Source of the DNA: Klenkia taihuensis
Lineage (GTDB): Bacteria; Actinomycetota; Actinomycetes; Mycobacteriales; Geodermatophilaceae
DNA length: 64,000 nt
Assembly (NCBI RefSeq): GCF_900112525.1
Contig: NZ_FOMD01000002.1
Span: 806,001 to 870,000 of the forward strand
Reading direction: 5' to 3'
Of this stretch, positions 1 through 64,000 are shown piece by piece. The position numbers were made by a program, and so were the translations under genes. Positions within the stretch are counted from its first letter, which is position 1, and every line of letters starts with the position of its first letter. The notes under the pieces were generated by a model. It was not told the DNA's origin. It worked only from the letters and a program-made list of their open reading frames with translations, and did no database searches.

Positions 1-211
1 GCGCCCGGTGCTCGCCGCGACCCGGGCCCGCACCGACGCGCTGCTGGTCGAGGTGCTGGCGCGCGGCGGTCACCGCGAGGTGCCGGTGGCCCGGCTGGTC
101 GCCCTGGCCGACGGCACCGCCCTGTCGGCCCTCGTCGAGGGGGACGGCGGCGCGCGGGCCGCCACGGAGCAGGCGGTGGCCGAGTTGCTGAGCCGCCGGC
201 GCCGCTGGTGA
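1..211 (+). CDS. TetR-family transcriptional regulator, C-terminal fragment
   Basis: Only the last 69 codons are present; the reading frame is open to the left edge, so the helix-turn-helix lies outside the window. The visible part is helical and alternates Ala/Leu with acidic residues. It includes a VARLVALADGTALSAL segment typical of the last two helices of TetR ligand-binding domains (TetR_C_6/BetI-like), followed by a basic SRRRRW tail. Its target is unknown. The next gene starts 88 bp downstream on the same strand but appears to have its own promoter. The family call rests on the C-terminal pattern alone. Confidence 0.55.
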   Translation, partial: RPVLAATRARTDALLVEVLARGGHREVPVARLVALADGTALSALVEGDGGARAATEQAVAELLSRRRRW

Positions 212-221
212 CGTCCGCTGC

Positions 222-299
222 GTAAACCGTGGTTACGCCCGGCCGCGGTGGGGGTAGTGGGGCGTCTGTCGTTCAGCCACGAGCGCCAGGAGGCACCCC
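222..299 (+). promoter_or_regulatory. candidate SigB/SigF-type stress promoter upstream of DUF4383 gene
   Basis: GGTTAC (231-236) and GGGTAG (252-257) are separated by 15 bp. This resembles the GTTT / GGGTAT layout of actinobacterial general-stress sigma promoters (SigF, SigB). The GGAGG-type ribosome site at about 288 precedes the ATG at 300. The assignment is by pattern only. Confidence 0.35.
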
Positions 300-998
300 A
301 TGACCACGGCACCGACCCGTCCGACCCGGACCCCGCCCCGTCTGCACGAGGACGTCGCGGAGACCCCCACCGCCCGCCGGGTGAAGACCGTCCACCGGAT
401 CGGCGCGTTCACCGTCGCCGCCGTCCTCGCGGTGTTCGGCGTCCTCGGCTTCGTCGGCGGCCTCGACTACTTCTCCACCGACGGCGGCCAGGTGGCCGGC
501 CTGTCCTCCAACGGTCTGCTGTCCACCATCTCGCTGGTCACCGCCGCCGTGCTGGTCGCCGGCGCGGTCAAGGGCGGCCGCATCGCCGGGATCGTGATGA
601 CCGGGGTGGGCACCGCGTTCCTGCTCTCGGCGTTCTGGCACCTGTTCGTGCTCAACACCGGCCTGAACGTGCTCGCCTTCCAGATGTCCAACGTCATCTT
701 CTCGATCGTCGTCGGCCTGCTGCTGCTCACCCTGGGCCTCTACGGCCGGGTCAGCGGCAACCTGCCCGCGGACAACCCCTACCGGGCCAACCTGGTCACC
801 GGCGCCCCCGCCGACGACGAGGAGCCCGACCTGCCGGCCCGCACCCCCGAGGAGCGCCGCGCCGAGGCCGCGATCCGGGAGGCCGAGGTCGCCGTGGCCG
901 AGCACCGCGCCACCCCCGAGCAGGCCGCCCGCGTCGAGGCGATGAGCCACGAGCGCACCAAGGCCGGCCGCCGCCGCGTCTGGATGCAGTACAGCTGA
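300..998 (+). CDS. DUF4383 four-helix membrane protein
   Basis: A 232-residue integral membrane protein. After a 30-residue Pro/Thr-rich cytoplasmic leader there are four hydrophobic helices between about residues 35 and 150, with the conserved DUF4383 pattern of an FGVLGFVGG first helix, a GL.SNGLL loop and an HLFVLNTGLNVLAF helix end. The last 70 residues are charged and probably cytosolic, with Glu/Ala/Arg-rich helix. The biochemical role of the family is unknown; actinobacterial members often sit in stress regulons, which fits the candidate promoter at 231-257. The ATG at 300 is preceded by a GGAGG ribosome site. The gene is probably monocistronic, because the next gene is convergent. Confidence 0.85.
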   Translation: MTTAPTRPTRTPPRLHEDVAETPTARRVKTVHRIGAFTVAAVLAVFGVLGFVGGLDYFSTDGGQVAGLSSNGLLSTISLVTAAVLVAGAVKGGRIAGIVMTGVGTAFLLSAFWHLFVLNTGLNVLAFQMSNVIFSIVVGLLLLTLGLYGRVSGNLPADNPYRANLVTGAPADDEEPDLPARTPEERRAEAAIREAEVAVAEHRATPEQAARVEAMSHERTKAGRRRVWMQYS

Positions 999-1042
999 CG
1001 GCGCCCGGGGTGGGCCGCGGACGGCGGCCCACCCCGGAGGCC

Positions 1043-2563
1043 TCAGAGGCCCTGGGCCAGGCGGTGGTAGGCCGCCGACCAGCGCAGCTCCTTGGCGAGG
1101 CTGCGGCGCGTGGTGTCGGCGTCGATGACCACCAGCTCGGTGCGGAACACGTCGGCCAGGTCGGTCAGCTCCGCCGTGGTCAGCTGGGTGGTCAGCACCG
1201 TGTGGTGCGGCCCGCCCGCGGTCAGCCAGCCCTCGGTGGAGGTGGCGAAGTCCGGCCGGGGCTCCCAGACCGCACGCGCGACCGGCAGGTTCGGCAGCGG
1301 CTCGGACGGCGGGACGACGTCGATCTCGTTGGCCACCCAGCGGAACCGCTCGCCCAGGTCGGCCCACCCGACGACGACGCCCTCGGCGGGCGCGGCGGAG
1401 AAGACCAGGCGCGCCGGGTCCTCCTTGCCGCCGATGCCCAGCGGGTGCACCTCGAGGGAGGGCTGCTCACCGGCGATGGTCGGGCAGACCTCGAGCATGT
1501 GCGCACCGAGGATCTTGGGCGTCTCCGACGACAGGTCGTAGGTGTAGTCCTCCATGAAGGAGGTGCCGCCCGGCAGGCCCCGGCCGGCGGTCTTGAGCAC
1601 CCGCAGCAGCGCCGAGGTCTTCCAGTCGCCCTCGCCGCCGAAGCCGTAGCCGTCGGCCATGAGCCGCTGCACGGCCAGGCCCGGCAGCTGCCGCAGCGCG
1701 CCCAGGTCCTCGAAGTTGGTGGTGAAGGCACCGAAGCCGCCCTCGGTGAGGAACCGGCGCAGCGCGACCTCGAGGCGGGCCTGGTAGCGCACCGAGCCGT
1801 GCCGGTCGCCGCCCGGGCGCAGGTCGTCGGCGACCGCGTACAGGTCGAGGTACTCGGCGACGACCGCGTCGACCTCGGCGTCGGTGACCGTCTCGACGAC
1901 GGCGGCCAGGTCGTTCACGCCGTAGGTGTTCACCGAGACGCCGAAGCGCAGCTGCGCCTCGACCTTGTCGCCCTCGGTCACCGCGACGTTGCGCATGTTG
2001 TCGCCGAACCGGGCCAGCTTCAGCGAGCGGGCCTCGGTGGCGGCGACGGCGGCGCGCGCCCAGCCGCCGACCCGGGCCTGCACGGCGGGGTTGCCGGCGT
2101 GCCCGGCCACCGTGGTGCGCGGCACCCGCAGCCGGGTGAGGGCGTAGCCGTACTCCCGGTCGCCGTGGGCGGCCTGGTTGAGGTTCATGAAGTCCATGTC
2201 GATCGTCGCCCACGGGAGGGCGGCGTCGGCCTGGGTGTGCAGGTGCAGCAGCGGCTTGCGCAGCGCGTCGAGCCCGGCGATCCACATCTTGGCGGGGCTG
2301 AAGGTGTGCATCCAGGTGATGACGCCGACGCACGCCGGGTCCTCGTTCGCCTCGCCCATGACCCGGCGGATGGCGCCCGGCTCCTTGAGCACGGGCTTCC
2401 ACACGACCTCCACCGGCACGGTGTCCGCGCCGTCGAGGGCCGCCGCCACCCGCTGGGACTGCTCGGCGACCTGCTGCAGGGTCTCCTCGCCGTAGAGCTC
2501 CTGGCTGCCGGTGAGGAACCAGATCTCGTGGTCGGGGAACGGGCTGGTCATCTGGCTGCTCAC
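1043..2563 (-). CDS. araA: L-arabinose isomerase
   Basis: Converts L-arabinose to L-ribulose, the first step of bacterial arabinose catabolism, in the cytosol. The protein has 506 residues, the usual length for AraA. The N-terminal [17 protein letters not shown] block is the family hallmark, and [14 protein letters not shown] and the later [10 protein letters not shown] segment belong to the Mn-dependent active-site fold. It is the last gene of the araB-araD-araA run. The GTG start at 2563 shares four bases (GTGA) with the araD stop, implying translational coupling. An in-frame ATG at 2551 is the alternative start. Expression should follow the LacI-type operator upstream of araB. Confidence 0.96.
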
Positions 2564-3282
2564 TTCTGTCCGTAGACGTTCTGGTAGCGCTCGTACAGGG
2601 CGTCGATGTCGGCCTGGGGGATCGGGACCGGGGTCCCCAGCTGCAGGGAGATGTGCACGGTGCGGGCGACGTCCTCGGCCATGACGGCGGCCTTGACCGC
2701 GGCCCGGGCGGAGCGCCCGATGGTGAACACGCCGTGGTTCTGCATGAAGACCGCCGGCGAGCGGTGGCCGGCCAGGGTGTCGACGATGCCGCGGCCGATC
2801 GAGTCGTCGCCGATCAGCGCGAACGGCCCGATCGGGATCGGCCCGCCGAACTCGTCGGCCATCGCGGTCAGCACGCAGGGCACCGGCTCGGCCCGGGCGG
2901 CCCAGGCGGCGGCGTAGGTGCTGTGCGTGTGCACCTGGCCGTTGACCTCGGGCATGTTCCGGTAGACGTAGGCGTGCGCGTCGGTGTCGGAGGAGGGCCC
3001 GCGGACGCCGTCCACGGCGACGCCGTCCAGGTCGCAGACGGTGATGCCTTCCCAGGTCAGCCCGTCGTAGTCGACGCCGCTGCCCTTGATGACGAACAGG
3101 TCCTCGCCGGGCACCCGCTCGCTGATGTTGCCCGCCGTCCAGGTGACCAGGCCGTTGCTGACCAGCAGGGCGTGCAGCGCGGCGACGTGCTCGCGCTGCT
3201 CGCGGTGGCTGCCGCGCTCCTCCCCGGCGGCTGCACGGACGGTCAGCCGGGCCGACGTCGGGCTGTCACACGCTGAGCACAT
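2560..3282 (-). CDS. araD: L-ribulose-5-phosphate 4-epimerase
   Basis: Interconverts L-ribulose 5-phosphate and D-xylulose 5-phosphate, feeding arabinose carbon into the pentose phosphate pathway. A class II aldolase/AraD fold is clear: [15 protein letters not shown] near the N-terminus (phosphate-binding loop), the zinc-binding [11 protein letters not shown] motif, and [11 protein letters not shown] with the third zinc histidine. With the ATG at 3282 it has 240 residues, close to the usual 230. That start lies 17 bp inside araB, so the two genes are coupled. A long open stretch upstream in the same frame is antisense-like and not part of the gene. The 3' end overlaps araA by four bases. Confidence 0.94.
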
Positions 3283-5032
3283 CGGACTGCTCCTCGATCG
3301 CGGGCGCCTCGACCTCGGGCGCGACGGGGGTGGCGGTGGGGACCGCGCCGCCGGCGCGGCGGGCGGCGGCGTCGCGGCGGAGGGCGCGCAGGCGGTGCAG
3401 CACGTCGTTGCCGCCCCCGGGCTGGTCCTCGCCGCGGCCGAAGAAGTCGTGCAGGCGCCGGTACTCGGCGAACAGGACGTCGTAGCGGTCGGCGCGCTCG
3501 TCGTCGGGGGTGTAGACCCCGCGCAGCACCTTGCCCATCGCCCGCGACGCGGCGGGCACGTCGGGGTGCGCACCGGCGGCGACGGCGGCGTGGATGGCCG
3601 AGCCCAGCGCCGGGCCCTGGTCGGAGTCGATGGTCGACAGCGGCCGGCGGCACACGTCGGAGTACAGCTGCATCAGGAACTGGTTCTTGAGCAGCCCGCC
3701 GGCCACCACCAGCTCGGTGACCGGCACGCCCGAGCCCTCGAAGGCCTCGATGATCGTGCGGGTGCCGAAGGCGGTGGCCTCCAGCAGCGCCCGGTAGGTG
3801 TCCTCGGGCCGGGTGGCCAGCGTCTGGCCCAGCACCACCCCGGACAGCTCGGCGTCCACCAGCACCGACCGGTTGCCGTTGTGCCAGTCCAGGGCGACCA
3901 GGCCGTGCTCGCCGACCTCCTGCTGGGCGGCCAGCTCGGTGAGCAGCTGGTGCACGCTGATCCCGCGCTCGCCGGCGGCCTGCACGTAGGCCGGGGGCAC
4001 GGAGGTGTCGACGAACCAGCCGAAGATGTCGCCGACGCCGCTCTGGCCGGCCTCGTAGCCGTACCGGCCGGCGGTGATGCCGCCCTCGACGACACCGCAC
4101 ATGCCGGGGACCTCGGCGAGGGTGTCGCCGTTCATCACGTGGCAGGTCGAGGTGCCCATGATGGCGACCATCTGGCCGGGCTCGATGGCCTGCGCGGCCG
4201 GGGCCGTGACGTGCGCGTCGACGTTGCCGACGGCGACCGCGATGCCCTCGGGCAGGCCGGTCCACTGCGCGGCCTCGCGGGTCAGCCCGCCGGCCCGCTC
4301 CCCCAGCTCGCCGATGCGGTGGTCGAGCTTGTCGTCGACGAAGCCGGCGAAGTCGGGGTTCAGCGCGGCCAGGTAGTCGCGCGAGGGGTAGCCGCCGTCC
4401 TGCCGGATGCCCTTGTAACCGGCGGTGCAGGCGTTGCGGACGTACTCGCCGCACAGCTGCCAGACGATCCAGTCGGCGGCCTCGACCCAGTGGTCCATGG
4501 CCGCGTAGACCTCGGGGTCCTCCTCGAGCAGCTGCAGGCCCTTGGCGAACTCCCACTCGCTGGAGATCAGGCCGCCGTAGCGCGGCAGCCAGGCCTCGCC
4601 CCGCTCGGCGGCGAGGGCGTTGATCCGGTCGGCGTGCGGCTGGGCGGCGTGGTGCTTCCACAGCTTCACGTAGGCGTGCTTGCGGTCGGCGAACTCCGGC
4701 AGCTCGCACAGCGGGGTGCCGTCGGCCGTGGTGGGCACCATCGTGCAGGCGGTGAAGTCGGTGGCGATGCCGACGACGTCGGCCGCGTCGACCCCGGCGT
4801 CGCGGACGGCGGCCGGCACCGCGGTGCGCAGCACGTCGACGTAGTCCGACGGCACCTGCAGCGCCCAGTCCGGCGGCAGCTGCTCACCGGTGCCGGGCAG
4901 CTCGCGGTCGACCACGGCGTGCGCGTAGGGGTGGGTGGCGCTGGCCAGCTCGGCCCCGTCGGACACCCGGACGACGACCGCCCGGCCGGACAGGGTGCCG
5001 TAGTCGACGCCCACCACGTACTGCTCGCTCAT
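3266..5032 (-). CDS. araB: ribulokinase
   Basis: Phosphorylates L-ribulose to L-ribulose 5-phosphate with ATP. The protein is a 588-residue FGGY-family carbohydrate kinase: the N-terminal VGVDYGTLSGRAVVV phosphate loop, a central ATP-fold half with MVAIMGTSTCHVMN, and the FGGY_C signature VVAGGLLKNQFLMQLYSD. The length is slightly above the 566 of E. coli AraB because of a charged C-terminal tail. The ATG at 5032 is preceded by AGGAGG (5041-5046), which decides the start over an upstream in-frame GTG-like codon. It is the first gene of araBDA. A perfect LacI-type operator lies 41 bp upstream. Confidence 0.96.
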   Translation of the reverse strand: MSEQYVVGVDYGTLSGRAVVVRVSDGAELASATHPYAHAVVDRELPGTGEQLPPDWALQVPSDYVDVLRTAVPAAVRDAGVDAADVVGIATDFTACTMVPTTADGTPLCELPEFADRKHAYVKLWKHHAAQPHADRINALAAERGEAWLPRYGGLISSEWEFAKGLQLLEEDPEVYAAMDHWVEAADWIVWQLCGEYVRNACTAGYKGIRQDGGYPSRDYLAALNPDFAGFVDDKLDHRIGELGERAGGLTREAAQWTGLPEGIAVAVGNVDAHVTAPAAQAIEPGQMVAIMGTSTCHVMNGDTLAEVPGMCGVVEGGITAGRYGYEAGQSGVGDIFGWFVDTSVPPAYVQAAGERGISVHQLLTELAAQQEVGEHGLVALDWHNGNRSVLVDAELSGVVLGQTLATRPEDTYRALLEATAFGTRTIIEAFEGSGVPVTELVVAGGLLKNQFLMQLYSDVCRRPLSTIDSDQGPALGSAIHAAVAAGAHPDVPAASRAMGKVLRGVYTPDDERADRYDVLFAEYRRLHDFFGRGEDQPGGGNDVLHRLRALRRDAAARRAGGAVPTATPVAPEVEAPAIEEQSDVLSV

Positions 5033-5072
5033 CACCAGCTCCTCCTGCGGTCCGCGACCGCCCGGTCGCACA

Positions 5073-5086
5073 TGTTAGCGCTAACA
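5073..5086. promoter_or_regulatory. LacI-family operator in front of araB
   Basis: TGTTAGCGCTAACA is a perfect 14-bp palindrome with the central CG typical of LacI/GalR operators. It lies between the regulator gene (stop at 5122) and araB (start at 5032). A related imperfect copy lies upstream of the sugar-binding-protein gene at 10347-10362. The LacI protein encoded at 5122-6159 is the obvious candidate to bind both. Confidence 0.8.
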
Positions 5087-5121
5087 AAGGTGGTTCGGAA
5101 CACACCGGGCGACATCGCCGG

Positions 5122-6159
5122 TCAGCTGCGCGCGGGCCCCGTGGAGCTGCGCACCAGCAGCCGCGGCTCGACCAGGTCCGACCCGCCGTCCTCCCCGCCG
5201 ATGCGGGCCAGCACCAGCTCCACGCCGCGGCGGCCGAGCTCGGCGAAGTCCTGCCGGACGGTGGTCAGCGGCGGGCTGAAGTAGGGCGCCTCGGGGACGT
5301 CGTCGAAGCCGACGACGCTGACGTCGCCGGGCACCGAGATGCCCTGCTCGTGCAGCGCGACCATGAGGCCCAGGGCCATCTGGTCGTTGCCGGCGAACAC
5401 CGCGGTGATCGGCTCCCCGGCCCGGATGCGCTGCGCCAGGTCGGTGCCTGCCGCGTGGCCGGAGGAGGGCCACCAGTCGCCCAGCCACAGCTCCCCCGCC
5501 GGCGCGCCGGCCCGGGCCAGCGCTGTGCGCCAGCCCTGGATGCGGCGCCGCGCCTCGACCGAGTAGGACGGCCCGGCCAGGTGGTGCACGGTCGTGTGGC
5601 CGAGCTCGAGCAGGTGGTCGACGGCCAGCGCCGCGCCGGCCTCCTGGCCCACGGTCACCGTGCTGCCGTGGCCCTCGCCGCCCATCTGGACGGCGACCAG
5701 CGGCACCGGCGGGTCGACCTGCTCGAGGGCCTCCAGCGCCTGCAGCTCGGCGGTGTGCACCACGACCGCGTCCACCGACTGGGCGACGAACCGGTCGACC
5801 GCCTCGGCGATGGTCAGCCCGCCGGCCCGGTCGAGGATGGCCACCGACAGGGAGTACCCGGCCGCCCGGGCCGCCTGCTCCAGGCCGATCATCGTCTGCG
5901 CCGGCCCGTACTGGTCGACGTCGATGGTGATCAGGCCGATCGTCCGGGAGGACCCGGTGACCAGCGCCCGGGCCGCGGCGTTGGGCCGGTAGCCGAGCTC
6001 GGCGATGGCCTGCTGCACCCGCTCGCGGGTGCGCGGGGCCACGTTGGGGTGGCCGTTGACCACCCGGGACACCGTCTGGTGCGAGACGCCGGCCCGGGCG
6101 GCCACGTCGCTCATGACGAGGGGGCGGGCCGGGGCGGCTCCGGTCGTGTCGGTCGACAC
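5122..6159 (-). CDS. LacI-family regulator of the arabinose genes
   Basis: A 345-residue repressor. The N-terminal LacI helix-turn-helix (MSDVAARAGVSHQTVSRVVNG, hinge helix following) is fused to a periplasmic-binding-protein-like sensor (Peripla_BP_3), which includes VFAGNDQMALGLM and VSVVGFDDVPEAPYF, both standard in the family. The GTG at 6159 has GGGGAGGAG 8 bp upstream; an internal ATG at 6114 would remove 15 residues ahead of the helix-turn-helix. The gene is 26 bp downstream of the permease and 89 bp upstream of araB, so it probably controls both halves of the locus, with L-arabinose or a derivative as inducer. The inducer is inferred from context. Confidence 0.9.
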   Translation of the reverse strand: MSTDTTGAAPARPLVMSDVAARAGVSHQTVSRVVNGHPNVAPRTRERVQQAIAELGYRPNAAARALVTGSSRTIGLITIDVDQYGPAQTMIGLEQAARAAGYSLSVAILDRAGGLTIAEAVDRFVAQSVDAVVVHTAELQALEALEQVDPPVPLVAVQMGGEGHGSTVTVGQEAGAALAVDHLLELGHTTVHHLAGPSYSVEARRRIQGWRTALARAGAPAGELWLGDWWPSSGHAAGTDLAQRIRAGEPITAVFAGNDQMALGLMVALHEQGISVPGDVSVVGFDDVPEAPYFSPPLTTVRQDFAELGRRGVELVLARIGGEDGGSDLVEPRLLVRSSTGPARS

Positions 6160-6185
6160 CGCTGGCTCCTCCCCGGCCGCCCGCC

Positions 6186-7451
6186 TCAGCGGCCGGAGCC
6201 GGCCCGGCGCTTGTTGTAGACGTCGAAGGCGACGGCCAGCAGCAGCACCAGGCCCTTGACCATCGACTGGATGGACTGGTCGACACCCATGAGCTGCATG
6301 CCGTTGCTCATGACGCCGACGAGCAGACCACCAACCATGGCGCCGACGACCGTGCCGACACCGCCGGTCACCGCGGCGCCACCGATGAAGGCCGCGGCGA
6401 TGGCGTCCAGCTCGAAGCTGTTGCCGGCGCTGGGCTGTGCACCGTTGGACCGGGACGAGAACACGACGCCGGCCACCGCGGCCAGGAAGCCCATGTTCAC
6501 GAAGATCCAGAAGTTGACGACCTTCACCTTGACGCCGGACAGCGTCGCCGCGGCCAGGTTGCCGCCGATGGCGTAGACCTGGCGGCCGAAGACGGTCCGC
6601 TTGGTGACCACGCCGTAGACCAGGATCAGCACGGCCAGGATGACCAGCACGTAGGGCAGGCCGCGGGCGGTGGCCAGCTGCCAGGCGAAGGCCATGACGA
6701 CGGCGGCCACGACGACGATCTGCGCCACGAACAGCGGGAACGACGGGACCTGCTGGTTGTAGCGGACGCGGGCCTGGCGGGTGCGGAACTGGCTGAAGGC
6801 GTAGACGACCACCGCGACGCCGAAGATCAGCAGGGTGAACGCGTCGTAGCCGTTGCCGCCGAGCAGGCCGTTGCTGAAGCCCGAGGCGATCTTGCCGTAC
6901 TCCGGGGTGAACGGGGACAGCGAGATGTTGTTGAGCACCTGCAGGGTCAGGCCGCGGAACAGCAGCATGCCGGCGAGGGTCACGATGAAGGCGGGGATGC
7001 CGACGTAGGCGACCCAGAACCCGTGCCAGGCACCGATGGCCAGGCCGACGGCGAGGGCGGCGAGCACGCCGACCCACCACGGCTGGTCGTGCCGGATGAC
7101 CAGCACCGCCGAGACCGCCCCGGTCACCGCCACGACCGACCCGACCGACAGGTCGATGTGGCCGGCGATGATCACGATGACCATGCCGATGGCCAGGATC
7201 AGGATGTAGGAGTACTGCAGGACGATGTTCGTGATGTTGCCCGGGGAGAGCGAGGTGCCCCCGGTCAGGATCGCGAACAGCGCCACGACCACCACGAAGG
7301 CGATGTAGATGCCGCTGGTGCGCAGGTTGCGGCTCAGCAGCGTGCGGACGTCGCTGGTGCCGGTCCCGAGGGCGCCGGCGGTGGCGTTGTCCTTCTGCGC
7401 GGTGGCCGACTCGGCCTCGGGCTCCGACGTCGGGCCGACGGTCTGGGTCAT
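6186..7451 (-). CDS. mmsB: multiple-monosaccharide ABC transporter permease (GguB/MmsB type)
   Basis: The inner-membrane channel of a CUT2 sugar importer. Its 421 residues hold about ten hydrophobic helices, with the BPD_transp_2 signature [13 protein letters not shown] in the first third and [13 protein letters not shown] / [17 protein letters not shown] later. An extra central hydrophilic stretch ([13 protein letters not shown]) makes it longer than RbsC and matches the GguB subgroup that works with ChvE-type binding proteins. The ATG at 7451 overlaps the ATPase stop by four bases. Arabinose is the likely substrate because araBDA follow. Galactose, xylose or glucose are also possible, since this subgroup is promiscuous. 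Confidence 0.9.
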
Positions 7452-8986
7452 CCGACGAGCTCCTTCTCCTGGGTCATGAGGGTCATGAGACGTTCCTGGT
7501 CGGCCTCGGCCACGGGCAGCTGCCCGGTGATCCGGCCGGCCGAGAGGGTGTAGACGCGGTCGCAGATGCCCAAGAGCTCGGGCAGCTCGGAGCTGATGAC
7601 GACGACGGCCTTCCCGGCGGCGACCAGCTTGTTGATGATCGTGTAGATCTCGTACTTGGCGCCGACGTCGATGCCTCGGGTGGGCTCGTCGAGGATCAGC
7701 ACGTCGGGGTCGGTGAGCAGCCACTTGCTCAGCACGACCTTCTGCTGGTTGCCGCCGGACAGCTTGCCCACGATCGACTTCACCGTCGGGGCCTTGATGT
7801 TCATCGACCGCCGACCCTCCTCGGCCGCCTTGGTCTCCTCGTTGGCGTCGACGAAGCCCCGGGTGGAGAGCTTGTCCAGCGCCGCCGCGGAGTTGTTGCG
7901 GGCGATGTCGTCGATGAGGTTCAGGCCGTACTTCTTGCGGTCCTCGGTGGCGTAGGCGATGCCGGCGTCGATGGCGTCGGCGACGGTGCGCGCGCGCACC
8001 TCCTTGCCGTGCATGAACAGCCGGCCCTCGACGAAGGTGCCGTAGGAGCGGCCGAAGATGCTCATCGCCAGCTCGGTGCGCCCGGCGCCCATCAGCCCGG
8101 CGATGCCGACGACCTCGCCGGCCCGCACGTCGAAGCTGGCGTGGTCGACCACGAGGCGGTCCTGGGTGGGGTGCTTGACCGTCCAGCCCTCGACCCGCAT
8201 GACCTCCTCGCCCGGGTGCGACTCGCGCTCGGGGTAGTAGGAGTCCAGGGCGCGGCCGACCATGCCGCGGATGATGCGGTCGACGGTCACCGACTCGTCG
8301 GCCATGTCCAGCGTCTCGACCGTCTGGCCGTCGCGGATGATCGTGGTGTGGTCGGCGATCGCGTCGATCTCGTTCAGCTTGTGCGAGATGATGATCGAGG
8401 TGATGCCCTGGTCGCGCAGGCCGCGGATCAGGCCCAGCAGGTGCGCGGAGTCGGTGTCGTTGAGCGCCGCGGTGGGCTCGTCCAGGATCAGCAGCTTGAC
8501 GTCCTTGGACAGCGCCTTGGCGATCTCCACCAGCTGCTGCTTGCCGACGCCGAGCTGGCCGACCGGGGTGGTGGGGTTCTCGTCCAGGCCCACCGACTTC
8601 AGCAGCTTGTCGGCCTCGGCGTTGGCGAGGTTCCAGTCGATGAGGCCGAACTTCCCGCGCTTCTCGCTGCCCAGGAAGATGTTCTCGGCGATCGAGAGGT
8701 AGGGCACCAGGGCGAGCTCCTGGTGGATGATCACGATGCCGGCGTGCTCGGAGTCGCGGATGCCGCCGAAGGACACGACCTGGCCCTCGAAGACGATCTC
8801 GCCCTCGTAGTCACCGGCCGGGTAGACCCCGGAGAGCACCTTCATGAGGGTCGACTTGCCGGCGCCGTTCTCGCCGCAGATCGCGTGCACCTCGCCGCGC
8901 TCGACGGACAGCGTCACGTCCTGCAGCGCCTTGACGCCGGGGAAGGTCTTGGTGATGGAGCGCATCTCGAGGATGGGGTCGGACAT
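7448..8986 (-). CDS. mmsA: multiple-monosaccharide ABC transporter ATP-binding protein (GguA/MmsA type)
   Basis: Energises sugar import. The 512-residue protein is a tandem of two ABC domains, as usual for CUT2 importers. In the first: Walker [10 protein letters not shown] (about residue 39), signature [17 protein letters not shown] and Walker [12 protein letters not shown]. In the second: a degenerate Walker A (GLMGAGRTE), signature [15 protein letters not shown] and [14 protein letters not shown]. The degenerate second P-loop is normal for RbsA/XylG/MmsA proteins, in which one site hydrolyses poorly. It overlaps the permease by ATGA and follows the binding-protein gene after a strong hairpin. 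Confidence 0.93.
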
Positions 8987-9062
8987 CGGACTCCGTCGTC
9001 TCGTCGTCGTTCTGTGTGCCGTGCTCGGTCGTGCCGTGCGGTGGAGCGGGTGGAGCGTGGAG

Positions 9063-9101
9063 CCGGCCGGGCCCGACAGCTGCGCTGCCGGACCCGGCCG
9101 G
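9063..9101 (-). terminator. intercistronic stem-loop between binding protein and ABC ATPase genes
   Basis: Nine-base perfect arms CCGGCCGGG (9063-9071) and CCCGGCCGG (9093-9101) continue inward through further pairing, including CAGC/GCTG, to a three-base loop. The result is a stem of roughly 18 bp. It begins 14 nt after the stop of the binding-protein gene, and no T-tract follows. Such hairpins commonly stabilise or attenuate polycistronic mRNA so that binding protein is made in excess over the membrane components. Confidence 0.6.
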
Positions 9102-9114
9102 GTTCAGGGGCAGG

Positions 9115-10272
9115 TCAGTCGGTCTGACCCGCGTCGACCTCGGCCTGGGTGTAGTAGCCGCTGTCGATGAGCACCGACTGGATGTCGGCGGCGAAGACCG
9201 TCTGCACCGGGAGCAGGTACGACGGCACGACCTTCACGCCGTTGTCGTAGGTCTCGGTGTCGTTGGCCTCGGGCTCGTCGCCCTCGAGGAACGCCTTGGC
9301 AGCCGTGACGGCCTGCTCGGCCAGGTTGCGGGTGTCCTTGAAGATGGTCGAGCTCTGGACGCCGTCCTGGATCAGCTTGACCGAGGCGATCTCGGCGTCC
9401 TGGCCGGTGACGACCGGCAGGGCACGCGGGGTCGAGTCCAGGTTCGGGCCGTAGCCGGCGTTCTGCAGGGCGGTGATGATGCCGCGGGAGATGCCGTCGT
9501 AGGGCGACAGCACACCGTTGAGCACGGTGCCGTTGTTGTAGGAACCGGTCAGCAGCGTCTCCATGCGCGACTGGGCGGTCTCCTGCTGCCAGCGCAGCGT
9601 GGCGGCCTGCTCGATGTCGGTCTGGCCCGAGGGGACGACCAGCGTGCCGTCGTCGATCAGCGGCTGGAGCACGTCCATGGCGCCGTTGAAGAAGAAGAAC
9701 GCGTTGTTGTCGTCCAGCGAGCCGGCGAACAGCTCGATGTTGAACGGACCGGCGGCGTCGGTGCGGTTGCCCGACTCGTCGAGCACGCCCAGGCCGGTGA
9801 GCAGCGCGGTGGCCTGCGCCTGGCCGACGGCGAAGTTGTCGAACGTGACGTAGAAGTCGACGTTCTCGCTGTCGCGGATGAGGCGGTCGTAGGAGATGAC
9901 CGGGATGTTGGCGTCGGCAGCGGCCTGCAGCTGGCCCGAGAGGGCGGTGCCGTCGATGGCGGCGATGATCAGGAGGTCGGCGCCCTCGGTGATCATCTGG
10001 TCGATCTGCTGCGACTGGGTGGGGATGTCGTCGTTGGCGTACTGCAGGTCGACCTGGTAGCCGGCGTCCTCGAGCTGGGACTTGACGTTGTTGCCGTCGG
10101 CGATCCAGCGCTCGGAGGTCTGGGTGGGCATGGCCACGCCGATGGTGAGGTCGCCGGGGTCGGCGTTGGCGGTGTCGTTCCCGCCACCGCTGCCGGCACC
10201 GCCACCACCGCAGGCAGTGAGACCGACGGCCGCGACCGCACCGATGGCGGCCAGCCTGAGCTTCTTGCTCAC
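9115..10272 (-). CDS. chvE: sugar-binding lipoprotein of the ABC importer (ChvE type)
   Basis: The extracellular receptor for the sugar importer. A lipoprotein signal (MSKKLRLAAIGAVAAVGLTAC) places the lipid-anchored Cys at position 21, followed by a Gly/Ser linker. The mature domain is a Peripla_BP_4 fold with VAMPTQTSERWIADG at its start, a QSQQIDQMITEGADLLIIAAIDG segment (first lobe) and a VVTGQDAEIASVKLIQDGVQ segment. The 385-residue length fits the multiple-monosaccharide subgroup. The GTG at 10272 has GAAGGAG upstream. It is the first gene of the arabinose transcript; a LacI-type operator lies about 75 bp upstream. Confidence 0.92.
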   Translation of the reverse strand: MSKKLRLAAIGAVAAVGLTACGGGGAGSGGGNDTANADPGDLTIGVAMPTQTSERWIADGNNVKSQLEDAGYQVDLQYANDDIPTQSQQIDQMITEGADLLIIAAIDGTALSGQLQAAADANIPVISYDRLIRDSENVDFYVTFDNFAVGQAQATALLTGLGVLDESGNRTDAAGPFNIELFAGSLDDNNAFFFFNGAMDVLQPLIDDGTLVVPSGQTDIEQAATLRWQQETAQSRMETLLTGSYNNGTVLNGVLSPYDGISRGIITALQNAGYGPNLDSTPRALPVVTGQDAEIASVKLIQDGVQSSTIFKDTRNLAEQAVTAAKAFLEGDEPEANDTETYDNGVKVVPSYLLPVQTVFAADIQSVLIDSGYYTQAEVDAGQTD

Positions 10273-10648
10273 GTGTTCTCCTTCACGAGACGTCTGCCGC
10301 CGGACACATCTCGGCGCTCAGGCCCGCAGCTGTGCGAGCGCTCACATTGTGAACGTTAACAACCGTATCCCGTCAAGGGGTTGTGGGCGCCAACCGGTCA
10401 CGTTCTCGTAACGAACCCGACGTGCTGCGGCAACCCGTTCTCGCCCCGTTCGCGACGACGCCGCGCGATGCCGGTCACAGCAGCAGGCAACCGGGCGCAA
10501 CCGGGCGGGCGTCCGCCCCGTCGTCCCACCCGTGCGGGTGGGTCCCGTCCGCCGCGCTCAACCGGGCACCCCCGCGCGCCGACACCAGGGGGAGCACGTC
10601 CCTGTGCCGGGAGCAACCCGGTCGGGACCACCGCAGACCGGAGACCCC
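10273..10648. other. 376-bp divergent intergenic region
   Basis: Separates the sugar-binding-protein gene (minus) from the diguanylate cyclase gene (plus). It holds the LacI-type operator at 10347-10362; a GTTC/GAAC inverted pair at 10402-10415; and an 8-bp-arm hairpin, CCCACCCG / CGGGTGGG, at 10525-10542 in the presumed leader of the cyclase gene. No coding frame with family resemblance and no recognisable riboswitch core is visible. Confidence 0.5.
10347..10362. promoter_or_regulatory. second LacI-type operator, upstream of the sugar-binding protein gene
   Basis: TTGTGAACGTTAACAA is a 16-bp inverted repeat with one mismatch. Read on the minus strand its core is TGTTAACGTTCACA, matching the araB operator TGTTAGCGCTAACA at 11 of 14 positions. 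The same LacI regulator probably represses both promoters. Confidence 0.7.
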
Positions 10649-11749
10649 GTGAGCGCCCTCCCCGCGCCCGTCGACGACCGGGGCCCCGGCTCGACCGGCC
10701 CCGGCCGGGCAGCGCGCTGGGCCGGGACCCGCGACCCGCGCTCGGCCGCCCGGCTGGCCGTCGCGGTCATGCTGCCCGCCGCGCTGGTGCAGGCCGGCTA
10801 CGCGCTGCTCGCCGACCAGTCGGCGGTGGCCGACGTGGGCTCCTGGACGGCGGTCGTGCTGCTGGTCGCGGCCAGCGCGGTGCTGACCCGCACCGACCCG
10901 CACCGGTGGGACGACCGCGGCCTGCTCGCGCTGGTCCCGCTGCTGGGCGCGGTGGTGCTGGGGGTGCTGAACTGGATCACCGCCGACACCTCGGCCGCCG
11001 CGCAGGTCTTCGCCGTCCTGCCCACGCTGTGGGCCGCCTCGCAGCTGCGCCCGCCCGCCGCCTGGGTCGTGGCGGGCCTGTCGGGCACCTCGAACGCCGT
11101 CCTGGTGCTGCACCTGGAGCCGCTGGACCGCGCGGTGCCCGACGCCGTCTTCGTCGCCGCCACCCTGGTGCTGGCCACCGCCCTGCTGGCCCACGCCGGA
11201 AACCGCCAGGAGCGCCTGGTCGCCCGGCTGCGCGAGCAGGCCGGGGTCGACCCGCTGACCGGCCTGGTCGCCCGGCACGTGCTCGACGCCGCGGTCGACC
11301 GCGACCTGGCGGGGTCACCCGGCCCGGGCACCGCCCTGGTGCTGGTCGACGTCGACCGGTTCAAGGCCATCAACGACCGCTTCGGCCACCCGGCCGGCGA
11401 CGACGCGCTGCGCCACCTGGGCCGGGTGCTCCGCGACGCCGTGCGCGACGGCGACGCGGTGGTGGCCAGGCTGGGCGGGGACGAGCTCGCCGTCCTGCTC
11501 ACCGGCTGCCCGACCGACGTCGCCGAGCGCCGCGCCACCGACCTGGTGACCGCCGTCCGGGCGCACCCGCTGGTGCTGGAGGACGGCACCGTCCTGCCGA
11601 TGAGCATCAGCGTCGGGGTCGCCCAGGTCCCGGCGCACGCGCAGGACGCGCGCACGCTCTACGCGGCCGCCGACCGCGCGCTCTACGTCGCGAAGCGGCG
11701 CGGCCGCGACCAGGCCTGCTCGGCCGGGAGCCCGGTCAGCGCAGCGTGA
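10649..11749 (+). CDS. membrane-anchored GGDEF diguanylate cyclase
   Basis: Predicted to make cyclic di-GMP from two GTP. The 366-residue protein has about six hydrophobic helices (residues 30-190) as an uncharacterised sensor, a short linker helix, and then a GGDEF domain starting at GVDPLTGLVARHVLDAAV. VDVDRFKAINDRFGH carries the substrate and metal residues. The signature is GGDEL rather than GGDEF, with the catalytic GGDE intact. The usual RxxD inhibitory site is not at the expected spacing, so product feedback may be missing. The GTG at 10649 follows a GGAG site. The gene stands alone, and its 3' end overlaps the convergent DUF5926 gene by 14 bp. Confidence 0.85.
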   Translation: MSALPAPVDDRGPGSTGPGRAARWAGTRDPRSAARLAVAVMLPAALVQAGYALLADQSAVADVGSWTAVVLLVAASAVLTRTDPHRWDDRGLLALVPLLGAVVLGVLNWITADTSAAAQVFAVLPTLWAASQLRPPAAWVVAGLSGTSNAVLVLHLEPLDRAVPDAVFVAATLVLATALLAHAGNRQERLVARLREQAGVDPLTGLVARHVLDAAVDRDLAGSPGPGTALVLVDVDRFKAINDRFGHPAGDDALRHLGRVLRDAVRDGDAVVARLGGDELAVLLTGCPTDVAERRATDLVTAVRAHPLVLEDGTVLPMSISVGVAQVPAHAQDARTLYAAADRALYVAKRRGRDQACSAGSPVSAA

Positions 11750-12671
11750 CCTGGCGGGAGAGCAGGCCCGCCCGGGAGCGGCGCTCGTCGGCGGTCAGCG
11801 GCTCGTCGCGCCCGAGCGCGGCGGTCAGCCGCCGGTCCAGCTCGGTGGCCGGACCGGTCCAGTCGGTGGCGGGGACGTCGGCCGGCACGTCCCACACCGG
11901 GACGACCAGGCCGTGGGCCCGGAACGCGCCGGCGTACTTGGTCCCGGGGCCCAGGGTCAGCTCCTCGGCGCCACCGAGCCGGGCGAGGGCGTCGAGCAGC
12001 TGCTCCTCGGGCTCGGGCCGCACCCAGCGCAGGTGCGCGCGGTCGGTGGCCGGGCGGCACCAGTAGGCCGCGCCCAGGCCCTCGAGCAGCACGGTCGGGA
12101 TGATCGCCTCGTTGGCCTGCTGGAGACCGGCCTGCGCGGCGGGACCGGCGCCGGTGCCCTCCAGCCAGAAGCCGAAGTCCTCGTGCACGGTGACCTCGAG
12201 CTCGGCGGCGGGGTCGAGCAGCTCCTGCAGCCGCGGACCGGCCGAGCCCTCGGCGCCGACCGGGCCCGGGTCGACCGGGCTGCCGGCCGGTGCCTCCAGC
12301 GCGGCGGCCAGGGCGGTGCCCAGGTCGCGGCTGACGTCGTCGGAGGAGGTGGCCAGCTGGACGCCGAGCAGCACCTCGCCGTTGGCCCGCACCAGCGCCG
12401 GGGCGCCACCGGGCAGCACGCTGGCCAGGGTCGCCGTCCGGCCGTCGGTGGTGGTCAGGGTGGCGGTGGCCGCCGGGACCAGCTCGCGCAGCGCGACCCA
12501 GTGCACCTCGCCGGGCAGGCCCTCGAAGGGCCGGCTGACCACGGGGGCGTAGGCCGACCCGTGGCAGTGCTTGTACTTGCGGCCCGACCCGCAGGGGCAC
12601 GGCGCCTTGGGGTTGGGCGCCCCGTCGGCGGCGGCGGGGGCGGGACGGCGCTTGGTCTGCGTGCGGGCCAT
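11736..12671 (-). CDS. DUF5926 family protein with N-terminal SEC-C motif
   Basis: A 311-residue protein of actinobacterial family DUF5926. A basic N-terminal tail is followed at about residue 24 by the zinc-binding SEC-C motif CPCGSGRKYKHCHG, the same module found at the SecA C-terminus. The rest is a soluble alpha/beta domain with no catalytic signature I recognise; it contains GFWLEGTGAG and KYAGAFRAHGLVVPVWD. The ATG at 12671 lies 7 bp downstream of a TAGGGT -10-like hexamer on the minus strand, suggesting a leaderless transcript. It is divergent from the P450 gene with only about 25-40 bp between starts. The function is unknown. Confidence 0.85.
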   Translation of the reverse strand: MARTQTKRRPAPAAADGAPNPKAPCPCGSGRKYKHCHGSAYAPVVSRPFEGLPGEVHWVALRELVPAATATLTTTDGRTATLASVLPGGAPALVRANGEVLLGVQLATSSDDVSRDLGTALAAALEAPAGSPVDPGPVGAEGSAGPRLQELLDPAAELEVTVHEDFGFWLEGTGAGPAAQAGLQQANEAIIPTVLLEGLGAAYWCRPATDRAHLRWVRPEPEEQLLDALARLGGAEELTLGPGTKYAGAFRAHGLVVPVWDVPADVPATDWTGPATELDRRLTAALGRDEPLTADERRSRAGLLSRQVTLR

Positions 12672-12694
12672 GCGCCCGACCCTATGCGGGCCCG

Positions 12695-13900
12695 GTGCAC
12701 ACTCGTCGGGTGCTGGACCTGACCGACCCGTCCTTCGTCGAGAACCCGTACCCCGCCTTCGCCGCGGCCCGCGCGCAGGCGCCGGTGCAGTGGGACGACG
12801 GCCTGGGCATGTGGCTGGCCTACGGGCACGCGGAGGCCAACGCGGTGCTGCGCACCCGGGCGCTGGGCCGGATCTGGACCGACCGCGCCCCGGCCGAGCG
12901 GTTCGGCCAGTTCAACCTGATCCACCGCAACGCGATCCTGGAGATGGAGCCGCCGGACCACACCCGGCTGCGCCGGCTGATCAGCGCCGCCTTCGCCCGC
13001 GGGCACGTCGAGCGGCTGCGGCCGTGGGTGGAGCAGCTGGCCGGCGAGCTGGTCGACGGCATGGTCGAGCGCTCCACCGCCGGCGAGCCGGTGGACCTGT
13101 TCACCGGGATGGCCGAGCAGCTGCCGGTCGAGGTGATCGCCGAGCTGCTGGGGGTGCCGCAGGCCGACCGTCCGCTGCTGCGGCCGTGGTCCAACGCGAT
13201 CGTGAAGATGTACGAGTACGGCCGGACGACGCAGACCGAGGACGCCGCCGAGACCGCGGCCGCGGAGTTCGTCGCCTACCTGCGCGACCTGGCCGCCCAG
13301 CGGCGGCAGGCACCCGGCGAGGACCTGCTCACCCACCTGGTGACCGCCCGGGACGCCGACGGCGACCGGCTGACCGAGGACGAGCTGGTCACCACCTGCA
13401 TCCTGCTGCTCAACGCCGGCCACGAGGCCACCGTGAACGTGACCGGCAACGGCCTGCTGGCGCTGCTGCAGCACCCCGACCAGCTGGCCCGGCTGCGCGC
13501 GGACCGCTCGCTGCTGCCCACCGCGATCGAGGAGCTCATGCGCTTCGACTCGCCGCTGCAGCTGTTCGAGCGCACCGCCACCGCCGACGTCGAGGTCGGC
13601 GGGGTGACCGTCGAGCAGGGGCAGAAGATCGCCGCGCTGCTCGGGTCGGGCAACCACGACCCGGCGGTGTTCGACGCCCCCGACACCCTGGACGTCGGCC
13701 GCACCGAGAACCCGCACATCTCCTTCGGCGCCGGCGTGCACTTCTGCATCGGGGCACCGCTGGCCCGGGTGGAGCTGCAGGCCTCCTTCGGCGCGCTGCT
13801 GGCCCGCACGTCGGTGCTGGAGCTCGCGGGTGAGGCGCGCCGCCGTCCGGAGTTCGTCATCCGCGGTCTGGCCGGGCTCCCGCTGACGTTGCAACGGTGA
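12695..13900 (+). CDS. cytochrome P450
   Basis: A haem-thiolate monooxygenase of bacterial class I, needing a separate ferredoxin and reductase not encoded nearby. It has about 400 residues: substrate-recognition N-half, I-helix LLNAGHEATVN, ExxR (IEELMRF) and the cysteine-ligand loop FGAGVHFCIGAPLAR near the end. In the I-helix, the threonine that normally follows Gly-x-Glu is alanine, with a threonine one residue later; some actinobacterial P450s share this. An internal GTG at 12710 is an equally good start. The acyl-CoA ligase gene follows 46 bp downstream, so a fatty-acid-like substrate is possible but unproven. Confidence 0.92.
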   Translation: MHTRRVLDLTDPSFVENPYPAFAAARAQAPVQWDDGLGMWLAYGHAEANAVLRTRALGRIWTDRAPAERFGQFNLIHRNAILEMEPPDHTRLRRLISAAFARGHVERLRPWVEQLAGELVDGMVERSTAGEPVDLFTGMAEQLPVEVIAELLGVPQADRPLLRPWSNAIVKMYEYGRTTQTEDAAETAAAEFVAYLRDLAAQRRQAPGEDLLTHLVTARDADGDRLTEDELVTTCILLLNAGHEATVNVTGNGLLALLQHPDQLARLRADRSLLPTAIEELMRFDSPLQLFERTATADVEVGGVTVEQGQKIAALLGSGNHDPAVFDAPDTLDVGRTENPHISFGAGVHFCIGAPLARVELQASFGALLARTSVLELAGEARRRPEFVIRGLAGLPLTLQR

Positions 13901-13914
13901 CTACCCGCGGGTAG
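13888..13914 (+). promoter_or_regulatory. palindrome and possible promoter ahead of the acyl-CoA ligase gene
   Basis: CTACCCGCGGGTAG (13901-13914) is a perfect 14-bp palindrome just after the P450 stop and 33 bp before the ligase start. Its TACC/GGTA ends resemble operators of TetR-type fatty-acid regulators in actinobacteria. Alternatively, its right half GGGTAG with GTTGCA (13888-13893) 15 bp upstream resembles a SigB/SigF-type promoter. Confidence 0.4.
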
Positions 13915-13946
13915 ATCGTGTTGCCCGTCACTGGTTGGATGCGCCC

Positions 13947-15560
<1,614 letters not shown>

Positions 15561-15579
15561 ACCGGCGGCCCGCCCGCCG

Positions 15580-15909
15580 TCACACGACGGTGGGCGGGTT
15601 GCCGGTCTCGCTGACCATCGGCCGGCCCGCGGCCTGCCACTCGCCCATGCCGCCGCCGACGTTGACCGCGTCGTAGCCGTTCGCGTTCAGCCAGGCGGCC
15701 ACCCGCGCCGAACGCCCGCCGCCCCGGCAGGTCACGTAGAGCGGGTCGCCCTCGGGCAGGTCGTCGAGGCGGGCGGGGACCTCGCCCATCGGGATGTGGG
15801 TGGCGCCCTCGACGTGCCCGGCCACCCACTCGTCGTCCTCCCGGACGTCGAGCACGACGGCGTCGTCGGGGACCTGGCTGGCGGGCACGGTGGGGACCTG
15901 CTGCGGCAT
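15580..15909 (-). CDS. single-domain rhodanese-like sulfurtransferase
   Basis: A 109-residue cytosolic rhodanese (PspE/GlpE type). VVLDVREDDEWVAGHVEGATHIPMGE is the CH2A half, and the active-site loop CRGGGRSARVA carries the persulfide-forming cysteine with the right six-residue loop length for a sulfurtransferase. It ends with the VGGGMGEWQAAGRP consensus. The donor and acceptor are unknown. The ATG at 15909 is used here; in-frame GTG (15915) and ATG (15924) codons would add a few residues. It converges on the acyl-CoA ligase gene with only 19 bp between stops and is divergent from the PH-domain pair. Confidence 0.9.
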   Translation of the reverse strand: MPQQVPTVPASQVPDDAVVLDVREDDEWVAGHVEGATHIPMGEVPARLDDLPEGDPLYVTCRGGGRSARVAAWLNANGYDAVNVGGGMGEWQAAGRPMVSETGNPPTVV

Positions 15910-15951
15910 CGTCACGCAGCCCATGGTGGCCCACCCGGGAGGATGGGGCCC

Positions 15952-16443
15952 GTGCACCCCGACCCCGCGCGCTCGCCCGCCTGGACGCCGTCCCGCAACG
16001 CGATCGGGTTGTGGGCCGTCGAGGGTGCCGTCGGGACCCTGGTGCTGGCCCTGCTGGTGACCGGCCTCGAGGTCTTCCTCCCGTTGCCGACCTGGCTGGC
16101 GGTGCTGCTGCCGGTGCTGGTGGTGGTCGAGGGCGTGGTCTCGATCGGGGTGCGGCCGCGGCTGCGCTACCGGGTGCACCGGTGGGAGGTCACCGCCGAG
16201 GCGGTCTACACCCGCACGGGGTGGCTGTCGCGCACCTGGACGCTGGTGCCGGTCTCGCGGATCCAGACCGTCGACGTCACCCGCGGGGCGGTGCAGCAGC
16301 TGTTCGGCCTGGCCAGCGTGGCGGTGCTGACCGCGTCGTCGCAGGGCACGGTGCGCATCCCGCACCTGGACGCCGACGTGGCCGCCCGGGTGGCCGACGA
16401 CCTGGCGCACCGGGCCGAGCTGGTCCGCGACGAGGCGACGTGA
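15952..16443 (+). CDS. PH domain-containing membrane protein (YdbS-like)
   Basis: A 163-residue membrane protein: two hydrophobic helices (residues about 20-65) followed by one bacterial PH (bPH_2, formerly DUF304) domain. The domain spans RYRVHRWEVTAEAVYTRTGW and LVPVSRIQTVDVTRGAVQQLFGLASV, the family hallmark. The GTG at 15952 has GGGAGG about 9 bp upstream; an ATG at 15943 overlaps that site and is less likely. It ends in a GTGA overlap with a larger homologue, the same paired order as ydbS-ydbT in Bacillus. The role of these pairs is poorly known; some affect resistance to antimicrobials or membrane stress. Confidence 0.85.
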   Translation: MHPDPARSPAWTPSRNAIGLWAVEGAVGTLVLALLVTGLEVFLPLPTWLAVLLPVLVVVEGVVSIGVRPRLRYRVHRWEVTAEAVYTRTGWLSRTWTLVPVSRIQTVDVTRGAVQQLFGLASVAVLTASSQGTVRIPHLDADVAARVADDLAHRAELVRDEAT

Positions 16444-17882
16444 GCCCGGTGCGGACGTCGTGGCGGGTCGTGCTGGTGCACACGATCACGTTCAAGCAGG
16501 CCCGGCAGTGGGTGCCCGTGGTGCTGGGCATCGGGGCCCTCCGCGGGTTCACCGACGGACCGTGGGCGGTGGTGGCCATCGCGGCCGGCATCACCGTGGT
16601 GTCGCTGGCGACCGCCGTCCTGGCCTGGTGGCGGTTCAGCTACGCCGACGGGGACACCTCGGTGGTGGTCACCCGGGGCCTGCTGTCCCGCTCGGTGCGC
16701 ACGGTGCCGCTGGACCGGGTGCGCGGGGTGGAGGTCGAGGCGCCGCTGCTGCACCGGCTGCTCGGGCTGGTCCGGGTGCGGGTCGACGCCGCGGCCGGGG
16801 CGGTGCAGGGCGCCGACGAGGAGCTGGTGGTCGACGGGCTGCCCCGCGCGGAGGCCGACCGGCTGCGTGCCCACCTGCTGGCCCGGCGGACGGCGCCGGC
16901 CGCCGACGCCCCCGACCTCCCCGCCGGGCCGGTGGAGCAGGAGCTGTTCCGCTTCGACAACCGCTGGCTGCTGTACGCCCCGCTGGTGGGCAGCTACCTG
17001 GCCGTCCCGCTGGCGGCGGTCGGCGCGCTGTTCCGGCTGGCCGACGAGCTGCCGCGGCGCTGGCGGCCCGACCTCGGCCGGCCCGACCTCACCGACACCG
17101 CCGTGGTGGCGGTCGCCGTGGCGGCGGTCGTGCTGGTGCTGCTGGTCGGGTCGGTGGTGGGCAGCGCGGTGGTCAACTGGCGGTTCCGGCTGACCCGCCG
17201 CGGCGGGTCGCTGGTCGCCGTCCGCGGCCTGCTCACCCGGCGGCACACCGAGCTGGAGGTCGACCGGATCCGCGGGTGCGCGGTGACGGAGGGCCTGGGC
17301 ATGCGCTGGGTGCGCGCGGCACGCGCGACCGCGCTGGTCACCGGCCTGGGGGACGCCGCGCGGCGCGGCCAGCTGCTCCCGCTGGGCCCGCGCGAGCAGG
17401 CATGGGCGGTCACCGGCCTGCTGGTCGAGGACCCGGGGCCGCTGCGCCCGCACCCGCCGGCCGCCCGGCGCCGGCGCCTGGTCCGGGCCTGCGCGCCGGG
17501 GGCGGTGCTCCTGGTGGCCGGCGCGGTGCTGACCGCCACCGTCGGCTGGTGGTGGCTGCTGCCGGCCGGGGCCGTGCTGGCCGGGCTGGGCGTGCCGCTG
17601 GGGCTGGGCCGGTACGCCGCGCTGGGCCACGTCGCCGGTGCGCGGTCGTTCTCCCTGCGGTCGGGCTGGCTGGTCCGGGAGCAGGTGGTGCTGCAGAGGC
17701 GGGCCGTGGTCGGCTGGCAGGTGCAGCAGTCGTTCTTCCAGCGCCGGCAGGGCGTGGCCACCGTGGTCGCCGCGGTCGGCGCGGGTGCGGGCGGCTACCG
17801 GGCGCTGGACATCGGCGCCGCCGACGCCGCCCCCTTCGCCGAGGCGGCGTCGGGCCCCTGGGCGGCCACGCTCACCGGCTGA
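16440..17882 (+). CDS. multi-PH-domain membrane protein (YdbT-like)
   Basis: A 480-residue partner of the preceding gene, translationally coupled by GTGA. It has three repeats of a helix pair plus bPH_2 domain. Each contains a version of the same block: TRGLLSRSVRTVPLDRVRGV (about residue 75), RGLLTRRHTELEVDRIRG (about 265) and RSGWLVREQVVLQRRAVVGW (about 410). About six hydrophobic helices alternate with them. Together the two proteins probably form a membrane complex with cytosolic PH modules. No enzymatic motif is present. Confidence 0.85.
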   Translation: MSPVRTSWRVVLVHTITFKQARQWVPVVLGIGALRGFTDGPWAVVAIAAGITVVSLATAVLAWWRFSYADGDTSVVVTRGLLSRSVRTVPLDRVRGVEVEAPLLHRLLGLVRVRVDAAAGAVQGADEELVVDGLPRAEADRLRAHLLARRTAPAADAPDLPAGPVEQELFRFDNRWLLYAPLVGSYLAVPLAAVGALFRLADELPRRWRPDLGRPDLTDTAVVAVAVAAVVLVLLVGSVVGSAVVNWRFRLTRRGGSLVAVRGLLTRRHTELEVDRIRGCAVTEGLGMRWVRAARATALVTGLGDAARRGQLLPLGPREQAWAVTGLLVEDPGPLRPHPPAARRRRLVRACAPGAVLLVAGAVLTATVGWWWLLPAGAVLAGLGVPLGLGRYAALGHVAGARSFSLRSGWLVREQVVLQRRAVVGWQVQQSFFQRRQGVATVVAAVGAGAGGYRALDIGAADAAPFAEAASGPWAATLTG

Positions 17883-17905
17883 GCGCCGGGTGCCAGGCTG
17901 GGCGG

Positions 17906-18535
17906 GTGGACGTCGCCGAGCTGCTCGCGCCCCTGCCCCCGCTCACCGACGGCGGCCCCGCGGAGCTGGCCGGCGGGACGGCGGACGGGCTGCGGTTCGC
18001 CGACCTGGAGCCCACCGGGGAGGCCGGCCAGCTGCTGGAGTGCCTGCTGGAGGGGTGTGCGCTGGACGGGCTGTCGCTGGTCCGCGCCCGGCTCTCGACC
18101 ACCGGGCTGCTCCGCTGCACCGCCACCGAGCTGCTCGCCCGCGACGGCACCTGGCTGGACGCCGTCGTCGAGGGCGGCCGGTACGGCGCGTTCACCGCGC
18201 ACGGGGCGTCGTGGACCCGGGTGGTGCTGACCGGGGTGCGGGCGGACTACGTGAACCTGCGCGGGGCGACGCTGGTCGAGGTCGAGCTGGTCGACTGCAC
18301 CCTGCGCGAGCTCGACCTGGGCGGGGCCGACCTGCGCCGTGTGCGGGTGGCCGGCGGGGAGCTGGGCACGCTGCACCTGTCCGGCGCCCGCTGCCGCGAC
18401 GTGGACCTGACCGGCGCCGGGCTGCCGGACCTGGACGGCGTGACCGGCCTGCGCGGGGCCACGATCAGCGACGCGCAGCTGGCCGGCTGGTCGGGCGGGA
18501 TGGCCGCCGAGCTGGGGATCCGCGTCGCCCGCTGA
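17906..18535 (+). CDS. pentapeptide-repeat protein
   Basis: A 209-residue soluble protein with tandem A(D/N)LxX-type pentapeptides, which fold into a right-handed quadrilateral beta-helix. Repeats run from about residue 50 to 185, for example ADYVNLRGATLVEVELVDCTL and GADLRRVRVAGGELGTL, with a short non-repeat N-terminus. Some relatives (MfpA, Qnr) mimic DNA and protect gyrase, but the family is broad and no specific role can be assigned. The GTG at 17906 is chosen by frame and position. It is 23 bp downstream of the PH-domain gene, so co-transcription is possible. Confidence 0.82.
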   Translation: MDVAELLAPLPPLTDGGPAELAGGTADGLRFADLEPTGEAGQLLECLLEGCALDGLSLVRARLSTTGLLRCTATELLARDGTWLDAVVEGGRYGAFTAHGASWTRVVLTGVRADYVNLRGATLVEVELVDCTLRELDLGGADLRRVRVAGGELGTLHLSGARCRDVDLTGAGLPDLDGVTGLRGATISDAQLAGWSGGMAAELGIRVAR

Positions 18536-18544
18536 CCCCCGGCG

Positions 18545-19801
18545 TCAGGGCAGGAGGGTGGCGGCCAGCGCCCGGGCGGCGCCGGGGTGATCGGCCGCCA
18601 GCAGGCCGGTGGCGGCCAGCACGTAGGCGGCGTCCACCACCACCTCGGTGCCGCCGAGCACGCCACCCGCCCCGCCGCGGTCGGCGGCCAGCCGGGCGAC
18701 GACGGCGTCCCGGCCGGGCGCCGAGGCGTGCCGGAACACCCCGCCGGAGAGCACCACCAGGCCGACGCCGCGGGCCGAGGAGCCCCCGGGCCCGTAGGCG
18801 GCCTCCGCGCGCAGGTGCCGGCGCAGCGCCACGGTGGCCGCGGCCTCGCCCAGCGCCAGCGCGTCGTCGGCCAGCGGGGGCAGCGACTCCGCCGCCGCGG
18901 CCGCCCGCAGGTCCTCGACCGCGTGGTGCACGCCGAGGTCGCCCTCCACGGTGCGCCGGTGCGCGGGGACGCCGACGGCCTCCCGGCGCAGCGCGGCCTG
19001 CTCGGCGTCCAGGTCGGGCACGCAGTAGACGTCGGTGGTCGCGCCGCCGACGTCGAGCACCACCACGCCGGGCACCTCGGCGGCCGCCCGCAGCCCGGCC
19101 AGCACGACGACGCCGTCGAGCACCGCGTCGGGGGTCACCGCGCGCACCCACTGCCGCAGCCGCGGGTCGGCCGAGAGCTTGTCGCCGCCGATGACGTGCT
19201 CCAGGAACACCGCCCGGATCGCGGCCCGGGCGGGCTCGGGCACCAGCTCGCCGATGTCGGGCAGCACGTTGGCGCAGACGGTGACCGGCAGGCCGCCGTC
19301 CCGCAGCACGGCGGCCACCTCGTCGGCGACGTGCGCGTTGCCGGCCAGCACGACCGGGACGGAGCGGTCCTCCCCGGCCAGGGCCGCGGCGTTGTGCCGC
19401 AGCACCGCGGTGTCGCCGCCGTCGGTGCCGCCGACCAGCAGGACGACGTCGGGCCGGGCGGCACCGAGCGCGGCCAGCCCGGCGGCGTCGAGGCGGCCGG
19501 CGGCCACGTGCACCACCCGGGCGCCGGCCGACAGCGCCGCGCGGTGGCCGGCCTCGGCGCTGATCAGCTGCTCGTAGCCGACCACGGCCAGCCGCAGCCC
19601 GCCGCCGGCCGAGGAGCAGGCCCGGACGGGGACGTCACCGAAGCCGGCCGTCGCCTCGAGCACGCCGCGGACGACGTCGTCGAGCGTGGTGGGCGCCTGC
19701 GCGGTGGCACGCAGCTCCCCCGTGGTCAGGTCGACCAGCGCCGCCTTGGTGAACGTCGAGCCGATGTCCACGCAGGCGACGACGGCGTCCGGGCTGTCCA
19801 C
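18545..19801 (-). CDS. GlmL/MutL-like ASKHA ATPase (glutamate mutase L family)
   Basis: A 418-residue protein of the actin/Hsp70-like ATPase superfamily, annotated in relatives as glutamate mutase L, the presumed reactivating chaperone of B12-dependent glutamate mutase. The N-terminal phosphate loop VACVDIGSTFTKAALVDL, VVLLVGGTDGGD and VVVLDVGGATTDVYCVPD are all present. The mutase subunits themselves (GlmE/GlmS) are not in this window, so either they lie elsewhere or the protein serves another B12 enzyme. The ATG at 19801 is well supported. It is 31 bp downstream of the acetate symporter gene on the same strand and may be its last co-transcribed gene. Confidence 0.85.
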   Translation of the reverse strand: MDSPDAVVACVDIGSTFTKAALVDLTTGELRATAQAPTTLDDVVRGVLEATAGFGDVPVRACSSAGGGLRLAVVGYEQLISAEAGHRAALSAGARVVHVAAGRLDAAGLAALGAARPDVVLLVGGTDGGDTAVLRHNAAALAGEDRSVPVVLAGNAHVADEVAAVLRDGGLPVTVCANVLPDIGELVPEPARAAIRAVFLEHVIGGDKLSADPRLRQWVRAVTPDAVLDGVVVLAGLRAAAEVPGVVVLDVGGATTDVYCVPDLDAEQAALRREAVGVPAHRRTVEGDLGVHHAVEDLRAAAAAESLPPLADDALALGEAAATVALRRHLRAEAAYGPGGSSARGVGLVVLSGGVFRHASAPGRDAVVARLAADRGGAGGVLGGTEVVVDAAYVLAATGLLAADHPGAARALAATLLP

Positions 19802-19832
19802 CCCGGCAACCTAGCCGGGGTGGACAGGTGCC

Positions 19833-21458
19833 TCAGTGCTGGACGGCCTTCTCGGCGCCGATGCCGGTCAGCGAGCGGACCTCGAGCTCGGCGTACTTGT
19901 CGGCGTCGGCCCCGCCCCGGTCCAGCACGGTGCCCAGCCAGCCCAGGAAGAAGGCCAGCGGGATGGACACCAGACCCGGGTTGTTCAGCGGGAACCAGGA
20001 GAACCCGTCGCCCTGGATGAGCGAGGGCGAGACCCCGGTGGTCGGGTTGACCGGCGCCCCCGACACGACCGGCGAGAAGACGATCAGCACCAGGCAGGAG
20101 ATCAGCCCGCCGTAGATCGACCACAGCGCGCCGCGGGTGGTGAACCGCTTCCAGAACAGCGTGTAGAGGATCGTCGGCAGGTTCGCCGAGGCCGCGACGG
20201 CGAAGGCCAGCGCCACCAGGAAGGCGATGTTCAGCCCGGCCTGCAGCGCCAGGATGCCCAGCCCGATGGCGACCGCGCCGATGACGCAGGAGGTGATCCG
20301 GGCGACCCGGACCTCCTGCGAGCCGCTCGCCGTGCCCTTCTTGATCACCGAGTTGTAGATGTCGTGCGCGAAGGACGCCGACGCGGTGATGGTCAGCCCG
20401 GCGACCACGGCGAGGATGGTGGCGAACGCGACGCCGGCGATGATGCCCAGCAGCACGGTGCCGCCCAGCTCGAAGGCCAGCAGCGGTGCCGCGGAGTTCA
20501 CCGCACCCGGCGCGGCCAGGATCCGGTCGGCGCCGACCAGGGCACCGGCGCCGTAGCCGATGACCAGGCTGAACAGGTAGAAGAACCCGATCAGCCAGAT
20601 CGCCCAGACCACGGACTTCCGGGCGTCCTTGGCGGTGGGCACCGTGTAGAAGCGCATGAGCACGTGCGGCAGGCCCGCCGTGCCGAGCACCAGGGCCAGG
20701 CCGAGCGAGACGAAGTCGAGCTTCGAGGTGCCGGTGGCGCCGTACTGGCCCATCGGGGAGAGCACGTCGCGCGGGGTCGCCTGCTGCGTCGCGGTCTCGG
20801 CGGCGCCGCCGAGCAGCGAGGAGAGGTTGAACCCGTACTTGCCGAGCACCCACACCGTCATCACCAGCGCGCCGGCGATGAGCAGGGTGGCCTTGATCAG
20901 CTGCACGTAGGTGGTGCCGCGCATGCCGCCGACCAGCACGTAGAAGATCATCAGCGCGCCGACGACCACCACGACGAGGGCCTGCGCGCCCGCGCCGCTG
21001 ATGCCCAGCAGCAGGGTGACCAGGCCACCGGCGCCGGCCATCTGGGCCAGCAGGTAGAACAGCGAGACCGCCAGCGTGGACAGCGCGGCCGCGGTGCGCA
21101 CCGGGCCCTGCCGCATCCGGAAGGCCAGGACGTCGGCCATGGTGAACCGGGCGGTGTTGCGCAGCAGCTCGGCGACCAGCAGCAGCGCGACGAGCCAGGC
21201 GACCAGGAAGCCGATCGAGTACAGGAAGCCGTCGTAGCCGTAGACCGCGATGGCCCCGGCGATGCCCAGGAACGAGGCCGCCGAGAGGTAGTCGCCGGCG
21301 ATGGCCAGGCCGTTCTGGGTGCCGGAGATGTTGCGGCCGGCCGCGTAGTAGTCGGCGGCGCTGGCGTTGCTGCGGCTGGCCCGGAAGGTGATGACCAGCG
21401 TGATGAGCACGAACACGGCGAAGATCGAGATGTTCACCGCGGGGTTGCCGATGGTCAC
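19833..21458 (-). CDS. actP: cation/acetate symporter (ActP, SSS family)
   Basis: Takes up acetate and other short carboxylates with a cation across the cytoplasmic membrane. The 541-residue protein has about 13 hydrophobic helices and the solute:sodium symporter signatures GDYLSAASFLGIAGAIAVYGYDG near the N-terminus and GTAGLPHVLMRFYTVPTAKDAR in the middle, both diagnostic of ActP. The GTG at 21458 overlaps the stop of the DUF485 gene by four bases, the usual yjcH-actP order. Growth on acetate would also need acetyl-CoA synthetase, which is not seen here. Confidence 0.94.
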   Translation of the reverse strand: MTIGNPAVNISIFAVFVLITLVITFRASRSNASAADYYAAGRNISGTQNGLAIAGDYLSAASFLGIAGAIAVYGYDGFLYSIGFLVAWLVALLLVAELLRNTARFTMADVLAFRMRQGPVRTAAALSTLAVSLFYLLAQMAGAGGLVTLLLGISGAGAQALVVVVVGALMIFYVLVGGMRGTTYVQLIKATLLIAGALVMTVWVLGKYGFNLSSLLGGAAETATQQATPRDVLSPMGQYGATGTSKLDFVSLGLALVLGTAGLPHVLMRFYTVPTAKDARKSVVWAIWLIGFFYLFSLVIGYGAGALVGADRILAAPGAVNSAAPLLAFELGGTVLLGIIAGVAFATILAVVAGLTITASASFAHDIYNSVIKKGTASGSQEVRVARITSCVIGAVAIGLGILALQAGLNIAFLVALAFAVAASANLPTILYTLFWKRFTTRGALWSIYGGLISCLVLIVFSPVVSGAPVNPTTGVSPSLIQGDGFSWFPLNNPGLVSIPLAFFLGWLGTVLDRGGADADKYAELEVRSLTGIGAEKAVQH

Positions 21459-21811
21459 TGCTGGCCCTCCGACCGGTACTCGTGGGCCTCGAGGCGGGTG
21501 CGCATCTCGTCGGCGATGGGGTCGGTGTTGCGCGCCGAGTAGGCGACGTAGGCCTGGGTGATCGCGAACGTGGTCACGAACTGGCCCAGGCCGAGCAGGA
21601 TGCCGAGGTTGACGTCGCCGAACACGTGCGTGTTCATGAGGTCGACCGCGTAGGTGGAGAGCAGCACGTAGAGCAGGTACCAGGCCAGGAAGGCCACGGT
21701 CATGGGGACGGCGAAGCGCCGGAAGCGGCGCCGCAGCTCGGTGAACTCGGGCGAGTCCTGAGCCTGCCGGTACTCCTCGGGGGTGAGCAGCCGGCGTTCG
21801 GGTTCGGTCAC
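21455..21811 (-). CDS. DUF485 small membrane protein (YjcH), ActP partner
   Basis: A 118-residue protein with two transmembrane helices. A charged N-terminus including RRRFRRFAVPMTV leads into LAWYLLYVLLSTYAVD and a second helix, LGLGQFVTTFAITQAYVAYS, the DUF485 consensus. It is nearly always found directly upstream of actP and is thought to assist or modulate the symporter. The ATG at 21811 is used. It is divergent from the Rieske gene, with a 50-bp gap that must contain both promoters. Confidence 0.92.
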   Translation of the reverse strand: MTEPERRLLTPEEYRQAQDSPEFTELRRRFRRFAVPMTVAFLAWYLLYVLLSTYAVDLMNTHVFGDVNLGILLGLGQFVTTFAITQAYVAYSARNTDPIADEMRTRLEAHEYRSEGQQ

Positions 21812-21861
21812 GGGGGGTGCACCTCACTGTGGTTCCGCTGTGTGATCGCCGACACTAGAGG

Positions 21862-23160
21862 GTGGCTCCGACAACCGGTACGAGGACGTCACCGCCGGGC
21901 AACGTGGCGGGAACGCCGGTGCGGTCCGATGGTGCTGTGGCATCGAGCAGAGCCCTCTCCCGCCCCTCCCCCGGTGGCACCGGCTGGTTCCCCGTCGCCC
22001 GCGCCGCCGACGTCGGCGGCACCCCGCTGCTGGTCGGCGCCGGCGGCCGGCCGTGGGTGGTCGTCCGGCTGCGACCCGGCGGCGAGGTCACCGCCCTGTC
22101 GCCGCACTGCCCGCACCGGCTGCTCCCGCTCACCTCGGCCACCGTGGTCGGCGGCGACCTGCGCTGCGCCGGGCACGGGTGGACCTTCGCCGCCGACGGC
22201 CGGTGCCGCGGCGTGCCCGCGCTGGGCCCGGACGCCGTGCCGCCCCCGCGGGCCGACCTGTCCGCGCCCTGGGCGGTCGAGGAGCGCGACGGCTGGGTCT
22301 GGGTGGCCCCCGACCGCACCCTGCACCACCGCCCGCCCCGGGCGGTCGCCGGCACCACGGCCGAGCCGGTGCCCGCGCTGCCCGCGCCGTCCGGCCCGGT
22401 GCTGGGCAACGTGGCCCCCGCGCTGGGCCGCGCCTGGCACCCGGTGGCCCGTGCCGACGCCCTGGAGGAGGGTGGCTGGCTGTCGGTCCGCCTGCTCGGG
22501 GCCACCCGCACGCTGCAGCGGCGGGGCGGGGTGGTCACCGCCGAGCCGCCGGTGGCCGGCGTCCGGGAGCGGGACGGTGCCCTCTGGCTGGCCCCGGAGC
22601 CGCCCTGCGGCACCGACCTGCCCGCCGAGGTGTTCCCCGGGCGCACGCAGTGGCTGCCGGCGGTGCGCACCGGCACGCCCGCCGCGGTGCTGATGGACGC
22701 CGTCCTCGACCCGGGCGCCCCCGGCGTCGTCGCCGAGGTGGTGCCGGTGGCCGGCGGCTGCACGGCCCGGTGGGCCGACGGCGGGCGGCAGGTGGTGGTG
22801 CACCTGCGGGCGCCGTTCCAGCTGCGCCGCGACGAGACCCTGCCCGACGGCACCACCCGGTCGCTGCTGCTCCTGCTCCAGCCCGAGGACGCCGACTCCA
22901 CCCTCGTGCACGCCCGGGTCGCCCTGGGCGGCCGGCCGGGCCGGGTGCAGCTGGCCGCCGAGGCCCAGCGGGTGGGGGCCGAGCTCGAGGCCCTCGACGG
23001 GGCGCTGCCGGTGACCGGTCTGCCGCTGACGCCGCGCGACGAGGTGCACCTGCCCACCGACCGGCTCGGCGTGGCCTACCGGCACGCCCTCGCCGACCTG
23101 CTGGTCACCGCCCGCGGGACCGCCCGCACCGAGGAGGACGACGATGTGGCCGCTGCCTGA
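21862..23160 (+). CDS. Rieske [2Fe-2S] protein related to ring-hydroxylating oxygenases, catalytic part degenerate
   Basis: A 432-residue protein. An intact Rieske domain occupies about residues 40-155: FPVARAADVGG, the first cluster ligands in CPHR, the second in CAGHGW, and DGWVWVAP at the end. A segment from RAWHPVARADALEEGG to RERDGALWLAPE follows and looks like a second, shortened Rieske domain without Cys or His ligands. The C-terminal third should carry the mononuclear-iron motif (Asp-x2-His-x4-His) of VanA-like oxygenases. At the matching place it reads LMDAVLDPGAPG with no histidine. It may be an electron carrier or a non-catalytic relative. The start is uncertain; GTG at 21862 is the longest option. 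Confidence 0.7.
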   Translation: MAPTTGTRTSPPGNVAGTPVRSDGAVASSRALSRPSPGGTGWFPVARAADVGGTPLLVGAGGRPWVVVRLRPGGEVTALSPHCPHRLLPLTSATVVGGDLRCAGHGWTFAADGRCRGVPALGPDAVPPPRADLSAPWAVEERDGWVWVAPDRTLHHRPPRAVAGTTAEPVPALPAPSGPVLGNVAPALGRAWHPVARADALEEGGWLSVRLLGATRTLQRRGGVVTAEPPVAGVRERDGALWLAPEPPCGTDLPAEVFPGRTQWLPAVRTGTPAAVLMDAVLDPGAPGVVAEVVPVAGGCTARWADGGRQVVVHLRAPFQLRRDETLPDGTTRSLLLLLQPEDADSTLVHARVALGGRPGRVQLAAEAQRVGAELEALDGALPVTGLPLTPRDEVHLPTDRLGVAYRHALADLLVTARGTARTEEDDDVAAA

Positions 23161-23238
23161 GCCCCGCTGCCCCGCCGGCTGGGACCCCCCGTCGCTGGTC
23201 CGGCTGGCCCTGGACCACGGGACGGACGACCCGGCGGG

Positions 23239-25494
23239 TCAGTCGAGCTGGAGCGTGAGCACCGCGAGGTCGTCGGAGGCCAGCACGACCAGGTCGTGGA
23301 CGGCATCGCAGACGGTGCGGGGGTCGGCCGACACCGGCAGCGACGCCCACCGCTGACGCAGCGCCGCCAGGCCCGCGTCGATGTCGCGGCCCGGGCCCTC
23401 GGCGCCGGGCTGCTCGATGAGCCCGTCGGTGTAGAGCAGCAGCTGGCTGCCCACCGGCACCTTGTGCACCGTGCTGGACCGCGGCGGCAGCAGGTCGGCC
23501 ATCCCGGTGCCCAGCAGCAGGTCGTGGTCGTCGCAGAACAGGTCGACCGAGCCGTCGGGGGTGCGCAGCAGCACCGGCGGGTGCCCGGCGTTGGCGCACT
23601 CGACCACCCAGGCGTCGCCGCCGTCGGCCGGCGGGGTGGCCCGCAGCAGCGCCGCGGTGGCGATCACCGGCAGGCTCAGCACCTTCAGCAGCCGGTCGAC
23701 GCGGGCCAGCACGATGTCCGGGGCCGGCTCGTCGGTGTCCCAGCAGGCGCTGCGGATGAGCCCGCGCAGCTGGCCCATCGCGGTGGCCGCGGTGATGTCG
23801 TGCCCGGCGACGTCGCCGATCACGATGCCGGTGGCCCCTCCGGGCATCGGGAGCAGGTCGTAGAAGTCGCCGCCCACGGCGGCCGCGGCCGAGGCCGCGG
23901 TGTACCGGGCGGCGGCGGTGATCCGCGGCAGGTCGGGCAGCTCGGGCAGCAGGGCGTGCTGCAGGGTCTCGGCGACCGAGGCCTCGCGGCTGTAGATGCG
24001 GGCGTTGTCCAGCGCCTGGCCGGCCCGCCGGCAGAGGTCCTGGGCGACGTCGAGGTCCTCGACCGAGAACCCGTGAGCCGCCTCGCGGACCAGGGTCATC
24101 GCGCCCCAGGTGCCCCGCTGCGAGGGCAGCGGCAGGGCCAGCAGCGAGCCGACCCCGAGCTGGGTGAGCACCTCGCCGTCGGTCAGGCCGCGGGCGTAGG
24201 GCTCCAGCGCCCGGTCGTCGAGGTCCTCGCGGAGCACCGGCTGGCCGGTGAGGAAGGCCTCCCGCACCGGCGCCGCCCGCGGGAAGGGCCGGCCGAGGTA
24301 CGCGGCCTCCATCGCGTCCAGCAGCGGGCGGACGACGTCGCCGTCGCGGTGCAGGCTGGTGGCCGAGGTGATCAGGCCGTCGTCGTCGACCTGCCAGATG
24401 GACACCCAGTCGGCCAGCCGGGGCACGCAGAGGCGGGCCAGCCGGTGCTGCAGCTCGGCGGTGTCCAGGCTGCCGACCAGCTCGGTGGTCGCCTCGGCCA
24501 TGAGGGCCATCCGGGCGCGGGCCTCCTCGGCGTGCCGGCGGGCGGTGCGCTCGGACTCGTGGGCGGCGTCGCGCTCGGCGTCGGCGAGGACCCGGCTGGT
24601 GACGTCGGACTGCACGCCGACGAAGGAGACGAGCTCGCCGGCGCCGTCGTAGACCGGCGAGATGGAGACGTGGTTCCAGAACGCGGTGCCGTCGGGCCGG
24701 TAGTTGAGCAGGGTGACCGCGGTGGACCGGCCGGCCGAGAGGTCGTCGACCATCTGCTGCACCGCGGCCGGGTCGGTGGCCGGGCCCTGCAGGAACTTGC
24801 AGTTGCGCCCGATCGAGTCCTCGAGGGAGTACCCGGTGACCTTGGTGAAGGACGGGTTGACCCAGACCAGCGGGTTCCCCTCCTGGCGCGGGTCGGAGAT
24901 GGTGAAGCAGATGTCGGTGGCCAGCACCGCGCGCTCGCGCAGCGACTGCAGCACCGCCTCGGGGTCGTCGGCGCCGGTGGGCTGCTCGACCGGGAGGAAC
25001 ACCAGCAGCGAGAGCTGCTCGTCGTGCGCGCCCTCGCCCAGCGGGAAGCCGGTCGCCCAGACGACGGGGCCGCGGCTGTCGGCGGTGCCGCGGTCGGTGT
25101 CGGCGACGCCGTCGGTGCCGCGGATGCGCACCGGCTCGCCGGCCACCGGCTGCCCGGCCGCGACCCGGGACAGCGGCGCGGAGGTCTCGGTCAGCGGGTT
25201 GCCGTCGACGTCGGTGACCCCGGCGGCGGCCGTCCACGCGTCGACGGCCACCGGCAGGCCGACGTCGCCGGCGAGCTCGAGGGCGGCGGTGTTGGCGTAG
25301 GTGACCTGCCCGTGGGACCGGTCGACCAGCAGGACGGCGATCGGGGAGTCGCCCAGCACCCGCGGCAGCGCGGTGGCGCCGGGGCTGGCACCGATCACGG
25401 ACAGGGCCTGGCTGGCGTCGTCGACGACGGACTCCTGCATCTTCGTGTCGACGACGTTGGGCACGCCGGACCCGACGACGTCGCCGTTCACCAT
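23239..25494 (-). CDS. LOV blue-light photoreceptor fused to GAF and PP2C (SpoIIE) phosphatase
   Basis: A 751-residue cytosolic signalling protein. Domains in order: a divergent PAS (about 40-170); a LOV domain (about 190-310) with the photoactive GRNCKFLQG loop (Cys232) and the flavin-contacting residues in WVNPSFTKVTGY, LNYRPDGTAFWN and GVQSDVT; a coiled-coil; a GAF domain (about 345-520); and a C-terminal PP2C/SpoIIE phosphatase with VGGDFYDLL, IGDVAGHD, LLLYTDGLIE and the final SDDLAVL metal aspartates. Light should form a Cys-flavin adduct and alter dephosphorylation of an anti-anti-sigma factor, as in RsbP-type stress switches. No anti-sigma or antagonist gene is adjacent. An AGAGTA (TACTCT on the minus strand) at 25501-25506 suggests leaderless initiation at the ATG at 25494. 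Confidence 0.92.
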   Translation of the reverse strand: MVNGDVVGSGVPNVVDTKMQESVVDDASQALSVIGASPGATALPRVLGDSPIAVLLVDRSHGQVTYANTAALELAGDVGLPVAVDAWTAAAGVTDVDGNPLTETSAPLSRVAAGQPVAGEPVRIRGTDGVADTDRGTADSRGPVVWATGFPLGEGAHDEQLSLLVFLPVEQPTGADDPEAVLQSLRERAVLATDICFTISDPRQEGNPLVWVNPSFTKVTGYSLEDSIGRNCKFLQGPATDPAAVQQMVDDLSAGRSTAVTLLNYRPDGTAFWNHVSISPVYDGAGELVSFVGVQSDVTSRVLADAERDAAHESERTARRHAEEARARMALMAEATTELVGSLDTAELQHRLARLCVPRLADWVSIWQVDDDGLITSATSLHRDGDVVRPLLDAMEAAYLGRPFPRAAPVREAFLTGQPVLREDLDDRALEPYARGLTDGEVLTQLGVGSLLALPLPSQRGTWGAMTLVREAAHGFSVEDLDVAQDLCRRAGQALDNARIYSREASVAETLQHALLPELPDLPRITAAARYTAASAAAAVGGDFYDLLPMPGGATGIVIGDVAGHDITAATAMGQLRGLIRSACWDTDEPAPDIVLARVDRLLKVLSLPVIATAALLRATPPADGGDAWVVECANAGHPPVLLRTPDGSVDLFCDDHDLLLGTGMADLLPPRSSTVHKVPVGSQLLLYTDGLIEQPGAEGPGRDIDAGLAALRQRWASLPVSADPRTVCDAVHDLVVLASDDLAVLTLQLD

Positions 25495-25583
25495 GGGTGC
25501 AGAGTAGATCGTTTGCGCACGACCGACCGACCCGACCACCCCGCCCGGAGGACTTCTGCCGCGCCGGGTGCAGGATCGGGGTC

Positions 25584-26042
25584 GTGGGTCCGGTGGAGGG
25601 TGTCCCCGAGCTCGGCACGGACGGGCCGGAGGTGGTGCTCGTCGGCGTCGACGGCTCGGACACGTCGCTGCGCGCGGCGGCCTACGCCGCGGGCCTGGCC
25701 CGGCGCCAGCGCTCCCGGCTGGTGGTCGTCCACGTGCGCACCGGGACCACCCCGCTGGCCGGCCTGGTGCCCGGGTCGGCCGCGGTGGCCAGCGGCACCG
25801 CCCGGGAGATCGCCGACGAGGTCGAGGCCCTGGTCGCCCGGGGTGCGGCGCAGGTCGGCATCCCGGTCGAGTACGTCCCGGCCGACGGCGACCCGGTCGT
25901 CGAGATCACCCGCATCGCCGATGCGCTGCTGGCCGACGCGGTCGTGGTGGGGGCCTCGCAGCAGGCGGGGCACCGGTGGGTGGGCTCGATCGCCGTCCGG
26001 CTGGTGAAGGCCGGCCGCTGGCCGGTCACCGTCGTGCCCTGA
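25584..26042 (+). CDS. universal stress protein (UspA family)
   Basis: A 152-residue single-domain Usp. VVLVGVDGSDTSLRAAAYAAGLA forms the first strand and helix, and the ATP-binding stretch VVVGASQQAGHRWVGSIAVRLVK matches the G-x2-G-x9-G-S/T consensus except that position two reads Ala. The protein is cytosolic and likely nucleotide-binding, with roles in dormancy or stress survival. The GTG at 25584 gives a normal length; a TTG/GTG form further upstream would add an unlikely extension. It is divergent from the LOV phosphatase gene by 89 bp, so the two could share a regulatory region. Confidence 0.87.
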   Translation: MGPVEGVPELGTDGPEVVLVGVDGSDTSLRAAAYAAGLARRQRSRLVVVHVRTGTTPLAGLVPGSAAVASGTAREIADEVEALVARGAAQVGIPVEYVPADGDPVVEITRIADALLADAVVVGASQQAGHRWVGSIAVRLVKAGRWPVTVVP

Positions 26043-26128
26043 CCCTCCGGTGTGACGAAACGGACGATCCTGTTCTGTAGACGATTGGTCACCCGTTCGT
26101 CAGCGGCGCACCACCCGGCGGTGGAACC

Positions 26129-26830
26129 ATGGGTGGCGTGCAACGGACCTCCGCGCCCTCCGGCGCCTTCATGGACCTCGACGCGCTGACCGGTCGGACC
26201 TTCGACGGGGTGCTCTTCGACATGGACGGCACGCTGATCGACTCGATGCGCGGGTCGCTGGCCGCCTGGCACGCCTGGGCCGCCGAGTTCGACGTCGACC
26301 CCGCCGCGCTCGGCGCGCTCGGTGGGCTGCCCGCCCGGCGCATCGTGGCCGAGCTGGTGGACGGGGCCCGACGAGCCGACGCGCTGGCCCGCATCCACGA
26401 CCTGGAGGTGGACGCCGCCGGCGAGGGCATCGAGGTGCTGCCCGGCGCCGCGGAGGCGTTCACGGCGCTGCCGGCCAACCGGGTCGCGATCGTCACCTCC
26501 TGCACCGGCCCGCTGCTGGCCGCCCGGCTGGCCGGCTCGGGCCTGCACGCCCCCCGGGAGGTCGTCTGCGTGGACGACGTCGTCAACGGCAAGCCCTCCC
26601 CCGACCCGTTCCTGCTGGCCGCGCACCGGATCGGGGTCGACCCGCACCGCTGCCTGGTGGTCGAGGACGCCCCCGCCGGGCTGGCCGCGGGCCGGGCCGC
26701 CGGGTGCGCCACGCTGGCCGTCGGCGACACCCACCACCACAGCGAGCTGGAGGCCGACGGGTACGCCCCCGACCTCGCGCACGTGCACTTCCGCAGCGGT
26801 CCGGCGGGCATCACCGTCGAGCGCGCCTGA
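26129..26830 (+). CDS. HAD-superfamily sugar-phosphatase-like hydrolase
   Basis: A 233-residue HAD subfamily IA phosphatase. All four motifs are intact: the nucleophile loop VLFDMDGTLIDS, motif II IVTSCTG, the lysine in NGKPSPDPF, and the acidic pair in CLVVEDAPAGLAAG. The helical cap between motifs I and II resembles beta-phosphoglucomutase and the DOG1/YfbT 2-deoxyglucose/sugar phosphatases, so a small phosphosugar is the likely substrate. The ATG at 26129 gives an extended N-terminus; the ATG at 26171 (MDLDALTG) is an equally plausible start. It is probably transcribed alone. Confidence 0.88.
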   Translation: MGGVQRTSAPSGAFMDLDALTGRTFDGVLFDMDGTLIDSMRGSLAAWHAWAAEFDVDPAALGALGGLPARRIVAELVDGARRADALARIHDLEVDAAGEGIEVLPGAAEAFTALPANRVAIVTSCTGPLLAARLAGSGLHAPREVVCVDDVVNGKPSPDPFLLAAHRIGVDPHRCLVVEDAPAGLAAGRAAGCATLAVGDTHHHSELEADGYAPDLAHVHFRSGPAGITVERA

Positions 26831-26903
26831 TCCCCGGGGAGGACCCGCAGATCCCCCCTGGGGACGACGACAGCGCCCCCGCGCGCTGCCTAACCTGCCC
26901 GGG

Positions 26904-28127
26904 ATGGACGAGACCGCGCCGCTGAGCCGCACCGGGGACGCGCTGCGTGCGCACCCCTTCGCGGTGGACGTCGGCATCGCGGTGCTCGTCGGCCTCGCCA
27001 CCGTCGCCCTCGGCGGCAGCGGGGTCGAGGGGCCCGGCGACGTGCTGGTCTCGATCGGCCTGGTCGCCCCGCTGGCCTGGCGGCGCACCGCACCGGTCCC
27101 GGCGGCCGCGGTGGTGGTCGTCGTCGGGCTGGCCCAGGTCGCGCTGACCAGCTCCTTCGTGGCCGCGAACGTCGCCGTCCCGATGATGGTCTACGCGCTG
27201 GCCGCCTACGCCCCGCGCTGGGCCTCCCGCGCCGGGCTGGCCTTCGGTCTGGTCGGCGCGGTGATCGCCTCCCTGCGCTACTTCGGCGGCTTCTACTACG
27301 GCGACGCGTCCTTCTCCTACGGCCGCGGCCTGTTCGACCTGGTCATCACCGCCGGCGCCATCGGCGTGCTGGTGGTGGCCTGCTGGGCGATCGGCACGGT
27401 CAAGCGCGGCCGCATCCAGCGGGAGGCCGCGATGCTGGAGCGGGCCCAGCTGCTCGAGCTCGAGCGCGACCAGGAGATGCGGCTGGCCGCCACCACCGAG
27501 CGCGCCCGGATCGCCCGCGAGATGCACGACGTCGTCGCGCACTCCCTGTCGGTGGTCATCGCCCAGGCCGACGGCGGCCGCTACGCCGGCCGCGCCGACC
27601 CCGAGGCGGCGGTCGGGGCGCTGGAGCAGATCTCGGCCACCGGCCGGCAGGCGCTGGCCGACATGCGCGCCCTGCTCGGCGTGCTGCGCGAGGACGGCGG
27701 CCAGGAGTTCGCCCCGCAGCCCGACGTCGCCGCGGTGCCCGCCCTCGTCGAGGACGTCCGGCGCAGTGGGCTGGACATCGACCTGCTGGTCGAGGGCGAG
27801 CCGCGCGACCTGCCCACCGGCTCGCAGCTGGCCGCCTACCGGATCGTGCAGGAGTCGCTCACCAACGTGCTCAAGCACGCCGGGCCGGCCAGCCGGGCGT
27901 GGGTGCGGCTGCAGTGGCGCGCCGACGCGCTGGAGCTGTCGGTCCTCGACGACGGCCGCGGCGCCGCGGCCGCGATCGTGGACGCGGAGGGCCGCGACGG
28001 CCGGGGCCAGGGGCTGACCGGGATGCGGGAGCGGGCGCAGCTGCACGGCGGCCGGCTGGAGGCCGGGCCGCGCCACGGCGGCGGCTTCGGCGTCCACGCC
28101 GTCCTGCCCTACGGTCGACGGCGATGA
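26904..28127 (+). CDS. NarL-type two-component sensor histidine kinase
   Basis: A 407-residue membrane kinase. Five or six hydrophobic helices (residues 20-165) form the sensor with almost no extracellular loop, suggesting it senses membrane state. A coiled-coil then leads to the HisKA_3 phospho-acceptor block ERARIAREMHDVVAHSLSVV and a HATPase_c domain with ESLTNVLKHAG (N box) and GRGQGLTGMRERA (G box). The ATG at 26904 sits 7 bp after TAACCT (26891-26896), the layout of a leaderless actinobacterial promoter. It is coupled by ATGA overlap to the response regulator. The signal is unknown. Confidence 0.93.
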   Translation: MDETAPLSRTGDALRAHPFAVDVGIAVLVGLATVALGGSGVEGPGDVLVSIGLVAPLAWRRTAPVPAAAVVVVVGLAQVALTSSFVAANVAVPMMVYALAAYAPRWASRAGLAFGLVGAVIASLRYFGGFYYGDASFSYGRGLFDLVITAGAIGVLVVACWAIGTVKRGRIQREAAMLERAQLLELERDQEMRLAATTERARIAREMHDVVAHSLSVVIAQADGGRYAGRADPEAAVGALEQISATGRQALADMRALLGVLREDGGQEFAPQPDVAAVPALVEDVRRSGLDIDLLVEGEPRDLPTGSQLAAYRIVQESLTNVLKHAGPASRAWVRLQWRADALELSVLDDGRGAAAAIVDAEGRDGRGQGLTGMRERAQLHGGRLEAGPRHGGGFGVHAVLPYGRRR

Positions 28128-28822
28128 CGACGATCAGGGTGGTGCTGGTCGACGACCAGCAGATGGTCCGCGCCGGGTTCCGCATGGTGATCGACTCCCA
28201 GCCCGACCTGCAGGTCGTCGGCGAGGCCGGGGACGGCGGCGCGGCCGTCGAGCTGCTGCGCCGCACCCCGGCGGACGTCGTCCTCATGGACATCCGGATG
28301 CCGGGCACCGACGGCATCGAGGCCACCCGCCAGGTGACCGCGCTGCCCGACCCGCCGCGGGTGGTCGTGCTGACCACCTTCGACCTCGACGAGTACGTGG
28401 TCGCGGCCATCGGCGCGGGCGCCAGCGGCTTCCTGCTCAAGGACGCCGCGCCCGAGGAGATGCTCGCCGCGGTGCGCACCGTGCACGACGGCGACTCGGT
28501 GATCGCGGCCAGCTCCACCCGGCGGCTGCTGCAGCACGTGGCGCCGATGCTGCGCGGCGGCGCCCCGGCCTCCGCCGGCGGGCCCGACCCGGCGCTGGCC
28601 GAGCTGACGCCGCGGGAGACCGAGGTGCTGGTGCAGATGGCCTACGGGGCCTCCAACACCGAGATCGCCCGCGGCCTGTACGTCAGCGAGGCCACCGTGA
28701 AGACCCACGTCGGGCGGGTGCTGGCCAAGACCGGCTCCCGCGACCGGGTGCAGGCGGTGGTGCTGGCCTACCGGTCGGGCCTGGTGCACCCGGCCGACCT
28801 GCTGCGCGACGCGACCGGCTGA
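28124..28822 (+). CDS. LuxR/NarL-family response regulator
   Basis: A 232-residue cognate regulator of the preceding kinase. The receiver domain contains VVLVDDQQMVRAGF and the phospho-accepting aspartate in VVLMDIRMPGTDG, with the conserved Thr/Lys region VVVLTTFDLDEYV and GFLLKDAAPEEM. The C-terminal LuxR helix-turn-helix is LTPRETEVLVQMAYGASNTEIARGLYVSEATVKTHVGRVLAKTG. The targets are unknown. A run of 10-bp GGGCCCGGC-like repeats after the stop (28828-28860) may help terminate transcription. Confidence 0.94.
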   Translation: MTTIRVVLVDDQQMVRAGFRMVIDSQPDLQVVGEAGDGGAAVELLRRTPADVVLMDIRMPGTDGIEATRQVTALPDPPRVVVLTTFDLDEYVVAAIGAGASGFLLKDAAPEEMLAAVRTVHDGDSVIAASSTRRLLQHVAPMLRGGAPASAGGPDPALAELTPRETEVLVQMAYGASNTEIARGLYVSEATVKTHVGRVLAKTGSRDRVQAVVLAYRSGLVHPADLLRDATG

Positions 28823-28827
28823 GGCCG

Positions 28828-28860
28828 GGGCCCGGTAGGGCCCGGCGGGGCCCGGCGGGG
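28828..28860. repeat. short GCCCGGCGGG tandem repeat between convergent genes
   Basis: Three or four copies of a 10-bp GCCCGG(C/T)(G/A)GG unit fill the gap between the response regulator stop (28822) and the convergent small-protein stop (28862). The unit is partly self-complementary and could form alternative hairpins. It has no T-tract. Confidence 0.5.
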
Positions 28861-28861
28861 C

Positions 28862-29197
28862 TCAGCGGTCGGCGGCGATCCGGGCGGCCTTGCGCAGCGC
28901 GGCGAGCTGGCCGGGCTCGGCCCGCAGCGCACCGGTGATCACCGCGTCGTCGATGTCGGCCCACTCCACCTCGGCCCACAGGCCGCCGCCGAGGTCGTCG
29001 ACGTCGGGCTGGACCGTGAGCAGCCCGGCGGCCAGCAGCACGAACGGGCCGGGGCCCTGGTCGAAGACCAGCTGCAGCGCGGTCTCGAGGTCGGCGTCGC
29101 CGTAGGCGGTGCGCACCAGGGCGACCTCGAGCTCCTCCGCCGTCCAGATCCCCAGGAGCTGGGGCCGGCCCGGCCACCCGTCCCGAGGTCCGCTCAC
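28862..29197 (-). CDS. small protein of unknown function at the end of the mycosporine operon
   Basis: I do not recognise this 111-residue protein. It is acidic and soluble, with no signal or membrane helix. Visible features are an N-terminal GRPQLLGIWTAEELEVALVRTAYG, a middle FDQGPGPFVLLAAGLL and an acidic DDLGGGLWAEVEWADIDDAV. The GTG at 29197 is 9 bp after the mysD stop on the same strand, so it belongs to the same transcript. TAACCT (29204-29209, minus strand) six bases before the GTG could also give a leaderless secondary transcript. It may be a co-factor or regulator of mycosporine assembly, or an unrelated passenger. Confidence 0.65.
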   Translation of the reverse strand: MSGPRDGWPGRPQLLGIWTAEELEVALVRTAYGDADLETALQLVFDQGPGPFVLLAAGLLTVQPDVDDLGGGLWAEVEWADIDDAVITGALRAEPGQLAALRKAARIAADR

Positions 29198-29206
29198 CCG
29201 CGCAGG

Positions 29207-30235
29207 TTACGAGCGCCCCCGGTCCCCCGCAGCACGGGCCAGGGCGGCGGCGACCGCGACGTCCAGCAGCTCGGGCAGCTCGATCCCGGCCGCCCGGGCC
29301 ATCGTGGGCACCACGCTCTGCCGGGCGAAGGAGTTGTACAGCCCGGCCTCGAGGAACCACGGGACGCCGTCGGGGTCGACCCGGAAGTCGAACAGCGAGT
29401 AGTCCCGGCAGCCCATCGCGGTGTGGCAGGCCAGCGCCGCCTCCTGGACGGGGGCGGTGACCGGGTCGGCCGGGTCCACGACCCACACCGTCGGGGTGTC
29501 CTTGGCCATCAGCCCGAGGGTGCCGTCGTCGGCCCGGCGGATCTTGTCCTCGGCGGTGCGCACCGGGTGGTCGGCGGAGAGGCCGTACTCCTCCAGCGGC
29601 AGCGGCACGAGCTCCCCGTCGCGCACCACCACCCCGCAGCGCACCTCCCGGCCCAGCGGCACGTACTCCTCGACCAGGGCGTGCCCGGACTCCGCCCACG
29701 CGGCGGCCAGGGCGGCGGGCAGCTGGTCGGCGTGCACGACGTGGGTGATGCCGGCGGAGTTGTCGGCGTCGACCGGCTTGACCACCAGGGGCGGGGCCAG
29801 CGTCGTCGTCCCCCCGGGGGCGAGGACCTCGCCGGCCGGCACCCGGACGCCGGCCGCGGCCACCACGGCGCGGGCCCGGGCCTTGTGCGCGCCCAGCGCC
29901 ATCACGTCGGCGGGGTTGCCGACGAACGGGATGCCCAGCACGTCCAGCAGGGCCCGGTAGGAGGTCATGCCGGGGATGCAGAACATCTGCGGCAGCGCGA
30001 CGTCGGGCCGCAGCGCCACCAGCCGGGCCAGCGCGTCGCCGATCGGCAGCGGCTGCGCGTCGGCCAGCTCGGCCAGCGTGGCGGGGAACCGCCAGGAGCC
30101 GTCCGGGGCGACGTGCGCGACCACGTGCTCGTGGGAGTCGCCGACGTTCGCCAGGCAGTCGGCGGCGTAGAGCCGGGACAGGTCGTCCATGAACGCGCTG
30201 GTCGGCGACCCGACCAGGTGCAGCACCCGGGCCAT
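29207..30235 (-). CDS. mysD: D-Ala-D-Ala-ligase-like mycosporine-glycine:amino acid ligase (MysD)
   Basis: Predicted to condense mycosporine-glycine with a second amino acid (Ser, Thr, Ala or other), giving a strongly UV-absorbing iminomycosporine such as shinorine. The 342-residue protein has a D-Ala-D-Ala-ligase/ATP-grasp fold: an N-terminal LHLVGSPTSAFMDDLSRLYA, IPFVGNPADVMALGAHKARARA (ligase start helix), PLVVKPVDADNSAGITHV (ATP-binding lysine) and a late metal site FDFRVDPDGVPWFLEAGL. The ATG at 30235 shares one base with the mysC stop. Immediate linkage to mysA, mysB and mysC makes a cell-wall role unlikely. The second amino acid cannot be predicted. Confidence 0.86.
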   Translation of the reverse strand: MARVLHLVGSPTSAFMDDLSRLYAADCLANVGDSHEHVVAHVAPDGSWRFPATLAELADAQPLPIGDALARLVALRPDVALPQMFCIPGMTSYRALLDVLGIPFVGNPADVMALGAHKARARAVVAAAGVRVPAGEVLAPGGTTTLAPPLVVKPVDADNSAGITHVVHADQLPAALAAAWAESGHALVEEYVPLGREVRCGVVVRDGELVPLPLEEYGLSADHPVRTAEDKIRRADDGTLGLMAKDTPTVWVVDPADPVTAPVQEAALACHTAMGCRDYSLFDFRVDPDGVPWFLEAGLYNSFARQSVVPTMARAAGIELPELLDVAVAAALARAAGDRGRS

Positions 30236-31506
30236 CAGTCCCCCGCCGGCTGGACGAGCTTGCCGATGTTGAAGTCGATCCGGCTCCACGCCCCGCGCGA
30301 GCGCAGGCTGCGCAGCAGGAGCAGCGGGACCTGCACGTGGTGCAGCACCAGGTAGGGCAGCGGGTCGGCCCGGTCGAACACGGCGTCGGTGCCCTCGCGG
30401 ACCACCCGCCAGCGGCCCGCCGCCGTCCGCGGGGCGCTGAGCGCCCGCCACAGCTCGTGGTAGGTCCAGTAGGTCGGCCGGCTGCCCGGCCGCGGCTCCA
30501 GCGGGGTGTCGCGCGCGTGCAGGTAGGCGTCGGCCAGGCCCGGGTGGTCATGGAACATCGTGATGGCCGAGTGCGTGCGCGGGTTGCACTCGATGGCGTA
30601 GGGCGTGCCGTCCTCGGCCTCGATGAAGTCCAGCGACACCTGCCCGGTGCCGCCCAGCGCGGCGGCGAACCGGGTGGCCCACTCCCGGATCCGCGGCCGG
30701 TCGACCTGGGCGTAGTTCACCTGGAACGCCGACGAGGGGCAGCAGCACCACACGGTGACCTCGCCGTCCCGGACGGTCGAGTGCGTGCACACCTCGGTGC
30801 CGGTGACGAACTCCTGCAGGATCCAGGGGTTGTCCGGGCTGATCGGCTTGCCGGCCACGAACGCCGCGGTCTCGGCGCGGGTGGGCCGGGGCAGCGGGGT
30901 GAGGTCGAGGCGGTGCACCGGGTCGTAGGCGATCGACTTGAGCACATAGGGCCGGGTGGAGCGGGTGAAGTCGAAGTCCAGCACCTGCTGGGCGTCGGTG
31001 ATGCGGTGCGTGTCCGGCACCGACAGCCCCAGCGAGGCGGCCAGCGCGGTGAAGGCGTGCTTGTCGTCCAGCGTGCGCACGGTGTCGGCGTCCAGGCTCA
31101 GCACCTCGCAGTGCCCGGCCAGCAGCTCGGCCGAGGCGGCGTCGGGCTCCGAGGCCACCGGCGAGCAGACCGGCACGTACAGGTCGACCCCCTCGGCCCG
31201 GACGACGTCCAGCAGCGCCTGCGCGTAGCCGGGGTCCCGGGGGTCGGGGACGACGTGGAACGTGTCCACCGCCCGCGAGAACCGGTGCCCGGTGAACCGG
31301 TAGGCGGCCTTCTCCACCAGGACCACCCGGTGCCCGGCCGCGGAGAAGGACCGCGCGAGCTGCAGGGCCTTGGTCATCTTGCCGCCGCTGATGAGCACCG
31401 TCCGCCGGTCGGCCGCCGGCGCGGGCCGCGGGGCCCGGGTGGTCAGCAGCGCCGCCGCGGTGACCGCCAGGTCGACCGGCAGGGTGAGCGCCAGCCCGGC
31501 CAGCAC
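30235..31506 (-). CDS. mysC: ATP-grasp mycosporine-glycine synthase (MysC)
   Basis: Attaches glycine to 4-deoxygadusol to give mycosporine-glycine. A hydrophobic N-terminal helix is followed by TVLISGGKMTKALQLARSF, then LYVPVCSPVASEPDA, LSLDADTVRTLDDKHAFT, ILQEFVTGTEVCTHSTVRDG and AIECNPRTHSAITMF, all closely matching cyanobacterial MysC. It ends with WSRIDFNIGKLV, again as in MysC. The GTG at 31506 starts inside the hydrophobic helix and leaves a 71-bp gap. A CTG at 31581 would overlap the upstream stop as CTGA, mirroring the GTGA overlaps elsewhere in the operon, and would restore a full N-terminal segment. The protein may be membrane-associated. Confidence 0.9.
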   Translation of the reverse strand: MLAGLALTLPVDLAVTAAALLTTRAPRPAPAADRRTVLISGGKMTKALQLARSFSAAGHRVVLVEKAAYRFTGHRFSRAVDTFHVVPDPRDPGYAQALLDVVRAEGVDLYVPVCSPVASEPDAASAELLAGHCEVLSLDADTVRTLDDKHAFTALAASLGLSVPDTHRITDAQQVLDFDFTRSTRPYVLKSIAYDPVHRLDLTPLPRPTRAETAAFVAGKPISPDNPWILQEFVTGTEVCTHSTVRDGEVTVWCCCPSSAFQVNYAQVDRPRIREWATRFAAALGGTGQVSLDFIEAEDGTPYAIECNPRTHSAITMFHDHPGLADAYLHARDTPLEPRPGSRPTYWTYHELWRALSAPRTAAGRWRVVREGTDAVFDRADPLPYLVLHHVQVPLLLLRSLRSRGAWSRIDFNIGKLVQPAGD

Positions 31507-31577
31507 CGCCAGCGACCGGCCCGGGGTGGGCCGGACCGGCGCGTCCTCCCCGGTGCGTGGCCGGGCGGGTGCGGCGG

Positions 31578-32366
31578 TCAGCGGGTCGCCCCGTGGTCGC
31601 GGACCATCCCCCGGTGCATCACCCGGTCGCCGACCACCACGGAGTGGTCGCCGCGGTGCAGCACGCAGGCGTTGTCCCACATCACCACGTCCCCGGGCGC
31701 CCAGCGGTGGGCGAAGGCGTGCGCCTCGTCGGTGGAGTGCGCGTACAGCTCCTCGACCAGCCCGGCGGCCTCGTCGTCGGGCAGCCCGCTCACCGACGCG
31801 CACCGCTTCGGGGTGGTGAGGAACAGCGCCGGGCGGCCGGTGAGCGGGTGCGGCCGCACCACCGGGTGCTCGGCCTCGGTCTCGTCGTCCGGGCCCAGCA
31901 GCTCGGGGTCGATGCCGGTGACCACGTGCCGGATCGTGCGGCCCTCGACCCGCTCGCGCAGGTCGGCCGGCAGCGTCTCCAGCGCCCGGTACTGGTCGGT
32001 GAACACCGTCTCCCCGCCCTGCGAGGGGATCTGCACCGCCCGCAGCGCCGTGTAGGCCGGCGGGGTGGACAGGTAGGAGCTGTCCACGTGGAAGGTGCTG
32101 CGCGGCGGTTCCGTGCGGCCCACGTTGCTGATCACGTTGAGGTCCGAGTACCCCTCGACCGGTGTCTCGCCGGCGGTGAAGGTCAGCGGGCCGAACGCCC
32201 GCAGGAAGGCCAGGAAGGCGTCGTCGTCCACGTGCTGGTCGGGCAGCACGACGACGCCGTGCTCGGCGAGCGCGGCGCGCAGCCCGGCGACGTCCTCGGG
32301 GGTGACGGCGGCGACGTCGACACCGGTGACCTGCGCGCCCAGCGGCGCCAGCGGGGTGGTCTGCAC
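31578..32366 (-). CDS. TauD/TfdA-type Fe(II)/2-oxoglutarate-dependent oxygenase inside the mycosporine operon
   Basis: A 262-residue TauD-fold dioxygenase. The iron facial triad is visible as His93-x-Asp95 in STFHVDSSY and His237 in WDNACVLHRG; Arg252 in HRGM is placed to bind 2-oxoglutarate. It should couple 2-oxoglutarate decarboxylation to oxidation of an unknown substrate. It sits between mysB (8 bp upstream, with a GAGGAG site before the GTG at 32366) and mysC, so its substrate is probably a gadusol, mycosporine or imino-mycosporine. The known oxygenase in such pathways, MysH, also uses Fe(II)/2-oxoglutarate to make palythines but is of the phytanoyl-CoA-hydroxylase type. A taurine-like or sulfonate role cannot be excluded. 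Confidence 0.88.
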   Translation of the reverse strand: MQTTPLAPLGAQVTGVDVAAVTPEDVAGLRAALAEHGVVVLPDQHVDDDAFLAFLRAFGPLTFTAGETPVEGYSDLNVISNVGRTEPPRSTFHVDSSYLSTPPAYTALRAVQIPSQGGETVFTDQYRALETLPADLRERVEGRTIRHVVTGIDPELLGPDDETEAEHPVVRPHPLTGRPALFLTTPKRCASVSGLPDDEAAGLVEELYAHSTDEAHAFAHRWAPGDVVMWDNACVLHRGDHSVVVGDRVMHRGMVRDHGATR

Positions 32367-32374
32367 GGTTCTCC

Positions 32375-33148
32375 TCAGGGGGTGGTGCGGCGGACCAGGG
32401 TGATCCCGTCGCGGAGGGGGACCAGCACCTGCTCGACCCGGGGGTCGGCGGTCAGCCGGTCGTTGAACGCGGCGATCGCCGCACCGTTGGGGGTGTCCGG
32501 GCCGGCCCAGGGCTGACCCTGCATGAGGGTGTTGTCCACCGCGACCAGCCCGCCCGGGGCGAGCAGGCCGCCGTCCAGCACGGCGTCGAGGTAGCCGGCG
32601 TAGCCCGCCTTGTCGGCGTCGACGAACACGACGTCGAAGACCCGGCCCTCGGCCGCCAGGGTGGCCAGCGTGTCCGCCGCCGGCCCCACCCGGACGTCGA
32701 TGCGCGCCCCGGCCGGGAAGCAGCGCTGCGCGAACGCGGCCACCTCCGGGTCCAGCTCGCAGGCGACGACCTCGCCGTCGGCGGGGAGCGCCTGCGCCAT
32801 CGCCAGCGCCGAGTAGCCGGTGAACATGCCCAACTCCAGCACCCGCCGGGCACCGGTCATGCGCAGCAGGAACTGCAGGAACCGGCCCTCGACGTGGCCG
32901 GAGAGCATCTCGGCCTCCAGCGACCCCGACCACGGCGCGGACCGGGTCGCCGCGGCGAGCGCGGCGAGCTCGGCCGACTCGGGGGACGTGTGCCGCTCCA
33001 GGTAGGGCTCGAACCCCGCCGCCAGGTCGCGGATGCCCTCGAGCTCGGCGCGCAGGCCCTGCTCGACCGCGCCGAGCCGGCCGCAGACGGCGTCCAGCCG
33101 CGCCGCCAGGAGGCCCAGCGGCGTGACCGGACGCAGCCCCGGCGTCAC
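32375..33148 (-). CDS. mysB: SAM-dependent O-methyltransferase (MysB)
   Basis: Predicted to methylate desmethyl-4-deoxygadusol to 4-deoxygadusol. The 257-residue protein is a caffeoyl-CoA/catechol O-methyltransferase-type class I enzyme: SAM loop RVLELGMFTGYSALAMAQAL, acidic ribose-binding VVACELDPEV, metal/catalytic VVFVDADKAGYAGYLDA and LVAVDNTLMQGQ. The GTG at 33148 overlaps the mysA stop by four bases (GTGA), so the two are translationally coupled, as expected for consecutive pathway steps. A longer upstream open stretch lies inside mysA and is not used. Confidence 0.87.
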   Translation of the reverse strand: MTPGLRPVTPLGLLAARLDAVCGRLGAVEQGLRAELEGIRDLAAGFEPYLERHTSPESAELAALAAATRSAPWSGSLEAEMLSGHVEGRFLQFLLRMTGARRVLELGMFTGYSALAMAQALPADGEVVACELDPEVAAFAQRCFPAGARIDVRVGPAADTLATLAAEGRVFDVVFVDADKAGYAGYLDAVLDGGLLAPGGLVAVDNTLMQGQPWAGPDTPNGAAIAAFNDRLTADPRVEQVLVPLRDGITLVRRTTP

Positions 33149-34377
33149 GGCGCCTGCACGACCGGGCTGGTGCGCGGGACCATGAACGCGTCGACGCCCT
33201 CGCCGCCGCGGGGCAGCCCGGCGACGACCTCGCGGTGCAGCTGCAGCGTCTCCACGAGCTCGTCGTCGGAGACGTCGTTCATGAACGTGCACTCCCCGAT
33301 CGGCTTCGGCGCCGCCGCGCGGAGCAGGCCGTCGCGGGTCTGCAGGATCGACCGGGTCGACCCGATGAGCAGCTCCGGGGTCAGGTAGGGGCTGTCCACG
33401 GTCAGGCCGAGCCGGCTGAACAGCGCCAGCACCCGGTCGCGGTCGGCGACGGAGATGTAGCCGCGGCGCGCGGCCAGGGTCGCCGAGTAGGCCATGTCCA
33501 CCGAGATGGCGTGCCCGTGGAAGTAGGGCACCTCGGGGGTCAGCTCCAGCGTCGGGCTCCAGGTGTGGCCGTAGGCGATCACCCGGTCCAGGTCCAGCTC
33601 GGCGAGGTTGGGCACCTCCAGCTGCAGCATCGTCTCGATCGCCTCGTCGGTGACCTGGTCGGCGACCTTGCGGATCTCCGGGGTGCCGTCGACGTGGCCG
33701 AACCGGGTGCGCAGCAGCTCCTCGCCGTGCTCGTCGAGCAGGTCGAACACGGTGCGGTTGGCCACCACCGCGATCTTGATCAGCTCGGCCATGCCGTTGC
33801 GGACCTGGTCCTCGGCGAGGGAGGCGAGGAACGAGAAGTCGAGGAACACCGTCGAGGACGCGTGGTAGGCGCCCAGCCGGTTCTTGGCCTTGCCGTGGTT
33901 GACCGCGACCTTGATGGACACGCTGGCGTCGATCAGCCCGATGAGGGTGGTGGGGATCCGGATGTAGGGCGTGGACCGCTTGTAGGAGGCGCAGGCGAAC
34001 CCGGCGACGTCGGTGACCAGGCCGCCGCCGACCACCAGCGGGGCCTCGGTGCGCAGCAGGCCGTAGGCGCCGAAGGCGTCGACCAGCCGCTCCAGGGTGG
34101 CCAGCGTCTTGTCGGTCTCCGCGATGGCCACCGGGATGATCGTGAGGTCGATGCCGGCCGCGGCGAAGTAGGCCTCCATGGCCTCGCGGTGCAGCGCGAG
34201 CACGTTCTCGTCGACGACGGCCAGGCAGCGGCCGGCCGCGCGGTAGCAGTCGGCCAGCTGCGGGTTGTGCGGGGCGAACACGCCGTCCACCGGGACCAGG
34301 CGGTACTCGGTGCGGTGCACGGCCTCGACGGCGAACCCGCCGTCGGTGCGGGTGACGGATGAGCTGACGGTGGTCAT
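33145..34377 (-). CDS. mysA: desmethyl-4-deoxygadusol synthase (MysA), sugar phosphate cyclase family
   Basis: Cyclises sedoheptulose 7-phosphate to desmethyl-4-deoxygadusol, the first step of mycosporine synthesis. The 410-residue protein is a dehydroquinate-synthase-like cyclase with NAD-binding VVGGGLVTDVAGFACASYKRSTPYIRIPTTL (split here by context), zinc-ligand regions including MAELIKIAVV, AYGHTWSPTLEL and YFHGHAISVDMAY. Length and motifs fit the DDGS/EEVS clade rather than AroB (about 350). EEVS, which makes 2-epi-5-epi-valiolone, is the main alternative. Adjacent mysB, mysC and mysD favour DDGS. The ATG at 34377 follows AGAGGA. It is 11 bp downstream of the HAD-like gene. Confidence 0.87.
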   Translation of the reverse strand: MTTVSSSVTRTDGGFAVEAVHRTEYRLVPVDGVFAPHNPQLADCYRAAGRCLAVVDENVLALHREAMEAYFAAAGIDLTIIPVAIAETDKTLATLERLVDAFGAYGLLRTEAPLVVGGGLVTDVAGFACASYKRSTPYIRIPTTLIGLIDASVSIKVAVNHGKAKNRLGAYHASSTVFLDFSFLASLAEDQVRNGMAELIKIAVVANRTVFDLLDEHGEELLRTRFGHVDGTPEIRKVADQVTDEAIETMLQLEVPNLAELDLDRVIAYGHTWSPTLELTPEVPYFHGHAISVDMAYSATLAARRGYISVADRDRVLALFSRLGLTVDSPYLTPELLIGSTRSILQTRDGLLRAAAPKPIGECTFMNDVSDDELVETLQLHREVVAGLPRGGEGVDAFMVPRTSPVVQAP

Positions 34378-34388
34378 CGGGTGTCCTC

Positions 34389-35036
34389 TCAGGCCTGCAG
34401 CGCGGCGGGGTCGAGGTGCTCGACCACGGGGGCGTCCCCGAAGTCGTGACCGGCGGTGTTGGTGTTGGGGAAGGCCAGGACGCGGACGCCGGCGGCGGTC
34501 GCCGAGGCCACCCCGCCGACGTTGTCCTCGACCGCGACGGCGTCCGCGGCGTCGACGCCGAGGGTGCGCAGCGCGTGCCGGTAGGGCGCCGGGTCGGGCT
34601 TGGACTCCGCCACGACCGAGCTGTCCACGACGAGGTCGAAGTCGGCCAGCTCCAGGCCGTCCACCCCGGCGACCAGGGCGACGACGTTCTCCGGCGAGGT
34701 GGTGGTCACCAGCGCCACCGGGTCCCCGGCCTCCTTGGTGGCCCGGACGGCGTCGAGCACGCCCGGGCGGGCGGTGAGGCCGCCGCGGCCGAGGGCCTGC
34801 TGGAACAGCTCGGACTTGGTGGCGTGCACCGCGGCGGCGTCCACGGTCTCGCCGCGGTCGCGGGCGTAGGAGGCGACGCGGTCGGCGCCGCCGTTGCTGG
34901 CCAGCAGGGCGCGGTACTCGTCCTGCTCCCACCGCCAGTCCAGGCCGTGCGCGGCGAAGGCGTCGTTGAAGGCGGCGCGCTGGAGCTCGGAGGTGTCGGC
35001 GATCGTGCTGATGGACCCGAGGAGCAGGGCGGGCAC
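34389..35036 (-). CDS. HAD-fold protein lacking the catalytic aspartates, first gene of the mycosporine operon
   Basis: A 215-residue HAD subfamily IA protein. The motif I position reads LLLGSISTIADTSELQ. Where active enzymes have Asp-x-Asp it has Gly7 and Ile9, so phosphoryl transfer through the normal nucleophile is impossible. Motif II (LVTTTSPENV), the motif III lysine (ESKPDPAPY) and motif IV (VAVEDNVGG) remain, so the fold and perhaps phosphosugar binding are kept. A GTG at 35036 with GAGG upstream sets the start. The gene is 11 bp upstream of mysA. It might bind sedoheptulose phosphate, assist MysA, or act in regulation. A similar GSI(S/G)T-type variant is known to me from other HAD proteins, so this is probably not a sequencing error. 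Confidence 0.75.
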   Translation of the reverse strand: MPALLLGSISTIADTSELQRAAFNDAFAAHGLDWRWEQDEYRALLASNGGADRVASYARDRGETVDAAAVHATKSELFQQALGRGGLTARPGVLDAVRATKEAGDPVALVTTTSPENVVALVAGVDGLELADFDLVVDSSVVAESKPDPAPYRHALRTLGVDAADAVAVEDNVGGVASATAAGVRVLAFPNTNTAGHDFGDAPVVEHLDPAALQA

Positions 35037-35222
35037 GGGGACCTCGTTCCACTGGGGCCGGGCGCCTGGTCGCAGCCGCGGCAGTGCAGGGAACGTACTA
35101 TCCGTAAACAAGATTTGCGCTGGCAGGGATACGAGCCCCACTGGTCCTTCACCTGCTCGATCCCATCTCACCACCCGGCTCCCCCGGGCGCGCGCCGTGG
35201 ACCGGGGGCCACCATCGGTGCC
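35037..35222. promoter_or_regulatory. divergent promoter region of the mycosporine operon
   Basis: A 186-bp gap between the pseudo-HAD gene (minus) and the sigma-like membrane protein gene (plus). It contains the only AT-rich patch nearby (about 35093-35120). AACGTA at 35092-35097 reads TACGTT on the minus strand and is a candidate -10. Two direct repeats, GCAGGGAACG (35086-35095) and GCAGGGATACG (35123-35133), flank that patch and could be regulator sites. No sigma-factor class can be assigned. Confidence 0.4.
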
Positions 35223-36863
35223 GTGGACGTCGCCGGCACCGTGCGCGAGCACCGGGAGGCCCTGCTGGGGCCGGCGTTCCTGCTGACCGGTGACGAGCGG
35301 CTGGCCGAGGACCGGGTCGACCGTGCGCTGGCCCGGCTGGCGCCCGGTGCGGACCACGCGACGGCGGTGGCCGCGCTGGTGCGCACCCGTGCCCCCCGCG
35401 GCGCGGTCGTGCCGGCCGGCCCGGACCCGTGGTGGGTGGGCGCGGACGAGCTGGCCGCCGCCCGGGCCACCGCCGCCGTGCTCGCCGGCCTGGACGACGC
35501 CGCCCGCGCCGCGCTGGTGCTGCACCACGAGGGCGCCCCCGCCGACCCCGCCGCCCTGGCCCGCGGCCGCGCAGCGTTGATCAGGGGAGTTGATCCAGGT
35601 CCGTCGTCCCTCACCAGCTCTGGTGCAGGAGGACGGACCCCCGCGCAGGAGGACGCCGTGGCGCGGGCGCTGGACGGGTTGCTCGCCGTCCGTCGTCCCC
35701 CGGCGCGGGACGACGTCGCCGCCGTGCCGCTGGTCCGGGCGCACCGCCGGTCCCGCTGCACCCGGCCCCTGCTCGCGGTCGTCGGGCTGGTGGCCGTCGC
35801 GCTGCTCGCGGTGCTCGTCCCGGGCCCGGCCCCGACGGCCCCGCGGGGCCGCTTCGACGGCCCGACCCGCGGCTCCCTCGCCGGTGACGAGGCCGTCCGG
35901 GACGCGCTGCTCGCCGCACCCGCCGAGGGCCCCGCGACCGGCCGGCGGGAGCTGGTGCTCGCCGGCGAGCTGCTGGACCGGCGGTGGGCGCTCGTGGCCG
36001 GCCGCACCGACCGCGGCTGGACCGGGTGGTGGTCGGCCGGCCCGGCGGACGGCCCCCTCTCCCCCGTCGCCGGACCGGTGGCGCTGCCGCCGGACCGGCC
36101 CGCCGCGCTGCAGCTGGACGACGTCCTCGTGGTGGTCGCCGAGCCCGACGAGCCGGTCCAGGTGTCCACCGGCCTGGTGGTCCGCGCCGACGGCTCGGCC
36201 GGGCGCGACCCGGTCGCCCTGCCGCTCGAGGACGGCGTCGGTGTGCTGCGGCTGGCCGCACCCGACCCCGGCGGGGTGGCGGTGCAGGTCCGGGCCGGGG
36301 TGTCCGCGCTGCCGGTGCCGGTCGCCAGGGCGGGGGACGCCGACGCCCGGCCCGCCGTCCCTCCGCTGGTCCCCCTCCGCGGTGGGGACGCCGACCTCGG
36401 CGCCCGCACGGCCGCCGTGGACGCCGCCCTGGGCGCGGTGGCCGCCCCGACCGGTCAGGACCCGGCGACCCTCACCCCGCAGCTGCTGTGGGCCGGCGCC
36501 CTCCCCGGCCCGCGCGGGGGCGGGGTGGACGCCGCGGTGCTGGTCGTGCCCCAGCCCAGCGGCGCCGTGGTGGTGAGCACCGCCTGGGCCGCCCGGCTCG
36601 GGGACGGCAGCCTGCAGACCATCGGCTGCGGCACCCAGGGCTTCCCGAGCGGCACCGACCCCGCCGGGCTGGTCGTGGCGGTGCGCTGCGTGGTCGCCGA
36701 GCGCGGCACCGGGGCCGCCCGCGCCACGGTGCTGCTGACCGCCCCGACCGGCACCGTGCAGCTCCCGGACGACCGCCGGGACACCGGCCGGGTGGCGGAC
36801 CCGGCCGCCGGCTCCTCGGTGCCGGTGGGCTCCGCGGGCCCGGGCGACCTGCTGGCCGGGTGA
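35223..36863 (+). CDS. single-pass membrane protein with a sigma-factor-like N-terminal region
   Basis: A 546-residue protein not assigned to a named family. The first 40 residues (REHREALLGPAFLLTGDERL and following) resemble region 2 of SigE-type ECF sigma factors, and LDDAARAALVLHHEGA near residue 100 resembles the start of region 4. Both are degenerate, with no DNA-recognition helix. A basic patch (RAHRRSRC) precedes one transmembrane helix at about residues 180-200. The remaining 340 residues would be outside the cell and are Ala/Gly/Val/Pro-rich without a recognised domain. The GTG at 35223 is chosen by the sigma-like start. It may be a degenerate sigma fused to a sensor, or simply a divergent membrane protein. 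Confidence 0.6.
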   Translation: MDVAGTVREHREALLGPAFLLTGDERLAEDRVDRALARLAPGADHATAVAALVRTRAPRGAVVPAGPDPWWVGADELAAARATAAVLAGLDDAARAALVLHHEGAPADPAALARGRAALIRGVDPGPSSLTSSGAGGRTPAQEDAVARALDGLLAVRRPPARDDVAAVPLVRAHRRSRCTRPLLAVVGLVAVALLAVLVPGPAPTAPRGRFDGPTRGSLAGDEAVRDALLAAPAEGPATGRRELVLAGELLDRRWALVAGRTDRGWTGWWSAGPADGPLSPVAGPVALPPDRPAALQLDDVLVVVAEPDEPVQVSTGLVVRADGSAGRDPVALPLEDGVGVLRLAAPDPGGVAVQVRAGVSALPVPVARAGDADARPAVPPLVPLRGGDADLGARTAAVDAALGAVAAPTGQDPATLTPQLLWAGALPGPRGGGVDAAVLVVPQPSGAVVVSTAWAARLGDGSLQTIGCGTQGFPSGTDPAGLVVAVRCVVAERGTGAARATVLLTAPTGTVQLPDDRRDTGRVADPAAGSSVPVGSAGPGDLLAG

Positions 36864-36972
36864 GGCAGGGGTAGCGTCGGACCACCGGTCCCCACCGGGG
36901 CGTCCAACCACGGCGTCGGTCGAGGGTGCCCCGCCCTCCCCGCCAGGGCACCCGTGCCCGGGATCGAGCACC

Positions 36973-37560
36973 GTGCCGCCCACCCCGCGCGTCCGCACCG
37001 GACGCCCCCGCGACGCCGACCTGACGCAGCGCCTGCTCGACGGCGCCGTCGAGCTGGTGGCCGAGCGCGGCTACTCCCGGCTGAACCCCGAGGTGCTGGC
37101 CGCGCGCACCGGAGCGGGCAAGGCGGCCATCTACCGGCGCTGGCGGACCATGCCGGCCCTGCTCACCGACGCCCTCGACGGCGTCCGGCTGGTGCGCACA
37201 CCCCCCGACACCGGGTCGCTGCGCGGGGACCTCGCCGCGCTCCTGCACCCCTTCACCCGCTCCCCGGACGTCCTGGAGCAGGCGGTGGCCTCGGTCCTCG
37301 GCCTGGCCCACCACAGCCCCGAGCTGCGGGCGTCCCTCGACCGCGCCCTGGTCGCCCCGCTCCGCGAGGCGGTGGCCGCGGTCTGCGAGCGGGAGGCCGG
37401 GAGGGGGCGGCCGGTGGCCCCGGCCCAGCGGCACCTCATGCACCGGGTGCTGCAGGCCCTGTGGTGGGAGCGGTGCGGCGCGCTGGTGCCCCCGATGCCC
37501 GCACCGGAGGTGCTCGCCCTCGTCGACCGGGTGCTGCTGCCGTTGGTCGCAGTCCGTTGA
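36973..37560 (+). CDS. TetR-family transcriptional regulator
   Basis: A 195-residue regulator. The N-terminal TetR helix-turn-helix is clear (RLLDGAVELVAERGYSRLNPE, then GAGKAAIYRRWRTMPALLTDAL), and the C-terminal TetR_C domain is helical with a QALWWERCGALV helix. Preceded by GTG at 36973. Its stop overlaps a TTG start of the GAF-domain gene (TTGA), so the two are co-translated. A MacB-like ABC exporter follows 840 bp downstream and is a plausible target. The ligand is unknown. Confidence 0.88.
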   Translation: MPPTPRVRTGRPRDADLTQRLLDGAVELVAERGYSRLNPEVLAARTGAGKAAIYRRWRTMPALLTDALDGVRLVRTPPDTGSLRGDLAALLHPFTRSPDVLEQAVASVLGLAHHSPELRASLDRALVAPLREAVAAVCEREAGRGRPVAPAQRHLMHRVLQALWWERCGALVPPMPAPEVLALVDRVLLPLVAVR

Positions 37561-38264
37561 GCGGCCCTGCGCGCGCCTTCCGGGCCGCGCTGGCCGGGCC
37601 GGGCACCGAGGACGCCGGGCTGCTGCTCCCGGAGCGGCTGGCGCGTGCGGCCGCGCAGGCGCTGGGGGTCGACGGCGCCGGGCTGAGCCTGGAACTGCTG
37701 GCCGGGCGCCGGGTGCCGCTGGCCGCCGGCGACCCGGCCGCCGCCGAGGCCGAACGGCTGCAGTTCGCCCTCGGCGACGGCCCGTGCACCGCCGCGCACC
37801 GGGACGGCGCCCCGGTGGCCGCCGGGGCCGACGAGCTGCACGCACGGTGGCCGGTGTTCGCCCTCGAGCTGGCCGGGCGGACGCCGTTCCGCAGCGTGCT
37901 GGCGCTGCCGGTCGGCGGCGCGCTGGCCGGGTCGGTCGTGCTGGACCTCTTCGCCGCCGACCCCGCCGCGCCCGGCCCGGACCTGGTCGACGCCGCCCGC
38001 GAGGTCGCCGACGTGGCCGGCGCCGAGCTCGTCGCCGGCCTGGCCGCCGGTGCGGACGCCGTCCTCGGGGTCCCCGCGTCCCTGCGCACCGACCCGGTGC
38101 GGGCCCGCCAGCAGGTCTGGGTCGCCGTCGGCCGGCTGGCCACCGAGCGGGGCGCCAGCAGCGGGACGGCGCTGGCGGCGCTGCGCGCGCTGGCCTTCGG
38201 CCGCGGGCTGGACCTGGAGACCGCCGCCGCGCAGCTGCTCACCGGGGAGCTGCCCGCGGACTGA
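37557..38264 (+). CDS. GAF and ANTAR-like domain protein
   Basis: A 235-residue cytosolic protein. A GAF domain (about residues 20-150) contains LQFALGDGPCTAAHRDGAPVAA, the pattern common to actinobacterial GAF-ANTAR regulators. The last 60 residues (RARQQVWVAVGRLATERG, then ALAALRALAFGRG) look like an ANTAR three-helix RNA-binding domain, though weakly. ANTAR proteins act as antiterminators on nascent RNA. The only start joining it to the TetR gene is a TTG at 37557, overlapping the TetR stop. Its RNA targets are not evident here. Confidence 0.7.
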   Translation: MSGPARAFRAALAGPGTEDAGLLLPERLARAAAQALGVDGAGLSLELLAGRRVPLAAGDPAAAEAERLQFALGDGPCTAAHRDGAPVAAGADELHARWPVFALELAGRTPFRSVLALPVGGALAGSVVLDLFAADPAAPGPDLVDAAREVADVAGAELVAGLAAGADAVLGVPASLRTDPVRARQQVWVAVGRLATERGASSGTALAALRALAFGRGLDLETAAAQLLTGELPAD

Positions 38265-38405
38265 GGTCCCCCTGCGGGATGACCCCGGTCCGCCCTGGGG
38301 CGCAGCACAGCGGGCGCAGGGTCGGGACCCAGCTCCGACGCGGGAGGACGTGCTCCGCCGCGACGCTGGGTGCCGACCTGATCACCCGTGCCCGAGGAGC
38401 TCCGC

Positions 38406-39173
38406 ATGTCCGTGCCGATGATGACCGTCCCCGGCGAGGCACCGCCCACCACCGCCGCCGTCCGCGCCGCCGGCCTGCGCAAGACCTACGGCAAGGGCGA
38501 GACCGCCGTCCACGCCCTCGCCGGGGTGGACGTCGCGTTCGAGCGCGGCCGGTTCACCGCGATCATGGGCCCCTCGGGCTCGGGCAAGTCCACGCTCATG
38601 CACTGCCTGGCCGGGCTGGACACCGCCACCGCCGGTCAGGTCTGGCTGGGCGACACCGAGCTCACCCGGCTGCGCGACGAGCAGCTGACCACGCTGCGCC
38701 GCGAGCGCATCGGCTTCGTCTTCCAGGCGTTCAACCTGCTGCCGGTGCTCACCGCCGAGGAGAACATGACGCTGCCGATGCAGCTGGCCGGCCACCGCCC
38801 CGACCGGGCCTGGATGGACGACGTCGTGGCCCGGCTGGGCCTGCGCGACCGGCTCGGCCACCGGCCCTACGAGCTCTCCGGCGGCCAGCAGCAGCGCGTC
38901 GCCGTCGCCCGCGCCCTGCTCCCCCGCCCGGACGTCGTGTTCGCCGACGAGCCCACCGGCAACCTGGACTCCCGCACCGGCGCCGAGGTGCTCGGCCTGC
39001 TGCGCTCCAGCGTCCGGGAGACCGGCCAGACCGTCGTCATGGTCACCCACGACCCGGTGGCCGCCGGCTACGCCGACCGCGTGGTGCTGCTCGCCGACGG
39101 GCACCTGGCCGGCGAGGTCCACCAGCCCACCGCCGACGCCGTCATCGACGCCCTCCGCGGACTGGGGGGCTGA
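38406..39173 (+). CDS. ABC transporter ATP-binding protein (MacB/LolD type)
   Basis: A 255-residue ATPase partner of the following FtsX-like permease. Walker A MGPSGSGKST (about residue 58), Q-loop FVFQAFNLLP, signature YELSGGQQQRVAVARAL and Walker B VVFADEPTGNLDS are intact and of the MacB/LolD/FtsE subgroup, whose members drive mechanotransmission or export rather than import. The ATG at 38406 has GAGGAG 6 bp upstream; an in-frame GTG at 38388 would overlap that site and is less likely. It is separated from the permease gene by 3 bp. The substrate is unknown and may be a drug or lipid. Confidence 0.93.
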   Translation: MSVPMMTVPGEAPPTTAAVRAAGLRKTYGKGETAVHALAGVDVAFERGRFTAIMGPSGSGKSTLMHCLAGLDTATAGQVWLGDTELTRLRDEQLTTLRRERIGFVFQAFNLLPVLTAEENMTLPMQLAGHRPDRAWMDDVVARLGLRDRLGHRPYELSGGQQQRVAVARALLPRPDVVFADEPTGNLDSRTGAEVLGLLRSSVRETGQTVVMVTHDPVAAGYADRVVLLADGHLAGEVHQPTADAVIDALRGLGG

Positions 39174-39176
39174 GCC

Positions 39177-41630
39177 GTGCGCCGCGTCCTCCTCGCCCAG
39201 GTCCGGGCGAACGCCGGCCGGCTGGTCGCCTCGATGACCGCGATCGTCATCGCCGTCGCCTTCGTGGTGGCCACCCTGGTGCTCAACCAGACCGCCAAGA
39301 CCACCGTCCTGGACGCCGTGGGCGCCCAGTACACCGGCGCCGACCTGGTGCTGTCCTCCACCGAGGGCGACACCCTCGCCGACCAGGTGCCCGCCGTGGC
39401 CGCCGTCCCCGGGGTCACCGCCGTCGCCCCGCAGTGGGACACCTCGCTGCAGACCGTCCTGCCCGGCACCACCGGTGCCCGCTACGTCGCGATCGGCGCC
39501 GTCGCCGACGCCCCCGCCCTGCGCTGGCAGCAGCTGGCCGCCGGCAGCCTGCCGACGCAGCCCGGCCAGATCGCGCTGTCCGAGGGCTCCGACGTCGCCG
39601 TCGGGGACGTCGTGCCCTACACCACCTACGACGCCGACGGCTCCGAGCTCAGCGGCGACCTCACCGTCACCGGGCTGGTCGACGTCTCCGGCTCGGTCAC
39701 CGGCGGCCTGTTCACGCAGGGCTTCGTGACCCCGGAGCAGGCCCAGCAGTGGGGCGCCTGGGCCAGCGAGCTCCTGGTCACCGGCGACCCCGACCCGGTG
39801 GCGCTGCAGGCCGCGGTCACCACCCGCGCGGTCACCCTGCAGACCGGCACCGAGGCCGCCGAGTCCGCCGCCGCGGCGCTCACCGGGGACTCCGACGCCC
39901 TCGCCGTGGTGCTGCTGGTCTTCGCCACCGTCGCCGTCCTGGTGGCCGGGCTGGTCATCGCCAACACCTTCGCCGTCCTGCTGGCCCAGCGGACCCGCGA
40001 GCTGGCACTGCTGCGCTGCGTCGGCGCGACGTCGTCCCAGGTCCGCCGCAGCGTGCTGGGCGAGGCCGCGATCACCGGCCTGGCCGCCTCCGTGCTCGGC
40101 GTGCTGGCCGGCGTCGGGCTGGCCGCCGGCGTCTCGGCGCTGGCCCGGGCGCTGGACTCGCCGATCCCGCTGGCCGGGGTCTCCGTGCCGTGGGTCGCCG
40201 TCGTCGCCGGCCTGGCCGTGGGCCTGGTGACCACCGTGGTCGCCGCGCTGGCCCCGGCCCGGGCCGCCACGCGGGTGGCCCCGCTGGCCGCGCTGCGGCC
40301 GGTCGACGCCGCACCGCTGCGCTCCCGGCCTGGCGTGCTGCGGCTGGTCCTCGGCCTGCTGCTGTTCGTCCCCGGCGTGGCGCTGCTGCTGTTCGGTGCG
40401 GCCGTCGGCGAGGTCCTGCTGGCGCTGCCCGGCGGGGTGCTGAGCTTCCTCGGCGCGCTGCTGCTGGCCCAGCGGGCGATCCCGCCGGTGGTCGCGGCCG
40501 CGGGCCGGCTGCTCGGCCGCGCCGGCGGCGTCCCCGGCCGGCTGGCCGCGGGCAACGCGACCCGCAACCCCCGCCGGACGGCGGCCACCGCCACCGCGCT
40601 GGTCATCGGCGTCACCCTGACCACCGCGATGGTCGTGGGCGCGGCGTCCACCCGGGCCACCGCCGCGGCCGGGCTGGACGCCGCCTACCCCACCGACGTG
40701 GTGGTGCAGGGCTTCGGCGCGGACATGCCCGACGGCCTGGTCGGCCAGCTCACCGCCGTGGACGGCGTGCAGGCCGGCGTCGGCCTCACCTACGGCGAGG
40801 TCACCGGCCCCGACGGGCAGGTCTACGGCGTCGACGGGTTCGACGTGCCCGCCACCCTGCCGGTGCTGCGCTCGACGGTCGACGAGCCGCTGCCCGAGCT
40901 GGGCCAGGTCGTCCTGCCCCGCTACCTCGCCGACGTCTGGGGCGTCGGCGACGGCGACCCGGTCGAGCTCTCCGCCGAGGGCCGGTCGCTGACCCTGACC
41001 ACCGTGGTCGGCACCGACGACCTCAGCACGCCCCGGCTCACCGGCACCGAGCTGACCGCGCTGGTCCCCGACGCGGGCCTGGGCACGGTCTGGCTGCGGC
41101 TGGCCGACACCGCGGACACCGCGACCGCCGTGGAGGCGGTCACCGACCTGGCCGGCACCGAGGTCCCGACCGCGTTCGTCACCGGCATCGCCAGCGAGCG
41201 GGCCGCCCTGGACGACGTGCTGGACACCCTGCTGCTGGTGGTCACCGGCCTGCTGGGGGTGGCCGTGCTCATCGCGCTCATCGGGGTGGGCAACACCCTG
41301 GCGCTGTCGGTGGTGGAGCGGCGGCAGGAGAGCGGGCTGCTGCGGGCGCTGGGCCTCACCCGCCGTCAGCTGCGCGGCCTGCTGGCCTGGGAGGCCGTGC
41401 TGGTCGCCGGGGTGGCCGCGGTGCTCGGGGTGCTCCTGGGCGGCGGCTACGGCCTGGTCGGCGCCGCCTCGGTGCTGGGGGCGCTGTCGGCCGAGGGCAC
41501 GGTCATCTCGATCCCGTGGCTGCAGGTGGGCGCGATCGTCGTGGTCGCCACCGCCGCGGGGCTGCTGGCCAGCGTGCTGCCCTCCCGTCGCGCGGCCCGC
41601 ACGCCCCCGGTGGCCGCCATCGCCGGCTGA
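39177..41630 (+). CDS. FtsX-like ABC transporter permease
   Basis: An 817-residue membrane protein with two FtsX domains: an N-terminal helix, a large extracellular MacB_PCD-like region (to about residue 240), three helices, a second long extracellular region (about 500-660), and three final helices. Both FtsX blocks show the standard LAQRTRELALLRCVGATSSQVRRSVL and VVERRQESGLLRALGLTRRQLRGLLAWE signatures. The length is normal for actinobacterial DUF214-type permeases. It is coupled to the ATPase 3 bp upstream. A strong hairpin follows its stop. Confidence 0.93.
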   Translation: MRRVLLAQVRANAGRLVASMTAIVIAVAFVVATLVLNQTAKTTVLDAVGAQYTGADLVLSSTEGDTLADQVPAVAAVPGVTAVAPQWDTSLQTVLPGTTGARYVAIGAVADAPALRWQQLAAGSLPTQPGQIALSEGSDVAVGDVVPYTTYDADGSELSGDLTVTGLVDVSGSVTGGLFTQGFVTPEQAQQWGAWASELLVTGDPDPVALQAAVTTRAVTLQTGTEAAESAAAALTGDSDALAVVLLVFATVAVLVAGLVIANTFAVLLAQRTRELALLRCVGATSSQVRRSVLGEAAITGLAASVLGVLAGVGLAAGVSALARALDSPIPLAGVSVPWVAVVAGLAVGLVTTVVAALAPARAATRVAPLAALRPVDAAPLRSRPGVLRLVLGLLLFVPGVALLLFGAAVGEVLLALPGGVLSFLGALLLAQRAIPPVVAAAGRLLGRAGGVPGRLAAGNATRNPRRTAATATALVIGVTLTTAMVVGAASTRATAAAGLDAAYPTDVVVQGFGADMPDGLVGQLTAVDGVQAGVGLTYGEVTGPDGQVYGVDGFDVPATLPVLRSTVDEPLPELGQVVLPRYLADVWGVGDGDPVELSAEGRSLTLTTVVGTDDLSTPRLTGTELTALVPDAGLGTVWLRLADTADTATAVEAVTDLAGTEVPTAFVTGIASERAALDDVLDTLLLVVTGLLGVAVLIALIGVGNTLALSVVERRQESGLLRALGLTRRQLRGLLAWEAVLVAGVAAVLGVLLGGGYGLVGAASVLGALSAEGTVISIPWLQVGAIVVVATAAGLLASVLPSRRAARTPPVAAIAG

Positions 41631-41649
41631 CCCGCCGCCGTCCCCACCG

Positions 41650-41710
41650 GGCAGGGGAAGCCCTGCACCCGCTGACGAGCCTCGTCAGTGGGTGCAGGGC
41701 TTGCCCTGCC
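41650..41710. terminator. bidirectional terminator-like hairpin, copy 1 of a repeated element
   Basis: A 61-nt nearly perfect inverted repeat between convergent stops of the FtsX gene (41630) and the Kef gene (41710). Outer arms GGCAGGG/CCCTGCC and middle arms AAGCCCTGCACCC (41658-41670) / GGGTGCAGGGCTT (41690-41702) enclose a TGACGAG/CTCGTCA inner stem. The AAGCCCTGCACCC arm recurs in a similar position at 46737-46749. Confidence 0.75.
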
Positions 41711-43284
41711 TAGCCGGTGGTGCGGCGGGCGACGGCGCGGTCGGCGAGCTCGGCGCCCGCGCCCTCGTAGAGCTGCAGGCCGATGTCGGCGCCGCCGTCC
41801 AGGATCTCGGCCTGGTCGTCGTCGAACTGGGTCACCGCGGCGACCGTGCCGCCGAAGCCGTGCGCGCGCAGCCGGGTGAGCGTGGCGAGGTTGTTGTCGT
41901 GGGCCGGCATGGCCAGCAGCACCAGCTCGACGTGGTGCAGCTCCAGCTCCTCCCACAGCCGCGGGTCGGTGGCGTCGCCCTCGATCAGGTGCACGCCCTC
42001 GGCCTGCAGCCGGGCCACCCGGTCGGGGTCGGCCTCGATGCCGATGACCCGCAGCCCGTACTCCCCGGCCAGCCGCCGGTGCGCCGCCGACCCCACCCGG
42101 CCCATGCCGAGGACGACGGCCTGCGCGTCGCCGAGGTCCAGCGGCCGGTCGTCGGGGTGCAGCCGGTGGTCGGGCCGGTCGGGCAGCCAGCGGCGCAGCG
42201 CCACCACGAGCCGGTCGGGCCGGTCACCCACCAGCGAGGGCAGCACGAACGACGCCGCGACCGCCGCCGCCAGCGGGGTGGCCCACCCGGGGTCGAGCAG
42301 GTCGTCGGGCAGCGCGACCACCACGATCAGCCCGAACTCGGAGAAGTTGGTCAGCGCGGTGGCGGTGAAGACCGCCGTGCGGCGGCGCAGCCGGGCGAGG
42401 TAGAAGAGCACGACGAAGGCCAGGCCCTGCACCGGCAGCGCCAGCAGCAGCACGCCGGCGACGAGCAGCTCGGCCCCGGTGGGCAGCCCGGCCAGGCCGA
42501 TCGAGACGAAGAAGGCGACCAGCAGCAGGTCCTTGATGCCGAACAGCGACCGGGCCAGCTCCGCCGAGCGCGGCTGACCGGCCAGCAGCACGCCCAGCAG
42601 CAGCGCCCCGAGGTCGCCCTTCACGCCGAGCGCCGAGAACAGCGCGTACCCGGGCACCAGGGCCAGCACGATCCCGTAGAGCGGCAGCAGCTCGTCGTGG
42701 CCCAGCCGGGCGAGCACCCCGCGCAGCAGCGGCGCGGCGGGGACCAGCAGCACCAGCAGCAGCGCCCACGGGCTGGGCACCGTCCCCTCGGCGACGGCGA
42801 GGAAGACCACCGCGAGCAGGTCCTGCACGACCAGGACGCCGATGGCCAGCCGGCCGGTGAGCGTCTGCGTGGCACCGCGCTCCTCGAGCACCTTGACCAC
42901 GAAGACGGTGCTGGAGAACGACAGCGCGAACCCGATGAGCAGCCACGCCCGGGGCCCGCCGTCGGCCGCCAGCGCCACGCCGAGGACGGCGAGCAGACCC
43001 AGCAGCCCCGCCGTCACCCCGGTGGAGACCAGCGCGTGCACCGAGGAGGTCAGCCACACCTCCCGGCGCACCAGCGAGCGCAGGTCGACCTTGAGGCCCA
43101 CGCCGAACAGCAGCACGGTCACGCCCAGGTCGGCGACCGAGGACAGCTCCGGCGGCGCCTGCACGCCCAGCGGCGCCAGCACGAAGCCGGCGGCCAGGAA
43201 GCCCAGCAGCGGCGGCAACCGGAGCAGGCCGGCGAGCACCCCGCCGACCAGGACGGCCAGCAGGATGGCCGAGACGTCGTCCAC
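41710..43284 (-). CDS. Kef-type cation:proton antiporter with C-terminal RCK (TrkA-N) domain
   Basis: A 524-residue CPA2-family transporter, predicted to move K+ or Na+ against protons. About 12 hydrophobic helices span residues 5-375, including LLGFLAAGFVLAPLG and the FALSFSSTVFVVKVLEERGA ion-site region typical of KefB/KefC. A cytosolic TrkA-N domain follows (VVLGMGRVGSAAHRRLAG, with IGIEADPDRVARL), which binds NAD(H) and gates the channel. The GTG at 43284 follows GGGGGAG. It stands alone. A divergent 18-bp inverted repeat at 43352-43369 may control it. Confidence 0.92.
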   Translation of the reverse strand: MDDVSAILLAVLVGGVLAGLLRLPPLLGFLAAGFVLAPLGVQAPPELSSVADLGVTVLLFGVGLKVDLRSLVRREVWLTSSVHALVSTGVTAGLLGLLAVLGVALAADGGPRAWLLIGFALSFSSTVFVVKVLEERGATQTLTGRLAIGVLVVQDLLAVVFLAVAEGTVPSPWALLLVLLVPAAPLLRGVLARLGHDELLPLYGIVLALVPGYALFSALGVKGDLGALLLGVLLAGQPRSAELARSLFGIKDLLLVAFFVSIGLAGLPTGAELLVAGVLLLALPVQGLAFVVLFYLARLRRRTAVFTATALTNFSEFGLIVVVALPDDLLDPGWATPLAAAVAASFVLPSLVGDRPDRLVVALRRWLPDRPDHRLHPDDRPLDLGDAQAVVLGMGRVGSAAHRRLAGEYGLRVIGIEADPDRVARLQAEGVHLIEGDATDPRLWEELELHHVELVLLAMPAHDNNLATLTRLRAHGFGGTVAAVTQFDDDQAEILDGGADIGLQLYEGAGAELADRAVARRTTG

Positions 43285-43351
43285 CGCTCCCCCTCTCCTC
43301 GGTCCCGGCATCCTCGCGCACCGGCCGGGCTCCCTCCCGGTACGACGCCGT

Positions 43352-43369
43352 TCCGTGAGCGATCACGGA
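43352..43369. promoter_or_regulatory. inverted repeat in the divergent Kef / Thr-rich protein promoter region
   Basis: TCCGTGA (43352-43358) and TCACGGA (43363-43369) form a perfect 7-bp inverted repeat around GCGA, an operator-like layout. It lies 68 bp upstream of the Kef start and 88 bp upstream of the Thr-rich protein start. The regulator is unknown. Confidence 0.4.
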
Positions 43370-43456
43370 CGTTGCGCGACATGTGCGCAGGTCAGCCTGC
43401 AGCGGACGTCGCCGCGTGGTGCCATGGTGGACGACCCGGACGGAGGTCCACAGGCC

Positions 43457-44344
43457 ATGACGGACGCCGACGACAGCGCGCGACAGCCCTGGCTGGACCC
43501 CGACGCGGACAGCTACGGCCGTCACGCCGACACCGGTGACGTGCCCGTCGTCGTCCCCGCCGAGGTCGTCCCGCCGGCACCGCCGGTCCGGGTCGTCGCC
43601 CGCCGTCCGCGGGCCCGCCGGATGCGCCGCCGCGCCGCGCCGGTCGCCGCGCTCGGCCTGGGCGTCGTCGCCGCGGGCGGGCTGACCCTGCTCGCCGCGG
43701 CCGCACCCGGGGGCACCGACTCCCCGGCCCAGGTCCCGCCGGTCGCGGCCCCCAGCTGGACCGGCTCCCCCGCCGGCAGCACCAGCACCGCCACCGACGG
43801 GTCGGCCGGCACGACGCCGTCCACGGCCCCGGTGGCCCCGGTGGCCACGCCGCCGCTGACCAGCCCCGCGCCGACGCCGGCGGCCGCCCCCGCGTCCTCC
43901 ACCGCCCGGCCCCCGCTGCCCCCCGCGCTGACCTCGGTCCTCACCACCACCCTGGTGCCCGCCCCGCCCGGCACGCCGACGCCCACCACCGCCGTGCCGA
44001 CCACGGCCGTGCCCACCACCACGGTGCCCACCACCACGGTGCCCACCACCACGGTGCCCACCGGCGCGGGGGCCACCGCCCCGCCGACGACCACCGTGCC
44101 GACGACCACCGTGCCGACGACGACGGCCCCGACGACGCCGAACAGCACCCCGCCGACGACGACGCCGCCGACGGGCCGGCCGGCTCCGACCCCCACGACC
44201 ACCCCGCCCACCACGACGGCGCCCCCCACCACGTCCCCGTCCAGCGCCTCGCCGTCCTCGACCGCGCCCACGACGCCCACCGGCACGACGCCCACCGGCA
44301 CGACGTCCACCGGCACGACGGGGACGACCACCCCCACGGGCTGA
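43457..44344 (+). CDS. Thr/Pro-rich single-pass envelope protein
   Basis: A 295-residue protein. About 70 cytosolic residues end in a very basic patch (ARRPRARRMRRRAAP). One transmembrane helix (LGLGVVAAGGLTLLAAAA) follows, then roughly 200 residues of almost pure Thr/Pro/Ala/Ser outside the membrane. The tail contains TTTVP pentapeptide repeats encoded by near-identical 15-bp units (about 44010-44060) and TGTTP repeats (44281-44330). Such tails span or coat the cell wall and are often O-mannosylated in actinobacteria. No enzymatic domain is present. The ATG at 43457 is used. Confidence 0.75.
   Translation: MTDADDSARQPWLDPDADSYGRHADTGDVPVVVPAEVVPPAPPVRVVARRPRARRMRRRAAPVAALGLGVVAAGGLTLLAAAAPGGTDSPAQVPPVAAPSWTGSPAGSTSTATDGSAGTTPSTAPVAPVATPPLTSPAPTPAAAPASSTARPPLPPALTSVLTTTLVPAPPGTPTPTTAVPTTAVPTTTVPTTTVPTTTVPTGAGATAPPTTTVPTTTVPTTTAPTTPNSTPPTTTPPTGRPAPTPTTTPPTTTAPPTTSPSSASPSSTAPTTPTGTTPTGTTSTGTTGTTTPTG
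44010..44060 (+). repeat. 15-bp tandem repeats encoding TTTVP
   Basis: GTGCCCACCACCACG is repeated about three times almost without change inside the Thr/Pro-rich protein gene; imperfect ATAVP/TTTVP-coding copies lie on both sides. A second 15-bp array (ACCGGCACGACGCCC type) lies at 44281-44330. Such arrays can change copy number by slippage. Confidence 0.7.
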
Positions 44345-44396
44345 CGCCGCCGTCCCCGTCGCGGCGCACGGCCGCCGCGGCGGGGATGCTGGGGGT

Positions 44397-45512
44397 GTGC
44401 CGACCCGCCACCGCTCCCCGCTCGCCGCCGTGCTCACCGCCGCCCTCGCCGTGCCCGCGGCCCTGGTCACCCGCGCCGCGTGGGGCGTGCCCCGCTCGAT
44501 GGGCGCCGGCCGCCGCGCCCTGCGGCCCACCGTCGCCGGGTCGCCCAACTTCTCGGAGGGCAGGTTCCGCAACACGCTGCCCACCCCGACCGCCGTCGAC
44601 GGCGACCGGGCCGAGCTGGTCCGCGAGCTGCGCCGCAGCCGCCGCCGCGGCGCCCCGGCCCGGCCGGTCCCGCTGGTCAGCCCGCAGCTGCCCGAGGAGG
44701 CCGCCGAGCTCGCCGTCACCTGGTTCGGCCACGCCAGCGCACTGCTGGAGGTCGACGGCGGCCGCGTCCTGGTCGACCCGGTGTGGGGCGAGCGGGTGTC
44801 GCCGTCCGCCCTGGTGGGGCCCAAGCGGCTGCACCCGGTGCCCGGGCCGCTGGAGGAGCTGCCGCGCGTGGACGCCGTCCTCATCAGCCACGACCACTAC
44901 GACCACCTCGACCTGCCCACCGTCGAGCGGCTGGTCCGCGAGCAGGACGCCCCGTTCGTCGTGCCGCTGGGCATCGGGGAGCACCTGCGCGGCTGGGGCG
45001 TGCCCGCCGACCGGGTCGTCGAGCTCGACTGGGACGGCGAGCACCGGGTCGGCGAGCTGACCCTGGTGTGCGCCGAGGCCCGGCACTTCTCCGGCCGGGG
45101 CCTGACCCGCGACGACACGCTGTGGTCCTCGTGGGTGGTCCGCGGGCCGCGGCACCGGGTCTTCTTCGGCGGCGACACCGGCTACCACCCCGCGTTCGCC
45201 GCGATCGGCGCCCAGCACGGGCCCTTCGACCTGACGCTGCTGCCGGTCGGCGCCTACGCCCCGCAGTGGCCGGCCATCCACATGGACCCCGAGGAGGCCG
45301 TCCGCGCGCACGGCGACCTCGGCGGGCGGGTGCTGCTGCCCATCCACTGGGCCACCTTCAACCTGGCCTTCCACGCCTGGGCCGAGCCGGTGGACCGGCT
45401 GCTCGCCGCGGCCGGCGACGTGCCGGTCGTCGTCCCCCGGCCCGGGGAGCGGCTGGACCTCACCGGCGACGTCCCCGCCACCCCCGACTGGTGGACCGCC
45501 GTCGCCGAGTGA
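44397..45512 (+). CDS. metallo-beta-lactamase-fold hydrolase (NAPE-PLD/UlaG-like)
   Basis: A 371-residue protein. After a possible membrane-anchoring N-terminus (LAAVLTAALAVPAALV) it carries an MBL fold: VTWFGHASALLEVDGGRVLVDPVWG at the start, the metal motif ISHDHYDHLD (HxHxDH variant), RHFSGRG, FFGGDTGYHPAF and IHWATFNLAFHAW. This is the NAPE-hydrolysing phospholipase D-like pattern. Bacterial relatives probably act on phosphodiesters or lipids; the substrate is not known. The GTG at 44397 gives a full-length family match. No partner genes are evident. Confidence 0.88.
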   Translation: MPTRHRSPLAAVLTAALAVPAALVTRAAWGVPRSMGAGRRALRPTVAGSPNFSEGRFRNTLPTPTAVDGDRAELVRELRRSRRRGAPARPVPLVSPQLPEEAAELAVTWFGHASALLEVDGGRVLVDPVWGERVSPSALVGPKRLHPVPGPLEELPRVDAVLISHDHYDHLDLPTVERLVREQDAPFVVPLGIGEHLRGWGVPADRVVELDWDGEHRVGELTLVCAEARHFSGRGLTRDDTLWSSWVVRGPRHRVFFGGDTGYHPAFAAIGAQHGPFDLTLLPVGAYAPQWPAIHMDPEEAVRAHGDLGGRVLLPIHWATFNLAFHAWAEPVDRLLAAAGDVPVVVPRPGERLDLTGDVPATPDWWTAVAE

Positions 45513-45609
45513 CCCCGGCGAGGGTTCGCCGCCGCCGGTCCGGGGCACACAGCGTCGACGACCGGGGCCGGCCTGGCCCCGGTGCAGACCTCCCAGGAGG
45601 GGACGCGCC

Positions 45610-46719
45610 ATGGCCGACGACACCCGGGGCACCACCCCCGACCCGACCGGCCGGCACGGGGCGACGCCCGTGACCGGCGCCGGCTCCACCACCGGCCCGC
45701 AGGTCCACGACCAGCAGGGGTACGCCCCGCCGGTCCACGACGAGCGGGTGCCCGCCGAGCAGACCTCCGTCCTGCCCGGCCACGCCGCACCCGGCACCAG
45801 CCCGGCCAACACCGCGGCGCCCGGCGCCGCGGGCGCCGCGCCGGGCGTGACCCCCGAGCCCGGGGGGACGCCGACCACCGCCGACACGGCGGCCCGGCAC
45901 GGCGACCGCGGGCACGGTCTCGGCGCCGCGGCCGCGGCGGCCGGGGTCGGCGGGGCCGCGGCGGCCGGGCACGACCGGGACCGGCACGACGACCACGGCG
46001 ACCGCGGCGACCTGCGCCACGACACGACCCGGCACGACGGGGTCCGGCACGACGACCACCGGCACGACGACCACCGGCACGACACCGTGGCGGCGGCCCC
46101 GGTCGACCGCGACGGCGACGGCCGCGACGACCGCACCGGCGCCGTCGTCCCGACCAGCGCCAAGGAGATGGCCGCCGCCCAGCGCGCCCGCTACGGCGGC
46201 CTGCACATGGGGTCGGCGTTCTTCGGCTGGATGAGCGCGGTGGGCATCGCGGTGATCCTGCTGGCGATCCTGTCCGCGGCCGGCCTGGCCTTCGGCCTCT
46301 ACTCCACCCTCGGCACACCCCAGGAGGCCGCCGACCAGGCCAACAGCGGCATCGGCCTGGGCGCGGCGATCGCGCTGCTGGTCGTGCTGTTCATCGCCTA
46401 CCTCGCCGGCGGCTACGTCGCCGGCCGGATGGCCCGGTTCAACGGGACCAAGCAGGGCCTCGGCGTGTGGCTGTGGGGCGTCATCGTGCTGGTGCTCGCC
46501 GCGTTGGCCGGGCTGGTGCTGGGCACCCAGTACAACTTCTTCGACCAGCTCAACCTGCCGTCGCTGCCCGTCGACTCGGGCACCGCGACGACCGGCGGGC
46601 TGATCGCGCTGGGTGCGGTGCTGCTGGTGACCCTGCTGGGCGCGATGATCGGCGGCAAGCTCGGCTCCCGCTACCACCGCAAGGTCGACCGGGCCGCCTT
46701 CGAGCCCGCCGAGGTCTGA
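45610..46719 (+). CDS. four-helix membrane protein with a His/Asp-rich cytosolic region
   Basis: A 369-residue protein. The first 190 residues are disordered: Pro/Thr/Gly-rich, then Ala-rich, then a DRHDDHGDRGD and HDDHRHDDHRHD tract encoded by 15-bp repeats, which could bind metal ions. A KEMAAAQRARYGGLHMGSAFFGW block leads into four transmembrane helices (about residues 200-355), including FIAYLAGGYVAGRMARFNG, a motif of TIGR04086/DUF-type membrane proteins. The ATG at 45610 follows AGGAGGGG. The function is unknown. A long perfect inverted repeat follows the stop. Confidence 0.75.
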   Translation: MADDTRGTTPDPTGRHGATPVTGAGSTTGPQVHDQQGYAPPVHDERVPAEQTSVLPGHAAPGTSPANTAAPGAAGAAPGVTPEPGGTPTTADTAARHGDRGHGLGAAAAAAGVGGAAAAGHDRDRHDDHGDRGDLRHDTTRHDGVRHDDHRHDDHRHDTVAAAPVDRDGDGRDDRTGAVVPTSAKEMAAAQRARYGGLHMGSAFFGWMSAVGIAVILLAILSAAGLAFGLYSTLGTPQEAADQANSGIGLGAAIALLVVLFIAYLAGGYVAGRMARFNGTKQGLGVWLWGVIVLVLAALAGLVLGTQYNFFDQLNLPSLPVDSGTATTGGLIALGAVLLVTLLGAMIGGKLGSRYHRKVDRAAFEPAEV

Positions 46720-46731
46720 CCGACCCGGGCA

Positions 46732-46784
46732 GGGGAAGCCCTGCACCCACCCACGGGGCCCGTGGGTGGGTGCAGGGCTTCCCC
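46732..46784. terminator. bidirectional terminator-like hairpin, copy 2 of a repeated element
   Basis: A perfect inverted repeat with 26-base arms (46732-46757 and 46759-46784) around one base, lying between convergent stops at 46719 and 46798. Its outer 18 bases GGGGAAGCCCTGCACCC(A) are shared with the hairpin at 41650-41710, while the inner stem differs. Its position and symmetry suit a bidirectional terminator. Confidence 0.78.
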
Positions 46785-46797
46785 CGCCCGGTCGTCG

Positions 46798-47655
46798 TCA
46801 GCGCAGGAGCTTGGACATCCGCCGGTCGGCCAGCGGCTTGCCGCCGGTCTGGCAGGTGGGGCAGTACTGCAGCGAGGTGTCGGCGAAGGACACCTCGCGC
46901 ACCGTGTCCCCGCACACCGGGCACGGCAGGCCGGTGCGGGCGTGCACCCGCAGGTTCGCCCGCTTCTCGCCCTTGAGCTTGGCCGCCTGCTGGCCGACCT
47001 GGCGCTCCAGCGCGTCGGTCAGCGTGGTGCGCACCGCGTCGAAGAGCCGCAGCGACTCCCCGTCGGTCAGCTTGTCCGCACCCTTGAACGGCGACAGCTT
47101 CGCCACGTGCAGGATCTCGTCGGAGTAGGCGTTGCCGATGCCGGAGACCAGGGTCTGGTCGGTCAGCGCGCCCTTGAGCTGGCCCTTCCGCCCCCGCATC
47201 AGCGCGGCGAAGGACTCGGCGTCCACCTCGAGGGCGTCCGGGCCCAGCCGGGCGATGCCCGGCACCTCCGAGGACGGCGAACGCACGGCGTACACCGCCA
47301 GACCCTTGCGGGTGCCCTGCTCGGTCAGGTCGAAGCCCGCGCCGTCGTCCAGGTGCACCCGGACGGCGAGCGGCCCCTTGCCGGGCTTGGGCGGGGCGGT
47401 GGGCAGCTCGGCCCGCCAGTGCAGCCAGCCCGCCCGGGCCAGGTGCACCACCAGGTGGATCCCCGACACGTCGATGTCCAGGAACTTGCCCATCCGGCCC
47501 GCGCCGGTGACCTCCAGGCCGGCCAGCGAGGACAGCGGCGGGTCGAAGGTCTTCAGCGTCTGGATGCCGGCGAGGTCGACCCGCGCGACCACCTTGCCGA
47601 CGGCGTTCTCGCGCAGGAAGGCGGCCAGCGCCTCGACCTCGGGCAGCTCGGGCAT
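46798..47655 (-). CDS. Fpg/Nei-family DNA glycosylase/AP lyase
   Basis: Removes oxidised bases from DNA and nicks the abasic site. The 285-residue protein starts with the essential MPELPEVEALAAFL, in which Pro2 is the nucleophile and Glu3 catalytic. A helix-two-turn-helix segment (ALTDQTLVSGIGNAYSDEILHVAKLSP) is followed by a C-terminal zinc finger (CPVCGDTVREV and CPTCQTGG). It differs from standard MutM in the middle and matches the mycobacterial-type Fpg2/Nei homologues, so the exact lesion preference is open. The ATG at 47655 is fixed by the N-terminal proline requirement. Confidence 0.92.
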   Translation of the reverse strand: MPELPEVEALAAFLRENAVGKVVARVDLAGIQTLKTFDPPLSSLAGLEVTGAGRMGKFLDIDVSGIHLVVHLARAGWLHWRAELPTAPPKPGKGPLAVRVHLDDGAGFDLTEQGTRKGLAVYAVRSPSSEVPGIARLGPDALEVDAESFAALMRGRKGQLKGALTDQTLVSGIGNAYSDEILHVAKLSPFKGADKLTDGESLRLFDAVRTTLTDALERQVGQQAAKLKGEKRANLRVHARTGLPCPVCGDTVREVSFADTSLQYCPTCQTGGKPLADRRMSKLLR

Positions 47656-47714
47656 GCATCCATGGTCGCCCTCCGGGCTCCACCGCGTCCAACGGCCGTC
47701 CCCCGGTCGGGTGG

Positions 47715-48659
47715 TCAGCGCGAGGCGGTGATCTCCGCGAGGTCGTCGAGCACCAGGCCGGCGCCCGTCGGGCCCAGGCCCAGGAACCAGCGGCTGTCGT
47801 CGACCTCGTGGTCGGCGCCGGCCTGCACCGGGGGCAGCGACGTCCACAGCTCGCCCGACATCAGCGACACCGACTCCCCCGCCCCGCCGTCGCCGAACCC
47901 GGGCGACCAGAACACGACGTCGGAGGTGACCAGGTCCAGGGACTCGGCGGTCAGCTCCACCCGGTTCTCGGTGGTGTCCAGCGCCGCCGGCCAGGTGAAC
48001 CCGACGTCCTCCAGCACGCTGCCGACGAAGGACCCGCGGGCGTAGGCGCGGATCTCGTCCCCGCCCATGAACCGCAGGACGGCGACCTCGGTGGCGGCCG
48101 GGTCCCCCCACGCGGCACCGATCTCCCCGACCCGCCGCTCGTAGTCGGCCAGGATCTCCTCGGCCCGCTCGGTCATGCCCAGCGCCTCGGCGTCGAGCAG
48201 GAAGTTCTCCTGCCAGACCGCGCCCAGCTCGGCGGCCTGCACGGTCGGCGCGAGGGCCGACAGCTGCTGGTGGAGGGCCTCGTGCCGGACGGCGTTGGTG
48301 AGGATCAGGTCCGGCTGCAGCGCGGCCACCGCCTCCAGGTCGGGCTCGGCGATCGACCCCACGACGGTCACGTCACCGGCGTCGAAGCCGTGGGTGGCGG
48401 CGAGCTCGTCGAGCAGGCCCCCGGTCTCCACCGCGCCCACCGGGACGACGCCGAGCGCGGTGACCGCGTCGAGCTCGCCGGAGTCCAGGACCACGACGCG
48501 CTCGGGCGTCCCGGTGATCGTCGTCGTCCCGAGGGCGTGCACGACCTCCCGGGTGCCGGGCCCCTCCTGGGCGGCCGGCGCCGGGGCATCGGTGCCGCCG
48601 CACCCGGTCAGCACCGCCCCGGCGGTGACGAGGGCGAGCAGAGCGGTCCGGCGTGCCAC
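47715..48659 (-). CDS. iron-siderophore-binding lipoprotein (FecB/FepB type)
   Basis: A 314-residue extracellular binding protein: lipoprotein signal ending LTGCGG (Cys20), then a Peripla_BP_2 (class III) fold with ERVVVLDSGELDAVTALGV, PDLEAVAALQPDLILTN and a long linking helix. It should deliver ferric siderophore to an ABC permease that is not in this window. A perfect 19-bp DtxR/IdeR iron box lies at 48677-48695, 17 bp before the GTG at 48659, which itself follows AGGAGG. Expression should therefore rise when iron is scarce. Confidence 0.92.
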   Translation of the reverse strand: MARRTALLALVTAGAVLTGCGGTDAPAPAAQEGPGTREVVHALGTTTITGTPERVVVLDSGELDAVTALGVVPVGAVETGGLLDELAATHGFDAGDVTVVGSIAEPDLEAVAALQPDLILTNAVRHEALHQQLSALAPTVQAAELGAVWQENFLLDAEALGMTERAEEILADYERRVGEIGAAWGDPAATEVAVLRFMGGDEIRAYARGSFVGSVLEDVGFTWPAALDTTENRVELTAESLDLVTSDVVFWSPGFGDGGAGESVSLMSGELWTSLPPVQAGADHEVDDSRWFLGLGPTGAGLVLDDLAEITASR

Positions 48660-48676
48660 GGTGAGCCTCCTGTGGA

Positions 48677-48695
48677 TTAGGTGAGGCTCACCTAA
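48677..48695 (-). promoter_or_regulatory. DtxR/IdeR iron box
   Basis: TTAGGTGAGGCTCACCTAA is a perfect 19-bp palindrome matching the actinobacterial iron-regulator consensus TTAGGTTAGSCTAACCTAA at 17 of 19 positions. It lies between the malic enzyme stop (48696) and the siderophore-binding-protein gene, which it most likely represses when iron is plentiful. Confidence 0.9.
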
Positions 48696-50177
<1,482 letters not shown>

Positions 50178-50267
50178 GGTGTCGATGCTCGGCCCCGGGG
50201 GGTGCGCGGTCCAGCGGTGCGGCGCCGAACACTGCGACCACGAACCGCCCCGACTAGGTTGCGTCAC

Positions 50268-50294
50268 TGACTAGTCGTCGCTAGCTTCTAGTCA
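50268..50294 (+). promoter_or_regulatory. PadR operator/promoter with clustered CTAG sites
   Basis: TGACTAG (50268-50274) and CTAGTCA (50288-50294) form an inverted repeat around 13 bp, overlapping the PadR start codon. Four CTAG tetramers occur within 40 bp, unusual in this GC-rich DNA. TAGCTT (50282-50287) is six bases before the ATG and could be the -10 of a leaderless transcript, so PadR binding would block its own promoter. Confidence 0.6.
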
Positions 50295-50635
50295 TGGACG
50301 CCGACATCCCGAGCGACTGGCTGCGGGCGGTGCTGCCGATGGCGGTGCTGGCCACGGTCGCCGAGGCCGAGACCTACGGGTACGCCGTCGCCCAGCGGCT
50401 GCAGGCCGCGGGCTTCGGCGCCGTGAAGGGCGGCACCCTCTACCCGGTCCTGAACCGGCTGGAGACCGACGGGCTGCTCACCTCGGCCTGGCGCGAGGGC
50501 GTCGGCGGCCCCGGCCGCAAGTTCTTCGCCGTGACCGACACCGGTCGCGAGCACCTGCGCCGCCGCGCGGCGGCCTGGCACACGTTCACCGAGCGGGCCG
50601 CGAGCCTGCTCCCCGACCCGAGGAGCACCCGATGA
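50294..50635 (+). CDS. PadR-family transcriptional regulator
   Basis: A 113-residue winged-helix repressor. LPMAVLATVAEAETYGYAVAQRLQAAGF and GGTLYPVLNRLETDGLLTSAW are the PadR signature, and KFFAVTDTGREHLRRRA forms the wing and start of the dimerisation helix. It is a short (PadR-s1 like) member. It is coupled by ATGA to a HAAS-domain membrane protein, the standard partnership in which the membrane protein modulates the regulator. It probably controls its own gene pair through the inverted repeat at 50268-50294. Confidence 0.92.
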   Translation: MDADIPSDWLRAVLPMAVLATVAEAETYGYAVAQRLQAAGFGAVKGGTLYPVLNRLETDGLLTSAWREGVGGPGRKFFAVTDTGREHLRRRAAAWHTFTERAASLLPDPRSTR

Positions 50636-51144
50636 ACGCCGAGACCGCACCCGCCCTGGCCCGCTACCGCCAGGAGCTGATCGTGGCGCTGCGCCTGAAG
50701 GACGTGCCCGGCGACCGGATCGGCGAGGCGGTGGCCGAGGTGGAGAGCCACGTCGCCGACACCGGCGAGGACCCGGTCGCGGCCTTCGGCCCGGCCAAGG
50801 AGTACGCCCGGACGCTGGCCACCGGGCAGCGCCGCGACCCGTGGTGGTCCACCGCGATCACCCTGGCCTCCGCCGGCACCGCCGGGTGGCTCGTCGCGCA
50901 GGGGGCCCTGGCCCAGCTGCTGGGCGAGGAGTACCGCGGGCTCGCCGGCTGGGTGTGGGTGCTGGTCGGGCTGGTGGTGGGCATCCCGGCCGCCGTCCGG
51001 GTGCAGCGCCGCTCCTCCCGGGTCCGCGACCCCCGCACCGGCGCGGACATGGTGCCGTCCTCGCCCTGGGGGGTGGTCGTCCTGGTCGCCATCCCGGTGG
51101 TGCTGGTGCTCGCCGCCTGGGGCCTCATCCTGGTCACCCGCTGA
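50632..51144 (+). CDS. HAAS-domain membrane protein, PadR partner
   Basis: A 170-residue protein. The first 65 residues are a HAAS-type helical domain (RYRQELIVALRLKDVPGDRIGEAVAEVESHV split by a turn), rich in Arg/Glu and similar to DUF1700/HAAS modules that bind PadR proteins. Three transmembrane helices follow. The ATG at 50632 overlaps the PadR stop. The pair may sense membrane or envelope state, but the signal is unknown. Confidence 0.8.
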   Translation: MNAETAPALARYRQELIVALRLKDVPGDRIGEAVAEVESHVADTGEDPVAAFGPAKEYARTLATGQRRDPWWSTAITLASAGTAGWLVAQGALAQLLGEEYRGLAGWVWVLVGLVVGIPAAVRVQRRSSRVRDPRTGADMVPSSPWGVVVLVAIPVVLVLAAWGLILVTR

Positions 51145-51165
51145 CCCGCGTGGTCACCGGGCGGG

Positions 51166-51942
51166 TCAGCCGACGAGCAGGGCCTCCCGGCCGCCGCGCA
51201 GCGCGGCGGCCCGGATCACCAGCGACCCGGCGACGACGACGGCGGCACCCAGCGCGGCCACGGTGACCGGCAACGGGCCGCCGGCCGCGGCGATCGCGGT
51301 GGTGCCCCAGACGACGGCGAGGGCGAACGGCCCGGCCGCGACCCTCGAGGCCAGCACCAGCGCACCGCCGACGACCGCCACCGCGACCAGCGCGACGACC
51401 GCCCAGACCTGCGACGACGTGGTGCCCGGGTCGATGCCGAGCAGGGCGACGCCGGTGTTGCCGACGTTGGCCACCGGCGCCACGGTCACCCAGCCCAGCA
51501 GCAGGCCGGCGGTGGCGGCGGGCAGCACCCGGGCCGCACCGGTGACGTCGAGGTCCTGCAGCCGCGCGTAGGCGACGGCCGCACCGGCGGTGATGCCGAA
51601 GATGACCACCTGGGCGGTCCACTGCGCCGCCGGCGAGGCGAACGGGTAGACCACCTCCCAGACCGCGTTGCCGGCGAAGGCCAGCGCGAGCGGCCAGCCG
51701 GTGCGCCGGTGCACCTCGCGGGTGCGCTGCGACGGCAGCGCCTGGTGGACGGCCCAGGCCAGCGAGCCCAGGAAGATCACTCCCCAGATGCTGAACGCGT
51801 AGCCGGCCGGGGTGACCAGCGAGCGGGCGCCGTCGCTGACGTCCCCGACGCTGCGGCCGGACAGGACGGTGCCCAGCGGGCTCCCGGCGACCTGGGCCAC
51901 GGCGGCCACGACGACCGCGACCACCCGTGTGGTGTCCTTCAT
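51166..51942 (-). CDS. TspO/MBR-like tryptophan-rich polytopic membrane protein
   Basis: A 258-residue membrane protein with about eight hydrophobic helices. The block LVTPAGYAFSIWGVIFLGSLAWAVHQALP, followed by WPLALAFAGNAVWEVVYPF, resembles the tryptophan-rich sensory protein (TspO/MBR) superfamily in its actinobacterial long form. TspO proteins bind porphyrins and take part in stress or light responses in some bacteria; function here is inferred from family only. The ATG at 51942 has GAGGAG upstream. It is divergent from a MarR gene 76 bp away, which likely regulates it. Confidence 0.65.
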   Translation of the reverse strand: MKDTTRVVAVVVAAVAQVAGSPLGTVLSGRSVGDVSDGARSLVTPAGYAFSIWGVIFLGSLAWAVHQALPSQRTREVHRRTGWPLALAFAGNAVWEVVYPFASPAAQWTAQVVIFGITAGAAVAYARLQDLDVTGAARVLPAATAGLLLGWVTVAPVANVGNTGVALLGIDPGTTSSQVWAVVALVAVAVVGGALVLASRVAAGPFALAVVWGTTAIAAAGGPLPVTVAALGAAVVVAGSLVIRAAALRGGREALLVG

Positions 51943-52018
51943 GTTCTGCTCCTCGCACGCTTCTCGACGACCAGATCTCTCTACCGTGGAACAATCGGGC
52001 CGAAACCCGGAGGTGACG

Positions 52019-52486
52019 ATGGACGCACGGCACCGCGAGGTCGTCCTGCTCCTCCGCTCGGTCGCGGTCGAGAGCAACCGGACGGCGGCCGTCTTCGGCG
52101 AGACGCACGACCTGCACCGCACCGACCTCGACGCACTGGCCGTCGTGGTGGGCGCCTCGGTCGCCGGCCGGGAGATGACGCCGGGCCTGCTGGCCACCGA
52201 GCTGCGGCTGTCCTCGCCCGCCACCACCGCGCTGGTCGACCGGCTCGAGCGGTCGGGCCACCTGGTCCGCGAGCGCTCCACCACCGACCGGCGCCGGGTC
52301 GTGCTCAAGGTGCAGGACACCGCCCGCGAGCTGGCCCGGGAGTTCTTCACCCCGATGGCCGAGGACGTCGGCGCGGTCCTGCAGGGGATGACCGACGAGG
52401 AGGTGCAGGTCGTGGCCCGGTTCCTGCACCGGGCGGTCGAGGCGTTGCGCCCCCGCCCGGGTTCGCCGGAGGCACCCGCGGGGTAG
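52019..52486 (+). CDS. MarR-family transcriptional regulator
   Basis: A 155-residue winged-helix regulator. LHRTDLDALAVVVGA, MTPGLLATELRLSSPATTALVDRLERSGHLVRERSTTDRRRVVLKV is the MarR recognition helix and wing, shown here in two parts of the same fold. The ATG at 52019 follows GGAGG by six bases. It is divergent from the TspO-like gene, the usual arrangement for a MarR repressor and its target, and 10 bp upstream of the DedA-like gene. The ligand is unknown. Confidence 0.9.
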   Translation: MDARHREVVLLLRSVAVESNRTAAVFGETHDLHRTDLDALAVVVGASVAGREMTPGLLATELRLSSPATTALVDRLERSGHLVRERSTTDRRRVVLKVQDTARELAREFFTPMAEDVGAVLQGMTDEEVQVVARFLHRAVEALRPRPGSPEAPAG

Positions 52487-52496
52487 CACCCGCCGC

Positions 52497-53099
52497 GTGG
52501 AGGACCTGCTGAACGCCCTGGCCAGCGCCCCGCGGGGCACCGGCCTGGCCGTCATCGCCGTCGTCCTGGTCGCCGAGGCCGCCTTCCTGGTCGGCATGCT
52601 GCTGCCCGGCAGCACCGCCGCGCTGGCCGCCGGCTGGCTCGCGGTCGACCGCGGTTTCCCGCTGCCGCTGGTGATCGCCGTCGTCACCGCGGCCACCGTG
52701 GTCGGCGCCCACCTGTCCTGGTGGCGGGGCCAGCACAGCGACGCCCCGGTCAAGGCCAGGGGCAAGGTCCGCACGCTGCTGTCGAAGGTCTTCCGCGGGC
52801 TGCGCCGGCACCCGGTGGTGGCCGTCGCGGTCGCCCAGTGCGTCGCCGGCACCCGCACGCTCACGCCCCGCGCGGCCGCCGCGGCCGGCGTGCCCTACCG
52901 GCGCTTCGCCGTCGCCCAGTTCGCCGGCGCCGTGGTCTGGGCCAGCGTCCTGGTCACCAGCGGCACCACCGCGGCGAACCTGATGCCGCCGCTGGACCCC
53001 GACGTCTACGTCGCCGTCCCCCTGGTCGTCGGCACGGTCCTGCTGGTCCTCCTCGCCGCGAAGCTGGTCCGCCGGCGCCGGGTCGCGGTCACCGCCTGA
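52497..53099 (+). CDS. DedA/VTT-family membrane protein
   Basis: A 200-residue membrane protein: about four or five helices with EAAFLVGMLLPGSTAALAAGWLA near the N-terminus and GTRTLTPRAAAAAGVPYRRFAVAQFAGAVVWA in the middle, both standard SNARE-associated/VTT-domain features. DedA proteins support membrane homeostasis and lipid-carrier recycling (undecaprenyl phosphate flipping in some). The GTG at 52497 is 10 bp after the MarR stop, so they may be co-transcribed. The 3' end overlaps the convergent DUF309 gene by 11 bp. Confidence 0.87.
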   Translation: MEDLLNALASAPRGTGLAVIAVVLVAEAAFLVGMLLPGSTAALAAGWLAVDRGFPLPLVIAVVTAATVVGAHLSWWRGQHSDAPVKARGKVRTLLSKVFRGLRRHPVVAVAVAQCVAGTRTLTPRAAAAAGVPYRRFAVAQFAGAVVWASVLVTSGTTAANLMPPLDPDVYVAVPLVVGTVLLVLLAAKLVRRRRVAVTA

Positions 53100-53529
53100 G
53101 CCGCGGCCGGCCCTCCGCCGCCGGGCCCCGCGCCCACGCCGCCAGGGCAGCGGCGTCCACCCCCAGGACGGCGGCCACCGGCGCCGCCTCCTCCAGGTGC
53201 CCGGCGGCCCGCTCGCGCAGCGTCCGCGCGCCGACGGCGTTGCCCCGGGCGGCGTGGGTCAGCCCCACCGCCAGCTGTGCGAGGCCCCGCCAGAGCTGCC
53301 GCTGGTCGCCCGGGCCGGTCTTCCAGGCGTCCTCGAACACCTCGTGCGCGTGGAAGGGCCGGCCGGCGTCCAGCAGCCGCTGCGCCTCGTCGAGGGTCTG
53401 CTCCGCCGTCCGCACGACGCCCTCCGGCGCCCGCGGCACGTCGGGCGAGCCGTAGGGCAGCGGCCGGCCCAGCCCGTCCCGCGGGCGCGCGTTCCGCGCC
53501 CGGCCCTCGGCGTCCCGGTCCCGTGCCAC
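53089..53529 (-). CDS. DUF309 family protein
   Basis: A 146-residue soluble protein. The DUF309 core EAQRLLDAGRPFHAHEVFEDAWKTGPGDQRQLWRGLAQLAVGLTH carries the conserved His-x-His-Glu and Trp residues of the family. A basic N-terminal 30 residues precede it and an Ala-rich helical end follows. The biochemical role is unknown. The GTG at 53529 is one of two adjacent GTG codons. It stands alone and is divergent from the ergothioneine operon. Confidence 0.87.
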   Translation of the reverse strand: MARDRDAEGRARNARPRDGLGRPLPYGSPDVPRAPEGVVRTAEQTLDEAQRLLDAGRPFHAHEVFEDAWKTGPGDQRQLWRGLAQLAVGLTHAARGNAVGARTLRERAAGHLEEAAPVAAVLGVDAAALAAWARGPAAEGRPRLRR

Positions 53530-53701
53530 CACCCCATCCTGCGCGGGTGGACGGGAGGTGTCGACGTCCCCCCGGGGTTGCCCCCGGCGGGGCGTCGTGT
53601 GCAAGCTAGGAGGAGAGGACGGCCCGTTGTGGACGAGCCGCCCCCGCACCGACCCGCGGTCGTCGTCGACCGGTCCGGACCTGGAGGGGGTGGACGTGGC
53701 C

Positions 53702-54952
53702 ATGTCCCTGCACGGCGAGCACGTCGGCGAGCTGGCCGGCGTCGACGAGGCCCTCGAGCACGTCCGGCGCGGGGCGCTGACCCCCGCCGCGCCCGGCCCG
53801 GTGGGCCTGGAGCTCGAGGCGCACCTGGTCGACCGCGGCTCCCCGGGCCGCCGGGTGCCGTGGGCGCGGATCACCGGCCTGGTCGACGACCTCGGCCCGC
53901 TCCCCGGCGGCAGCCGGGTCACCCTCGAGCCCGGCGGCCAGGTCGAGCTGTCCGGCCCACCCGGGGACGACGTCGCCGCCGCGGTGGCCGGCCTGCGCGC
54001 CGACGCGGGCGTGCTGCGCCCGGTGCTGGGCGCCGCGGGTCTCGGGCTGGCGCCGCTGGGCACCGACCCCGCCCGCCCGGCGGCGCGGGTCAGCCCCGGC
54101 CCGCGGTACGCCGCGATGGAGCAGCACTTCGCCGCCGTCGGCTGCCCCCGCGCCGGCGCGGCGATGATGACCTCGACGGCGTCGGTGCAGGTCAACCTGG
54201 AGGCGGGCGCCCCGGCCGAGCAGCGCGACCGGGTCGCCCTGGCGCACGCGCTGGGCCCGGTGCTGGTCGCGGTGTCGGCGAGCTCGCCGATGCTGGCCGG
54301 CCGGGAGACCGGGTGGGCCTCCACCCGGCAGCAGGTGTGGGGTGACCTGGACCAGGCCCGCTGCGGGCCGCTGCTGGGCCGCCGGGACCCGGCCGAGGAG
54401 TGGGCCGAGTACGCCCTCGCCGCCCCGGTGATGCTGGTCCGGTTCACCGACGCGGGCGGCGCCGAGCCGGTCACCGGGCGGGTGCCGTTCGCCGACTGGG
54501 CCGCGGGCACCACCCTGCTCGGCGGCCGCCGCCCCTCGGCCGGCGACCTGGACTACCACCTGACCACGCTGTTCCCGCCGGTCCGGCTGCGCGGGTTCCT
54601 GGAGATCCGCTACCTCGACGCCGGCCCGGCCTGGCCCGCGCTCGCCGCGGTGACCGCCACCCTGCTCGACGACCCGGTCGCCGCCGACGCCGCGGCCGCG
54701 GCGTGCCTGCCCGTCGTGGGCCGGTGGACCACCGCCGCGCACCGGGGCCTGGCCGACCCCGCCCTGCACGCCGCCGCCCGCGCCTGCCTGGCCGCGGCCG
54801 CCGACCGGGTGCCCGCGGACCTGCGCGCCGAGGTGCACGCCCTCGCCGAGCAGGTCGAGGCGGGCACCGGCCCCGGCGACGCCGTGCTGACCACCGCCCG
54901 CGCCCACGGGCCCGAGGCCGCGCTGCTCGCGGCCACCGAGGAGGACCAGTGA
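53702..54952 (+). CDS. egtA: glutamate-cysteine ligase of the ergothioneine pathway (EgtA)
   Basis: Makes gamma-glutamylcysteine, the sulfur donor used by EgtB. The 416-residue GCS2-family protein has [12 protein letters not shown] near the N-terminus (glutamate/ATP site), a long middle with [13 protein letters not shown], and [15 protein letters not shown] late. The ATG at 53702 follows a GGAGGGGG run. A TTG at 53627, in frame and 8 bp after GGAGAGG, would add 25 residues and is the main alternative. Its GTGA overlap with egtB fixes the downstream end. A TTGCCC/CAAGCT pair at 53578-53607 could be the operon promoter. Confidence 0.9.
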
Positions 54953-56223
54953 CCGATCTCAGGACCGACATCGACGCCGTGGTCCGCGACCTGGCCGCGG
55001 CCCGCGACCGTACCCTGCACCTGACCGACCTCGACGAGCCCGAGCTGCTGCGCCAGCACGACCCGCTGATGAGCCCGCTGGTCTGGGACCTCGCGCACAT
55101 CGGCCAGCAGGAGGACCTCTGGCTGCTGCGCGGCGGCCAGGCCGGGCGGTGCGGGATCCTGCCGCCGGACGTCGAGCAGCTCTACGACGCCTTCACCCAC
55201 CCCCGCGCGGTCCGCGCCACGCTCCCCCTCCTCCCGCCGGTGGACGCGCGCAGCTACGTCGCCGAGGTGCGCGCCCGGGTGCTGGACCGGGTCGCCGACG
55301 CCGACGCGTTCGAGGTGGCCATGGTGGTCAGCCACGAGCAGCAGCACGACGAGACGATGCTGCAGACCCTGCAGCTGCGCCGCGGCCCCGCCGTCCTCGG
55401 CGCCGGCACCCCGCTGCCGCCCGGTCGGCCCGGCGTCGCCGGCACCTCGGTGCTGGTCCCCGGCGGCCCCGCGGTCATCGGCGTGGACGGCACGGACGAG
55501 CCGTTCAGCCTGGACAACGAGCGCGGCGCGCACACCGTCGACGTCCCCGCCTTCCGGATCGGCCGGGTGCCGGTCACCAACGCCGAGTACGCGGGGTTCA
55601 TCGGGGACGGCGGCTACGCCCGGCCCGAGCTGTGGAGCGAGCGGGGCTGGCAGGTGCGCACCGACATGGGCCTGGCGCACCCGATGGGCTGGCACGGCGA
55701 CGGCACCCGCACCCGGTTCGGGCTGGTCGAGGAGGTGCCCGGTGACGAACCGGTCCAGCACATCACCTGGTTCGAGGCCGACGCCTACGCCCGCTGGGCC
55801 GGCGCCCGGCTGCCCACCGAGGTGGAGTGGGAGAAGGCCGCCGCCTGGGACCCGGCCACCGGCCGCCGCCGCCGGCATCCCTGGGGCTCCGCCGAGCCGA
55901 CCCCGGACCTGGCCAACCTCGGCGGCACCGCGCTGCGCCCCGCCCCCGTCGGCGCGTACCCGGCCGGCGCCTCGGCGTACGGCGTCGAGCAGCTGATGGG
56001 CGACGTGTGGGAGTGGACGTCCTCGGACTTCACCGCGTGGCCCGGCTTCACCCCGATGCTCTACGCCGACTACTCCGCACCGTTCTTCGGCGGCGACTAC
56101 AAGGTGCTGCGCGGGGGCGCGTGGTCGGTCGGGGCGTCGATCCTGCGGCCGAGCTTCCGCAACTGGGACCACCCGCAGCGGCGGCAGGTCTTCAGCGGCG
56201 TCCGGCTGGCCTGGGATGTGTAG
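54949..56223 (+). CDS. egtB: hercynylcysteine sulfoxide synthase (EgtB)
   Basis: A non-haem iron enzyme joining hercynine and gamma-glutamylcysteine with O2. The 424-residue protein has an N-terminal DinB-like domain with the iron histidines His50 (AHIGQQE) and His129/His133 (HEQQHDE), and a C-terminal formylglycine-generating-enzyme-type sulfatase domain ([18 protein letters not shown] to FSGVRLAW), the standard EgtB fusion. The GTG at 54949 overlaps the egtA stop. The downstream gap to egtC is 5 bp. Confidence 0.95.
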
Positions 56224-56228
56224 GCACC

Positions 56229-56918
56229 GTGTGTAGGCACATCGCCTGGCTGGGCCGCCCGCGCACGCTGGCGTCGCTGGTGCTGGAGCCGCCGTCCTCG
56301 CTGCTGGTGCAGTCCTACGCCCCGCGGCGGCAGCGGCACGGCACGGTCAACGCCGACGGCTGGGGCGTGGGCTGGTGGGCCCCCGACCGGCCCGAGCCCG
56401 CCCGCTGGCGCGCGGCCACCCCGCTGTGGGGCTCGGCGTCCTTCGCCTCGGTCGCCCCGGCGGTGGCGTCGACGTGCGTGCTGGCCGCCGTCCGGTCGGC
56501 CACCGTCGGCATGCCGGTCGACGAGACCGCCGCGGCGCCGTTCACCGACGGCCGCTGGCTGCTCTCGCACAACGGCCGGGTCGACCGCGCCGTGCTGCCG
56601 CCCGCGCCCGGCGCGGAGTCGGTGTGCGACAGCGCCCAGCTCGCCGCGGTCGTCCTCTCCCGCGGCGCCGAGACGCTCGGCGACGTCGTCGTCGAGGTGG
56701 GGACGGCGGACCCCGCCGCGCGGCTGAACCTGCTGGCCACCGACGGCACCCGGCTGCTGGCCACCACCTGGGGCGACACCCTCTCGGTGCTCACCACCGA
56801 CGAGGGCACCGTGGTTGCCAGCGAGCCCTTCGACGACGACCCGCGCTGGACCGACGTCCCCGACCGGCACCTGGTCACGGTCACCCCCGACGGCACCGCC
56901 CTGGAGGCCCTGCAGTGA
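56229..56918 (+). CDS. egtC: gamma-glutamyl-hercynylcysteine sulfoxide amidohydrolase (EgtC)
   Basis: Removes the glutamyl group. The 229-residue class II glutamine-amidotransferase-fold enzyme depends on an exposed N-terminal cysteine. The GTG at 56229 is followed directly by a TGT codon, so Cys2 becomes the nucleophile after methionine removal, which decides this start. Conserved VNADGWGVGWW and LLSHNGRVDRAV follow. The GTGA overlap with egtD ends it. An in-phase upstream start would destroy the cysteine terminus. Confidence 0.94.
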   Translation: MCRHIAWLGRPRTLASLVLEPPSSLLVQSYAPRRQRHGTVNADGWGVGWWAPDRPEPARWRAATPLWGSASFASVAPAVASTCVLAAVRSATVGMPVDETAAAPFTDGRWLLSHNGRVDRAVLPPAPGAESVCDSAQLAAVVLSRGAETLGDVVVEVGTADPAARLNLLATDGTRLLATTWGDTLSVLTTDEGTVVASEPFDDDPRWTDVPDRHLVTVTPDGTALEALQ

Positions 56919-57883
56919 GCTTCACCCTGACCGACCACCTCGGCCCCGTCGACGCCGGCGCCGCGCTGCGCGCCGACGTGCGGGCCGGGCTGACCGCGAC
57001 GCCGAGGACGCTGCCGCCGACCTGGTTCTACGACGCGCGCGGCAGCGAGCTGTTCGACGCGATCACCCGGCTGCCCGAGTACTACCCGACCCGCGCCGAG
57101 CGGGCCATCCTCGCCGAGCACGCCGACGAGGTCGCGGTGCTGTCGGGGGCGGACACCCTCGTGGAGCTCGGCAGCGGGACGTCGGAGAAGACCCAGCTGA
57201 TCCTGCAGGCGCTGACCACCGCCGGCACGCTGCGCCGGTTCGTGCCCTTCGACGTCGACCCGTCGGTGCTGCAGCACGCCGGCCGGGTGATCGGCGAGCG
57301 GTTCCCCGACCTCGCCGTGGACGCGGCGGTCGGCGACTTCACCCAGCACCTGGGCAAGCTGCCGCGCGAGGGCACCCGGCTGGTGGCCTTCCTCGGGTCC
57401 ACGATCGGCAACCTGGAGCCGGGGCCCCGCGCGGCGTTCCTGGCCGACGTCGGGGCGGTGCTCGACCCCGGTGACTGGTTCCTGCTGGGCACCGACCTGG
57501 TCAAGGACACCGGCCGGCTGGTCGCCGCCTACGACGACGCGGCGGGGGTGACCGCGGCGTTCAACAAGAACGTGCTGGCCGTCGTGAACCGCGAGCTGGA
57601 CGCCGACGCCGACCTGGACGCCTTCACCCACGTCGCGCTCTGGGACCCGGAGAACTCCTGGATCGAGATGCGGCTGCGGGCGGTCCGCGACCAGGTGGTG
57701 CACATCGGCGCGCTGGACCTCGACGTCCCCTTCGCGGCGGGTGAGGACATCCGCACCGAGGTCTCCACCAAGTTCCGCACCGAGCAGGTGGCGCAGGAGC
57801 TGGCGGCGGCCGGGCTGCGGGCGGCGGAGTGCTGGACCGACCCGGACGGCGACTTCGCGCTGACCCTGGCCACACCGTTCTGA
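56915..57883 (+). CDS. egtD: L-histidine N-alpha-methyltransferase (EgtD)
   Basis: Trimethylates histidine to hercynine with three SAM. The 322-residue protein is a DUF2260/EgtD-type methyltransferase: TPRTLPPTWFYDARGSELFDAITRLPEYYPTRAE (split by the substrate loop), SAM site LVELGSGTSEKT, FLGSTIGNLEP and FNKNVLAVVNRELDAD are all family hallmarks. Coupled by overlap to egtC. It supplies the substrate for EgtB. Confidence 0.96.
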   Translation: MSFTLTDHLGPVDAGAALRADVRAGLTATPRTLPPTWFYDARGSELFDAITRLPEYYPTRAERAILAEHADEVAVLSGADTLVELGSGTSEKTQLILQALTTAGTLRRFVPFDVDPSVLQHAGRVIGERFPDLAVDAAVGDFTQHLGKLPREGTRLVAFLGSTIGNLEPGPRAAFLADVGAVLDPGDWFLLGTDLVKDTGRLVAAYDDAAGVTAAFNKNVLAVVNRELDADADLDAFTHVALWDPENSWIEMRLRAVRDQVVHIGALDLDVPFAAGEDIRTEVSTKFRTEQVAQELAAAGLRAAECWTDPDGDFALTLATPF

Positions 57884-57906
57884 GCGACCCCGACGAGGAT
57901 GTGCGG

Positions 57907-59013
57907 GTGACCCTCCCCCACCCGGAGCTCGGCGCCGCCTGGCGCGCTGCCCGTCCCCGGCCCGCCGGGGTGCACCTGGACTCCGCGGCGTGCAGCCGGC
58001 AGTCGGCCAAGGTGCTCGACGCGGTGGCCCACCACGCCCGGCACGAGGCCGAGGTCGGCGGCTACGTGGCGCAGGAGTCGGCGGAGATGCTGCTGCAGCA
58101 GGGCCGGTCGGTGCTGGCCGGGATGGTCGGGATGGCCGCCGCCGACGTCGCGTTCACCGAGAGCGCGTCGTCCTCGATCCGCATCCTGCTCGACGCCTGG
58201 CCGCTGCCGGCCGGGTCGCGGGTGGCCGTGCTGCCCGGGGAGTACCACGGCAACCTCGCCGCGCTGACCCACCACGGCCTGGAGCCGCTGCTGCTGCCCG
58301 CCGACGACCTGGGCCGGCTGGACCTGGACGCCACCGCCCGGCTGGTGCGGGCGGACCCGCCGGCCGCGGTGCACCTGACCGTGGTGGCCAGCCACCGCGG
58401 CGTCGTGCAGCCCTGGACCGAGCTGTCCCGGCTGTGCCGGGCCACCGGCGTCCCGCTCGTGGTCGACGTGGCGCAGGCCCTGGGCCAGGTGGACTGCGAC
58501 GTCGCGGCCGACGTCGTCTACGGCACCTCCCGCAAGTGGCTGACCGGGCCGCGCGGCGTCGGTTTCCTGGTCACCCGGCCCGCCTTCCGCGCCGGGCTGC
58601 GGCCGGTGCAGGGCGACCCGGACGACGCGCTGTCCTACGAGACGCACGACGCGCACGTGGCCGGCCGGGTCGGGCTGACCCTGGCGATCGGCGAGCACCT
58701 GGCCGCCGGTCCGGTGGCGGTGCGCGAGCGGCTGGCCGGCATCGGCTCCGCGGTGCGCGAGCGGGTGGCCGACGTCCCGGGCTGGACGGCGGTCGAGCCG
58801 CTGGACGAGCCGACCGCGTCCACCACCCTGACCGGCCCGGACGTCGTCACCGCGCACGCCCGGCTGCGGGCCGAGCACGGCGTGGTCACGACGCTGTGCC
58901 TGCCCGCGCGGGCGCCGGGCGAGCTGCGGGAGCCGGTGCTGCGGGTCTCCCCGCACCTGGACGTGACCGACGCCGACCTCGACACCCTGGTCGAGGCGCT
59001 GCGCGCCGGCTGA
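57907..59013 (+). CDS. egtE: PLP-dependent C-S lyase of ergothioneine synthesis (EgtE)
   Basis: Cleaves hercynylcysteine sulfoxide to ergothioneine, the final step. The 368-residue protein is a fold-type I (class V aminotransferase-like) enzyme with HLDSAACSRQSAKVLDA at the start, VVDVAQALGQVDCDVAADVVYGTSRKWLTGPRGVGFL containing the Schiff-base lysine (GTSRKW), and EHGVVTTLCLP later. The GTG at 57907 is preceded by GAGG with eight bases between; a GTG at 57901 is closer but badly spaced. It is 23 bp after egtD, so the operon is complete. Confidence 0.9.
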   Translation: MTLPHPELGAAWRAARPRPAGVHLDSAACSRQSAKVLDAVAHHARHEAEVGGYVAQESAEMLLQQGRSVLAGMVGMAAADVAFTESASSSIRILLDAWPLPAGSRVAVLPGEYHGNLAALTHHGLEPLLLPADDLGRLDLDATARLVRADPPAAVHLTVVASHRGVVQPWTELSRLCRATGVPLVVDVAQALGQVDCDVAADVVYGTSRKWLTGPRGVGFLVTRPAFRAGLRPVQGDPDDALSYETHDAHVAGRVGLTLAIGEHLAAGPVAVRERLAGIGSAVRERVADVPGWTAVEPLDEPTASTTLTGPDVVTAHARLRAEHGVVTTLCLPARAPGELREPVLRVSPHLDVTDADLDTLVEALRAG

Positions 59014-59016
59014 GGG

Positions 59017-59337
59017 TCAGCGCGGGCTGTCGGCGACCTGGATGTCGAAGTTGGCGGTGTCGCCCTCGACCGACGTGGTGGTCATCGTGACGTCGTAGGT
59101 GCCCTCGAGACCGTCGGCGGTGAGCGCGCAGGTGATCGTCGCACCCTCCTCGGCGGGCAGGTCGTCCTCGCAGTCGATGTCGGGACGGACGTCGGTGCCG
59201 AGCTGCTGCTGCAGCTGGGTCTCCGCCTGGTCCTCGACGTCGTCGGAGTCGATCGACCCGGCTCCGCAGGAGGCCAGGCCCAGCGGCAGCAGGGTGGCGG
59301 CGGCGAGACCCAGCAGGGTGCGGCGGGTGCGGGACAT
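59017..59337 (-). CDS. DUF4333 lipoprotein
   Basis: A 106-residue secreted lipoprotein. The signal ends in LGLASCGAG with the lipid cysteine at about residue 24. The mature part is a small DUF4333 domain with VRPDIDCEDDLPAEEGATITCALTADG, two cysteines likely bonded, and a beta-rich end TYDVTMTTTSVEGDTANFDI. The function is unknown; relatives are abundant in actinobacterial envelopes. The ATG at 59337 follows GAGGAGGAG. It converges on egtE with 3 bp between stops. Confidence 0.88.
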   Translation of the reverse strand: MSRTRRTLLGLAAATLLPLGLASCGAGSIDSDDVEDQAETQLQQQLGTDVRPDIDCEDDLPAEEGATITCALTADGLEGTYDVTMTTTSVEGDTANFDIQVADSPR

Positions 59338-59401
59338 GGCTCCTCCTCGGCCAGGCGCACCTGGGGGTCCCCTGTGCGTCGGCCCAGAACCTAACCGGGA
59401 C

Positions 59402-60406
59402 TCACGCGTTCCGCCCGGCGTCGTCGAGGGCCCGCTGCAGCTCCCCCCGGCCGGCCTCGGTGGCCCGGCCCCACAGCCGCAGCCGGGCCATCCCGCCGTC
59501 GGGGAAGACGTCCAGCCGCACGGCCACCACCCCGGGGGCGTCCTCGAGCAGGAACCGGTGCCGGGTGTCGGGCTGCAGCCGGGTGCGGGGCAGCAGCTGC
59601 ACCTGCGCACCGTCGGCGGTGCGGCCGGTCAGCGCGGCCTCGCCCGGGGCGTTGCCCAGGAACCAGGAGGTGTCGAGCTCGGCGAGGGTGACCACGCCCT
59701 CGCAGGCCAGCTGCACGTCGACCCAGTCGTTGCCCCCGCCGCGCCGCCGGGCGTTCTCCCAGCCGCCGCCCATGTTCGCGGCGTCCCCGCGGCCGATGAG
59801 CTGGTGCGGGCTGCCGTAGAAGGCGTTGCTCACCGCGGTGACCCGGCCGCCGTTCTCCAGCGCGGCCAGGTCGAAGGGCCCGGCGTCGAGGAACCGGGGG
59901 TCGGGGACGGCGGTGCCGTGCACCCGGAAGCGGGCCACGCCGCCGTCGGGGTGGATGGTCAGCCGGACGTGGGTGACCCGCGGCCCGGGCTCGACGGCGA
60001 AGGCGTTGGCGGTGCCGCCGGCGAGGTCGACGCGGGGCAGCAGCGGCTGCCAGTCGGCGGCCACCAGCTCCTCGACCGAGGGGTGGCCCTCGACGGCGAC
60101 CGCCTGCACCGAGGCCTGCGGCGGGTAGTTGCCCAGGAAGAAGGCGGTGTCGACGACGACCCCGGCCACCACGCCCGGCGTGCCGAGCCGGACGACCGCC
60201 CAGTCCTCGCCGGGCTCGCGGCGGCGGCGGGTCTCCCAGCCGTCGTACTCCTTGCCCTTGTGCCCGAAGTCGGGGCGGGCCTGCGCCGGGCCGGGCAGCA
60301 CCAGGTTCTCCCGGGCGGCGAAGAACTCGTCGTTGGCGGCGACCACCGCGCCGCCCTGGGCCCGGTTCGCGAGGTCGGGCAGCGTGGTCCAGTCCGGTGC
60401 GGTCAC
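59402..60406 (-). CDS. alc: allantoicase
   Basis: Hydrolyses allantoate to ureidoglycolate and urea. The 334-residue protein is a tandem of two allantoicase jelly-roll domains, each with the [17 protein letters not shown] / [16 protein letters not shown] block and a [15 protein letters not shown] / [14 protein letters not shown] motif. Its GTG at 60406 overlaps the allB stop by four bases. The urea it makes feeds the urease encoded by the same operon. Confidence 0.93.
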
Positions 60407-61746
60407 CCGGTCACTCTGGCAGAGCCGCCCCGGTCCAGGAGGCGACCCCGCGGTGCCCCGCCGTCCAGCGGCTCGCCGTGCAGCCAGACCCGGCGGACCA
60501 CCCCGGTCAGCTCCCGGCCGGCGTAGGGGGTCACCGGGTTGCGGTGCTCCAGCACGCCCACGGTGGCCGTGGCGTCGGGGGCGAAGGCGACCAGGTCGGC
60601 GTCCTTGCCGACCGCGATCCCGCCCTTGGTCGGCAGCCCGGCCAGCGCGGCCGGGGCCGCGGACATCAGCTCGACGACCCGGCCCAGCGGCAGACCGCGC
60701 GCCCGGGCGCCGGTCCACACCGCCGACAGGGTGACCTGCAGCCCGGCGATGCCGCCCCAGGCCAGGCCGAAGTCGCCGACGTCGAGCCGCTTGAGCTCGG
60801 GCGTGCACGGCGAGTGGTCGCTGACCACGAGGTCGACGTCGCCGTCTGCCAGGGCCTGCCACAGCGCCTCGCGGTGGGCGGCCTCGCGGATGGGGGGGCA
60901 GCACTTGTAGGCGGTGTCGCCGTCGGGGACCTCGTCGGCGGCGAAGGTCAGGTAGTGCGGGCAGGTCTCCACCGTCACCCGGACGCCGTCGGCCCGGGCC
61001 CGGCGCAGCAGCGGCAGCGCCCCGGCGTCGGCAAGGTGCACGACGTGCACCCGCGCGCCGGTGTCGGCGGCCGCGGCGAGCAGCCGGGCGATGGCGGTCT
61101 CCTCGGCGGCGGGCGGGCGGGAGGCGAGGAACCCGGCGTAGCTGCGCCCCTCGGGGTCGGGGGCGGCGTCGATGGTGGCCTCGTCCTCGCAGTGCGCGAT
61201 GAGCAGCCCGTCGACGGCGGCGAGCTCGGTGAGCACCGCGCGCAGGCCGGCGTCGTCCAGCGGGGGGAACTCGGGGACGCCGCTGTCGAGCAGGAAGCAC
61301 TTGAAGCCGACGACTCCGGCGTCCAGCATCGGCCGCAGCTCGCCGGTGTTCCCGGGGACGGCGCCGCCCCAGAACGCGACGTCGACCGACACCTGGCCCG
61401 CGGCGACGGCCCTCTTGGTGGCCAGCCCGTCGAGGGTGGTGGTGGGCGGGATCGAGTTCAGCGGCATGTCCACGACGGTGGTGATGCCGCCGGCCGCGGC
61501 CGCGCGGGTGGCGCTGGCGAAGCCCTCCCACTCGGTGCGGCCGGGCTCGTTGACGTGCACGTGGCTGTCCACCAGGCCGGGCAGCAGCACCTCGTCGTCG
61601 GCCAGGGTGGTGACGTCGTCGCCGGTGACGTCGCCGTCCGCGACGTCGTCGAAGCCGGTGACGGCGGTGATGCGGCCGCCCGTGGCGTGCACGGCGGCCG
61701 GGCGCTCCCCGTCGGGCAGCACGACGCGGCGGGCGCGGACGATCAC
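60403..61746 (-). CDS. allB: allantoinase
   Basis: Opens the allantoin ring to allantoate. The 447-residue amidohydrolase has metal histidines in [20 protein letters not shown], the carboxylated lysine in [13 protein letters not shown], further ligands in IAHCED and VVHLADAG, and the catalytic aspartate in [11 protein letters not shown]. Phenylhydantoinases and dihydropyrimidinases are related, but the neighbouring alc supports allantoinase. The GTG at 61746 overlaps the ureD stop (GTGA). Confidence 0.94.
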
Positions 61747-62453
61747 TGGGCCTCCTCGACGGGTGCGGCGCCCTCGAGCAGGGCCAGCCGGCCCAGGGTG
61801 GGGGCGAGCCGGTCACCCCAGGCGGTGGCCACCCAACCACGCTCCAGCGGCAGCCGGACGGCGTCCTCCCCGGTGGCGCGGGCCAGCGCCGCACCGGCGT
61901 GCACGGTGCTGGCGTAGGCGCGGGGGGCGACCGGGGGCAGCCAGGCCGGGGCGCCGGGGCCCAGCCCGACGGTGGTGTGCAGCAGCGGGGTGCCGGCCCG
62001 CTCGACGCGCGTGGTGCCGGTCCAGCGGCCGGGCTCCTCGCCGACGCGGCCGAGCTGCACCTGCTCGGTGGCGGTGAGCTCCGCGTCGTCGTCGAGCTGG
62101 GCGTGCAGCAGCGCGTGGTGGTGCGCGCCGCGGGTCACGACGGTCGGCTCGGCCCGCAGGTCCAGGCTGCCGGCGACCTCGGCGCGGACCCGCTGCACCG
62201 ACGGCGGCGACTCGCCCCGCGCCGGCAGCACCACGGCGGCCGCGACGGTGCGCACGGCCAGCCGGGCGCCGGCCTCGACGACGAGGCGGACCTCGGCGTC
62301 GTCCCCGCCCAGCGGGCCGAACGCGGTGGCGACCAGGTGCACGGTGGACGGACCGGTCCGGCGCACCGCGAGCTGGCCGCTGGCCCGGACGACGGGCAGC
62401 ACGGTGCGCCCGCCCGGCCCGGCGCGGGCGACCACCTCGACGAGGGTCCTCAC
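61743..62453 (-). CDS. ureD: urease accessory protein UreD/UreH
   Basis: A scaffold for nickel insertion into urease. The 236-residue protein fits the divergent UreD family: [50 protein letters not shown] and [26 protein letters not shown]. Sequence conservation of UreD is low, so context (immediately after ureG) strengthens the call. The GTG at 62453 overlaps the ureG stop. It acts with UreF and UreG. Confidence 0.87.
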
Positions 62454-63136
62454 GCGTGCTGGGCCGCGCGGCTCCGCAGCTGCTGGCGCACCCAGCCGGC
62501 CACCTCGGTGGCGGCGGGGTCCTCCCGCAGGGAGATGAGCAGGGTGGGCTTGCCGGCCCGGACGGCGCCCGCGTCGCGGCGCATGACGTCGAGGTCGGCG
62601 CCCACCAGCGGTGCGAGGTCGGTCTTGTTGACCACCAGCAGGTCCGAGGCGGTGACGCCCGGCCCGCCCTTGCGCGGGACCTTGTCCCCGCCGGCCACGT
62701 CGACCACGAAGATCTGCACGTCGACCAGGCCGTAGCTGAACGACGCGGTCAGGTTGTCACCGCCGGACTCCACCAGCACCAGCTCCAGGCCGGGGTGGCG
62801 GGACTCCAGCAGCTCGACGGCGTCGAGGTTGGCGGTGATGTCGTCACGGATGGCGGTGTGCGGGCAGCAGCCGGTCTGCACGGCCTCGATGCGGTCGTCG
62901 GGCAGCACGGCGTTGCGGCGCAGGAAGTCGGCGTCCTCGGTCGTGTAGATGTCGTTGGTGACGACGGCGAGGTCGAGCTCGGCGCCCAGCGTGCGGCACA
63001 GCGCGGCGGCCAGGGCGGTCTTCCCCGACCCGACCGGGCCGCCGAGACCGACGCGCAGCGGGCCGTGCCGGTGGCCGCGGGCAGCGGGGTCGTCGTAGGG
63101 GTCCACGTAGTCGTCGAGCAGGTGGTCAGGCGGCAT
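62450..63136 (-). CDS. ureG: urease accessory GTPase UreG
   Basis: A SIMIBI-class GTPase powering nickel delivery. The 228-residue protein has P-loop [17 protein letters not shown], the metal-binding [12 protein letters not shown] (usual Cys-Pro-His), [21 protein letters not shown], and base-specificity [18 protein letters not shown] His-rich N-terminus ([10 protein letters not shown]) is short. The ATG at 63136 is 36 bp downstream of ureF. Confidence 0.96.
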
Positions 63137-63172
63137 GGTCGCTCCCGGTGGTCTGGGGGTCGTGGTCGTGGA

Positions 63173-63871
63173 TCAGGAGGCGAAGTAGCGGTCGTCGCGG
63201 TCGGCGTGGACCTCGGCGAGCAGGTCCAGGAGCGGGTCGGTGCCGGCCGGCAGCCACGCCGGGCCCGGCTCGCCGTCCGTCGGCGCCGGCCCGCCCGCGG
63301 CGGCCTGGTCCGCACCGGCCCCGACGGCGTCGACCTCGGCGGCCAGCCGGGCGGTGACGGTGGCGACGGTGATCGGGTCCATGGCGAGCAGCCGCTGCGC
63401 GGCGGTGGCCGAGCCGGTGATCGACAGGTAGGCGGCGGCCTGCGCGGCGTCGGCGGGGCCGAGCCCGGCGGCTGCGGCGGCCACGCCGAGCGCCAGCGGG
63501 TGGTGGGGGTGCGGTGGCAGGTCGTCCCAGGCGGCCGTGGGCCAGGCCCGCCGTCCCACGCGGACCAGGCCGCGGCCCTGCTGCCGGGAGGCCTGCCGCA
63601 GCGCCGGTGACGGCGTCCGGGCGTCGGCCTCGGCGTCGAGCCGGGCCAGCGACGCCCGTCGTGGCTCGTCCCGGCCGGCGGCCCGGCACGCCGCAGCCGC
63701 CAGGCCGGCCGCGGTCGAACCCGCAGTGGTCAGCCGGCGGCGCAGGAACACCTCGAGGCTGCGCGGGTCGTGCACGATGCCGGCGGCGATCGCCTGCTCC
63801 ACACCACCGGAATGGGTGTGGCCCCCGGCGGGCAGCCGGGAGTCGGCGAGGGTGAGCAGCGCGGCGGTCAT
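63173..63871 (-). CDS. ureF: urease accessory protein UreF
   Basis: Acts with UreD and UreG in nickel loading and as a fidelity factor. The 232-residue all-helical protein shows LLTLADSRLPAGGHTHSGGVEQAI at the start, RQASRQQGRGLVRVGRRAWP in the centre and AAAYLSITGSATAAQRLLAMDP later, as in UreF. The ATG at 63871 lies 2 bp past the ureC stop at 63874. An upstream in-frame methionine lies inside ureC and is not likely. Confidence 0.92.
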   Translation of the reverse strand: MTAALLTLADSRLPAGGHTHSGGVEQAIAAGIVHDPRSLEVFLRRRLTTAGSTAAGLAAAACRAAGRDEPRRASLARLDAEADARTPSPALRQASRQQGRGLVRVGRRAWPTAAWDDLPPHPHHPLALGVAAAAAGLGPADAAQAAAYLSITGSATAAQRLLAMDPITVATVTARLAAEVDAVGAGADQAAAGGPAPTDGEPGPAWLPAGTDPLLDLLAEVHADRDDRYFAS

Positions 63872-63873
63872 GG

Positions 63874-64000
63874 TCAGAACAGGAAGTAGCGCTGGGCCAT
63901 CGGCAGCTCGGCGACCGGCTCGGGCTCCCACACCTCGCCGTCGACGGACACCGTGAAGGTGTGCGGGTCGACCCGGATGTCGGGCAGCGCGGTGTTCTCG
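63874..64000 (-). CDS. ureC: urease subunit alpha, C-terminal fragment
   Basis: The last 41 codons of ureC run off the right edge. The end [12 protein letters not shown] matches the near-invariant urease alpha C-terminus (LAQRYFLF), and [19 protein letters not shown] precedes it. The catalytic nickel site lies outside the window. It is the most upstream visible gene of the ureC-ureF-ureG-ureD-allB-alc operon; ureA and ureB should lie just beyond. Confidence 0.9.

Follow-up and report, generated by a model that had tools for sequence, protein, structure and literature searches.

Four-gene clusters for shinorine, a mycosporine-like amino acid (MAA), were reportedly described by Balskus and Walsh in 2010 and, for Actinosynnema mirum, by Miyamoto in 2014, the latter cluster being said to include a D-Ala-D-Ala-ligase homologue. 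They share with the Klenkia operon considered here a desmethyl-4-deoxygadusol synthase (DDGS), an O-methyltransferase and an ATP-grasp ligase, but to our knowledge none of them, that of A. mirum included, holds a haloacid dehalogenase-type (HAD) protein or an oxygenase. The closest described systems are those of the GATOR-GC preprint (2025, PMC11888242), whose passages on these clusters name HAD and TauD among the conserved genes of MAA clusters in actinobacteria. The clusters of Pseudonocardia alni and Rhodococcus fascians D188 given there consist of the same families as in Klenkia, the core mys genes being accompanied by HAD and TauD, and unpublished expression of the D188 operon is cited as giving shinorine, palythine and palythine-serine. 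Another R. fascians strain (L138) carries the homologous six genes with TauD in last place, whereas in Klenkia it lies between mysB and mysC.

The genes described here form an MAA operon of the HAD/TauD type already reported for actinobacteria, and the arrangement is not new. As one more operon of a reported type, it is in itself only modestly interesting. The sequence-only reading had taken the two additional genes as a sign of a modified sunscreen or an additional control step beyond the standard pathway; the oxygenase probably does modify the product, but the novelty falls away with the clusters covered in PMC11888242. The reading that we favour, with a probability of roughly 0.7, is that the operon gives a palythine-type sunscreen and that HAD is a non-hydrolytic accessory protein controlling or stabilising the pathway.

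Operon layout and core enzymes

The window, that is the whole stretch of 64,000 nucleotides analysed, comes from Klenkia, a soil actinobacterium. The seven co-directional minus-strand genes that had been called at 28862-35036 were all found in place, and the Pfam and NCBIfam matches agree with their labels, the small ORF being the exception without a match. The spacings from HAD to the small ORF, in operon order, are +11, -4, +8, +71, -1 and +9 bp. As had been suggested, the gap before MysC does hinge on the choice of start: the GTG at 31506 leaves 71 bp, which an in-frame CTG at 31581 would close. The order of the six larger genes is the same in all seven congeners compared. Pairwise comparisons among the window and its congeners gave dN/dS values below 1 throughout (28 pairs per gene for the six larger genes and 15 for the small ORF), so that none of the seven genes resembles a chance ORF.

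The expected mysA-B-C-D set of DDGS-type cyclase, O-methyltransferase, ATP-grasp ligase and D-Ala-D-Ala-ligase homologue is present, the last three lying in the neighbourhood of MysA. MysA (34377-33145, minus strand as for all genes below, 410 aa) is a DDGS-type cyclase by its family matches and PDB comparison, with 61% identity to 5tpr (E = 7.7e-161) vs 37% to 4p53 (E = 2.2e-73). We take 5tpr to be a DDGS and 4p53 a 2-epi-5-epi-valiolone synthase (EEVS), and an EEVS-type MysA, which had been named as the case that would overturn the assignment, is disfavoured by the much greater distance to 4p53. MysB (33148-32375, 257 aa) is an O-methyltransferase (PF01596, 2.2e-48). MysC (31506-30235, 423 aa), an ATP-grasp ligase with a hydrophobic N-terminus, matches ATP-grasp in Pfam only weakly, short of the curated cut-offs, and passes the cut-off of NF005315 in NCBIfam (2e-129), a family named merely "hypothetical protein". 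MysD (30235-29207, 342 aa) is the D-Ala-D-Ala-ligase homologue (PF07478, 7e-17).

The HAD protein and its catalytic site

Both the degenerate HAD at the head of the operon and the TauD oxygenase inserted between mysB and mysC were recovered as the sequence-only reading had them. HAD (35036-34389, 215 aa, GTG start) matches PF00702 (2.7e-19) and, in the PDB, CbbY (8e-40), and its CbbY-like fold was modelled by AlphaFold2 with a pLDDT of 94.4 and a top Foldseek match to 4uat (TM 0.83). CbbY (PDB 4uar, 4uat, 4uav), a xylulose-1,5-bisphosphate phosphatase, is thus the closest relative of solved structure in both fold and sequence. Motifs II (T), III (K) and IV (ED) are present, and motif I, DxDG(T/V) with the nucleophile Asp, is absent; in the alignments the codons for GSIST (35004..35018) stand at the place of the DxDGT that provides the nucleophile and the acid/base Asp of active HADs. 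The replacement of DxDG by GS[IL][SG] was found in 69/69 readable HAD copies from MAA operons, the window included, and GSIS again in all seven copies from a later genome draw. Relative to CbbY, the two catalytic Asp, E17 and H20 are replaced in all 43 MAA HADs compared: D8, D10, E17, H20 and S177 have become G, I, S, Q and N (four at 100%, I at 98%). The cap residues are kept. W35, W37, G50, G51, R54, H75, K78, R94, K151, E175 and D176 are retained in 43/43, and T115 is retained as well. Serines at residues 8 and 16 of the window protein are new and invariant.

Judged by these residues, HAD is a CbbY-derived pseudo-phosphatase in which both catalytic Asp have been lost and most of the pocket is invariant. 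An ordinary phosphatase was rejected on the loss of motif I and, since the catalytic aspartates are gone in every copy read, HAD has probably ceased to be a phosphatase altogether, which sharpens the question of its task in MAA clusters. In the literature searched we found no published account of the MAA-cluster HAD as a pseudo-phosphatase; PMC11888242 speaks of an HAD enzyme, and its main text is without the words "nucleophile", "aspartate", "catalytic" or "pseudoenzyme".

In the tree, the MAA HADs alone form one side of a branch with support of 96/95, and together with one same-motif Roseobacter copy they are separated from the DxD proteins at 100/97. This copy, found on a plasmid of Roseobacter litoralis outside MAA clusters in a plasmid search in which the motif was inspected in 4/18 matches, sits, in the unrooted tree, between the MAA HADs and the active proteins and not on the side of the latter. 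That HAD is the organism's own CbbY moved into the operon is disfavoured by the Drouetiella genome, which carries a DVDGT copy as well as a GSIGT copy.

Distribution of HAD and TauD

When genomes were drawn evenly, in sets of 396 and 394, HAD stood beside MysC in all 14 genomes that have MysC, and TauD did so in 13 of them. HAD is therefore tied to MysC more tightly than TauD is, which was not found in print in the literature searched. The loci surveyed were the best 80 of 405 MysC loci; the gene-order script put one of them (L060) in a different order from tblastn, which was trusted, and two (L077, L106) have a split gene.

HAD could instead be a dedicated partner or chaperone of TauD, the two forming one exchangeable module, which we regard as rather doubtful. 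The argument for it comes from the cyanobacteria. In three cyanobacterial loci, native MysA, MysC and MysD have HAD and TauD as neighbours, and in all three the pair is adjacent and on the opposite strand to the native mysABCD. Among 20 cyanobacterial MAA loci both genes were present in these three and both unseen in the other 17, five of which are truncated less than 2.2 kb from MysC on the flank expected to hold the pair. In actinobacteria, however, the two genes are non-adjacent in most loci, and three of the 58 well-covered loci keep HAD without a working TauD nearby, TauD being missing in L062 and L089 and broken in L090, with no close TauD elsewhere in those three genomes. This means that HAD is not simply the partner of the oxygenase. 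Furthermore, joint transfer of the pair is unsupported, since in a TauD tree with an outgroup the cyanobacterial copies did not fall within those of actinobacteria (one outgroup sequence, L182, had a branch length of 10, and 5/12 intended outgroup sequences were missing).

The three cyanobacterial loci run against the statement "not present in Cyanobacteriota" in the part of PMC11888242 that treats these genes, and such loci were not found in print. Beyond them, neither a close HAD copy nor a close TauD copy was found in the 291 sampled cyanobacterial genomes (0/291 for each, the centre genome aside, counted regardless of whether a genome holds an MAA cluster). The three loci may represent a natural gain experiment. 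We tentatively suggest, as a possibility short of even odds, that dead CbbY-type GSIS pseudo-HADs form a separate clade on which the MAA operons of Actinomycetota, and of a few cyanobacteria, depend. With their pocket kept, these proteins would act as a phospho-metabolite-binding regulator or scaffold linking sunscreen synthesis to pentose-phosphate flux, and together with TauD they would be an add-on to the native pathway of a cyanobacterium. If true, the Roseobacter litoralis relative would point to a wider family of sensor-like pseudo-phosphatases.

The oxygenase and the proposed pathway

The oxygenase (32366-31578, 262 aa) is of the TauD/TfdA Fe(II)/2-oxoglutarate (2OG) type, with PF02668 (8e-61) as its sole Pfam match at E up to 0.01, and is not a phytanoyl-CoA dioxygenase; no other PF02668 match turned up in the genome of the host. 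By homology to TauD, we take H93 and D95 (the HxD at 32082..32090) and H237 (31658-31656) to be the iron ligands and R252 (31613-31611) the 2OG-binding Arg. The HxD...H site, T120 and R252 are invariant in 44/44 aligned sequences (44 of 61 listed TauD references, the window included), and the predicted fold is confidently that of a TauD enzyme (pLDDT 95.0; nearest structure PlaO1). It seems to be a working enzyme.

We read the oxygenase as most probably a MysH-like enzyme that forms palythines. MysH of Nostoc linckia is likewise an Fe(II)/2OG oxygenase within an MAA cluster, and is described as turning disubstituted MAAs into palythines (Chen 2021, as cited in the relevant passages of PMC11888242 and PMC10510106). 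MysH belongs to the phytanoyl-CoA dioxygenase family, so that the likeness probably arises by convergence. The difference of family also leaves room for another oxidation, with a new MAA as product instead of palythine, which we consider unlikely. It is in keeping with this alternative that MysI of Nostoc sp. UHCC 0926, a TauD/TfdA enzyme of MAA biosynthesis, is proposed in the MysI passages of PMC10510106 to act on the C3 glycine. MysI shares its family with the window oxygenase and adjoins MysF and the NRPS MysE, whereas the seven genes of the operon include no second methyltransferase and no NRPS. The omega-loop pair of MysD is unusual too. By alignment it is L-V in Klenkia and L-A in R. 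fascians L138; cyanobacterial MysDs with L-A or L-S yield mainly shinorine according to the loop passages of PMC11983340, in line with the pathway favoured here, and L-V is not among the patterns given in those passages. Against a new MAA stands the palythine and palythine-serine reported, though unpublished, for the HAD- and TauD-bearing operon of R. fascians.

In the palythine-type pathway that we favour, MysA would convert sedoheptulose 7-phosphate to desmethyl-4-deoxygadusol, MysB would methylate it, MysC would attach glycine and MysD a second amino acid, probably serine, as expected from their families. Following the unpublished expression of the homologous operon, TauD may then hydroxylate the glycine alpha carbon, upon which the glycine part would leave as glyoxylate to give a palythine-type sunscreen with a predicted absorption near 320 nm. 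HAD descends from CbbY-like phosphatases, having lost the catalytic aspartates under strict conservation of the cap and of the greater part of the phosphate pocket, and is best seen as a non-hydrolytic accessory subunit. It may dock on a pathway enzyme or bind a phosphorylated ligand, which could be a sugar phosphate of the pathway or the phosphorylated intermediate of a ligase, and thereby control or stabilise the pathway. This matters for moving such operons into production hosts, where the HAD gene may be needed despite looking dead.

We know of no HAD-fold enzyme that works without the motif I Asp, and it is quite unlikely that HAD is still an enzyme with another nucleophile or with non-phosphatase chemistry, such as aiding the breakdown of the carbinolamine formed by TauD. 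Its pocket does seem too conserved for a bystander, with T115, K151, E175 and D176 (CbbY numbers) kept and the two invariant serines gained, and in the three cyanobacterial loci HAD occurs only together with TauD; yet it persists in L062 and L089, where TauD is absent. A cryptic or decayed cluster without a product is very improbable, given seven open genes under apparent purifying selection and the presence of MysC in 8/9 genomes of the genus, the one exception being a genome that is 73% complete.

The small gene and neighbouring features

The last gene of the operon (29197-28862) encodes a 111-aa protein that was recovered only from members of the genus. The sequence-only reading had proposed looking for the seven-gene order in relatives, and its last member was found in only five of the seven congeners. 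The small ORF was seen in 0/6 more distant loci and in no further locus of the wider comparison, has no family match in Pfam or NCBIfam, and was rejected as a member of the system on these grounds. A tRNA-Pro call at 32045-32129 lies antisense inside the TauD gene and was taken as a false positive. A two-component system beside the operon is a weak candidate for its regulator, being convergent and not constant in position among loci. It was not found in the examined stretches of L057, L066 and L069. In L052, L053 and L068 it is the direct neighbour of the small gene, from which it is some 4.8 kb more distant in L067.

The MAA operon and its place among known clusters

The sequence-only reading had described a seven-gene minus-strand operon for mycosporine-like amino acids (MAAs), and this was borne out. 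Read from 35036 to 28862, the operon encodes a CbbY-derived HAD-fold protein (HAD), MysA, MysB, a TauD-type oxygenase, MysC, MysD and a 111-aa protein that matched no known family in Pfam or NCBIfam. All seven share one orientation, and neighbouring genes are spaced by +11, -4, +8, +71, -1 and +9 bp. The HAD and oxygenase genes, which the same reading had singled out as additions to mysABCD, are indeed present, yet the architecture is not new, since HAD and TauD/TfdA genes are described as conserved in actinobacterial MAA clusters in the excerpted text of the GATOR-GC preprint (PMC11888242). The earlier interpretation is therefore supported in part, and the operon is a further member of a cluster type already reported. 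The same excerpts cite unpublished work in which the R. fascians D188 operon, carrying both genes, yielded shinorine, palythine and palythine-serine in Streptomyces coelicolor M1152; they leave the role of the HAD open and state that HAD and TauD are not present in Cyanobacteriota.

The host genome is 4.3 Mb in size, and its same-genus relatives are Klenkia species (Geodermatophilaceae), one of which carries the label Modestobacter sp. Leaf380. In a search of the family, MysC was found in 8 of 9 genomes of the genus, the remaining one being 73% complete, and outside the genus 11 of 103 genomes gave MysC matches, all weak. Comparison among congeners suggests purifying selection on all seven genes, with median dN/dS values of 0.38 (HAD), 0.20 (MysA), 0.34 (MysB), 0.38 (TauD), 0.28 (MysC), 0.30 (MysD) and 0.33 (small gene). 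A histidine kinase and response regulator pair (26904-28822, plus strand) converges on the operon end; it lies near the operon in some congeners and was not found in the stretches examined of others. Upstream and divergent, a long reading frame (35223-36863, plus strand) matched no Pfam family and is conserved at 56-83% in four distinct congeners among those read.

MysA shares 61% identity with PDB 5tpr and 37% with 4p53, which the PDB itself names '3-dehydroquinate synthase' and 'Cyclase'; we take these to be a DDGS and an EEVS, respectively. MysB and MysD fall in the expected Pfam families; the Pfam match of MysC was weak, but it passed the cut-off of NF005315, a family without a function name. 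In two other MAA clusters (L061:9891-11069 and L063:9565-10668, both minus strand) the mysA position is held by a cyclase with 35-37% identity to both structures, in which TTLIG and SIKVAVNH are replaced by TSLV and PRTCCDG, and the HAD gene lies between this cyclase and mysB. It is possibly a different sugar phosphate cyclase serving MAA synthesis. A further cluster (L218:7134-7245) has HAD, mysA, mysC, mysD and TauD genes, with mysB not found between mysA and mysC.

The oxygenase and the predicted product

The oxygenase is a TauD/TfdA protein (Pfam, 8e-61) and the sole PF02668 match in the host genome. Its model is confident (pLDDT 95.0) with PlaO1 as the closest structure, and the HxD...H site, T120 and R252 are invariant in 44 of 44 aligned sequences. 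ARAGORN called a tRNA-Pro antisense within the gene (32045-32129, plus strand), which is probably false. The TauD belongs to a different family from MysH, the palythine enzyme of the phytanoyl-CoA dioxygenase family. It shares the TauD/TfdA family with the MysI enzymes proposed for cyanobacterial MAA clusters in the portion consulted of PMC10510106, which have different gene neighbours. The reported palythines would be reached most simply if TauD hydroxylated the glycine alpha carbon and glyoxylate were then lost. The product of the operon is probably a palythine-type MAA, with TauD standing in for MysH.

According to the excerpts of PMC11983340, two omega-loop positions determine the product choice of cyanobacterial MysD. 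By alignment to the Microcystis C-A pair, these positions are L and V in the window and L and A in the R. fascians strain compared. MysDs with an L-A or L-S pair make mainly shinorine (PMC11983340), so the second amino acid to be added is most likely serine, although the L-V pair of the window is absent from the patterns seen in those excerpts.

A conserved dead active site in the HAD

The nearest solved relatives of the HAD are the CbbY xylulose-1,5-bisphosphate phosphatases (8e-40), whose activity is described in the excerpted PMC10212915, and its model (pLDDT 94.4) matched CbbY with a Foldseek TM of 0.83. Motif I reads LGSIST in place of the FDxDGT of active members. In all 69 readable HAD copies (the window and 68 loci; an extra row holds the latter half of a copy that is split) the motif is GS[IL][SG] without Asp (63 GSIS, 5 GSIG and 1 GSLS), and seven further HADs from a later draw agree, although one of them (L215), whose contig equals that of L098 in length, is probably from the same assembly. 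When the pockets of 43 MAA HADs and 12 CbbY-type proteins were compared, CbbY residues D8, D10, E17, H20 and S177 were found to be replaced by G, I, S, Q and N, and W35, W37, G50, G51, R54, H75, K78, R94, K151, E175 and D176 were kept in 43 of 43. On these residues the change is a uniform alteration of a conserved pocket rather than scattered decay, and the usual HAD chemistry cannot be within reach of such a protein. Since the cap, Lys, Thr and Asp residues are kept, the sequences suggest that binding of a phosphorylated ligand is retained. Phosphorylated ligands would be at hand, since the substrate of MysA is a C7 sugar phosphate and the ligases MysC and MysD depend on ATP.

The degenerate motif is wider than the sunscreen operons, since a HAD on a Roseobacter litoralis plasmid (P0001, L145:5989-6660), outside any MAA cluster and flanked by trkH (Trk potassium uptake) and a gene for an L,D-transpeptidase, carries FGSIGT. 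In trees built without the motif I columns, a branch with support 96/95 (careful tree) or 72 (quick tree) sets the 43 MAA copies alone apart, and together with the Roseobacter copy they split from the 19 DxD proteins (100/97). P0001 sits on a long branch between these groups in the careful tree. If the root lies among the DxD proteins, a single shared loss of the aspartates would be the simplest reading; they may also have been lost twice, in the MAA HADs and in P0001 separately.

The HAD is tightly linked to MAA genes in actinobacteria. When 396 genomes were drawn evenly from the phylum, seven scored above 500 bits for MysC, and exactly these seven scored above 200 bits for HAD; the next-best HAD match scored 99 bits, and the GS motif was present in none of 23 weaker HADs fetched. 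Ten of the 394 genomes in a second draw, from the class, held MysC. Across the union of the draws (14 MysC genomes, three common to both) HAD adjoins MysC in 14 and TauD in 13, including one TauD (L212:8410-9140) that aligns as two pieces in different frames, through a frameshift or sequencing error. A larger but biased set comprised 88 loci: 2 congeners, 6 phylum loci and the 80 of 405 MysC relatives that best resembled HAD-bearing seeds. Of these 88, 68 are actinobacterial; where at least 4.5 kb lay on each side of MysC, HAD and MysD were each present in 58/58 and TauD in 55/58. Among the remaining ten, no HAD was seen in three, which are cut contigs (L074, L075 and L081). A contig labelled Candidatus Melainabacteria (L085), with actinobacterial-type MAA genes, was counted as actinobacterial because of its G+C of 72% and is probably mis-binned. 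By scripted tally, TauD is the last gene in 38 of the 68 (Rhodococcus, Mycolicibacterium and others), follows mysB and precedes mysC in 16 (among them Klenkia and Kineosporia) and comes before HAD in two (Pseudonocardia L071 and L087). The three exceptions for TauD are L062 and L089, for which a close TauD was not found elsewhere in the genome either, and L090, where a degraded TauD remnant (L090:12300-12656) ends a Rhodococcus cluster whose HAD is still open. That HAD persists in loci lacking TauD points to a possible role in the core pathway.

HAD-TauD pairs in cyanobacteria

Both genes were also found in 3 of 20 cyanobacterial MAA loci (L088, L093 and L121; G+C 46-50%), as a divergent TauD-HAD pair of adjacent genes on the strand opposite to the native mysABCD, and at L088 Pfam confirmed both names. 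This goes against the absence from Cyanobacteriota stated in the preprint excerpts (PMC11888242). That HAD accompanies TauD here points to a possible role alongside TauD. Neither gene was seen in the other 17 loci; in five of these the contig ends no more than 2.2 kb from MysC on the side expected for the pair, which leaves 12 informative. The MysA, MysC and MysD of the three loci cluster with cyanobacteria (supports 95, 99 and 99). Their HADs are nested within actinobacterial HADs (95/94 for a six-row set); a clade of actinobacterial HADs alone was rejected (p-AU 0.036), this group having been named after the quick tree had been viewed. Since the TauDs branch beside, and outside, the actinobacterial ones (support 81), the joint transfer of the pair to cyanobacteria is suggested by position and is not demonstrated by the trees.

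As far as literature searches show, the conserved dead active site and the cyanobacterial pairs are both apparently absent from print, and no study of an MAA-cluster HAD was found among the matches listed in the open-licence literature; these are the parts that deserve a bench test. The pair is rare among cyanobacteria, with a close HAD in 0 of 291 other sampled genomes and a close TauD likewise in 0 of 291. Among 20 weaker cyanobacterial HADs fetched, two were unmatched by the pattern used and 18 carry the DxDG motif.
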